NCBI GenBank assembly: GCA_003023725.1
Contig: PXYT01000024.1
Span: forward strand, 1 to 38,722
From: Sulfobacillus benefaciens
Lineage (GTDB): Bacteria > Bacillota > Sulfobacillia > Sulfobacillales > Sulfobacillaceae
Direction of reading: 5' to 3'
DNA: 38,722 nucleotides
Shown here: positions 1 to 38,722 of the stretch, in pieces
Layout: the number at the start of each line of letters is the position of its first letter
Numbering within the stretch: position 1 is the stretch's first letter
Position numbers and translations under genes: made by a program
Notes under the pieces: model-generated
What the model saw: the letters and a program-made list of their open reading frames with translations, nothing else
What the model was told of the DNA's origin: nothing
Databases searched by the model: none

Positions 1-105
1 TCTCGGCGCAGCGATCAAGGAGCCAGGAAGCTGTGGGGGCGACCCCGAAACCCCCACCTCAACCCCATCGGGGTTAGGTGGCGGGAGAGTTCATTCGCCC
101 GTGTC
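1..105 (+). mobile_element. Right-end/omegaRNA-like tail of an IS605/IS1341-type element (partial)
   Basis: The stretch holds a nested hairpin: CCACCT (54-59) pairs with AGGTGG (76-81) and encloses AACCCC (61-66) pairing with GGGGTT (70-75). It is preceded by GGAAGC and a second possible stem, GTGGGGG (33-39) with CCCCCAC (51-57), and followed by CGGGAGAGTTCA (82-93). This layout resembles the 3' tail of tnpB-associated omegaRNA and the hairpin right end of IS200/IS605 elements, as I recall them. The tnpB gene would lie to the left of the window. No protein-coding part is visible, so the assignment rests on structure alone. Alternatives are an unrelated structured RNA or a terminator. Confidence 0.5.
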
Positions 106-210
106 CGTGATTCCATTTGGGCCCTGTGGGGTAAAATAAGCACATTTGAGGAACAGCGTCACGGCCGTCATTCCTTTTGGAATAGTCTCTTACTGAAGAC
201 GGGCGACGAT

Positions 211-2223
211 TCAGGGTATATCCTGATAAAAAGAAACGATTTCGCGAGATCCGAATTGCTCGATGACTTGTTGCCGGTGAGACGCTGGTGCCACGTAAAC
301 CAACAACCGGTCTTGGGATTGGATGACAAAATTTCCGTGAGGAATGATGGCTCCTTGCTGACGGGTGACGGACACGATTAATGCATCTTCGGATAAAGTG
401 ACGTCTTTGAGTTGGCGGCCTGTCAAAGGCGAGTCATCCGGAATTTCCATCTCCACGAACACGCCGTCGGGGGTGTTTTTATGCAATTTTTCCACTTGGT
501 GCCTTGTGTCCACGGCATGAATCGCCGAGGCATTGTAGGCCCTTAAAATCCCGGACCTGGTAATAAGCCCCACAATTTTATAGCTTTGGGCGTCTTGGAC
601 GGGGAGAACGTCCACATCGTATAAGGACAGATAACGAATCGCTTGATCCAACGACTCGTGACTGAAAACAGGTTTGGGCAAAGGCTGAACGATCGGGGCG
701 ATACTCTGGGTCTGGTTCTCACCATGTTGCAAGGCCGCTGCGATGTCGCGCAAGGTGACGATTCCGTCTAAACCTCCCATGGGCTGGACAACGGGAAGAA
801 AACTCCGATTGAGATCAGTCATTTTCTGCCAGGCTTCCCGAACTGAGACAGAGGGAGAAACGGTGTCATGTAACGGCTCTAATGCCGACTGCACGGACAT
901 AACCTTCATTGGCCGAATTTCGTCCCCGCGGAGAATTTTAATTCCGCGGCGGTGCAGCCTCACCGTATACATCGAATCCCGTGTAAAAAGATTATACGTC
1001 AAATAACTGACGGCAGCACAGGCCATGACCGGGGCTGTCAAACGGTAGTCCCCGGTGATCTCTAAAAGAATCGTAATAGCCACAAAAGGAGCTTGCGCCG
1101 AAGCCGCGAATAAGGCCGCCATGCCGGCAATGGCGTAAATCGAAGGATGAGGAGCCAGAGTAGGCGAAATATGATATAGAAAATTCCCAAAAGTTCCGCC
1201 CACCATTCCTCCCAAGAACAATGACGGCGCAAACACTCCGCCGGAGCCGCCGGCGCCAATGGTGATCATAGTGGCCACGAACTTAAAAATAAATAGCCCT
1301 GCTAAAGCACTCCAGACAATTTGATTGCTTAGTGCCAGATGCATGGTGGGATAACCGACTCCCAGAACTTGAGGCACAAACAGTCCGATAAGGCCTACGG
1401 CAAGGCCTCCTAAGGCCGCTTTTACCCAGAACGGCAGTGAGAGCCGGTTGAAAAAGTCTTCCGACGCCGTCAGCCCTTTAGTGTACATAAGACCTACGAC
1501 CGCCATCAAGAGGCCAAGCCCGATCATGAAAAGCAAGGCAAAATGGTTGATCACGTGGTACGGCGGTGTCGCCAACACGGCACGGCTGCCCATAATGGAA
1601 TCAAAAACGGTAGTCCCGGTTACAGCCGCCAAGAACACCGGCACGATGGCACCCATTTGATAACTGCCCAGGACAATTTCCAAGCCGAAAAATCCACCGG
1701 CAATGGGAGCATTGAAGGTAGCCGCGATACCCGCTGCCGATCCTGCTGCCAACAGCAACGACATATATTTTTCCGGTAATGCAAGAATTTGTCCCATGAT
1801 CGAGCCAAATGCAGCGCCGATTAAGGCAATTGGTCCTTCCCGCCCCACAGAGCCTCCACTGCCGATAGTCACGGCCGGCGCAATAATTCCAAACAGGCCG
1901 ACGCGGGGACGGATTTTGCCGCCCCGCAAAGCCAGTGATTCAAGAATTTGCGGAACTCCATGCCCCTTGACTTCTCTCGCCCCGTAGCGCGTAATCAGGC
2001 TCACTGTGACAAGACCCACGGCAGGACCGGCCATTAACAGCACAGGAGGACCTTTTTGCAACATATCCGCAATTAAGACATCATGGACGGCCCGGATCAT
2101 CCAGCGAAACAAGATGGCTCCGAGCCCTCCCACGACGCCAGTGAGCATAGCAAGCCCGCTCACCGCCCACGGCTCCCAGGTAGGATGAAACAAACGGGGA
2201 ATGCGCCGTTCGCTGTTCGTCAT
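211..2223 (-). CDS. ClC-family chloride transporter/channel with CBS pair and TrkA-C domain
   Basis: This is an integral membrane ClC protein of 670 aa that moves chloride or another small anion. The ClC core covers roughly residues 20-425. It shows KGHGVP (86-91), the gating-glutamate motif GREGP (127-131, Glu129) and the late GGSGGVFAPSLFLGG motif. The position equivalent to the internal proton glutamate of ClC exchangers appears to be hydrophobic (FFGLEIVLG, about 178-186), which hints at channel-like behaviour, although this is an eye alignment. Two CBS domains (about 440-570) and a C-terminal TrkA-C/RCK-C domain (about 590-665) suggest nucleotide or ion regulation. It lies 36 nt downstream of the SDR gene on the same strand, so the two are probably co-transcribed. 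The substrate is not determined; no fluoride riboswitch is seen. Confidence 0.93.
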   Translation of the reverse strand: MTNSERRIPRLFHPTWEPWAVSGLAMLTGVVGGLGAILFRWMIRAVHDVLIADMLQKGPPVLLMAGPAVGLVTVSLITRYGAREVKGHGVPQILESLALRGGKIRPRVGLFGIIAPAVTIGSGGSVGREGPIALIGAAFGSIMGQILALPEKYMSLLLAAGSAAGIAATFNAPIAGGFFGLEIVLGSYQMGAIVPVFLAAVTGTTVFDSIMGSRAVLATPPYHVINHFALLFMIGLGLLMAVVGLMYTKGLTASEDFFNRLSLPFWVKAALGGLAVGLIGLFVPQVLGVGYPTMHLALSNQIVWSALAGLFIFKFVATMITIGAGGSGGVFAPSLFLGGMVGGTFGNFLYHISPTLAPHPSIYAIAGMAALFAASAQAPFVAITILLEITGDYRLTAPVMACAAVSYLTYNLFTRDSMYTVRLHRRGIKILRGDEIRPMKVMSVQSALEPLHDTVSPSVSVREAWQKMTDLNRSFLPVVQPMGGLDGIVTLRDIAAALQHGENQTQSIAPIVQPLPKPVFSHESLDQAIRYLSLYDVDVLPVQDAQSYKIVGLITRSGILRAYNASAIHAVDTRHQVEKLHKNTPDGVFVEMEIPDDSPLTGRQLKDVTLSEDALIVSVTRQQGAIIPHGNFVIQSQDRLLVYVAPASHRQQVIEQFGSREIVSFYQDIP

Positions 2224-2259
2224 TATACGTTTTCGCTCCTTTTCCTTAGGAATCCGCTC

Positions 2260-2979
2260 TCAGTATCGTAAATTTAGTCCTCCGTCGACCCTTAAGGTAT
2301 GACCGGTAATATAAGAGGATTGCTCGTCCTCCAAAAGAAAGCGAATCGCCGGAGCAATTTCCCGAGCCCTCCCCAAGCGACCCAAACTGATATTCTCCCG
2401 GATGGATTCGCTCTCTTCGGAATCAGCTACTCCCATTCCTTCAAAGAGGGCTCCAACCATGACGGTGTTCACCCGAATCCCGTCCTCACCCCACTCCGCC
2501 GCCAAATGCCGCATCAGCCCTTCCAGTCCCGCTTTGGATGCTCCATACACCGCCGCAGGTCCCAGGGCACTGGCCATTAACGCATCGACACTGGACACGA
2601 AAACAATGCTGGCCGACGAGCAAAGAAGAGGTTTGGCGATTTTGACCAGTTCGAAGGCTGATCGGAGGTTCACATTCATCATTTGCTCCCACTCGGAGGA
2701 TGTCGAATTCGTGGCGATGTCACTATAAACCACACCCGCCAAATGAACCACGCCGGCAATGTGCCGAACATTAAGCTGATGCAAAGCCGTTTGCACCTTT
2801 TCAGCCATCTGGACAGGATCTCTCAAGTCAGCCTGGACCCATTCGACAGGCTCTTTCACATTGACGGGCGAGCGTCGAATTCCTATTATATGCCACGACG
2901 GATGAATCAGCTCAACCACAGCTTGACCAATGGCTCCTGTAAGACCTGTGGCCAAAAGCACACGTGACGCTTGACTCAC
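2260..2979 (-). CDS. SDR-family oxidoreductase
   Basis: This is a cytoplasmic short-chain dehydrogenase/reductase of 239 aa, the usual length for classical SDRs. The Rossmann dinucleotide-binding motif TGLTGAIG is at residues 11-18, HLAG (79-82) replaces the family NNAG, Ser129/130 and YGASK (Tyr145, Lys149) supply the catalytic triad, and the C-terminus ends in the typical ITGHTLRVDGG. The start is GTG at 2979, chosen because GAGGAGG sits 8 nt upstream. The substrate cannot be told from the sequence. The gene is divergent from the DUF255 gene and lies directly upstream of the ClC gene, so it probably heads a two-gene operon. Confidence 0.9.
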   Translation of the reverse strand: MSQASRVLLATGLTGAIGQAVVELIHPSWHIIGIRRSPVNVKEPVEWVQADLRDPVQMAEKVQTALHQLNVRHIAGVVHLAGVVYSDIATNSTSSEWEQMMNVNLRSAFELVKIAKPLLCSSASIVFVSSVDALMASALGPAAVYGASKAGLEGLMRHLAAEWGEDGIRVNTVMVGALFEGMGVADSEESESIRENISLGRLGRAREIAPAIRFLLEDEQSSYITGHTLRVDGGLNLRY

Positions 2980-3024
2980 AATTTCTTCCTCCTCAGTATA
3001 TTCTCGCCAACGCGGGGCAAAGAT

Positions 3025-3033
3025 TGGTATGAT
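3025..3033 (+). promoter_or_regulatory. Possible extended -10 promoter of the DUF255 gene
   Basis: TGGTATGAT fits the TGnTATAAT extended -10 pattern and lies about 40 nt upstream of the chosen ATG. No good -35 element is visible, which extended -10 promoters tolerate. The region between the two divergent genes is only 92 nt. Confidence 0.35.
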
Positions 3034-3071
3034 AGCCAGTGTGTTGTCGATCTCGAGAAAGGATGAATATC

Positions 3072-4874
3072 ATGGCAGAACCTACTTTCCGTTTTAGTCC
3101 GCGACCCAACCGAGCACAGGAAATTCATTGGCATGAATGGGCTTCCGAAGCATTTCAAAAGGCCAGGGATGAAGACAAGCCGCTTCTTCTGTCGATTTCT
3201 GCCGTTTGGTGCCATTGGTGTCATGTCATGGATGAAACCACCTATTCCGACCCTCAAATCATTTCCCGCATCAACTCTGATTTTATACCGGTCCGCATTG
3301 ACAATGATCAAAGACCCGATATCAATCAACGCTACAACATGGGGGGATGGCCCACCACTGCGTTTTTGACGCCGGCCGGCGAAATTATCACCGGAGGAAC
3401 TTTTATCACACCTGAACAAATGGCTCCCCTTCTCGACCAGGTCCTCGATCATTGGCGTGAACACAAAACCGAAATGGGTGACCAGCTGAACCCTCCCGCA
3501 GCCCCCAATATCAATCTCCACGCCGAACGGCCGGCACCCGAATCCGTCACCAAAATCATGGAAGCTATCCGGGATCAATTTGACCGGGCCTACGGTGGCC
3601 TTGGACTGGCCCCCAAATTTCCCCAACCCGAGGTATGGGACTTGTGCCTGATCTATTTTACCGCAAGCGGTGACGGGTGGTCGGCGGGAATGGCGGCCCG
3701 AACGTTGGATGCAATGGCAGGATCGTCTTTATTCGACGGTATTGGCGGCGGATTTTTCCGCTACTCGACTACCCGCGAATGGACCATCCCCCATTTCGAA
3801 AAAATGCTGGATGATAATGCTCAGCTCATCAAGTTATATCTGCATGCCTACCAGGTGCTGGGCGACGAAACTTACCGGCAAATAGCGGATGCCGTACTGA
3901 CCTGGGCCAATAAAAATCTGTTAAACCTCAATGGTCTGTGGGGCGGGTCCCAAGATGCCGATGAAGAATATTATGGCTTGCCTCAAGAAGAGCGAGAAAA
4001 GAGGGAGGCGCCATTTGTTGATCCCATCATGTACACCCATGCCAATGCTCAAATGATTTCTGCACACCTCCTGGCAGCATCTCTCATTAATCCTACAGGC
4101 TATGCTCCCATTGCATTGACCGCGCTAGAAGCAATATGGGACCGTATGTGGGATGACGAGGCCGGGTTGTTCCACTATGACGACGACGGCGAGCCCAAAG
4201 TGCCTGGACAGCTCATAGACGTGACACATCTGACCAACACTCTCATCGACGGGTATGAATTCACTGGTGATCCATTATATCTGGAACGGGCACAGACTTT
4301 GATTGCCTATGCAGATCGGGTGCTGAAAGCAGACAACGGCGCCTTTTACGATCATCCTGAAACACCGGATGCCCCAGGCCGCCTCAGACACCGGCAACAA
4401 CCACTTAACGAAAATGCTCTAATGGCACGGGCTTTTCTCCGACTAGGGGAAATTTTGGAGGAGGAGTCATGGACTCTCCGCGGGCAGGCCCTCATTGCCA
4501 AATTTGCACCGACGGCCGAAGAACAAGGAATGTTTGGAGCCTTATGGGCGACTGTAGCAGACCGTGTCCATGCTCCGTTACTGAGTGCCACCATCGTCCA
4601 GTCGCATCATCGCCCCGGAACCGCTTTACGTCAGGCCATTTATGGCCTGTTCGACCGTAATCGTATCGTACGCACTTGGCCGGTTGGCAGTCCCGAATTT
4701 TCCCGAAGCGGATACCCGGAAATTCCCGTGCCGGCTCTTTACATCTGCCAGGGCCAAACCTGTTCCGCCCCTGTCACGGATCCCGAGGGAATTTTGCCTG
4801 CCTTACAGCAACTGCAGCAGGAAGCTGCCGAACAGATACCCAATGCCCCGTCACCAGACGAATCCCCGTCTTGA
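3072..4874 (+). CDS. DUF255 thioredoxin-domain protein (YyaL/SSP411 family)
   Basis: The protein is about 600 aa. It has an N-terminal thioredoxin-like DUF255 domain with the family signature WCHWCHVM (Cys47 and Cys50 from the chosen start), followed by a long alpha/alpha-toroid-like region resembling N-acyl-glucosamine epimerase/cellobiose epimerase folds. The biochemical role of this widespread family is unsettled; a redox or carbohydrate-related function is only suggested by the fold. The ATG at 3072 was chosen because GAAAGGA lies 8 nt upstream; ATG 3063 and GTG 3039 in the same frame are poorer. Family members are often nearer 680 aa, so this is a slightly short version. It is transcribed alone, divergent from the SDR gene. 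Confidence 0.9.
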   Translation: MAEPTFRFSPRPNRAQEIHWHEWASEAFQKARDEDKPLLLSISAVWCHWCHVMDETTYSDPQIISRINSDFIPVRIDNDQRPDINQRYNMGGWPTTAFLTPAGEIITGGTFITPEQMAPLLDQVLDHWREHKTEMGDQLNPPAAPNINLHAERPAPESVTKIMEAIRDQFDRAYGGLGLAPKFPQPEVWDLCLIYFTASGDGWSAGMAARTLDAMAGSSLFDGIGGGFFRYSTTREWTIPHFEKMLDDNAQLIKLYLHAYQVLGDETYRQIADAVLTWANKNLLNLNGLWGGSQDADEEYYGLPQEEREKREAPFVDPIMYTHANAQMISAHLLAASLINPTGYAPIALTALEAIWDRMWDDEAGLFHYDDDGEPKVPGQLIDVTHLTNTLIDGYEFTGDPLYLERAQTLIAYADRVLKADNGAFYDHPETPDAPGRLRHRQQPLNENALMARAFLRLGEILEEESWTLRGQALIAKFAPTAEEQGMFGALWATVADRVHAPLLSATIVQSHHRPGTALRQAIYGLFDRNRIVRTWPVGSPEFSRSGYPEIPVPALYICQGQTCSAPVTDPEGILPALQQLQQEAAEQIPNAPSPDESPS

Positions 4875-4934
4875 AATCCGGCTCGACCCAACATTCTCTT
4901 CAACTCCCCTCAGGTGTCTTGGCACAAAACATTC

Positions 4935-4964
4935 GAACCGCTCCGAAGAAATCCGGGGCGGTTC
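4935..4964 (+). terminator. Possible hairpin terminator after the DUF255 gene
   Basis: GAACCGCTCC and GGGGCGGTTC form a 10-bp stem (one U-G pair) with a 10-nt loop about 60 nt past the stop codon. There is no U-tract after it, so it is at best a non-canonical terminator. Confidence 0.3.
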
Positions 4965-5050
4965 CATTGCCCTATGCCCCGCTCCGTACTAAGAAAAGCC
5001 AGGGCTTGCTCGCCATTTTCGCGTATCATTCCACTTTATGCCATCTGATC

Positions 5051-5111
5051 TTAACCTTTTCATAACATAACGTTAATCTCCCGTTAATCTGATCTTTACC
5101 GCCTCTTAAAG
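5051..5111 (+). promoter_or_regulatory. PhoP-box-like array of six 11-bp-spaced repeats
   Basis: Hexamers TTAACC (5051), ATAACA (5062), TTAATC (5073), TTAATC (5084), TTTACC (5095) and TTAAAG (5106) are spaced by exactly 11 bp. This matches the known Bacillus PhoP target, direct TTAACA-like repeats at about 11-bp periodicity. The array ends 52 nt before the start of a phosphate-permease-type gene, and CACAAT (5121-5126) could be the -10 element. Induction under phosphate limitation by a PhoP-type regulator is the inference. Confidence 0.7.
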
Positions 5112-5163
5112 GCCACCTGTCACAATAACAATTAAGATGAACAATCCACACAGGAGGATGAGC

Positions 5164-6555
5164 ATGGATACTGATAAATCCGGCTTAATCGACACACTTA
5201 ACGACGCGCCTTTGAGTCTCTTTCATTTCAGGGCTGTCTTGACGGCGGGAATGGGTTTTTTCACGGATGCGTATGATCTTTTTATCATCGGTGCGGCTTT
5301 GGTTCTTATCAAAGCCCAGTTTGCGCCCAGCAAGGAAATGGTCGGGCTACTCGGAGCAACAGCGCTAATTGCTGCATTTGTTGGAGCGTTCGTGTTTGGT
5401 CGTTTGGCGGATGTATTGGGACGAAAAAAGATCTATGGATTGGAAGCCGCCATTATGGGTCTAGGAGCATTGGCCTCGGCATTTTCTCCCAGCGTGATAT
5501 GGCTTCTGGTCTTTCGATTCATTATGGGCCTAGGCATTGGGGGTGACTACCCTGTCAGTGCCGTTATCATGAGTGAGTACTCCAACAAAAAGGATCGAGG
5601 CAAGTTGGTGGGTCTAGTGTTTTCGATGCAGGCCCTGGGACTGGTGGCAGGACCCGTGGTCGCTCTCACCTTACTGGCTTCAGGCATCCCCCACGATATT
5701 GCCTGGAGGCTGATGTTGGGACTCGGGGCCATTCCCGCGTTGGCGGTCGTCATGCTAAGACGCCGTATGCCAGAATCTCCTCGTTACACGGCTTTGGTGC
5801 GGGGAAATGCGCACGAGGCACATGAGAACCTGTCCCGGTTTTCGGGATCCCGAGTGGGTCTTACGGCGCAAGACCAACGGGTGAAGCGGTTAGGATTCTG
5901 GCAATTCATCACCAACCGCAAGTATCTCCTGACGTTGTTAGGAACCGCCGGCACATGGTTCCTGTTTGATTACGCATATTATGGCAATTCCATTTCCATG
6001 CCCTTGGTCCTAAAACTGGTAGCGCCTCATGCTTCCGATATTACGAGTATGGCCTGGTCCCTTATCGTCTTTGTAGTCGCAGCCGTACCGGGTTACTTCC
6101 TCGCCGTTAGCAAAATGGATAAAATTGGACATAGGAAGCTCCAGTTAATAGGATTTGCGTTTATGGGACTGGCCTTCGGAGTTATCGGGATTGTGCCTCA
6201 CATGACCCACTTGATTATACCGTTCCTGCTAGTGTTCGGAGCAAGCTACTTCTTCGCCGAATTTGGCCCCAACACTACCACATTCGTCCTTGCATCGGAA
6301 CTCTATCCGGTAAGCATGAGAACAACGGGTCATGGAATCTCGGCAGGTATCGCAAAGTTTGGCGCCTTTATCGGAGTGTTTGTATTCCCGATACTGACCT
6401 CGGCATTTGGACTCAGCGGCACCTTATTGATTACGTTCTTCTTCTCAATAATAGGCTTCGTCTTGACCCTGTTGTTACCTGAACCCAAAGGACGCAGCCT
6501 AGAGTCGATTTCCGATGATGCTGTGCCACTGACAACCCGGGCGGTCAATTCCTAA
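5164..6555 (+). CDS. MFS phosphate:H+ symporter-family permease
   Basis: This is a 463-aa, 12-helix major-facilitator protein of the plasma membrane. It closely follows the phosphate:H+ symporter pattern (Pho84/PHT-like, TC 2.A.1.9): GMGFFTDAYDLF in helix 1, GRLADVLGRKK in loop 2-3, GIGGDYPVSAVIMSEY in helix 4, WFLFDYAYYG in helix 7, and FFAEFGPNTTTFVLASELYP followed by RTTGHGISAG near helix 10-11. ATG 5164 is chosen because AGGAGG ends 6 nt upstream; the in-frame starts at 5137 and 5158 lack a usable site. The gene stands alone between a PhoP-like array and a terminator. Inorganic phosphate is the most likely substrate; other organic anions carried by related MFS members are an alternative. 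Confidence 0.88.
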   Translation: MDTDKSGLIDTLNDAPLSLFHFRAVLTAGMGFFTDAYDLFIIGAALVLIKAQFAPSKEMVGLLGATALIAAFVGAFVFGRLADVLGRKKIYGLEAAIMGLGALASAFSPSVIWLLVFRFIMGLGIGGDYPVSAVIMSEYSNKKDRGKLVGLVFSMQALGLVAGPVVALTLLASGIPHDIAWRLMLGLGAIPALAVVMLRRRMPESPRYTALVRGNAHEAHENLSRFSGSRVGLTAQDQRVKRLGFWQFITNRKYLLTLLGTAGTWFLFDYAYYGNSISMPLVLKLVAPHASDITSMAWSLIVFVVAAVPGYFLAVSKMDKIGHRKLQLIGFAFMGLAFGVIGIVPHMTHLIIPFLLVFGASYFFAEFGPNTTTFVLASELYPVSMRTTGHGISAGIAKFGAFIGVFVFPILTSAFGLSGTLLITFFFSIIGFVLTLLLPEPKGRSLESISDDAVPLTTRAVNS

Positions 6556-6572
6556 GATTTTCGCGACAACCC

Positions 6573-7169
6573 TCAAAAAGAATCTTTGTTCACAGCGAAA
6601 GGGTATGGGAAAATCCCTTTCGCTTGTATTTTATATGCAAAACCAGCCGTCATCCCGCCCGTCCAGACACTTTCCAAAGTGTCGCCACCCGCGGAACACT
6701 GGCATCTGCCAGGCCATTCATCGAGAATAAGATCGACAATAAGAATGTAGTAGGTAGCCACGCCCACAACAATTTGCATGCAAAGTGTTGTCCGGCTCTC
6801 TCCCCCGCCATCCTTCAATCCAGCTTTAAGGCAGGGAGATCGAAAATCGTGCGCAGACAAAAAGAGAACCGGCCCGTCGATGCGGACCAGATTCCCCCTC
6901 TCCCTATGGTCCAATCCGACCACACGGTTCACTCCTAGGCAGACCCACTGCCCAGCATTATTTATTCAAGATTCCATCCATCGTCATGCCCAATAAATGG
7001 TGCCAGGCTTGGGGTAATGATGAGGTCCCAGACGGAGGCACGGAGCCACTGTTCCCCAATGCATCAATACCCGACACACCACACGAAATCATCCTGACTA
7101 AATTCTTGATCCAATACAAGGGGGGAGAGCCAGTAAAAGCACCGCGCTCTGCTTTGGCATTCTCTTCAT
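6573..7169 (-). pseudogene. Decayed LCP (LytR-CpsA-Psr) family gene
   Basis: An ATG at 7169 overlaps the rsfS stop as ATGA. Its frame starts with a basic, hydrophobic segment (MKRMPKQSAVLLLALPP) and then meets several stops. It is the same frame as a later open stretch (6573-6932). That stretch reads GLDHRERG, LVRID, FLSAHDFR and then GGGESRTTLCMQIVVGVA followed by TYYILIVDL. These recall, in order, the LCP-family motifs LLGxDxR, xxRID, LSxPRDxR, and GGxExT...LLGxPxDYYxxVDL, with segments missing between them. LCP proteins attach wall polymers to peptidoglycan, and an LCP gene commonly lies beside yqeK/rsfS in Clostridia. Several deletions and stops mark it as non-functional. The match was made by eye, so a non-coding stretch with chance resemblance remains possible. 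Confidence 0.45.
6595..6632 (+). terminator. Rho-independent terminator of the phosphate permease gene
   Basis: GCGAAAGGG (6595-6603) pairs with CCCTTTCGC (6615-6623) over an 11-nt loop and is followed by the T-rich TTGTATTTT. It lies 39 nt past the permease stop. Confidence 0.8.
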
Positions 7170-7525
7170 TCACTCTCCTCCAACGCAATCAAGTCCGCAT
7201 CACCCCATAAACGCTCCAAATCATAGTAATGACGCTCGTCATCCGTAAAGATGTGGACCACCACTGCCCCATAATCCAAGAGAATCCAGTGAGACTTGTC
7301 CCCGCCTACACGCTGGAGCAACGAAATACCGGCTTTCTTCATGGCCTCCTCAATATGATCCGCCAAAGCTGCCACCTGAATAACAGTATGCCCCGAAACA
7401 ATCACAAAGTAATCAGCTACTAACGTCACTTCACGCATATCCAAAATTACGATCTTTTCGCCCTTGCGTTCGAGAGCCGTTTTCCCCGCTAATTGCGCCC
7501 AGCTTCGCGTATCCTCGAGAATCAT
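7166..7525 (-). CDS. rsfS: Ribosomal silencing factor RsfS
   Basis: RsfS (DUF143) binds L14 on the 50S subunit and blocks joining with 30S under starvation. The 119-aa length is typical. Family features visible are the early KxxDIxxxDMR-like stretch (KIVILDMRE), VADYFVIVSG, and the C-terminal block GGDKSHWILLDYGAVVVHIF followed by YYDLERLWGDA. The ATG at 7525 has GAGGAGG 5 nt upstream. It follows yqeK by 70 nt, as in most Firmicutes, and its stop overlaps the ATG of the decayed LCP gene (ATGA). Confidence 0.96.
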   Translation of the reverse strand: MILEDTRSWAQLAGKTALERKGEKIVILDMREVTLVADYFVIVSGHTVIQVAALADHIEEAMKKAGISLLQRVGGDKSHWILLDYGAVVVHIFTDDERHYYDLERLWGDADLIALEESE

Positions 7526-7595
7526 TCATTCCTCCTCGCGTGTTATGTTCATTGCCGCCAAGACCATCATTGCGAGTTCGCAGTCAATGTACTGA

Positions 7596-8159
7596 TCAAG
7601 ATGACTCTTCCGATAGCCTAAGAGCCTCAATCATCAGCGGATGCGGCTTTAACCGCCGGGATTCAAGATATTTCATGGTTTCCTTTAGCATCAATACGTA
7701 TGCTTCATCCAATGATTTTTCTTTAGCCACATGTTCCAAGTGAGTGCGCGTCTCAAAGCGCCTTCCGGGTTCAATGCCATCTGCGATGAACAATGCTTTG
7801 GCCAGTGGTGACAACCGTGGTGCTGCCGTCGTGTGGTAACGTATCGCCTCCCAAACTTCCGGTTCGCCAATATTTGCTTGTTGAAGCCACAGAGCGGCAA
7901 CAGGGCCATGCAGCAGGACAGGCTCCTCCCTCTCAGGCGACGAAAGCTCGAGTCCCAAACGCTTAGCCTCTCGAGTCAGAACATCCCGAGACATTTCTCG
8001 GGCAAGATCGTGGCCCATGGCGGCCAATTGTGCATTGGTCGGCGACAAATGATGAATAGCGGCCAACTCCTTCATCATTTTCGCCACACGCAAAATGTGC
8101 TGTTGGCGATGCTCAGATAGTTGACTGAAACGATCTTCTATAATTCCCAATATTATCAC
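7596..8159 (-). CDS. yqeK: YqeK, HD-domain Ap4A hydrolase
   Basis: The protein is 187 aa and has the HD phosphohydrolase fold of YqeK, which cleaves diadenosine tetraphosphate symmetrically to ADP. His21 in EHRQQHILRV, the HD pair at 50-51 (MGHDLAR), and the later YHTTAAPRLSPLAKALFIADGIEP provide the metal-binding and substrate residues expected. It is flanked by an RRM gene upstream and rsfS downstream. The start is uncertain: GTG 8159 is the longest, while TTG 8150 has AGGTGA 5 nt upstream and removes only three residues. Confidence 0.93.
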   Translation of the reverse strand: MIILGIIEDRFSQLSEHRQQHILRVAKMMKELAAIHHLSPTNAQLAAMGHDLAREMSRDVLTREAKRLGLELSSPEREEPVLLHGPVAALWLQQANIGEPEVWEAIRYHTTAAPRLSPLAKALFIADGIEPGRRFETRTHLEHVAKEKSLDEAYVLMLKETMKYLESRRLKPHPLMIEALRLSEESS

Positions 8160-8212
8160 CTGCTCGCAATTCTACCGTAATCAGCGGGCCGACCCAAGAG
8201 TTTTGTCTCAAC

Positions 8213-8254
8213 AAAACGGCAAAGCTGAAGAAAACGGTCTTCAGCTTTGCCGTT
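8213..8254 (-). terminator. Strong Rho-independent terminator after the RRM gene
   Basis: A perfect 17-bp stem (8215-8231 with 8238-8254) and 6-nt loop is followed on the minus strand by TTTTGTTG. It lies 10 nt past the RRM gene stop and would separate that transcript from yqeK, leaving yqeK partly dependent on read-through or on a promoter in the short remaining gap. Confidence 0.88.
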
Positions 8255-8264
8255 GAATATCCCT

Positions 8265-8522
8265 CTAATAGCGGTTCTGACGAGGGCGCGCTTCATTGAC
8301 GATAATGTCACGCCCATTCAGTTGCGTCCCATTCATAGATTCCACTGCACGGTCCACATCTTCGTCTGCCACTTCGACAAAACCAAAACCCCTGGAACGA
8401 CCGGTCTCGCGATCCATGATAATGCGAGCACTAACGACGTGCGCATGTTGGGCAAACGCTTGGGCCAACTCGTCTTCCGTCGTTGTCCATGGTAAATTAC
8501 CAACATATAACGTTTTTGACAT
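8265..8522 (-). CDS. Small RRM-type RNA-binding protein
   Basis: This 85-aa protein is a single RNA-recognition motif with almost nothing outside it. RNP2 is LYVGNL (residues 5-10) and RNP1 is RGFGFVEV (44-51), both carrying the aromatic residues that stack on RNA bases. The tail ARPRQNRY is short and basic. It resembles the cold-induced Rbp proteins of cyanobacteria and similar single-RRM proteins in other bacteria. A clear AGGGAGG precedes the ATG. It sits between nadD and yqeK, genes that are adjacent in most Firmicutes, with its own terminator and probably its own promoter. Its RNA targets are unknown. Confidence 0.95.
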   Translation of the reverse strand: MSKTLYVGNLPWTTTEDELAQAFAQHAHVVSARIIMDRETGRSRGFGFVEVADEDVDRAVESMNGTQLNGRDIIVNEARPRQNRY

Positions 8523-8643
8523 CGTTCTTCCTCCCTGTACATCTGCAAAGGTACCTGACCAGGGACCCAGGCACCCGGAATACTACTCCACGAAACCCGA
8601 CCCCGTGATGCTGGGAAGCCTCTGACGATCAAGTGCTATTATA
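8523..8643 (-). promoter_or_regulatory. Leader and probable promoter of the RRM gene
   Basis: A consensus -10 TATAAT lies at 8638-8643 (minus), with no good -35. It would give a leader of about 110 nt. The leader holds an imperfect hairpin, GGTACCTG against CAGGCACC (about 8551-8577 on the plus strand, one mismatch). A long leader suits post-transcriptional or self-regulation, which is only inferred. Confidence 0.4.
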
Positions 8644-8673
8644 AACCGCCCAACCAAGAAACATACGATAAGC

Positions 8674-9297
8674 CTATGAACCTTGTTCGTACAGGCGATT
8701 CTTCTCAATGTAATGTTCTACGGCCTCGGGCACAAGATATTTAATCGACAGGCCAAGACGCAATCGTTCACGAATTTGGCTCGATGAAATAGCAAGGGCC
8801 GGTACCTCTAGTTGATGTATGCGTTCCACTTTTTCCTCACCGAGATCACGCGCCAAAGCATGAATACGTGACAAGGAATATCCCGGCCGGCTGGCGGCGA
8901 TAAGATGAGCATAACGAAAAATGTCCTCAGGATAGTGCCATGAGGCAATTTCGAGAATAGCATCGGCGCCGCTGATGAAGTACCAATCAACATCGGGATC
9001 TAGCCGGTGAAAATAGGCAAGAGTTTCACTAGTGTAAGACGGGCCCTGACGCTCAATTTCTACACGAGACAATTCAAAGTGCATATTCGGAGCAATCGCG
9101 AGAAATGTCATCAAGAACCGATGCTCCGCACTGGCCAAGACGGACGGCGGCTTGTGTGGTGGCTGCCCGGAAGGGATGAAAATGACCCGATCCAAATGGA
9201 ATGCATCCCGGGCCGCTTCCGCAGTTACCAGGTGTCCGTAATGAATCGGGTTAAATGTTCCTCCCATAAGCCCTATGGCTCGTGTCTCTTTACCCAT
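8674..9297 (-). CDS. nadD: Nicotinate-mononucleotide adenylyltransferase NadD
   Basis: NadD joins ATP and nicotinate mononucleotide to give deamido-NAD in NAD synthesis. The 207-aa protein has the nucleotidyltransferase motif GGTFNPIHYGH (12-22 region), the substrate-binding SGADAILEIASW, and the late ISSSQIR (170-176) that replaces ISSTxIR. Length is normal for the family. It follows obgE by 80 nt, consistent with the common Firmicute order obgE-nadD-yqeK-rsfS, here interrupted by the RRM gene. Its ribosome-binding site is weak (ATGAAGA just before the ATG). Confidence 0.96.
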   Translation of the reverse strand: MGKETRAIGLMGGTFNPIHYGHLVTAEAARDAFHLDRVIFIPSGQPPHKPPSVLASAEHRFLMTFLAIAPNMHFELSRVEIERQGPSYTSETLAYFHRLDPDVDWYFISGADAILEIASWHYPEDIFRYAHLIAASRPGYSLSRIHALARDLGEEKVERIHQLEVPALAISSSQIRERLRLGLSIKYLVPEAVEHYIEKNRLYEQGS

Positions 9298-9377
9298 TCT
9301 TCATATTGAATTCGCGATCTGCAGGCAAATTCCTGCTCTTTCCCCGTCAAACCACAAATTTCCTCCAACTAGTACTG

Positions 9378-10643
9378 TCATTCTAACACGAGTTCCCCTT
9401 CCCTCCAATATAATATCCCCTCACCCACCATAACCGGTGTCCCCTCCGGCACGTTTTCCTTCCGTAACAGAGTTTCGAGCCCACGGCGACGCAAGTATTC
9501 AAGAAAGTATTCTTCGGCGTACCGGTTTCCCCACAACGTCATGTCGGCTCGCTCTTCAATATCACCCTTGATACGCACCCCGTTTCCGTCGGATTCGAGT
9601 GAAAATCCCCGGACAGTTGGCCTGATTACCGGTTCCGGGTGCTCAAACTCGGGTCGCGGCGTTTCATCAAGCAGTTTTCTGACTTCCCACATAAGCTTGT
9701 CGATACCCTGGCGCTGCAGTGCGGAAATCGGCCACACGAAAAGGGGGGCCAGATAATCCCTGAGCCGCTGCAAATTTTCGAGACTGCCAGGAATATCCAT
9801 CTTGGTTGCGACAATGATGCGGGGGCGTTTTTCCAAATTGGAGGAAAAGGCTTCAATCTCATGCTGAATTATCCGGTAATCATTGACCGCATCCCGGCCA
9901 TTTGCGGGATCCATGTCCACGAGATGCAACAAAACCCGTGTTCGTTTCAAGTGACGCAAAAACGTGTCTCCAAGTCCCGAACCCCGGTGTGCTCCTTCTA
10001 TCAATCCCGGTACATCGGCAACCACAAAGGGCTCCCCGTATTGCGCCACCACGCCTAGGTTGGGGACCAAGGTCGTAAAGGGGTAATCGGCAATTTTTGG
10101 CCGTGCTTCCGAAATTACCGAAATCAGCGTAGATTTCCCGGCGTTAGGAAATCCTACCAGACCAACATCGGCCAGCAAGTTCAATTCTAGGTTCACCCAA
10201 AAAGCTTGCCCGGCTTGACCGCGTTCAGCAATCCGGGGAGCGTGATGCCGAGACGAGGTAAAGTGCGAATTGCCTTTGCCGCCCCGCCCGCCTCGCGCAA
10301 TAACCACCGTCTGTCCTGGCTGGGTCAGATCGGCGAGCAACTCTCCTTGCTCCGTGCGGACTATGGTTCCCGGCGGCACTCGAATAATGACATCCTCTCC
10401 ATCTCGTCCATACATATTATTCGATCCGCCAGATTCTCCGTCTTGAGCACGATAGTGTTTTTGATGTCGTAAATCCATCAGCGTGTTGAGTCCGGTATCT
10501 ACTGCAAAAATGACACTTCCACCTTTTCCACCGTCTCCTCCGGCAGGCCCTCCGTTAGGCACAAATTTTTCTCGCCGGAATGCCACCGCGCCATTACCGC
10601 CTTTGCCGGCTTGCACAAAAATTTTAACCTCATCCACAAACAT
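9378..10643 (-). CDS. obgE: GTPase ObgE/CgtA
   Basis: Obg is an essential GTPase acting in late 50S assembly and stress signalling, and in Bacillus also needed for sporulation onset. This 421-aa protein has the glycine-rich Obg fold (about 1-158), a G domain with G1 GFPNAGKST (164-172), the switch G3 DVPGLIEGA and NKxD-type ATKMD, and a C-terminal OCT domain (about 345-421). GGGGG lies 9 nt before the ATG. The start follows the Spo0B-like stop by 4 nt, so the pair is likely translated from one message. Confidence 0.97.
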   Translation of the reverse strand: MFVDEVKIFVQAGKGGNGAVAFRREKFVPNGGPAGGDGGKGGSVIFAVDTGLNTLMDLRHQKHYRAQDGESGGSNNMYGRDGEDVIIRVPPGTIVRTEQGELLADLTQPGQTVVIARGGRGGKGNSHFTSSRHHAPRIAERGQAGQAFWVNLELNLLADVGLVGFPNAGKSTLISVISEARPKIADYPFTTLVPNLGVVAQYGEPFVVADVPGLIEGAHRGSGLGDTFLRHLKRTRVLLHLVDMDPANGRDAVNDYRIIQHEIEAFSSNLEKRPRIIVATKMDIPGSLENLQRLRDYLAPLFVWPISALQRQGIDKLMWEVRKLLDETPRPEFEHPEPVIRPTVRGFSLESDGNGVRIKGDIEERADMTLWGNRYAEEYFLEYLRRRGLETLLRKENVPEGTPVMVGEGILYWREGELVLE

Positions 10644-10647
10644 GTGG

Positions 10648-11292
10648 TTAATCCCCCTTCACGTTTCCCCACGACGCAATCACTTTGCCATTCTGATGCG
10701 CCCATCCTACTCCTTTAATATGTTTACGGGGAAAAGGATCCATTCCTTCGTCACCCACCTCCACAACAAAACGCCTTGGTTCAAAACGGACCGTGATGTT
10801 CCCTTTGGCCTGAGGTATGACAGTTCGAAGCACCAATCGCATTTTCCACAACATCATGTAGGTTCCGGCAATTTGTTCGGGATTGACCCATAAAATCACG
10901 CGTCCTAAGGATTCTGCGTAGGCGTCCAGAACCACCATCTGATAAGTCCACCGCAGCGGGAGTCCCCGAAAAATTCCCGGATGCACGCTAGTCAGGGCAT
11001 GTTCCATCAAATATTGCTCAGCTCGCTCGCTATGTCCGAGTTGCAGCCATCCGCTGATTACTTGCAAGTGGTTGGCATAACGGTGGCGATACCGCCGTAC
11101 AATTTCTACGGACTCGGCTTGAGCCGACAATCTCACCCAAACCATAATGTACAAGCCAAATAGCAGTAAAAAAAGAATACGCCAAGAGGGGGGACTTGCG
11201 AACGCCCCCGCTCCCAGCGTCACGAGTATTACGGTCCGTACACTCAGGCCGTACGTGGCACCCCGTCGTTTCAGACTCCTCTTACCCCTCAT
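10648..11292 (-). CDS. Spo0B-like, membrane-anchored sporulation phosphotransferase
   Basis: The 214-aa protein has two predicted transmembrane segments (about 18-33 and 38-55), then a helical segment [18 protein letters not shown] (about 69-86). This strongly resembles the Spo0B phospho-accepting helix RHDWMNKLQLIKGNLSL, so His70 is the candidate phosphorylated residue. The rest could be the degenerate ATPase-like half of Spo0B. Position between rpmA and obgE is the classic spo0B locus. B. subtilis Spo0B is soluble, so the membrane anchor is unusual. The start overlaps the rpmA stop by 11 nt and has no clear ribosome-binding site. A relay role to Spo0F/Spo0A is inferred from place and motif. 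Confidence 0.72.
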
Positions 11293-11560
11293 TCACAGGC
11301 ACGATACGAACTTCCCGTCGGTCATGCCCTCTTTGTACAAAAGCTACCGTGCCATCGACTTTTGCATATAATGTAAAGTCACGACCCATCCCGACATTGG
11401 CGCCTGGATGAAATTTCGAGCCGCGCTGGCGCACAATAATGCTGCCCGCCGTCACCAGTTGACCTTGATGACTCTTGACACCTAACATTTTTGGCTTGGA
11501 ATCGCGCCCGTTACGCGAACTTCCGCCCCCTTTTTTGTGAGCAAAAAGCTGTAAGCGCAT
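11282..11560 (-). CDS. rpmA: 50S ribosomal protein L27 with cleavable N-terminus
   Basis: L27 lies at the peptidyl-transferase centre. The 92-aa protein begins [20 protein letters not shown]. The MRLQLF part before AHKKGGGS is the Firmicute-type extension that the protease Prp removes, exposing the conserved N-terminus. The gene encoding Prp is immediately upstream (1-nt gap), and GGGGGAG precedes the ATG. It is the third gene of the rplU-prp-rpmA set. Confidence 0.97.
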
Positions 11561-11561
11561 T

Positions 11562-11906
11562 TTATCTCCCCCTCGGCGAATGACGATTTACCACAATTTC
11601 GTCATATTTTACAAATTTTGGCTCGCTAAGTGCCAGATCTCTCAATCCTAAGCAAAATGTTTCCAACAAAGCTTCTGTTCTTTCCGATGGCAACTCCTTC
11701 AGTGCCATCGTCAAGTTTCCTTCGTCCAGATGATAGTCCATAGCTACAGGAGCCACGTGCGTCAATCCCAGTACCAAGGTTTCCGACAGTGCTGACACCG
11801 CCGCACACACAATATCAAAACCATAAGGCCCCTGACCCGCATGGCCGGTGATTGTTATGTCCTGAATTATGCCCGCATGGGTCCGTGTAATATGAGCCTT
11901 AATCAT
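11562..11906 (-). CDS. prp: Ribosomal-processing cysteine protease Prp
   Basis: Prp (YsxB) cleaves the N-terminal extension of L27. At 114 aa it has usual length and shows the conserved [18 protein letters not shown] block, placing the catalytic His at 22 and Cys at 34, the same positions known for the S. aureus enzyme. It sits between rplU and rpmA, the standard location, 11 nt after rplU. Confidence 0.96.
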
Positions 11907-11917
11907 AGCCTGATTCT

Positions 11918-12241
11918 TTAAATAACGGCATCAATGCGGTCAATACGAACACGTGTCAGATACTGGCGATGCCCTTGACGACGCCGATAATTGCTTTTGG
12001 GCTTGTACTTAAACACCTGAATTTTCTTCGCCCGTTCTTGACGCACGATCGTTCCCGTGGCTGTCGCGCCATTGACATAAGGCGTTCCCACCACCGGCTG
12101 TCCGTTGTCATCCACAACCAACAGCAAACGATCAAACGTGTATTCATTGCCTTCATCGAGGGGTAGCTTTTCTATTAAAAGCTCTTGTCCCGGCATCACC
12201 CGGTACTGTTTTCCCCCTGTCTCAATTACGGCGTACACCAT
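11918..12241 (-). CDS. rplU: 50S ribosomal protein L21
   Basis: L21 binds 23S rRNA. The 107-aa sequence opens YAVIETGGKQYRV and ends in KYKPKSNYRRRQGHRQ followed by YLTRVRIDRI, both typical of L21. AGGGGGA lies just ahead of the ATG. It follows rng by only 69 nt, so no L21 leader of the B. subtilis type is evident and expression probably comes from the promoter upstream of rng. Confidence 0.97.
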   Translation of the reverse strand: MVYAVIETGGKQYRVMPGQELLIEKLPLDEGNEYTFDRLLLVVDDNGQPVVGTPYVNGATATGTIVRQERAKKIQVFKYKPKSNYRRRQGHRQYLTRVRIDRIDAVI

Positions 12242-12310
12242 AAATCCCCCTATTCCACCAATTCACCGTGGCAGTAATCCAACATATGTTACCGCAAAAT
12301 TCAATGTCAG

Positions 12311-14260
12311 TCAAACGTCAGGACCGGCAGGGGGCAACATATGCGAATAACTCTTTTCGTCTGTCAAGGGCACAGTGTCCCTCTTTACGTCTTGATTGAC
12401 CTCATGACCTCCGTGCTGGTCAGATCCGTTCTCTTTGTCTGGAATAATCCGGGCCGTGGAAAACGTACGCAACGCCCGTATCACTTCAACATGCACAACT
12501 TCCCCAATTCGGTCGCCAGCATCCTCGATGTCGAGCACGTAGCCCTCAAGGCGTGCAATTCCATCCTTTGCATTACTGGCATGGCGCTCCTGGACAACAA
12601 CGTCCAAGACCTGCCCTTCATGAACAGGAATACCCAAACGCTCTACTTCTTCGCGGGTTCCGACTTTAATAAAGTGTATGTCTTCCATGGCACATTCATC
12701 ATTGCCGCGAACATAGACGGCTCGTCCGGTGTTGCGCTCCAATTCTTTCAGATTGGTTCCCCCTGGGCCAATCAAGTGACTAGCTACAGCCGGATTAGCT
12801 TCAAGCAGCAAAGCTTCCACACCCGATTCCTTAAGTCGCTCTATAATTCGTTGACGCAGACGCCGAGCAATGACCTCCTCGGAAAGCACGTGACCACGTC
12901 CCTCGCATTGAGGACACACCCGGGTTAATTGGTTCAAGAGAGATTCGCGCACTTTCTTTCTCGTCATCTCCAGCAACCCCAGCCGGGTTAATCCCAGAAC
13001 GGTAACACGGGTACGATCATGGCGCAGGGCTCTTTGGAATGTCTTTAACACATCGGTTTGGTCCGCTTCATTCTCCATGTCAATGAAATCGACAATGACA
13101 ATTCCGCTAATATCCCGGAGCCGGAGTTGACGCGCAATTTCGATCGCGGCCTCTTTATTGGTAGCCAAGACGGTGTCGGACAAATCGATGGATCCGACAT
13201 TTTTTCCCGTATTCACATCAATGACGGTTAAGGCTTCCGTTTCGTCAATAACCAAATAGCCTCCACACTTCAACCACACCCGGCGCTTGACCGCCCGATC
13301 GAGTTCGGCTTCGACGCCACGCAATTCAAAGAGGGGAACCACCCCGTTATCCAGTTCTATCCGGCCCTTGAGGGTCGGCGAAATCGTTTCCGCGATTTCC
13401 TTAGCACGGTAATAGGCTTGCTCATCATCAATGACAAACCGGTCCACCGACTCGTCCAGGTGATCCCGGATAGTCCGGGCTATGAGGCTGGCTTCCCGGT
13501 GCAGTAAAGCTGGCGACCGTACCACCCGGGCTTTGTGCTTAATTCGTGTCCACATACGTCTAAGATAAGTTAAGTCACGAATGAGCGCCTTTTGTGAAGC
13601 GCTTTCCGCAACCGTTCGTACAATAAGCCCCATTCCCTTGGGTCGAATTTTTTCGGCAATCGATCGCAGCCTTTCGCGTTCCCGTTCCGATTCAATTCGT
13701 CTTGATACTCCAACGGTTTCCGAATAAGGTGTTAGGACCAAATACCTTCCAGGCAGACTGATATTGGTCGTCACTCGTGCTCCCTTACTGCCAATCGACT
13801 CTTTGACGATTTGCACCACGATGTCTTGTCCCACTTTAAGCACATCTTGAATGGGTCGGGATTTCTTGTGGTCCCTTTCTTCAGCATGCGCATCGTCAAC
13901 ATAAAGAAAGCCATTCTTCTCTAGGCCAAGGTTAACGAATGCAGCACGCATACCCGGCAGAACGTTTTCAACCTTCCCTTTGTAAATGTTTCCCGCCGAT
14001 TGATCCTCGTCATCGTGTTCAATATAAAATTCGACCAATTGGCCGGCTTCCAAGATTGCTAAACGACTTTCATGCGGTTCGTAATTAACCAACAGTTCCT
14101 TGAAAACTTTTGGTTCCGGCGCCAGAGGAGCGCTATCATCCTGAATCAACGATGCGGCGGCCCCTGGGGATTCGACGCCAGCGTCCCTATTAGCCGCTCC
14201 CAAGGAGTCTTTAGACTCCGCGGGAAGAATCCCCCAACGGCGACGTTTGCGCCGTGTCAT
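12311..14260 (-). CDS. rng: Ribonuclease E/G
   Basis: RNase E/G family endonuclease of about 649 aa for RNA decay and rRNA processing. It starts with a basic segment and then the S1 RNA-binding domain (about 85-165, GNIYKGKVENVLPGMRAAFV). The catalytic half holds the family block GGYLVIDETEALTVIDVNTG with the metal-binding Asp, and ENTD-equivalent IVDFIDME. It ends with the zinc-link CPQCEGRGHV (CPxCxGxG). ATG 14260 is preferred over GTG 14278 because AAAGGGG sits 7 nt upstream. An rng gene just upstream of rplU is common in Clostridia; it has no RNase E-type scaffold tail. Confidence 0.94.
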   Translation of the reverse strand: MTRRKRRRWGILPAESKDSLGAANRDAGVESPGAAASLIQDDSAPLAPEPKVFKELLVNYEPHESRLAILEAGQLVEFYIEHDDEDQSAGNIYKGKVENVLPGMRAAFVNLGLEKNGFLYVDDAHAEERDHKKSRPIQDVLKVGQDIVVQIVKESIGSKGARVTTNISLPGRYLVLTPYSETVGVSRRIESERERERLRSIAEKIRPKGMGLIVRTVAESASQKALIRDLTYLRRMWTRIKHKARVVRSPALLHREASLIARTIRDHLDESVDRFVIDDEQAYYRAKEIAETISPTLKGRIELDNGVVPLFELRGVEAELDRAVKRRVWLKCGGYLVIDETEALTVIDVNTGKNVGSIDLSDTVLATNKEAAIEIARQLRLRDISGIVIVDFIDMENEADQTDVLKTFQRALRHDRTRVTVLGLTRLGLLEMTRKKVRESLLNQLTRVCPQCEGRGHVLSEEVIARRLRQRIIERLKESGVEALLLEANPAVASHLIGPGGTNLKELERNTGRAVYVRGNDECAMEDIHFIKVGTREEVERLGIPVHEGQVLDVVVQERHASNAKDGIARLEGYVLDIEDAGDRIGEVVHVEVIRALRTFSTARIIPDKENGSDQHGGHEVNQDVKRDTVPLTDEKSYSHMLPPAGPDV

Positions 14261-14340
14261 GCATGGACCCCTTTCCACAGTGACAAAAAAATGAAAATCT
14301 TAGGCATCAGATCATAGGGCACACCGTATGCCTTATATCT

Positions 14341-14368
14341 ATCATACCATGACCTGGTAAAGGGTCAA
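14341..14368 (-). promoter_or_regulatory. SigmaA-type promoter of the rng-rplU-prp-rpmA operon
   Basis: On the minus strand TTGACC (14363-14368) and TATGAT (14341-14346) are 16 nt apart, close to the sigmaA consensus. The -35 element overlaps the last codon and stop of spoIVFB. Confidence 0.65.
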
Positions 14369-15231
14369 CGATGGTGCAACAATTCCCTAAGGGTTACCCC
14401 CGGGCCGAAATCCTGCAATGCCCGTAATAAATCGTCTTCATATAGGATGCCCATTTTCTTCATGTCGGGCGATAGCACCACAACCCGGTGATACTTCATG
14501 GGCCTCATAACTTTCAAGACCTCTCTTAATGCCTTATCACAGTGCACGGCAAAATCGTCGAGGGCCCACACGGGTTTTTTCTGGAACCATAGCGACCTGA
14601 GGTGCAAATCCCGCACAATAAGATAGGGGGACGTGTCGTGAGCATTTAGGGCCCCCCAGTACAGAAAGACCGAGAAAATCCCCAGACTCAACAGAGGATG
14701 CGGTGTCAGAAATGACACAATGGTAATGATAAACAGACCTCGAGCGAACCATAATCCTCCTTCCGTCACCCAATGATGGGCTTCTTCATACCCCAGACGT
14801 CGTGAAAGAAACAGCCCCGCAAGATGCCCACCGTCCAGCGGCGCTACAGGCACGAGATTCAGAAGACCAATGGTCAAGTTAGCGTAAATAAATTCATGAA
14901 TCCAATAGGAACTTACAGGCAAGAACCCAGATGTCAACCATGCCAGCGATGCTAATATAAAGTTTTGCAACGGTCCCGCCACCGCGATCATGGCTTCTAT
15001 ATAAGGCTCTTCGTGGTTCATTCCGGATATCCGTGCAATGCCGCCAAAAGGCCAAATTTCTATGCGTTCCACAGTCGTTCCGTAACTCTCCGCCAAGGCC
15101 GCATGGGCCAATTCGTGCAGTGTCACAACAAAAAAATCCAAGGTTATTTTGAGACCTTGACCTCCGATGATAAAAATCAGGAGAAGAAGTGCAAACCATG
15201 GATTTATGGATATTCTCCGCAACAGACCCAC
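14365..15231 (-). CDS. spoIVFB: SpoIVFB-type site-2 protease (M50) with CBS region
   Basis: This is a multi-pass intramembrane metalloprotease of about 288 aa. The zinc motif HELAH is at 39-43 from the chosen start and the third ligand lies in PLDGGH (Asp133). A cytoplasmic CBS-like region follows at the C-terminus, as in B. subtilis SpoIVFB, which cleaves pro-sigmaK in the mother cell. GTG 15231 is chosen because GGAGG lies 9 nt upstream and the product then begins like the family (LLRRISINPWF); 15267 is the longest start. The gene overlaps or abuts the SpoIVFA gene just upstream, supporting the assignment. Pro-sigmaK itself is not in the window. Confidence 0.85.
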   Translation of the reverse strand: MGLLRRISINPWFALLLLIFIIGGQGLKITLDFFVVTLHELAHAALAESYGTTVERIEIWPFGGIARISGMNHEEPYIEAMIAVAGPLQNFILASLAWLTSGFLPVSSYWIHEFIYANLTIGLLNLVPVAPLDGGHLAGLFLSRRLGYEEAHHWVTEGGLWFARGLFIITIVSFLTPHPLLSLGIFSVFLYWGALNAHDTSPYLIVRDLHLRSLWFQKKPVWALDDFAVHCDKALREVLKVMRPMKYHRVVVLSPDMKKMGILYEDDLLRALQDFGPGVTLRELLHHR

Positions 15232-15251
15232 GGATACAACCCTCCATGCAC

Positions 15252-15824
15252 TTAGCGGTGTATCCACTGAGTGCCAAAATACTCGGGAGTAAGGGGATTC
15301 ACTGGTAATTGGCCATGGCTTACAACAATCGTCAACTGGCCCGGAGTACGGCCCACTATTTGATTTCGGGCCAGTTGCTGGTCTTGATGTACGAAGACCC
15401 TCGACAATCCCCGGAATTGCACGCGGATACCCGATACGGTTAATGTGATCGCGTGCCCAGCAATTTGCGACACCTGGGCCGGAGAAGGAGCCATGACGTT
15501 AGCCGCGTGAGGAAGGTTTATTGTCACTCCTGGAGAAAAGAGCATAGAGCCGTGTTCCCTGCTCCACCCAAAAGCCCGAGTCAACGTCCCGCTCAAACCC
15601 ACTGGATTCGCCCAACGAGACTCAACCAGGTGCCGTGATGCAGACTGCGTGGGCGATACCCCGGGACCCCGCTGCGCCTCAATCCACTGAAGAAAATTCT
15701 GGGATGCGCTCACTGGGAAATGGCTGATTATGTAGATTACGCTCAGAGTGCCCAAAATGACCCCCCAGCGCCATCTTTTCGATCGGGGCGCTGAAGCGCC
15801 GAACGCAGGCGGAATTTTTTGCAT
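15252..15824 (-). CDS. spoIVFA: SpoIVFA-like membrane protein with degenerate M23 domain
   Basis: The 190-aa protein has a basic N-terminus, one transmembrane segment (about 20-40) and an extracytoplasmic region rich in M23/LytM-like beta strands (GVTINLPHAANVMAPSPAQV, TLTVSGIRVQFRGL, NQIVGRTPGQLTIVV). The zinc ligands of active M23 peptidases are not evident, as in SpoIVFA. SpoIVFA holds SpoIVFB in check and anchors it until signalling. ATG 15824 is chosen because AAGGGG sits 7 nt upstream. Assignment relies on position before spoIVFB plus this layout, since sequence conservation is low. Confidence 0.68.
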   Translation of the reverse strand: MQKIPPAFGASAPRSKRWRWGVILGTLSVIYIISHFPVSASQNFLQWIEAQRGPGVSPTQSASRHLVESRWANPVGLSGTLTRAFGWSREHGSMLFSPGVTINLPHAANVMAPSPAQVSQIAGHAITLTVSGIRVQFRGLSRVFVHQDQQLARNQIVGRTPGQLTIVVSHGQLPVNPLTPEYFGTQWIHR

Positions 15825-15909
15825 TGCGTCACCCCTTGTCCGTCTTTCCAATACATTAATATGCATGCCGAAAGCAATTCATGCGGGCTGCAACCCATTA
15901 CTCACCCAA

Positions 15910-15949
15910 GGTGACCCGATTGATCGTCACCCAACACTGATGGTATGAT
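15910..15949 (+). promoter_or_regulatory. Promoter with overlapping inverted repeat for the 87-aa gene
   Basis: TTGATC (15920-15925) and TATGAT (15944-15949) with an 18-nt spacer and an extended TGG form a likely promoter. GGTGAC (15910-15915) and GTCACC (15926-15931) form a perfect 6-bp inverted repeat around the -35 element, a position suited to a repressor site. No regulator is identified. Confidence 0.5.
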
Positions 15950-15972
15950 GCAAGCAGGAAGGGAAGATCTGC

Positions 15973-16236
15973 ATGGCGCCATGGTTAGCATTAGCAATTG
16001 CATTAGCCTTTGTGTTCGTCGGAACATATTTGCAGAAACGGGCTTTTCAAGTGTGGCAAATGCCGCGCTACCTGGAAAAAAGCTGGGTTCGTTACTCATT
16101 AATGCTGATAACTATTGTCCTTTTGGGATTTCCTTCTGTGAGCGGGTATGGTTGGGTCTCTCCGATATATGGAACGGTTATTGGGTTCCTTGGCGGAAGA
16201 CAGGCAGATTGGGAAAAGGCCTGCAAAGAAGACTAA
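15973..16236 (+). CDS. Small membrane protein of unknown function (87 aa)
   Basis: The protein has two or three hydrophobic stretches (about 4-20, 41-57 and 62-76), a basic linker (YLQKRAFQVWQMPRYLEKSW) and an acidic tail. AGGAAGGG precedes the ATG, and a promoter-like sequence lies just upstream. I do not recognise a family. It is divergent from spoIVFA and converges with the small minus-strand gene, whose stop is 4 nt away. Confidence 0.6.
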   Translation: MAPWLALAIALAFVFVGTYLQKRAFQVWQMPRYLEKSWVRYSLMLITIVLLGFPSVSGYGWVSPIYGTVIGFLGGRQADWEKACKED

Positions 16237-16240
16237 CGTC

Positions 16241-16411
16241 CTACAAATTTAGCGACTTGGTAGAATCTTTATTGCTGGCACGGCGCTTTCCGCCTCGTGC
16301 CTTTTTCCGTTCCAGACGCGTCAGGCGCTGTTCAATCCGGGCCAAAAGAGCAAATATGGCCAGAAGAAAGGCTCCATCTACAGCTAACAACACAATTATC
16401 CATGTCATCAT
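16241..16411 (-). CDS. Very small membrane protein of unknown function (56 aa)
   Basis: The gene encodes one hydrophobic helix (WIIVLLAVDGAFLLAIFALL), then a strongly basic cytoplasmic tail with RIEQRLTRLERKKARGGKRR. AAAGAGGG sits 7 nt before the first of two adjacent ATG codons, which supports a real gene despite its size. The helix-then-charged-coil form is similar to small single-pass proteins of division or stress pathways, but no family is recognised. It converges with the 87-aa gene. Confidence 0.6.
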   Translation of the reverse strand: MMTWIIVLLAVDGAFLLAIFALLARIEQRLTRLERKKARGGKRRASNKDSTKSLNL

Positions 16412-16967
16412 GTATTTACCCTCTTTAGGTGGCTGCTCCCTATCATCTCAGTATCGTCTCACCATGTCTTTACACATTACATCATGGTAACGAAAAATGT
16501 CACTGTCTCGCAATCTGTCACGCCCCGAAAGGACCGTTGTCAACCCCACGGCTATTCCGGACCGTGCCATGGGCCAATGTAAAGTAATACGCCGACAAAA
16601 GCAAAAATTCCCCGTACCGTCCTGCCTCCAAGGATGACGCCGGCAGGACGGACAGCCGGAGAAAGTCCCATTAGTCAAATTGCCACCATCCGTGGGCAAA
16701 AACCTCGTACATATCACCATGAGTAAAAACTGCGCGAAACGGGGCGCGCGATGAACCGTCATACGGTTGTTACCGCCACATTGTTGCGGACATTAGGATC
16801 ATCGCACCCACTGCTTAAAATGCCCACTTCCACATGATTTTTCTATTTGCGGAACACTGCAGTTGAATTTCGAACGATCCCTGCCAAAAATTACAAAGCA
16901 ATGATTTTTCCGCCACGATGCTCTGACGCCCCCGCGCATCATCATGTTGGAACGAATTGGCTTCACA
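16412..16967. other. 556-nt gap between rodA and the small membrane-protein gene
   Basis: No convincing gene is seen. A perfect 10-bp inverted repeat, CCGTCCTGCC (16617-16626) and GGCAGGACGG (16642-16651), is present without a flanking T-tract on either strand, so it is not a clear terminator. Short frames here have no ribosome-binding site or family resemblance. Confidence 0.5.
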
Positions 16968-18128
16968 TCACTGCACAACTTGTGTCACGGATGCCGTCCT
17001 TTTATACGACGGATCGCTCCGGCGCATATACACATTAATGAGAATTCCGATTGCTGCCGCATCAGTGATAAAGGCTGAACCTCCGTAGGTCATAAACGGT
17101 AGGGGAATTCCTGCCACCGGCATAATGCCCGAAACCATCCCGGCGCTTTCAATCACCTGAAACGCGAACATCGAGACCACTCCGGCCGCCAGTAGCATGC
17201 CGTAGCGATCCTTCGCCCGATTGGCAATGTACATGCCTCGGGCCAGAAGCAAAAGGTAAACCAATAACAAAGCTGCCGATCCCACAAATCCCAGTTCCTC
17301 GCCAACAACCGCATAAATAAAGTCTGTGTACGACTCGGGCAAAAAGCTCAGTTGATTAAAGTGCGCTGTAAAAATACCTGTTCCCAGCAGCCCACCGCTT
17401 CCCACCGCGATCCGCGACTGAATTTCATTAAATCCCGCTCCTAGAGGGGCTCGCTGGGGATTAATAAAAACCAACAGCCGGTTTAATTGGTACTGATGCA
17501 TAGGAATGGGTATGTGAAACCGAAAATGAAGATAGACCCATAACACCACGGTAAGAAATCCGATCGGAAAAATAATCACCCATTTCCAAAACGAAGAGGT
17601 CATAAACAACATACCGGCAGTAATGGCGACGAAAACCAAGGTTGTCCCCAAATCCGGCTGTTTCAGAATCAAAAGCATCGGTAAAAGAACATGCAGTCCC
17701 GGTGAAATGAAATCTCTCCACCGCGTGATACGTTCCTTTTGACTAAGGTGAGTGGCTAGTGTCACAATGACGGCCACCTGTGCAAATTCCGAAGGCTGCA
17801 ACTGAAAGGGCCCGACGTTAATCCAACGCTGGGCTCCCAATGCGGTATGTCCTTTCACCAAAACAAAAGCCAGCAATAACACAGAACCCCAATATAGATA
17901 CGGGCTCAAAATACGAAACTTTTCATAGGGGATCAAACTGACTATGACGATTGTAATCAATCCCAGAATAATCCATGCCATTTGTCTGTGGACAAAATAC
18001 AGTTGTGATCCTGCTGGCAGCAACGGCTTAGTGGCACTGCCTATAATGAATAAACTCAACACAGACAGCAGCAACATAATGAGGATTGTAAGGATATCGA
18101 CATTTTTCCAGACGCTCTTTGCTCGCAT
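16968..18128 (-). CDS. rodA: RodA-family SEDS peptidoglycan glycosyltransferase
   Basis: This is a 10-helix SEDS protein of about 386 aa that polymerises lipid II for cell elongation. Family hallmarks are GxxGPxQLQPSEFAQ-like VGPFQLQPSEFAQV, ESYTDFIYAVVGEELGFVG in the large loop, and the C-terminal PLPFMTYGGSAF. ATG 18128 has GAGAGG 9 nt upstream and is preferred over 18146. RodA rather than FtsW is inferred from the min/mre neighbourhood; in many Firmicutes rodA directly follows minE, but here 685 nt separate them. Confidence 0.93.
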   Translation of the reverse strand: MRAKSVWKNVDILTILIMLLLSVLSLFIIGSATKPLLPAGSQLYFVHRQMAWIILGLITIVIVSLIPYEKFRILSPYLYWGSVLLLAFVLVKGHTALGAQRWINVGPFQLQPSEFAQVAVIVTLATHLSQKERITRWRDFISPGLHVLLPMLLILKQPDLGTTLVFVAITAGMLFMTSSFWKWVIIFPIGFLTVVLWVYLHFRFHIPIPMHQYQLNRLLVFINPQRAPLGAGFNEIQSRIAVGSGGLLGTGIFTAHFNQLSFLPESYTDFIYAVVGEELGFVGSAALLLVYLLLLARGMYIANRAKDRYGMLLAAGVVSMFAFQVIESAGMVSGIMPVAGIPLPFMTYGGSAFITDAAAIGILINVYMRRSDPSYKRTASVTQVVQ

Positions 18129-18813
18129 AATCTCTGACCTCTCCATAAATCCCTTGACGCACGGTTAAGGTTTTACACGGTATTCAAATGTGGCCCAACA
18201 AACCAAATAATTCCAGAGAATTGCCAAAATGCATTCCTGCGAGTCTCTCGTAACAAGAAGACAAAACATCCCGCATTATAATGATTATAATGATATCGGA
18301 CACGGAAAATGAGTTTATCCCGGCAATTTCGGAATTTCAAGCCTTCCATTCGGCCCTTTACCACATTATCCGCTATACGAAACATGCTCAAACTTATCCA
18401 AGAGAGCATAAGCCAGTATCTCGGGGATTAATCACTCTTCCGCAATCCGCAAGTTTTGCTCCTAGCCGTCTTCGGCATCATTCCTGCACAAAGTTGGAAT
18501 CCCATGTCATCGACGACATTGGCAGTAACTTATAATACCTCATACAAGACACTAAACAATGAGAGCCAATTAAAAGTCTTATGAAAAACGCCTCATACCC
18601 AGCCTATGTCCCAGCGGTCCAATGCCACTCTCCACCACTCCCATTGCACACAACCTAGACAGCTCCGCTGTGTCATCATGGTAATCTCCCTCGCCGTCTG
18701 ATCACTGCCCCAATAAAATCCCATAGCCATGCAGCTGCACTCTCTCAGTGGTGCTAAACAGAGAGACTGCAGCTTGTGTTGCGCCATATCCGTCAGCAAT
18801 CCCTTAAGGGGAT
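18129..18813. other. 685-nt gap between minE and rodA, with hairpin
   Basis: No gene is recognised. A direct repeat ATTATAATG-ATTATAATG lies near 18274-18292, offering TATAAT boxes on both strands. At 18734-18773 GCTGCA and TCTCTC pair with GAGAGA and TGCAGC (12 bp, one C-C mismatch). A minus-strand 68-codon frame at 18593-18799 ends in a tryptophan-rich stretch (CVQWEWWRVALDRWDIGWV) but has no ribosome-binding site or known family. Confidence 0.5.
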
Positions 18814-19080
18814 TTACAGTGAGTGATTCTTCACCTTGCGAATTGGTATATTTGCGACCAGTGCCATCGCATCATCGTGTCGTGAAAAGTCCACCCGAAA
18901 TCCCTGGTCATCAATATCCATGTATTCGGAAATTACCTTAAGGAGATCGTTTTTCAGGTTTTCCAGGGCTTGGGGTGAGAGGCTCGCGCGGTCATGCACC
19001 AAAACTAAACGCAGACGCTCTTTTGCCACGTCCTTGCTCGCATCCTCACGTCCAAAAACCCGTGCGATCAAATCAAACAT
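18814..19080 (-). CDS. minE: Cell-division topological factor MinE
   Basis: MinE stimulates MinD ATPase and drives oscillation of the Min system. The 88-aa product begins MFDLIARVFGRED, the membrane-targeting helix, followed by the anti-MinCD segment ASKDVAKERLRLVLVHDRA and the dimer domain. ATG 19080 is selected for the strong GGGGAGGG 6 nt upstream and the usual family start; ATG 19101, which overlaps the minD stop as ATGA, would add seven residues. Presence of minE rather than DivIVA-type control is the pattern of Clostridia-like Firmicutes. Confidence 0.94.
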   Translation of the reverse strand: MFDLIARVFGREDASKDVAKERLRLVLVHDRASLSPQALENLKNDLLKVISEYMDIDDQGFRVDFSRHDDAMALVANIPIRKVKNHSL

Positions 19081-19097
19081 GGACCGCCCTCCCCAGC

Positions 19098-19895
19098 TCA
19101 TACCTTAAACCCCATAATTTTCCGCAATTTGCTAAACAATCCCGCTCCGTCATCGAGCTTCATTATTGGCACATTCTCCCCCCGGAGGCGCCGTGTAATA
19201 TTGCGGTAGGCTTCCCCCGCTTTCGATTGCAAATTTAACACCGCAGGTTCTCCGCGATTGGTTGACACGACGATAGACTCATCATCAGGGACGACACCCA
19301 ACAATTCAATCGCTAGGATTTCAATCATGTCGTCAATGTCCATCATATCGCCTTTTTTAACCATGCTTGCACGAATTCGATTAATAATCAAGGAGGGTTT
19401 ATGTTTTTCTTGTGCTTCGAGCAACCCAATGATGCGATCGGCATCGCGTACCGACGCCACTTCCGGCGTGGCTACCACCAAAGCCTTATCGGCACCCGCC
19501 ACCGCGTTTTTGAATCCTTGCTCGATACCCGCCGGCGAGTCAATCAGCACGTAATCAAAGTCTTCCTTCATTTGTGACACCAGTTCGCGCATTTGCTCCG
19601 GTGACACAGCGGTTTTGTCCCGTGTCTGGGCAGCGGGAAGCAGATATAAGTTTTCAAACCGCTTGTCCTTAATTAAAGCATGCTTCAGTTTGGCGAACCC
19701 TTCGACCACATCAACCAAATCATAGACAATTCGGTTTTCCAGCCCCATCACTACGTCCAGATTCCTCAAACCGATATCGGCGTCAATCAATGCAACCCGT
19801 TCTCCGGCCTGAGCGAGTCCAGCCCCTAAGTTCGCTGTTGTCGTGGTCTTTCCCACACCCCCTTTCCCAGAGGTAATGACGATGGCTTCCCCCAT
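19098..19895 (-). CDS. minD: Septum-site ATPase MinD
   Basis: MinD is a membrane-bound ATPase that recruits MinC and is displaced by MinE. At 265 aa it is full length. The deviant Walker A KGGVGKTTTT (10-19 region), DADIGLRNLD, and the Walker B-like DYVLIDSPAGIE are intact, and the C-terminus GLFSKLRKIMGFKV is the amphipathic membrane-targeting helix. It follows minC by 16 nt and precedes minE closely, forming the minCDE operon. Confidence 0.97.
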   Translation of the reverse strand: MGEAIVITSGKGGVGKTTTTANLGAGLAQAGERVALIDADIGLRNLDVVMGLENRIVYDLVDVVEGFAKLKHALIKDKRFENLYLLPAAQTRDKTAVSPEQMRELVSQMKEDFDYVLIDSPAGIEQGFKNAVAGADKALVVATPEVASVRDADRIIGLLEAQEKHKPSLIINRIRASMVKKGDMMDIDDMIEILAIELLGVVPDDESIVVSTNRGEPAVLNLQSKAGEAYRNITRRLRGENVPIMKLDDGAGLFSKLRKIMGFKV

Positions 19896-19911
19896 ATCTT
19901 AAGGCTCCCCC

Positions 19912-20349
19912 TTACTTGACGTTTCCCAGCGTGCTACGCTGCCACTGATCTATGATCAGCTGTCCATCACGCACTTCGGCGATTTCCGGTACTGCAGGCA
20001 ATTCGGTATCATCACTATCCGGCGCACGACCAATAAAATGGGCTATCCGGATTTGAGTTGGGCTTAGCCGAAATGCCGCTACGACAGCTTCCTGGTTCCC
20101 TTCCGCGCCAGCGTGGGCCAAACCTCGCAGCCAACCCATCACAACAATATCCCCACCCGCCGTGATTTCTGCTCCCGGATTCACATCTCCCAATACTACT
20201 ACATTACCGTAAAAACGTACATGCTGCCCAGATCTCAATGTTTTCCGAATCAGTAACGTCGGATGCCTGCGCGCCTCCTCTTCCCAATCCCTGGCATTAC
20301 GCCGAACTACATAATGTTCGACGGACGACGTGTCCTGTCCACTGTGCAT
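19912..20349 (-). CDS. minC: MinC, C-terminal-domain-only form
   Basis: The product is about 145 aa and consists mainly of the MinC C-domain: SGQHVRFYGNVVVLGDVNPG, AEITAGGDIVVMGWLRGLAH and the RIAHFIGRAP stretch form the right-handed beta-helix that binds MinD. ATG 20349 is chosen for AGGGGG 7 nt upstream. Upstream in-frame codons to 20460 do not resemble the MinC N-domain, which blocks FtsZ assembly in ordinary MinC (about 220-230 aa). It is unknown whether another protein supplies that function or whether a diverged N-part in residues 1-45 does. Confidence 0.88.
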   Translation of the reverse strand: MHSGQDTSSVEHYVVRRNARDWEEEARRHPTLLIRKTLRSGQHVRFYGNVVVLGDVNPGAEITAGGDIVVMGWLRGLAHAGAEGNQEAVVAAFRLSPTQIRIAHFIGRAPDSDDTELPAVPEIAEVRDGQLIIDQWQRSTLGNVK

Positions 20350-20713
20350 GGCTCCGCCCCCTCTGATACCCTTGCTCGACCGGAATCGGGAGAAAATGAG
20401 TTGCGCTGCGGATAACTGCGGGCTTATCCAAGGAACGCTGCTTGACTCACTACTACTCACGCAAGACGCGCGCGTCTCGAAGATGAGTGGCGTGCCACTG
20501 TCTTGTGCCTTTCCTTTTCTCTCAGCACCTTACAAATTCTCTATTTCTGTCCAAACTCCTGCCAATCATTCGACGCCGATAAGAAGATTTTGTCTTGGTG
20601 TTCAGTCAAAAACCCATGAAAATGGACAAAAACCGACGGTAACAATGGGTCACGCCGTCGGTCTGTGCGTAATGCTGTCATGCACTTATGCGTTGTTACA
20701 CTCTCGTAGCTCC
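20350..20713. other. 364-nt gap between mreD and minC
   Basis: It contains the mreD terminator and presumably the minCDE promoter, for which I see only weak candidates such as TTGACT near 20604-20609 on the minus strand. The minC frame stays open to 20460 but its sequence is not MinC-like. Confidence 0.5.
20627..20663 (-). terminator. Rho-independent terminator after mreBCD
   Basis: ACCGACGG (20632-20639) pairs with CCGTCGGT (20655-20662), followed on the minus strand by TTTTTG. It lies about 50 nt past the mreD stop and separates the mre and min transcripts. Confidence 0.82.
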
Positions 20714-21235
20714 CTACAATGAAAGGCTGCGATACCCCGCAGAACCCTTTCTGTTACGCCGGGTGCCAAATCCCACAATACCGCCCAGAGCCGGGGTAAA
20801 AAGCATTGAAAATAAAATCCACACCGGAAGCGGGCGGGAAAACATCAACCACGAGAAGTGGTATCCAAAAATATACAGCAGAACCCATTGAAAAGGCACC
20901 ACCACGACCTGGCTCAAGGCCGCGATGAGGCCAGGAACAAAAATAGGATCACGAACAATCTTTTGCTGAACCCAAGCAACCCCATACCCCAACAGAGCGA
21001 AGGTCAAAGCATTAAGACCGATTAATCGGCCTGCCCATAAGTCCTGCATGAGCCCTCCCAACAATCCTGCCCACATCCCGCGTTTGGGGGTCTCATGCAG
21101 GGCAATCAAAACGGTTACCGACAATACGGCGTTGGGAACATAACCCATGGGGTATATTTGAGGCAACAATCCCACCTGAATTAATAGCGCAAGTAGGTAG
21201 AGAATCAGCCAGGTGCCAATACGCAATCGATTCAT
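20714..21235 (-). CDS. mreD: Rod-shape protein MreD
   Basis: MreD is a small polytopic membrane partner of MreC and RodA in the elongation complex. This 173-aa protein shows five to six hydrophobic segments and the family-type GLLGGLMQDLWAGRLIGLNALTF region (shared Q-D-hydrophobic pattern). Its ATG overlaps the mreC stop by one base (TAATG), indicating translational coupling. Confidence 0.9.
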   Translation of the reverse strand: MNRLRIGTWLILYLLALLIQVGLLPQIYPMGYVPNAVLSVTVLIALHETPKRGMWAGLLGGLMQDLWAGRLIGLNALTFALLGYGVAWVQQKIVRDPIFVPGLIAALSQVVVVPFQWVLLYIFGYHFSWLMFSRPLPVWILFSMLFTPALGGIVGFGTRRNRKGSAGYRSLSL

Positions 21236-22104
21236 TAGCTTTTCCCTCCCCCAAAAATTGGAGGGATGCTAGCCCCGGACGGATGCGACTGTACTACCAT
21301 AACCGTCTCCAGACGGTTGAAATCCACGGCCGGCTGAATGGTAGCAGTTTCGGTCAACCCATATTGGTTGTGCGTCACGGACACAACCTGACCAATTAAA
21401 AGCCCTTTGGGATAGTACTGGCTAAGACCTGACGTGGTGACAACGTCTCCGGGCAAGACGTTCGCTTTGCTTGAGAACAGTTGAAATTTCAACAATCCGG
21501 CTACCGGATTCTGGCCCAGAACCACCCCCGTGGACTGTGAGCGGACATCGAGGGCACCAATCCCGCTTTTCGGGTCTAAGATCAACATCACCGTCGATGT
21601 GTTGGGTCCGGCCGATATAACACGACCTACCACTCCCTGCGGCACAATCACAGCCATGCCGGTGTGCACCCCGTTACGTGTGCCCTGATCGATCATCACC
21701 GTATCAAACCAGCTGTCGGGATTTCGGGATATGATACTTGCCGGTTCCAGTTTCCACCTGCCTAAAGCATGTTCCAGTCCCAGTAGGCCCCTTAACCGGC
21801 TATTTTCAGCCAGAACCTCGGACAGTTCCAGCTTCATGCTCTTATACTTTAGCAATTGCCGTTCAAGTGCGCGATTCTGTTGCTGGAGGGTAAAAATATC
21901 CCCCACCGTGCTAAGCCCTAACCCGGTTTCCCGGCCTATGAAGGCCATGCTGGATTCCGCAGGAGACACCACGGTATTGATGAGGGTACTTAACCCAATA
22001 ACGTTGCCGCGGATGCGGGCGGTCAAGCTTAGACTCACCGTGACAACCATGATAACCAGCACTGTGATGAATAACCGTCGCCAACGGGATATAAATCCGC
22101 CCAC
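21235..22104 (-). CDS. mreC: Rod-shape protein MreC
   Basis: MreC links MreB to wall synthases. The 289-aa protein has a basic N-terminus, one transmembrane helix (about 10-30), a coiled coil (about 75-110, QQQNRALERQLLKYKSMKLE) and the two-beta-domain periplasmic body with GVVGRVISAGPNTSTVMLIL and GDVVTTSGLSQYYPKGLLIG. The GTG start at 22104 has GAGGAGG 8 nt upstream. It lies 15 nt after mreB. Confidence 0.95.
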   Translation of the reverse strand: MGGFISRWRRLFITVLVIMVVTVSLSLTARIRGNVIGLSTLINTVVSPAESSMAFIGRETGLGLSTVGDIFTLQQQNRALERQLLKYKSMKLELSEVLAENSRLRGLLGLEHALGRWKLEPASIISRNPDSWFDTVMIDQGTRNGVHTGMAVIVPQGVVGRVISAGPNTSTVMLILDPKSGIGALDVRSQSTGVVLGQNPVAGLLKFQLFSSKANVLPGDVVTTSGLSQYYPKGLLIGQVVSVTHNQYGLTETATIQPAVDFNRLETVMVVQSHPSGASIPPIFGGGKS

Positions 22105-22119
22105 TTGTGATTCCTCCTC

Positions 22120-23154
22120 TTAGTGTCGATTACGGCGACGAAGAGCTTCGAGATGATGCGGATCTTCCAGAACCATTCCAGTACCACGCACCACGGTTAG
22201 TAAGGGTTCCTCTGCTTGATGGACCGGCATGCCGGTTTCGGAACTCACCAACTTATCAAAGTTACGCAGCAAGGATCCCCCGCCCGTCATAACAATACCC
22301 CTATCCATAATATCCGCTGCCAGCTCCGGCGGCGATTTTTCCAAAGTTGCCTTGATCGCTTCAACGATCGTATTCACGGTTTCACTCAAGGACCGCTGAA
22401 TTTCCGTCGAATTAATTTTCAGAGTTTTTGGCAGTCCCGTCACTAAGTCGCGTCCGCGAACATCCAACGTTTCTTCGTGATCGGGGGGATATGCGGATCC
22501 GATATTAATCTTAATTTCCTCTGCTGTGCGTTCTCCGATCATCATATTGTACGTTCGTTTTATGTGATTAACGATGGCATCATCCATTTCGTCTCCTGCC
22601 ACGCGGATGGACTGGGATGCCACAATGCCATCCAGGGAAATAATCGCGACTTCGCAGGTTCCGCCGCCGATATCCACAATCATATTTCCTGTCGGTTCGT
22701 TAACCGGTAGTCCCGCTCCGATAGCGGCCGCCATAGGTTCCTCGACCACGAGGGCCTCTTTGGCTCCCGCCTGCACTGCAGCGTCCTTGACGGCCCGTTC
22801 CTCAACCCCTGTAACACCGGACGGAACACCAATCACGACCGTCGGATGAATCACGCGTGAGTTATTTGATGCTTTCTTCATAAAATATTTTAGCATGGCC
22901 TGCGTCGTGTCAAAATCGGCAATGACTCCGTCCTTTAAAGGTCTTACAGCTCGAATGTTACCCGGAGTCCGGCCCACCATTTGTTTGGCTTCCTGCCCAA
23001 CGGCAATGATTTCGCCGGTCAGAGTGTCGATAGCCACCACCGAGGGTTCCTGCAGGACAATCCCCCGTCCCTTAACATAAACCACCGTATTCGCCGTTCC
23101 CAAGTCAATCCCCATGTCTTTCGCGAAAGACCCAAATAAACTCCTAATGGGCAC
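22120..23154 (-). CDS. mreB: Rod-shape actin homologue MreB
   Basis: MreB polymerises along the membrane and guides lateral wall synthesis. At 344 aa it is typical. ATP-binding phosphate loops [13 protein letters not shown] (17-29 region) and [14 protein letters not shown], plus MTGGGSLL, are intact. The GTG start at 23154 is preceded by GGGAGG at 9 nt. It follows radC by 32 nt and starts the mreBCD block, matching the common radC-mreBCD order. Confidence 0.97.
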
Positions 23155-23186
23155 CGAAATAATCCTCCCTTTAATCCGTTGATTTT

Positions 23187-23879
23187 CTATCCTGAAATTT
23201 GTACTGAATTACTGAGTCTTGTTACTTTTCCTTTGTGAATACTCATATGGCCCGCTTTCCCTACTACCACATGATCCAAAACAGGGATACCCAAGAGCTC
23301 TCCTGCCTCTTCCAATCGTACGGTCAATAACCGATCAGCTTTCGATGGCTCAGGATCGCCACTGGGATGGTTGTGTACCACAATAATAGACGCACTGGAC
23401 CAGCCAATAGCCCGCTGAAAGATTTCTCTCGGAAATACCTCAACGCGATCAAGACCGCCACGAAAAACCGTTTCCACAGCCAGAACCTGATTTTTGGTAT
23501 TCAAAAACAACACGCGAAACTCTTCCTGATTGAGCCGCATCATATCTTCAACGAGAGTCACCACATCGTCTGGTCCGTCAATCTGATTCCTGAGTTCGTG
23601 GCGCTTCACCCGATTCCCAATTTCTAGCGCTGCTAATAAAAGAGCCACCTTCGCTTGTCCCAACCCTTTTATCTGCAGCAATTCTTGGGCTTTTCGCCGG
23701 CTCAGCGCTTGCCATCCGTCTTTCAGCAAAGACCCGCTTAATTCTAAAACGGATTGGCCCGATGATCCTGTTCCTAAAATTACCGCCAGTAATTCCCGGT
23801 CTCCCAGCACAGATGCTCCGTGACGCAGAAGCCGCTCGCGGGGGCGTTCCTCCCGAGGCAGCTCTTTAACCCCACTCAC
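23187..23879 (-). CDS. radC: RadC/YsxA family JAB-domain protein
   Basis: The 230-aa protein has an N-terminal helix-hairpin-helix region ([21 protein letters not shown]) and the JAB/MPN metal-binding motif [14 protein letters not shown]. The old role in DNA repair is disputed and its function is unclear. The GTG start overlaps the maf stop by 4 nt (GTGA). Between maf and mreB is its standard place in Firmicutes. Confidence 0.95.
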
Positions 23880-24457
23880 CTTTGTCTCTCCTTGTCCCAG
23901 TGTGATAACAAGAGTGCCACCAGGCGGGTCGGCAAACCAATTATCGTCTCAACATCGCCGTTAATGTGTTTAGCCCATCGCCGAGCATACCCCTGGATTG
24001 CGTAAGCTCCGGCTTTGTCCCACGGCTCATCGGTACACAAATACTCTTCGACCTCTTCCTTGCTGAAAGAGACGAACTCAATCTCGGCGCAGTCAACCCG
24101 AACACGTCCTTGCCCAGACCCGGGATCCCATAGTGCCACCGCCGTAAAAACCTGGTGGCGCTGGCCCGACAGGCATGACAGCATCTCACGGGCATGATCG
24201 GGCGATACCGGCTTGCCAAATATACGTCCTTGATAGGAAACCACGGTATCCGAGCCGATAATAAGACATTCAGAATAATGTCCCCCAGTAGCTACGGCTT
24301 TACTGACCGCCAGCCGCCTAACCAACTCGCAGGGGGATTCGTTAGGTCTGACGCTTTCATCAATATTTGCGGGAGCAACGCGAAAGGATAAACCCATCTT
24401 CCCTAGCAATTCACGGCGGCGGGGAGAGCCCGAAGCCAGCACAATGCATTTTGCCAT
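23876..24457 (-). CDS. maf: Maf nucleotide pyrophosphatase
   Basis: Maf hydrolyses non-canonical or dTTP/UTP-type nucleoside triphosphates and influences septum formation. The 193-aa product opens VLASGSPRRRELL, has SDTVVSYQGRIFGKP and the acidic EPWDKAGAYAIQGYAR, all family hallmarks. ATG 24457 is chosen for GGAAGG 7 nt upstream and the family-type opening; 24487 is a longer but less likely start. It follows the DUF4321 gene by 2 nt. Confidence 0.95.
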   Translation of the reverse strand: MAKCIVLASGSPRRRELLGKMGLSFRVAPANIDESVRPNESPCELVRRLAVSKAVATGGHYSECLIIGSDTVVSYQGRIFGKPVSPDHAREMLSCLSGQRHQVFTAVALWDPGSGQGRVRVDCAEIEFVSFSKEEVEEYLCTDEPWDKAGAYAIQGYARRWAKHINGDVETIIGLPTRLVALLLSHWDKERQR

Positions 24458-24459
24458 TC

Positions 24460-24723
24460 CTATGCCTTCCGTCGCTGAAACCACCACAGGCCCCCAAGCA
24501 GCCCGATCATACCACCAAGGTTTAAATCAAGCCATATTCCCACATCGAGACCAAAGACTCCGAGATTCAGTGTCCAGGGTCCGGATGGCGTGCCCAACTG
24601 GAAATAGGAATGACCTAGGGGTGTCCATAAAGGTGCAAGAAAATGTCCCATCAACGAGCCAACCAATCCTCCAACCAGGATATAAAGCAGTGCAATCCAT
24701 CCTGATCCATTTCGACCGCGCAT
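24460..24723 (-). CDS. DUF4321 small membrane protein
   Basis: This 87-aa protein has two hydrophobic segments (about 8-28 and 62-78), GGLVGSLMGHFLAPLWTPLG and the C-terminal GGMIGLLGGLWWFQRRKA. DUF4321 proteins of this length usually sit just before maf in Clostridia, as here. ATG 24723 has GAGGAG 6 nt upstream; longer in-frame starts lack a site. Function unknown, possibly envelope-related because it sits with maf-radC-mre. Confidence 0.8.
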   Translation of the reverse strand: MRGRNGSGWIALLYILVGGLVGSLMGHFLAPLWTPLGHSYFQLGTPSGPWTLNLGVFGLDVGIWLDLNLGGMIGLLGGLWWFQRRKA

Positions 24724-24864
24724 GACAAACTCCTCTGGTTCCCCACATTTGGTGACACTCCACCTGTTTACTCGACAAAAACATAGACCTTGTTCAGCAT
24801 AACATTGCTCAGATACTCCCCGCAATCATGGAAAAGATTCCTCGAATGGGCAAATTCTTCTCGG

Positions 24865-26118
24865 TTAATTCACCAAATTACCCACATGTTTCTGTCGTTG
24901 TTCCAGAATATAACTCAGTAAAGCCAAAGAACCGGTTGTTAAAATCGCCTCGTCTTCGGCGCTCACCGCAAAAGCCTTCTGAACGGCTTCCCACGGGTCT
25001 TCAATAATTGTTGCAGTCGGAGCCACTGTCAATAACTCCCGGGGATCTCCCCCCCTTTGCGAGGGAACATGCGTCAATATAATCCGTTCCATATAGGGAA
25101 TGAGCAATCTCAGCATATCGTCGGCTGGTTTGTCGGACAACGAGCTGAATACCAAGGTCCATCGGAAGCGCCGGTAGGCTTTCAGTTTCAGCGTTTCAAC
25201 CACCCCCTGGATTCCATGGGGGTTATGAGCTCCGTCAATAACCCATAATGGGTTGCGACGAACAATTTGAAAACGTCCGGGCCAGGAAAAACGAGCCCAA
25301 GACCGAAGCACCGATTGCCAGTCATGGATAAACCCTTGACGTGACAATTCTCCCAAAGCCGCGTATGCCGTAGCCACATTGTCCTTTTGATAAGCTCCGA
25401 GCAAGGGAACAGACAAAGGGCCGGCGGGGCTGCGGCCAAAGACCCCTTGTTCACCCACTTCAGGAAACCACGTAGGCTCAATTATCTTCACCCCGCAGTC
25501 CCGCGCCCGTTCCCAAATCACGGTGCGAGCCGAGGGATACGGTTGACGCGCTGCAACCACTGGTGAACCGGCCTTGATGATGCCGGCCTTCTCGCCTGCT
25601 ATGGCTTCAATGGTATTTCCTAACCGGTCCATATGATCAAAGGCTACGGGGGTGATCACCGCTAAACAGGGAGGATCAATAATATTGGTGGCATCGAGCC
25701 GTCCACCCAATCCCACTTCCACCACTGCCACATCAACGCGCCAATGACGAAAGGCCAGAAAAGCCAATGCCGTAACCGCTTCAAAAAACGTCGGAACATC
25801 GGGAAGCGTACGACCAGCCTGTTCCACCATTTCGCCCAAATGATCCCATAATTCCTCCGATATGGGCTGCCGATTTAGCATGACTCGTTCGTTAATGTGC
25901 CCCATATCGGGAGATACTGTTAATCCAACCCTAAGGTTTTGGGACTGCAAAGCCTCTGCGATCAACGCAGCGGTGGAGCCCTTGCCGTTCGTTCCGGCCA
26001 CATGAACAATCGGGTAACCTTGTTGCGGATTTCCCAGAGCATCCAGAAGTTGCCGGATCCGCTCCAGTCCGGGACGAATCCGCAACCGTTCCAATCCTTC
26101 CCACCAGTTTTCCTTCAC
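24865..26118 (-). CDS. folC: Bifunctional folylpolyglutamate/dihydrofolate synthase FolC
   Basis: FolC adds glutamates to folates, and often also makes dihydrofolate. At 417 aa it is normal length. The P-loop GTNGKGSTAALIAEAL (about 42-57), the family signature LEVGLGGRLDATN-like VEVGLGGRLDATNII, HMDRLG and the C-domain DGAHNPHG are all present. The GTG start overlaps the valS stop (GTGA), so the two are coupled. Confidence 0.95.
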   Translation of the reverse strand: MKENWWEGLERLRIRPGLERIRQLLDALGNPQQGYPIVHVAGTNGKGSTAALIAEALQSQNLRVGLTVSPDMGHINERVMLNRQPISEELWDHLGEMVEQAGRTLPDVPTFFEAVTALAFLAFRHWRVDVAVVEVGLGGRLDATNIIDPPCLAVITPVAFDHMDRLGNTIEAIAGEKAGIIKAGSPVVAARQPYPSARTVIWERARDCGVKIIEPTWFPEVGEQGVFGRSPAGPLSVPLLGAYQKDNVATAYAALGELSRQGFIHDWQSVLRSWARFSWPGRFQIVRRNPLWVIDGAHNPHGIQGVVETLKLKAYRRFRWTLVFSSLSDKPADDMLRLLIPYMERIILTHVPSQRGGDPRELLTVAPTATIIEDPWEAVQKAFAVSAEDEAILTTGSLALLSYILEQRQKHVGNLVN

Positions 26119-28754
26119 TGCAAATCCTCCCAGCGCTCCTTCAGGCGCATCACTCGTGAAACAAATTCTTCACGCTGTGAAAGCGCTTTTGCCACAACCT
26201 GTTCGGGTGCGCGTTCCCTGAATTGGCGGTCCTTTAACTGACGTTGCACACGGTCCAGTTCACTTTGTGCCTGCTCCAACAGCTTACGCACACGATTGGC
26301 CTCTTTCTCCAGATCGACAGCTCCTTCCAAAAGCAAGGAGACACTCCCGCCCAGTGCCATTCCAGTTAAGGCATGTCGTGGTTTTGCTATCCCCTCGTCC
26401 TTCATGTGCCAACTGATTGTCGAGGCTTTGACAAGTTCTCGAATCGCGTGCTCCTCCTTCCGCCAGTCTTCAAGGATTTGGAAACTATCGGCAACGCAGA
26501 CAAACTGGACACGCTGGCCGGGAGGCAGATTAATCTCGGCCCGCAAGTTGCGCCCGGCTCGAATGAGACTCTGCACACGACCTACGATCTCCATAGCCCG
26601 GTCCTGTCCGGTCAAGGAGAGAGGTTTAGGCCATTCGGCCACCATGATGCTCTCCCCATTATGAGGAAGCGACTGCCACAATTCTTCGGTCACAAACGGC
26701 ATAAAGGGATGAAGCAGCTTCAAAGACTGTTCCGCAACGTGAATTAATGTGCTCAACACTTGGGGAATTTGACGCGGTTCTTCCCGCATCCGGATCTTAG
26801 TTAATTCAATATACCAATCGCAATAGTCATCCCACAGAAAGTCATATATGGCTCTGGCCGCTTGTCCGAACTCGAATTCCTGAAGCCAGTTGGTCATCTT
26901 CTCCACCGTTTGGTTGAGCTTATGCATAATCCACACATCTTCGATGTGCGGGGTGTCAAGATTCAGAGGATCAGGGACAAAATTATCCGGCAGATTTATT
27001 CGCACATACCGAACCGCATTGTAAATCTTGTTGGCAAAATGGCTTGCCGCCTGAACCCTCTCGTCACTGTAACGCTGATCGTTTCCGGGAGCTGAGCTCA
27101 ACACCAATGCCATCCGTAAAGCATCGGCTCCATATTGTTCAATCACATCCATGGGGTCAACCCCATTACCCACAGACTTGCTCATTTTTCGGCCCTGGCT
27201 GTCCCGTACCAATCCATGCAGCAGCACCGTTTCAAAAGGTTTTTCCCCGGTGAAATGGATGCCCTGCATAATCATCCGGGAAACCCAGAAAAAGATAATA
27301 TCATAGGCGGTTGACAGCACCGACGTGGGGTAAAACATCTGCAAATCCTGAGTCTTTTCGGGCCACCCCAGCGTTGAAAACGGCCACAGTGCCGAAGAGA
27401 ACCAGGTGTCAAGCACGTCATCGTCCTGGCGCATGGATCCTCCGCACACATCGCACCTAGAAGGCGCTTGCCGAGCTACGACAACGGATTCGCACTCGAC
27501 ACAATAGTAGGCGGGAATCCGGTGTCCCCACCAAATTTGCCGGGATATACACCAGTCCCGGATATTTTCCATCCAGCTCGTATAAATTTTTTCGAACCGG
27601 TCAGGGACAAATCGAACCTCTCCCCGTCGCACTGCCTCCAGCGCAGGGCGCGCCAAAGGTTCGACTTTTACAAACCATTGCAGCGACAACAGAGGCTCAA
27701 TTGTCGTGCCACATTTTTCACAGTGGCCGACCGAGTGAACCAGGTCTTCTTGTTTCTCCACCAGTCCCAGGCTCTCCAAATCCTTGACGACACGCCGCCG
27801 CGTTTCATAGCGGTCGAGGCTCTGATACGCCCCGGCATATTCGGTCATGGTCCCGTCTTCGCCGATCACCTGAATTTGTTGGAGGTCATGGCGCTGACCC
27901 ATTTGGAAATCGTTAGGATCGTGCGCGGGCGTAACCTTCACGGCACCCGTGCCGTACGCTGGATCCACGTACGTATCGGCGATAATCGGTACAATTCGGT
28001 TGATGAGAGGGATCCGGACCTGGCGGCCCACAAAGCCCGCCCAGCGTGAGTCATCCGGGTGGACAGCCACGGCTGTATCTCCCAGCATAGTTTCAGGTCT
28101 GGTCGTGGCCACGGTGACATAACCTGGCCCATCCGCCATCGGGTAGCGGATATAGGTGAGTGCCCCGGTTTCATCTTCATGTTCTACTTCTATATCCGAC
28201 AAAGCGGTGCGGCAAGACACACACCAATTGGTAATATAATGGCCGCGGTAAATAAGCCCTTCCTCATACAGGCGGACGAACACTTCAGTCACGGCCTTTG
28301 ACAATCCCTCGTCCATTGTAAAGCGCAATCGTTCCCAGTCAACAGATGCGCCCAATTTTTCTACCTGGCGCAAAATTTCTCCTCCGTACTTTTCCTTCCA
28401 TTGCCAAACTTCCTGAACGAACGTATCACGTCCCAGTTCGCGTCGTTCAATATTCCGGCTCCGCAACAATTCTTCCACTTTCATCTGGGTATGAATCCCA
28501 GCATGATCGGTTCCCGGAAGCCACAGAGTGTTCTCTCCCAACATCCGGTGAAAGCGGATGAGAATGTCCTGCCAAGTATTGTTCAGGGCATGGCCCACAT
28601 GCAATACCCCCGTTACGTTGGGGGGCGGCATCACAATGCTAAACATGGGCACATCATTTTTCATGTTGGGTTTAAAGTATCCGTGGTCCTTCCAAAACGT
28701 ATACCACTTTTTCTCCACCTCATGAGGAGAATATTGGGCACTGAGTTCGCTCAC
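26115..28754 (-). CDS. valS: Valyl-tRNA synthetase
   Basis: ValRS charges tRNA-Val and edits mischarged threonine. The protein is about 879 aa. It has HIGH-type motif PNVTGVLHVGHALN (HVGH), the CP1 editing domain with the TTRPETMLGDTAV motif and YGTGAVKVTPAHD, the KMSKS motif GRKMSKSVGNGVDP, the anticodon domain and the C-terminal coiled coil (EANRVRKLLEQAQSELDRVQ). GTG 28754 is preferred because AAGGAGG lies 8 nt upstream; the open frame to 28835 has no site. Expression is under a T-box leader. Confidence 0.97.
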   Translation of the reverse strand: MSELSAQYSPHEVEKKWYTFWKDHGYFKPNMKNDVPMFSIVMPPPNVTGVLHVGHALNNTWQDILIRFHRMLGENTLWLPGTDHAGIHTQMKVEELLRSRNIERRELGRDTFVQEVWQWKEKYGGEILRQVEKLGASVDWERLRFTMDEGLSKAVTEVFVRLYEEGLIYRGHYITNWCVSCRTALSDIEVEHEDETGALTYIRYPMADGPGYVTVATTRPETMLGDTAVAVHPDDSRWAGFVGRQVRIPLINRIVPIIADTYVDPAYGTGAVKVTPAHDPNDFQMGQRHDLQQIQVIGEDGTMTEYAGAYQSLDRYETRRRVVKDLESLGLVEKQEDLVHSVGHCEKCGTTIEPLLSLQWFVKVEPLARPALEAVRRGEVRFVPDRFEKIYTSWMENIRDWCISRQIWWGHRIPAYYCVECESVVVARQAPSRCDVCGGSMRQDDDVLDTWFSSALWPFSTLGWPEKTQDLQMFYPTSVLSTAYDIIFFWVSRMIMQGIHFTGEKPFETVLLHGLVRDSQGRKMSKSVGNGVDPMDVIEQYGADALRMALVLSSAPGNDQRYSDERVQAASHFANKIYNAVRYVRINLPDNFVPDPLNLDTPHIEDVWIMHKLNQTVEKMTNWLQEFEFGQAARAIYDFLWDDYCDWYIELTKIRMREEPRQIPQVLSTLIHVAEQSLKLLHPFMPFVTEELWQSLPHNGESIMVAEWPKPLSLTGQDRAMEIVGRVQSLIRAGRNLRAEINLPPGQRVQFVCVADSFQILEDWRKEEHAIRELVKASTISWHMKDEGIAKPRHALTGMALGGSVSLLLEGAVDLEKEANRVRKLLEQAQSELDRVQRQLKDRQFRERAPEQVVAKALSQREEFVSRVMRLKERWEDLQ

Positions 28755-28867
28755 GAAAGACTCCTCCTTAATTTTAGCGATAAGACTCATTGCCAAGGCA
28801 AAGCCTTTAAGGTGTTTTTCCGGAGAGCCATACAATCTACCCGCATTCCAACTTCGTTCAGTTCACC

Positions 28868-29115
28868 AAAAAGAGACCCTCTTCGCTAAGGGCGAAAAGA
28901 GTCTCTTTCGCGGTACCACCTTAATTCACCCCGAGTCAAGTTAGGGCCTCATATGGCGATAACGGGCGCACCCGGGTATGGATTACCTCGTTATAGACAT
29001 AGGCTCTCTATACCGCCTCAGGGTCCACCCGCAAGCCAACACGCACGAAGTTTCCACCCCTTTATCACTTCGCTCTCTAAGCGTGTGGATCCTGCTTCTT
29101 CCCGTCATCAGCACA
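28868..29115 (-). promoter_or_regulatory. T-box leader of valS (with terminator hairpin)
   Basis: The T-box sequence AAGGTGGTACCGCG is at about 28909-28922 (minus strand). Downstream, the arms at 28893-28908 and 28871-28886 form the terminator stem, followed by TTTTT (28868-28872). Upstream lie the AGAGAGC block with its apical stem, a CCGTTATC stem-III motif and a Stem I base. A GUG in GGGTGGACCC (about 29026-29028) is a candidate valine specifier, with low confidence in that choice. Uncharged tRNA-Val would favour the antiterminator and raise valS-folC and downstream expression. Confidence 0.93.
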
Positions 29116-29126
29116 ATAGCATGTAA

Positions 29127-29393
29127 TTAGTCTTCTACTACGGCCAAAATGTCGTCAGTCGACAAGATAAGGTGCTCCTCATTTGCAATCTTAATTTCTG
29201 TCCCGGCAAATTTGGCAAACAATACACGTTGGCCTTCCTTGACTTTGATGTCTTCACCATCGCCGACTGCTACAATTAGACCGGTCTGGGGTTTGTCTTT
29301 GGCAGTATCGGGTATGTAAATCCCACTCTGAGTTCGTTCTTGTTCCTCAACCAATTTTACCAGAACGCGGTCCCCTAACGGCTTGACCTGCAT
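29127..29393 (-). CDS. groES: Co-chaperonin GroES (solitary)
   Basis: GroES caps the GroEL folding chamber. The 88-aa product begins MQVKPLGDRVLVKLVEEQER, with the mobile loop ERTQSGIYIPDTAKDKPQTG and the KFAGTEIKI core. The usual insertion around the roof hairpin is shorter than in typical 94-97-aa GroES. AAGGGGG lies about 8 nt before the ATG at 29393; the longer frame from 29453 has no site. No groEL follows in the window, because the valS T-box starts next. Either groEL is elsewhere or this is a second copy. No CIRCE repeat is seen upstream. Confidence 0.92.
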   Translation of the reverse strand: MQVKPLGDRVLVKLVEEQERTQSGIYIPDTAKDKPQTGLIVAVGDGEDIKVKEGQRVLFAKFAGTEIKIANEEHLILSTDDILAVVED

Positions 29394-29451
29394 TGGAAAT
29401 ATCCCCCTTGGATGGTGTATCTGATGATCCACAAAAACCGTGGCATCTAAC

Positions 29452-29479
29452 ATTATATCGTACCGCTAAAGCCTGTCAA
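29452..29479 (-). promoter_or_regulatory. Consensus sigmaA promoter of groES
   Basis: TTGACA (29474-29479) and TATAAT (29452-29457), both perfect hexamers, are 16 nt apart on the minus strand. The promoter lies in the gap between divergent groES and the lipoprotein gene. The predicted start is near 29445, giving a leader of about 50 nt. Confidence 0.85.
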
Positions 29480-29556
29480 TGAATAGCGAGCCGGTCTTAA
29501 AGGCGACTTGGAATCATAAAGTGGAGTGGATAAGCACTCACTGGAGGGAGCATTTG

Positions 29557-30468
29557 ATGAAATGTCTCGCACGATGGAGCGCATGGGTTTTGGCATTGGT
29601 CATGTTAACCACGTTAACGGGATGCGGTCAAAAACCCAATAAGACTTCGAAACCCTCCCTACCGGTCATTCGTTATGCGTTGAACACCTCTTCATCGCTC
29701 TTGACTTTACCGCTTCAAATCGCGCTGAAACTTCATTTCTTCGAAGATGAACACATTCAAGTCAAACGTGTACCGCCTTTGCATGCTGATCTTGCGATTT
29801 CGGAATCCCGGCCAGAATGGCCGGTAATCGGCTGTGTGGCGAGCCGTCCAGATCTGGTTATTGCCTCTCCCGTTCCGGACCCCCATTTCCGTCTAAGGGC
29901 TTTGAACCGGCTTTCCGTCGTTTACGCCGCCAATCTCAACTCGTCTCTGAGCCTCGTGCGAGGCGTGATGAACCTCAACCGCACCCATCCGTCTTTCTCT
30001 TCCATCCCCTTTCGGAGACTGGCAACTTTATGGGCACAGCATCGCCTGCCATGGGCTGTAGTGAGTCTCAAACAATTTTTCACGCTTCGGCGAAAGGATC
30101 CACAGGCTGTCATCCTGAACTGGCTAGGTGCCTCCACCGGCCCCATTCCCGTGGTGACAATCAGTGGTCAAAGCCCTCACAGTGTCCAGTTTCTGCGGGC
30201 CCTAAATTTAGCCTTGTGGTATCTTCACACCTCATCACCACACACGATAACTCAAGTCCTCGCTGGCAATTCGAGCAATCCTTTCCTGGACCAGGAAATT
30301 CAAACCGGAATTCATTTCGACCTGTGGCCCCAAACCACTCTCGTGTCCCCCCAGGAATATAACCGGGGGCGGGCTCTGTACGGATTGGGCAACCCGGAAG
30401 TCTGGCCCCCTTTTTTCTCCGGTGTCAATACTCAGTTATCCCGTCAGGCCCTTAGTGTCCAGTATTGA
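29557..30468 (+). CDS. NMT1/THI5-like substrate-binding lipoprotein (orphan)
   Basis: The product is about 303 aa with a signal peptide (basic MKCLARWSAW then a hydrophobic core) and a lipobox LTGC, so it is probably anchored by its Cys to the outer face of the membrane. The following IRYALNTSSSLLTLPLQIAL with HFFEDEHIQVKRV matches the start of NMT1-type periplasmic-binding proteins of ABC transporters. ATG 29557 has GGAGGG 8 nt upstream; 29479 is the frame end without a site. There is no permease or ATPase beside it. Its ligand is unknown, and the family includes sulfonate, nitrate and pyrimidine-precursor binders. Confidence 0.75.
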   Translation: MKCLARWSAWVLALVMLTTLTGCGQKPNKTSKPSLPVIRYALNTSSSLLTLPLQIALKLHFFEDEHIQVKRVPPLHADLAISESRPEWPVIGCVASRPDLVIASPVPDPHFRLRALNRLSVVYAANLNSSLSLVRGVMNLNRTHPSFSSIPFRRLATLWAQHRLPWAVVSLKQFFTLRRKDPQAVILNWLGASTGPIPVVTISGQSPHSVQFLRALNLALWYLHTSSPHTITQVLAGNSSNPFLDQEIQTGIHFDLWPQTTLVSPQEYNRGRALYGLGNPEVWPPFFSGVNTQLSRQALSVQY

Positions 30469-30980
30469 TGACCCAAAGATTCCATTAATACCAGTTCCGT
30501 TTCGCCAGCCAAACGTCCCGTTGCGCACAGCACGGCAACCTTTTTAAATCCGGCCTTTTCATAGGCTCGGATGGCACGAAAATTATCTCTTTTGACACGT
30601 AAGTAAACGCGTTGGAGTCCGATACGCTCATAGGCCACGTGCAACACCTCGCGAATGGCTGCGGATCCATATCCCCGACTCCAATAATGCTTGTTGCCAA
30701 TAGAAATCCTCAGTTCGGCCTCTGCGTTGCGCCAAGCAATATGTTCCAACTCAGCATCTCCGATGAGGACGCCACCAGGAGTTTGAATGGCAAACCCGAT
30801 GCGAACGGAACTGGTCATCAGATCCTGCCACCACACCGAATCTATAACGCTGCCCTGCCCAAACTTCTTGCCGCTCAGGATCGTCACCTCTTCGTCCTCA
30901 TCCCACAACGCTATGGATGTTAAATCACGATCCGCCAACTTGCGAATATAACGGTAATGACCGTCAATATCCAGCACCAT
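30444..30980 (-). CDS. GNAT-family N-acetyltransferase (RimJ/RimL type)
   Basis: The 178-aa protein has the GNAT fold with acetyl-CoA loop YWSRGYGSAAIREVLHVAYE (motif A, RGYGSA), an ERIGLQRVYLRVKRDNFRAI block and the AYEKAGFKK motif. This layout is that of ribosomal-protein/small-molecule acetyltransferases. The substrate is unknown. ATG 30980 is preferred because GAGGTGAAGG lies upstream; GTG 30992 adds four residues. It converges with the lipoprotein gene and their ends overlap by 25 nt. Confidence 0.9.
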   Translation of the reverse strand: MVLDIDGHYRYIRKLADRDLTSIALWDEDEEVTILSGKKFGQGSVIDSVWWQDLMTSSVRIGFAIQTPGGVLIGDAELEHIAWRNAEAELRISIGNKHYWSRGYGSAAIREVLHVAYERIGLQRVYLRVKRDNFRAIRAYEKAGFKKVAVLCATGRLAGETELVLMESLGHQYWTLRA

Positions 30981-31872
30981 CGATTCCTTCACCTCGTCTT
31001 CGTATCACCTCTCTTAAATTCGACAGAAACGGGCTCGTCTCCTGTGAACCTGCGCCCATTTTCCTTTGGTTAAGATGGAGGATATCGCCTTACAATGAGA
31101 ACCCGGGTTAACAAGATTTTTCTGGGATCCTTCCAGAATTCTCCGGTTCATAAGAGGCCCACTTTCCATCCGCAGGGAATCTTCCTTCGTCTTTCGCCAC
31201 AAAGCTCTCTCAGAAAATCGTGCCACATTATTTCTCTTGTGCATCTCCCACACCACAAGGATCTTGCAAACACTCTCCCGCCGAATCTTGAACCTGACAC
31301 CCCGTGGCTCTCCTAAATCACCCCGCCGGCATTTCGAATTTGTTCTCATTTTTGGTAATAAAACCCTTTCGCCTCAAGCCATCAGCCTTGGTCACGCGAT
31401 GATAAGATAACCACACTTGCCAGGGAGCTGTCTTCCGAGATAGAATTCTGTCACTTCCCATTTTGGGCTTGGTGATTCTCCAAAGGAGGAAAATTCACCG
31501 TTTGGCCGACAGTCGCAACTTTTCTTGTACTGGCCTTGGTGTGGTGCATTCGTAGACTCACCTCAAGTTCCGATAGCATGCATTCCATACGGTTCAATCG
31601 TTTTGCAAGACTTTTTGTTCCCTTGTCGCACTTATCATAATCACTACTGTTCCATAATGTGCAATTTTCCAACATTCTCTACAATCAAAACAAGTGCTCG
31701 CACCGAGTGCTATGCCGCACTCGTGCTGTCTCGTATTCTGAAAGAAAGACTTCTTGAGGCAATTCCACCTACATCACCACAGGTTTGTGGAGAGGCATCG
31801 GCCCGTCCGCCTATTTGGGGAAGATTTGGCTAAAGCCTTGACTGACAGGAACCAATTCGATAGGTTTTACAC
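30981..31872. other. 892-nt gap before the histidine-phosphatase gene
   Basis: I see no gene here with a good ribosome-binding site or family resemblance. Several short open frames occur on both strands, among them a minus-strand 31451-31675 frame with a coiled-coil-like middle (KRLNRMECMLSELEVSLRMH). A small inverted repeat, GAGTGC and GCACTC, lies near 31703-31720. Decayed gene remnants are possible but not shown. Confidence 0.45.
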
Positions 31873-32469
31873 ATGGACACTAATGCGGTACGCGCATTCT
31901 GGGTTATGCGGCATGGTCGCCCTGACTTATCCCGTAACCCATTTTTCATGGATCACGACCAGTTTAACCGATATTTAGAAGCTTATGACCGGGCGGCTTT
32001 AGATGAAGTCGAGACAAAACGCTTAACCACATTATTTCAACGGTATCCGATTCCCGAATTGGTTATCTGTTCGGATTTGCCTAGGGCTAAAGCGACGGCT
32101 AAGTTATATGCCCGCTCAAGTCCTGTTCTTGTTGATCCGACATTCCGGGAAATTCCTGTGTGGCTTCCTGAAGCGTCAACGCATTTTCTTAAAAGCCGAT
32201 GGCCCGAGGAATTTTGGTGGAGTTATTTGCGCATAAACTGGTTTCGGGATCAGGGCCCGGAAGGAAAGGTCCATTCCCGTCAACGCGCGCAGATCGCAAT
32301 AGCCCATCTGAGTGTATATCTTCAGGATCATCAAAACATCGCCATCGTGTCCCATGCTGGATTTCTGTCCTTACTGATCACGATGCTGCATCAGCAGCAT
32401 CGGATCAGAGGGCCATTGTTGCCTTCGATTCGTTTTGGAAGGCCCAGACGTTACATCTGGCTCAAATAG
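31873..32469 (+). CDS. Histidine phosphatase (phosphoglycerate-mutase superfamily)
   Basis: The 198-aa protein carries the RHG signature VMRHGRP (about 11-17), where the His is the phospho-accepting residue, a second basic cluster ICSDLPRAKATAKLY, and the late SHAGFLSLL that supplies the second catalytic His. The substrate could be a sugar phosphate, an alpha-ribazole-like compound or a protein, and cannot be told. The ribosome-binding site is weak. It converges with engB and overlaps its stop by 8 nt. Confidence 0.87.
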   Translation: MDTNAVRAFWVMRHGRPDLSRNPFFMDHDQFNRYLEAYDRAALDEVETKRLTTLFQRYPIPELVICSDLPRAKATAKLYARSSPVLVDPTFREIPVWLPEASTHFLKSRWPEEFWWSYLRINWFRDQGPEGKVHSRQRAQIAIAHLSVYLQDHQNIAIVSHAGFLSLLITMLHQQHRIRGPLLPSIRFGRPRRYIWLK

Positions 32470-33049
32470 TTAATCCTAATCCCCTTATCACTTCCCTAAG
32501 TTTGTCGACGCCTTCTCCCGTTCGGTTGGAAACCGGATAGATCGCCAATTGATAGGCATCTTGCAGTGTTTGAATCCGCGTCTGCTGCTCATGTTTGTTG
32601 AGACGATCCATCTTGGTTCCCACTATGACGATGAACAAGTTTCGCTCGTAAGCCCAGCGAAGAATCGTCATTTCCTCACTCTGAGGATCCCTGCGGATGT
32701 CTTGAACCAGAACCCCTCCAATAATCTGCTGCCGAGACACCAAATAATCTTCCACTGCCTGACCAAACTGTTCTCGAATGGATTTGGGAACCTTAGCGTA
32801 GCCATATCCCGGAAGATCTACCAGGTACCAGTTTTTCATTCGGTAAAAATGTATGCGTTGCGTTTTTCCGGGATTAGCGCTAACGTGAGCAATTTTTGTT
32901 CGCGTTAAAGCGTTGATTAAGGAAGACTTTCCTGCATTGGACCGTCCTAAAAAAGCTAGTTCAGTCACACCATCACTCGGCATTTCAGTCGGAACCAAAG
33001 CGGAAGCTTTCAGGCGGTCATTTTTGGGGGACAACTTTTTCCCTCGCAA
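32462..33049 (-). CDS. engB: Ribosome-assembly GTPase EngB/YsxC
   Basis: EngB is an essential GTPase in 50S assembly. The 195-aa product has G1 [16 protein letters not shown]3 [10 protein letters not shown], NKxD-type GTKMDRLNK, and SNRTGEGVD as G5. It overlaps the lon gene by 32 nt, and its start is GTG/ATG at 33049 within lon. Pairing with lon is standard in Firmicutes, as in the B. subtilis lonA-ysxC unit. Confidence 0.96.
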
Positions 33050-35354
33050 TCTTTTCGCTCAAAGCAAATGCCAACACGCTGTCCAAATGCTTGACAAGAT
33101 GGATGATCATCGAACGTCTCACATTACGCGGCAAATCGTCCAAATCGTTTTCGTTGTCCTCAGGAAGGATCAGCTCGCGAATTCCAACCCGATGAGCCGC
33201 GAGAGTCTTCTCTTTAATGCCGCCGACAGGCAAAACATGCCCCCGAAGCGTAATTTCTCCCGTCATGGCGATCTGAGCTTTAACCGGGATATTGCTAAGC
33301 GCGGAAACCATAGCGGTGGCCATGGCAATTCCGGCTGAGGGACCATCTTTGGGAATGGCGCCTTCAGGTACATGCACATGGAGATCCAACGTTTCGTGAA
33401 AGGTTGGATCGATGCCGAAATCCTGGGCCCGTGACCGAATATAGCTGTAGGCTGCCCGTGCGCTTTCCTGCATCACATCGCCTAGTTGACCGGTGAGATT
33501 CAGATGTCCCTTCCCCGGCATCGTGGTGACTTCAATTGGCATGACATCCCCGCCCGCTTCGGTCACGGCGAGACCCGTCACGATACCGACCTCGTCCTGA
33601 GATTCTTTGGGTCGATGGTGCACTTGATGTGGGCCTAAATATTTCTCCAGATTGGTCACACTCACCCGCACGGTATGTTCGTTACCTTGGACAATTTCCC
33701 GAGCAACTTTTCGGCAAACCGCTCCCAACTGACGTTCCAGTTGGCGGACTCCAGCTTCGCGGGTATAGTGGCGTATAATGTCCGCAATGGCGTGCTGGCT
33801 AATCTCCACCATGGAAGCTTTCAAGCCATGATTTGCCATTTGCTTGGGCCACAAAAACTGCCAGGCAATGTGCAACTTCTCTTCTTCTGTGTACCCCGGA
33901 ATGACGATAGTTTCCATCCGGTCTAGCAGAGGTTTAGGAATGGTGTGAAGAACGTTGGCCGTCGTGATAAACATTACTTGGGACAGATCGAACGGCACCT
34001 CAATATAATGATCCGAGAAATGCGCATTTTGTTCCGGATCCAATACCTCGAGCAGGGCGGCTGACGGGTCGCCCCGGAAGTCCATCGCCATTTTGTCCAC
34101 TTCATCGAGAAGGAATAAGGGATTCTTTGAACCGGCTTGTTTCATCCCTTGGATTATCCTTCCCGGCAGCGCTCCCACGTACGTACGACGATGCCCTCGG
34201 ATCTCGGCTTCATCCCGTACTCCTCCCAACGACACCCGGACAAAGTTTCGTCCGGTGGCCCGTGCAATTGAACGCGCAAGCGATGTTTTGCCGACGCCAG
34301 GCGGTCCCACAAGACAGAGAATGGGACCTTTAAGACTTTGGGACAGTTGGCGGACCGCGAGATATTCTAAAATCCGGTCTTTCACTTTCTTGAGGCCATA
34401 ATGATCCTCGTTCAGAATACGCTCGGCTTCTTCAACGTCTACCCGCTCATCCGTTTCAGTGCCCCAGGGAAGATTCAAGAGCCAGTCCACATAATTGCGG
34501 ACCACAACTGCCTCCGCCGACATGGTAGGCATTTTGGCTAAACGATCAATTTCTCGGTCAATTTTCTCCCGAATGTCCTCGGATAAACCGGCCGTATTTT
34601 CCAGTCGCCGTCGCAGTTCCTGAACCTCATCGGCATGTTCGTCGGTTTCTCCGAGTTCCCTTTGAATGGCTTTTAGTTGTTCCCGAAGATAGTACTCCTT
34701 TTGAGTCCGTTCCATTTGCTTGCGGACGCGGACATTGATCCGTTTTTCAATTTCCAGAAGCTCCATTTGCCGAGACAAAATGTCCGATACTTTCTTCAGC
34801 CGTTCGTTGGCCGAAAAGATTTCGACAACTTCCTGTTTTTCGGCCGTTCGGATGTCGAGATAGCTGATGATGGTATCGGCAAGACGGCCGGGATCATCGA
34901 CATCCATACTAACCGAAGCCTCTCCCGGCACTTTCTTGGAATTCTTGATATAAAGTTCAAACAAGTCGACGACTGCACGCATCAATGCCTCGGTCTCATC
35001 CGACATTTCGTTATCTTCGACAACAGATTCAGCCTCAGCTTCGAAATATGTTCCCTCATCGGTAATCCTATGTATAATAGCCCTGGCATGGCCTTCCACA
35101 ACGACTTTCGCACCACCGGTGGGCATTTTCAAGAGTTGTTTCACCACACCGATAATACCCACCCGGTACAAATCATCTTCGCCCGGATCATCCTTACGAG
35201 TGTCTTTTTGGGCAACAAACAGTAGTTCCTGAGACCCCAGCATAGCCTTTTCCAGGGCATTGAGACTGCGTTCCCGCCCCACTTCCAAGGGCACAACCAT
35301 ATAAGGAAAAAGCAGGACTCCCCTAAGCGGTAAAAGCGGCAATTGCGTGTCCAT
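33018..35354 (-). CDS. lon: ATP-dependent protease Lon (LonA)
   Basis: Lon is a cytoplasmic AAA+ serine protease for misfolded and regulatory proteins. The 778-aa protein has the N-terminal substrate domain ([20 protein letters not shown]), Walker [12 protein letters not shown], Walker [11 protein letters not shown], and the protease domain with the catalytic Ser in KDGPSAG and the Lys in [17 protein letters not shown] is 7 nt before ATG 35354 (ATG 35357 and TTG 35360 also possible). It lies downstream of lonB, separated by that gene's terminator. Confidence 0.97.
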
Positions 35355-35415
35355 CATCAACCCTCCTGTGTGAAAAATCTATTCTCCTCTATCCTAACCA
35401 TAATACTCAAATACA

Positions 35416-35451
35416 TGAAAAGAGACGACCCCTTTTCCTGCGGGGCCGTCT
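35416..35451 (-). terminator. Rho-independent terminator between lonB and lon
   Basis: AGACGACCCC (35423-35432) pairs with GGGGCCGTCT (35442-35451), one mismatch-like G-U, followed on the minus strand by CTTTTC. It comes about 26 nt after the lonB stop. Confidence 0.78.
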
Positions 35452-35476
35452 GGAAGAGGGATCAAGAAGCGGATCT

Positions 35477-37165
35477 CTAAGACCCTACCCCAGCCGAAGG
35501 ACTAGCCGTAAGGACCTCGGCGGATACCAGAGTCTGAGGGTGCTTATCCGGGTCTGGCTGCACAGCCTGATTAATCGCCTCGACAAGGCGTTCAACGGCA
35601 ACAATTTGAATATCCCGCCTCTCGCCAAAAGATTGCTGCCAATTATCCTGCGGAACAAGGACACGAGTGCAGCCAGCTTGAGCCGCCGCTTCGACCTTTG
35701 CGACAATTCCTCCGACCGCTTTCACGAATCCTCGTATGGACAACTCGCCCGTCATGGCCAGGCGGCGGTCACAAGGCTGGCCTGTTATTGCGGAATATAC
35801 GGCAACCGCCACGGCAACCCCTGCCGAGGGACCGTCTAGCGGAACACCTCCGGGGAAATTGACGTGCAAATCAAAATTGCGCGGGTCGACTCCGCACTGG
35901 TTACGCAAAACTGTAAGTACGTTTTCAATAGATCCCCGGGCCATCGACTTGCGCCGGACTGTTCGACCGGATGTTCCCATCTCTTCTTCCTCCACGATGC
36001 CCGTCACAAACAGACGACCGGATCCATCCGCAACTGGCGTAGCTACCACTTCAATATCGATGACGGTTCCCAAATTGGGTCCGTAGACCGCGAGGCCATT
36101 GACCATTCCAATCTCAGGATCGCTGCCGACCTGCTTGTCCGGACGCGGAGTGTACTGACCAGAGGTCACGACCCATTCCACGTCGGCCTGCGTCACCGTC
36201 CGACGTCCTTCGGTTAACGCCAGGCCAGACGCTATTTGGATTAAATTGACGGCTTCCCGTCCGTTAGTGGCATAGCGCTTAACAACTTCCACCGCCCCTT
36301 TTTCTGCCTCCACTCCCAATTTATTTACGGCATTGCTGGCGATTTCTTGAATTTCCCGCGGCAAGAGTGCCCGGAAAAACACTTCCACACAACGGGAGCG
36401 GATCGCCGGAGGGATGTCCTGCGGCTGGCGAGTTGTCGCACCTATCAGTCGAAAGTCCGCAGGTAACCCATTTTCAAAAATGTCCTGAATATGACTTGGC
36501 ACATTACTGTCCTCGGAATTGTAATAGGCCGATTCCAGCATGACCTTGCGGTCTTCCAAGACTTTGAGCAGTTTGTTCAACTGAATCGGATGCAGTTCGC
36601 CAATCTCGTCAATAAAGAGAATTCCTCCGTGAGCCTTGGTGACGGCACCCGGTTTCGGTTGCGGAATACCAGCCATGCCTAATGGTCCGGCTCCCTGATA
36701 AATCGGGTCATGCACAGATCCAATCAGAGGATCCGCAATTCCGCGTTCATCAAACCGTGCGGTCGTGGCGTCGAGTTCCACAAATTTGGCGTCAGGTTGA
36801 AAAGGTGTCCACGGAGTTTTTTTGGCTTCTTCAAGAACCAGCCGCGCCGCGGCCGTTTTGCCCACACCGGGGGGCCCGTAGACGATGATATGCTGAGGAT
36901 TCGGACCGCATAAAGCTGCCTTTAAGGCACGAATACCTTCAGATTGACCGATAACGTCCTCAAAACGACTGGGGCGCGTTTTCTCCGACAAAGGTTCGCT
37001 AAGATGAACCGAACGTAGCCGCCGCAATTTCTCAATTTCTTTCTTCGATTCCCGTTCGACAGCCACTTTGTTGCCTTGCTGGGTTTTGAGGAGGTTCCAG
37101 AAGTATAATCCTATGACTATCGCAAAAAAGAACTGAATGAATGTGACAATGTTGGTAAGGTTCAC
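35477..37165 (-). CDS. lonB: Sporulation-type membrane protease LonB
   Basis: LonB is an AAA+ serine protease. The 562-aa product begins with one transmembrane helix (FIQFFFAIVIGLYFW), and then an ATPase with [15 protein letters not shown] (about 97-110) and the GGILFIDEIGELH Walker B, typical of the sporulation-induced LonB. Catalytic Ser is in PLDGPSAGVAV and Lys in AVGGIVAKVEAA. GTG 37165 is chosen for AGGAGG 6 nt upstream; the 37195 frame start has no site. Its place between clpX and lon matches B. subtilis. Forespore expression is known for B. subtilis lonB; no sigmaF-type promoter was confirmed here. Confidence 0.95.
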   Translation of the reverse strand: MNLTNIVTFIQFFFAIVIGLYFWNLLKTQQGNKVAVERESKKEIEKLRRLRSVHLSEPLSEKTRPSRFEDVIGQSEGIRALKAALCGPNPQHIIVYGPPGVGKTAAARLVLEEAKKTPWTPFQPDAKFVELDATTARFDERGIADPLIGSVHDPIYQGAGPLGMAGIPQPKPGAVTKAHGGILFIDEIGELHPIQLNKLLKVLEDRKVMLESAYYNSEDSNVPSHIQDIFENGLPADFRLIGATTRQPQDIPPAIRSRCVEVFFRALLPREIQEIASNAVNKLGVEAEKGAVEVVKRYATNGREAVNLIQIASGLALTEGRRTVTQADVEWVVTSGQYTPRPDKQVGSDPEIGMVNGLAVYGPNLGTVIDIEVVATPVADGSGRLFVTGIVEEEEMGTSGRTVRRKSMARGSIENVLTVLRNQCGVDPRNFDLHVNFPGGVPLDGPSAGVAVAVAVYSAITGQPCDRRLAMTGELSIRGFVKAVGGIVAKVEAAAQAGCTRVLVPQDNWQQSFGERRDIQIVAVERLVEAINQAVQPDPDKHPQTLVSAEVLTASPSAGVGS

Positions 37166-37317
37166 CGTATCCCTCCTTCCGCACATGGACGACAATTTTT
37201 CGAGTCTCGCACACGCAAAGATAGAGTGATCGAAAACGGGGAGGAGAAGACGGTCAATTCATGGTCCTCATGGATCTCTTCCCTATGGGAATTATGTCCA
37301 AAACACGTCCGGCTTAT

Positions 37318-37364
37318 GCAAAAAACCTCTCGAGTTGGCCCACTTTGGGGACTCGAGAGGTTTT
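37318..37364 (-). terminator. Rho-independent terminator of clpX
   Basis: A perfect 14-bp stem (37322-37335 with 37351-37364) is followed on the minus strand by TTTTTTG. It lies 13 nt past the clpX stop and separates it from lonB. Confidence 0.88.
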
Positions 37365-37377
37365 CGGTTCAAGAATG

Positions 37378-38649
37378 TTATGCCGTTTCTTCCTTTTGTT
37401 TCTTGGTACGTTTTACACGATCCTGAGTCACTAATAACGGCTCATCATGTTTCTCCACGACATCCTGCGTGATTATACACTTGGCAATATCCGTTCGACT
37501 AGGAATATCATACATCACATCCAGCATGATATCCTCAATAATCGCCCGTAGGGCTCGTGCCCCCGTATTCCGCCGCATAGCTTCCCTGGCAACGGCACGC
37601 ACAGCTTCATCCTTAAACTCGAGCTCCACATTGTCTAAGGTCAACATCTTCTGATATTGTTTGACCAGTGCATTCCGTGGCTCGGTTAATATCTGGACCA
37701 AGGCTGACTCATCGAGCGCGTCCAATGTCACCAAAATCGGCAATCGACCTACAAATTCCGGGATCAACCCGAACTTAAGCAAGTCTTCCGGCATAATTTT
37801 CGCCAACACGTCACCGATATTGGTTTCAGGCATCTCGATCTCGGCATTGAACCCGAGCCCTTTTCGACCAATTCGCCGTTTAATGATTTTATCTACTCCA
37901 TCGAAAGCTCCGCCTACAATGAAGAGAATGTTGGTCGTATCGATCTGAATAAACTCCTGATGCGGGTGTTTTCGGCCACCTTGAGGCGGAACTGAAGCAA
38001 CCGTTCCCTCTAAAATCTTCAAGAGAGCTTGTTGCACACCTTCACCGGATACATCACGGGTAATGGATGGGTTCTCAGACTTTCGAGCAATTTTATCGAC
38101 CTCATCGATGTACACAATGCCTTTTTCTGCCTTTTCCACGTCGTAATCGGCAGCTTGGATGAGTTTGAGTAAAATATTCTCGACGTCTTCACCGACATAT
38201 CCCGCTTCGGTCAGTGACGTGGCATCGGCAATGGCAAATGGCACATTCAGGATCTTCGCTAAGGTCTGCGCCAGCAGTGTCTTTCCTGAACCTGTAGGGC
38301 CTAACATCAAGATATTGGACTTTTGCAGTTCAACGTCATCGACTTTACTCCCTAGATTGATCCGCTTGTAGTGGTTATACACCGCAACCGAAAGGGTCTT
38401 TTTGGCCCGGTCTTGCCCCACGACGTACTGGTCTAGTATTGCTCTAATTTCCTGCGGCTTGGGAATATCCTTGAGTTCGAATTCAACGTCGTCACTGAGC
38501 TCCTCCTCAATAATCTCGGAGCACAACTCAACGCATTCGTCACAAATGTAGACACCTCCAGGACCAGCAATCAGTCGTTTGACCTGGTCCTGATATTTGC
38601 CGCAAAACGAGCACTTCAACTGGCCTTTTTCATCGGTGAACTTGAACAT
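37378..38649 (-). CDS. clpX: ClpX unfoldase subunit of the ClpXP protease
   Basis: ClpX recognises tagged substrates and feeds ClpP. At 423 aa it is full length. The zinc-binding domain has CSFC (Cys13, Cys16) and CDEC (Cys36, Cys39). Walker [13 protein letters not shown], Walker [12 protein letters not shown], and sensor/pore segments GYVGEDVEN and RKHPHQEF are intact. AGGGGGG lies about 8 nt before the ATG. clpP is not in the window; it probably lies further upstream. No clear CtsR box is seen. Confidence 0.98.
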
Positions 38650-38722
38650 TATAAGCCCCCCTCTTTGACACCCCTACAATCACCAAGCTAACCATAAGTT
38701 ATTCCTCAGAGTTGGGTTCAGA

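Follow-up and report, generated by a model that had tools for sequence, protein, structure and literature searches.

A predicted six-unit Pho box upstream of a PHT1-type phosphate symporter gene in Sulfobacillus benefaciens

Six hexamers resembling TTAACC, each exactly 11 bp from the next, lie directly upstream of a transporter gene in Sulfobacillus benefaciens, which raises the question of what kind of site they form and which regulator would read it. The repeats occupy positions 5051-5111 of the 38,722-nt stretch of DNA analyzed here (the window); this stretch comes from contig C73 of a draft genome of 4.56 Mb. A sequence-only reading had described them as a PhoP-like array in front of a phosphate permease gene, and we examined that proposal computationally, from the repeats themselves to the regulon to which they might belong.

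The six units, all on the forward strand and in a register that is kept in orthologues, are TTAACC (5051-5056), ATAACA (5062-5067), TTAATC (5073-5078), a further TTAATC (5084-5089), TTTACC (5095-5100) and the promoter-proximal TTAAAG (5106-5111). Their exact spacing, as originally described, is confirmed by the sequence and by an array scan. Pho boxes are composed of at least two direct repeats arranged head to tail with an 11-bp period, and here there are six; four of these fully match TT[A/T/C]A[C/T], the hexamer of PhoP boxes in low-GC Gram-positive bacteria, and the other two (ATAAC and TTAAA) each deviate from it at a single position. Scored against TTWAYM, the six units at exact 11-bp spacing reach 33 of 36, compared with 26 for the best six-unit combination at spacings of 8-10 or 12-15 bp anywhere in the window. 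When the whole window was shuffled 40 times under a first-order Markov model, the best score was 28, and 2000 shuffles of the surrounding 200 nt likewise failed to attain 33, in agreement with the earlier judgment that such an array is unlikely to arise by chance. Across the window, no second 11-bp array with a four-unit score of at least 16/20 was found. The minus-strand reading of 5051-5111 is weaker and only a mirror image, since TTAA is palindromic, and an interpretation as an inverted-repeat or terminator feature was discarded, there being no supporting inverted repeats inside the array.

The gene downstream (5164-6555, forward strand, 463 amino acids) encodes a homologue of the PHT1/Pho84-type phosphate:H+ symporters of the MFS superfamily. 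Of its 46 NCBIfam matches, the one to TIGR00887 (phosphate:H+ symporter) ranks first (E-value 1.4e-95), but the score of 321 bits lies below the curated cut-off of 610, so the product is classified by sequence as a PHT1-type homologue and not as a certified TIGR00887 member. The nearest solved structures are plant PHT1-11 (PDB, 9kmq; E-value 2.5e-77) and another phosphate transporter. Homology to the solved phosphate symporters includes the motifs FFTDAYDLF, GGDYP, WFLFDYAYYG, GPNTTTF and HGISA...K, which align with 9kmq and 7sp5 and which we take to hold the phosphate and proton sites. The best family match and the homology to PHT1-11 bear out the earlier assignment of the gene to the phosphate:H+ symporter group, and the predicted substrate is phosphate. 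Judged by this gene, the nearest relatives are Bacillota MAGs and Sulfobacillus harzensis.

Although the longest open reading frame spans 5137-6555, translation most likely starts at the ATG at 5164, because a Shine-Dalgarno sequence, AGGAGG, is located at 5152-5157 (forward strand; conserved in relatives L004 and L005) and the proteins of the relatives start at the corresponding point. This codon lies 52 nt beyond the end of the last repeat, and a -10 hexamer, CACAAT, is predicted on the same strand at 5121-5126, exactly 9 bp past unit 6, an offset that is kept across related arrays. No -35 element is recognizable before CACAAT, and unit 5 overlaps its expected place. The offset was assessed with 22 non-redundant forward arrays, which precede genes of the MFS and VIT1 families and those for pyridine nucleotide-disulphide oxidoreductases and solute-binding proteins. 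At offset 9, on average 3.68 of 6 positions agree with TATAAT, versus 2.41 at the next best offset; in 2000 shuffles, no offset exceeded 2.32. This -10 signal was not selected for, because the array ends were picked from unit scores alone. An array that ends at a fixed offset from the -10, with no -35, has the geometry of PhoB/PhoP activation, and with its 9-bp offset the present array takes the fixed position before the -10, in place of a -35, that is characteristic of a Pho box.

To place the array in a comparative context, upstream four-unit arrays at spacings of 7-15 bp were scored for 79 loci, namely that of the window and 78 homologous ones in other genomes, with a per-locus significance threshold of p <= 0.01. 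With 11-bp spacing, a significant array is present on the gene strand in 62 of the 79 upstream regions, versus 0-4 of 79 at spacings 7-10 and 12-15; the 11-bp periodicity that the sequence-only reading proposed to look for before orthologues is present. Coding-sequence controls yielded 2 of 79 significant loci at spacing 11 and 24 of 79 at spacing 12, the latter signal being inside the MFS gene rather than upstream of it and presumed to reflect repeated codons. On the Sulfobacillus side, six or seven units are found in 15 of the 23 upstream regions scored, the window included. When the window is compared with two close relatives, no alignment can be made by eye just before the array, and conservation extends through the array itself, the -10 and the Shine-Dalgarno sequence, with each of the six units keeping its first four positions unchanged. 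In Acidithiobacillus (L067 and L072), 11-bp repeats resembling CTGTCAT are present upstream of PHT1-type symporter genes, and for this reason the link between PHT1 symporters and a phosphate regulator may extend across phyla.

The whole genome was searched with a pattern of four TTHAY units at 11-bp spacing, one mismatch being allowed, and with the reversed pattern as a control; this replaced a looser scan (four TTWAYM units, three mismatches) that had performed at control level (9 versus 10 matches). The pattern has 11 matches in the genome, against none for the control, and matches occur in 19 of the 21 genomes searched. Forward arrays precede all three MFS symporter paralogues of the genome, and the further array-bearing genes are two of the PiT family, one of the VIT1 family, one for a pyridine nucleotide-disulphide oxidoreductase and two kdpA genes; the 9-bp offset of the -10 is common to the forward arrays. 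The VIT1-family gene has a forward four-unit array (L093:8578-8615) that is conserved in relatives (L167, L178 and L213), with GATAAT or AATAAT at 9 bp, and since this family is iron/manganese transporter-like, the sites suggest a connection between phosphate starvation and metal handling. The oxidoreductase gene likewise has a forward four-unit array and a -10 at 9 bp (L095:3950-3987, L162:2025-2062 and L188). In relatives (L184, L190, L198 and L208), arrays are found before genes for SBP_bac_6/8-type solute-binding proteins, which possibly function in organophosphate or phosphonate uptake. The kdpA genes are preceded by T-rich 11-bp arrays of TTTAYG (L096:5335-5372, L200:2020-2057 and L214:2029-2066); T-richer than the others and lacking the 9-bp -10, these were set apart from the Pho sites and are probably candidate KdpE sites.

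A PhoP homologue, the presence of which the sequence-only reading had left to be checked, was found on the same contig, about 61 kb downstream of the array, in a phoP-phoR-pstS-C-A-B-phoU cluster of intact order (C73, about 60.9-67.0 kb). Of the cluster's products, PhoU and PstB score above their curated cut-offs, and PstC, PstA, PhoR (for which PnpS is the best model) and the response regulator do not reach theirs. Since the regulator, encoded at L099:11311-12042 and scoring 273 bits to YycF and 253 bits to PhoB, is below every curated NCBIfam cut-off, the name PhoP rests on its gene neighborhood; among solved structures, mycobacterial RegX3 and the receiver domain of B. subtilis PhoP belong to its closest relatives. 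A second OmpR-type regulator in the genome is also PhoB-like (L102, 243 bits), and a response regulator (PF00486) with an overlapping next reading frame, probably its histidine kinase, adjoins and diverges from one of the MFS paralogues (L100:2253-4159). The order of the phoP-phoR-pstSCAB-phoU genes is conserved in nine genomes (L099 and L229-L236). In these nine genomes, the check at pstS and phoP homologues that had been suggested was negative: neither the cluster nor the 4-6 kb preceding phoP yielded an intergenic array, and the few weak matches nearby are inside genes or several kilobases off. Pst has been described as the best-conserved Pho target of bacteria (PMC4415409), and the missing box at pst and phoPR is a property of this regulon, not a feature that defines a Pho box. 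The putative Pho regulon of Sulfobacillus has been described as phoBR-pst-phoU, ppk and ppx (PMC6803676); Pho boxes are not named in the portion of that account available to us, and a word search of its text returned neither Pit nor symporters.

Because of the PhoPR-Pst cluster, the arrays at most homologous loci and the conserved 9-bp offset from the -10, the array is very probably a Pho box, that is, a head-to-tail operator through which PhoP would activate the symporter promoter. The proposal of a PhoP-like array is, in this respect, supported by every applicable computational test, including those of the PhoP homologue, 11-bp conservation and -10 offset. Points that weigh against it are the naming of the regulator from its gene neighborhood, the second PhoB-like regulator and the lack of a detectable array at the phoPR-pst cluster, Pst being the best-conserved Pho target elsewhere. 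In the mechanism that we envisage, PhoR would phosphorylate PhoP when phosphate is low, and phospho-PhoP would bind the six 11-bp units cooperatively on one face of the DNA, probably filling them as three tandem dimers. The promoter-proximal units would then cover the missing -35, and PhoP would recruit RNA polymerase to the -10, switching on the proton-driven symporter.

The array might instead be an operator for a different regulator of the OmpR family, such as a WalR/YycF-, MtrA- or KdpE-like protein or the two-component system beside the MFS paralogue on contig C74. Direct repeats at 11 bp are a geometry general to this family, of which the genome has ten DNA-binding domains above the Pfam cut-off, YycF is a slightly better match than PhoB for the pst-linked regulator itself, and the TTTAYG arrays of the kdpA genes are related. 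We nevertheless regard this reading as unlikely, as the targets are phosphate transport genes (three MFS symporters and two PiT genes here, and the same families in relatives), the kdpA arrays differ in composition and in lacking a -10 at 9 bp, and the C74 two-component system does not adjoin the gene in the window. Moreover, known PhoP boxes are built of TTAACA/TTCACC-type units, which the array fits, and WalR boxes of TGTWAH pairs, which it does not.

Less probable again is that PhoP binds the array but represses, or merely modulates, the symporter in low phosphate. PhoP and PhoB can act as repressors, as at S. meliloti orfA-pit, which is repressed on phosphate starvation and has a start-proximal box (PMC3131613), and the PiT genes of the present genome have start-proximal arrays as well. 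Those arrays are reversed, however, and lack the arrangement seen at the symporter, where a forward array ends exactly 9 bp before a conserved -10 and replaces the -35. As for chance, or an AT-rich low-complexity repeat without a function in regulation, sequence rich in TTAA does resemble itself in part, and simple repeats such as the TTCATTTCTCT runs of L175 also turn up elsewhere in mechanical scans, but an origin of this kind has a negligible probability and is refuted by the local shuffles, by conservation across genera at one spacing only and by the sharp conservation boundary at the array.

The predicted Pho box can be compared with several known systems. Bacillus subtilis-type PhoP boxes, treated in outline in PMC4415409, are made of TTAACA-like hexamers with an 11-bp period; the array shares with them the TT[A/T/C]A[C/T] consensus, 5-bp spacers, a location just upstream of the -10 and the presence of PhoPR, and differs in having six units instead of the usual four, an MFS symporter as its target and a pst operon without a detectable array. 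The remark that six copies are long for a Bacillus-type site holds with regard to length, but there is a precedent in Streptomyces coelicolor, where PhoP protects six 11-nt units, four core and two ancillary, at pitH2 (PMC7866108). That PhoP-activated site likewise consists of 11-nt direct repeats before a phosphate transporter gene, two of the six units being weaker, although its units are of the GTTCACC type, the transporter is a PiT protein and the site has been footprinted, whereas here the transporter belongs to the MFS and the site is predicted only. The E. coli Pho box recognized by PhoB is similar in its head-to-tail 11-nt direct repeats, the proximal one standing in for the -35, and different in its CTGTCAT units, usually two per box. 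Tandem 11-bp Pho boxes, including those with six units, are already known, and the MFS symporter is a less familiar target for this known type of switch. The sequence-only reading had remarked that MFS phosphate permeases under PhoP are less familiar than PstSCAB. In the literature searched, no Pho box is described in front of an MFS phosphate symporter gene of a bacterium, an absence that is not proof, and no such symporter is described as a PhoP target in Bacillota.

At the PiT (PHO4) genes, the four-unit arrays are reversed relative to the gene, both in this genome (L092:2593-2631, identified by PF01384, and L094:2966-3004, its 77% homologue) and in relatives (L160, L163, L182, L191 and L195). 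At these seven loci in five genomes, 11-65 nt separate the end of the array from the start codon, and a -10 at the activating offset is missing; L182 has a second reversed array, 114 nt from the start codon. Since the arrays are reversed, start-proximal and without an activating -10, repression of the PiT genes by PhoP, of the kind reported for S. meliloti orfA-pit, is suggested and appears probable. At orfA-pit, which encodes a low-affinity Pit transporter and is repressed in low phosphate, the box lies shortly before the start codon (PMC3131613, PMC8829014); repression has been demonstrated there and is predicted here. More tentatively, and with somewhat less than even confidence, we propose that the Pho regulon of the Sulfobacillus lineage has been rewired, such that the boxless PhoPR-PstSCAB-PhoU system may mainly sense, the proton-driven MFS symporters, as the transport output, would be activated through long forward arrays and the PiT transporters repressed through reversed ones beside the start codon, with array orientation encoding the sign of regulation.

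This regulon-level pattern of forward arrays at MFS genes, reversed arrays at PiT genes and boxless pst is more interesting than the single site. Proton-coupled PHT1-type phosphate symporters are best known from plants and fungi, and the predicted Pho box would place them under a bacterial phosphate-starvation regulator. It also provides a motif that can be carried over to other genomes (TTHAY units every 11 bp and, after a further 9 bp, a -10), with which the Pho regulon may be found in Sulfobacillus and in other acidophiles of biomining.
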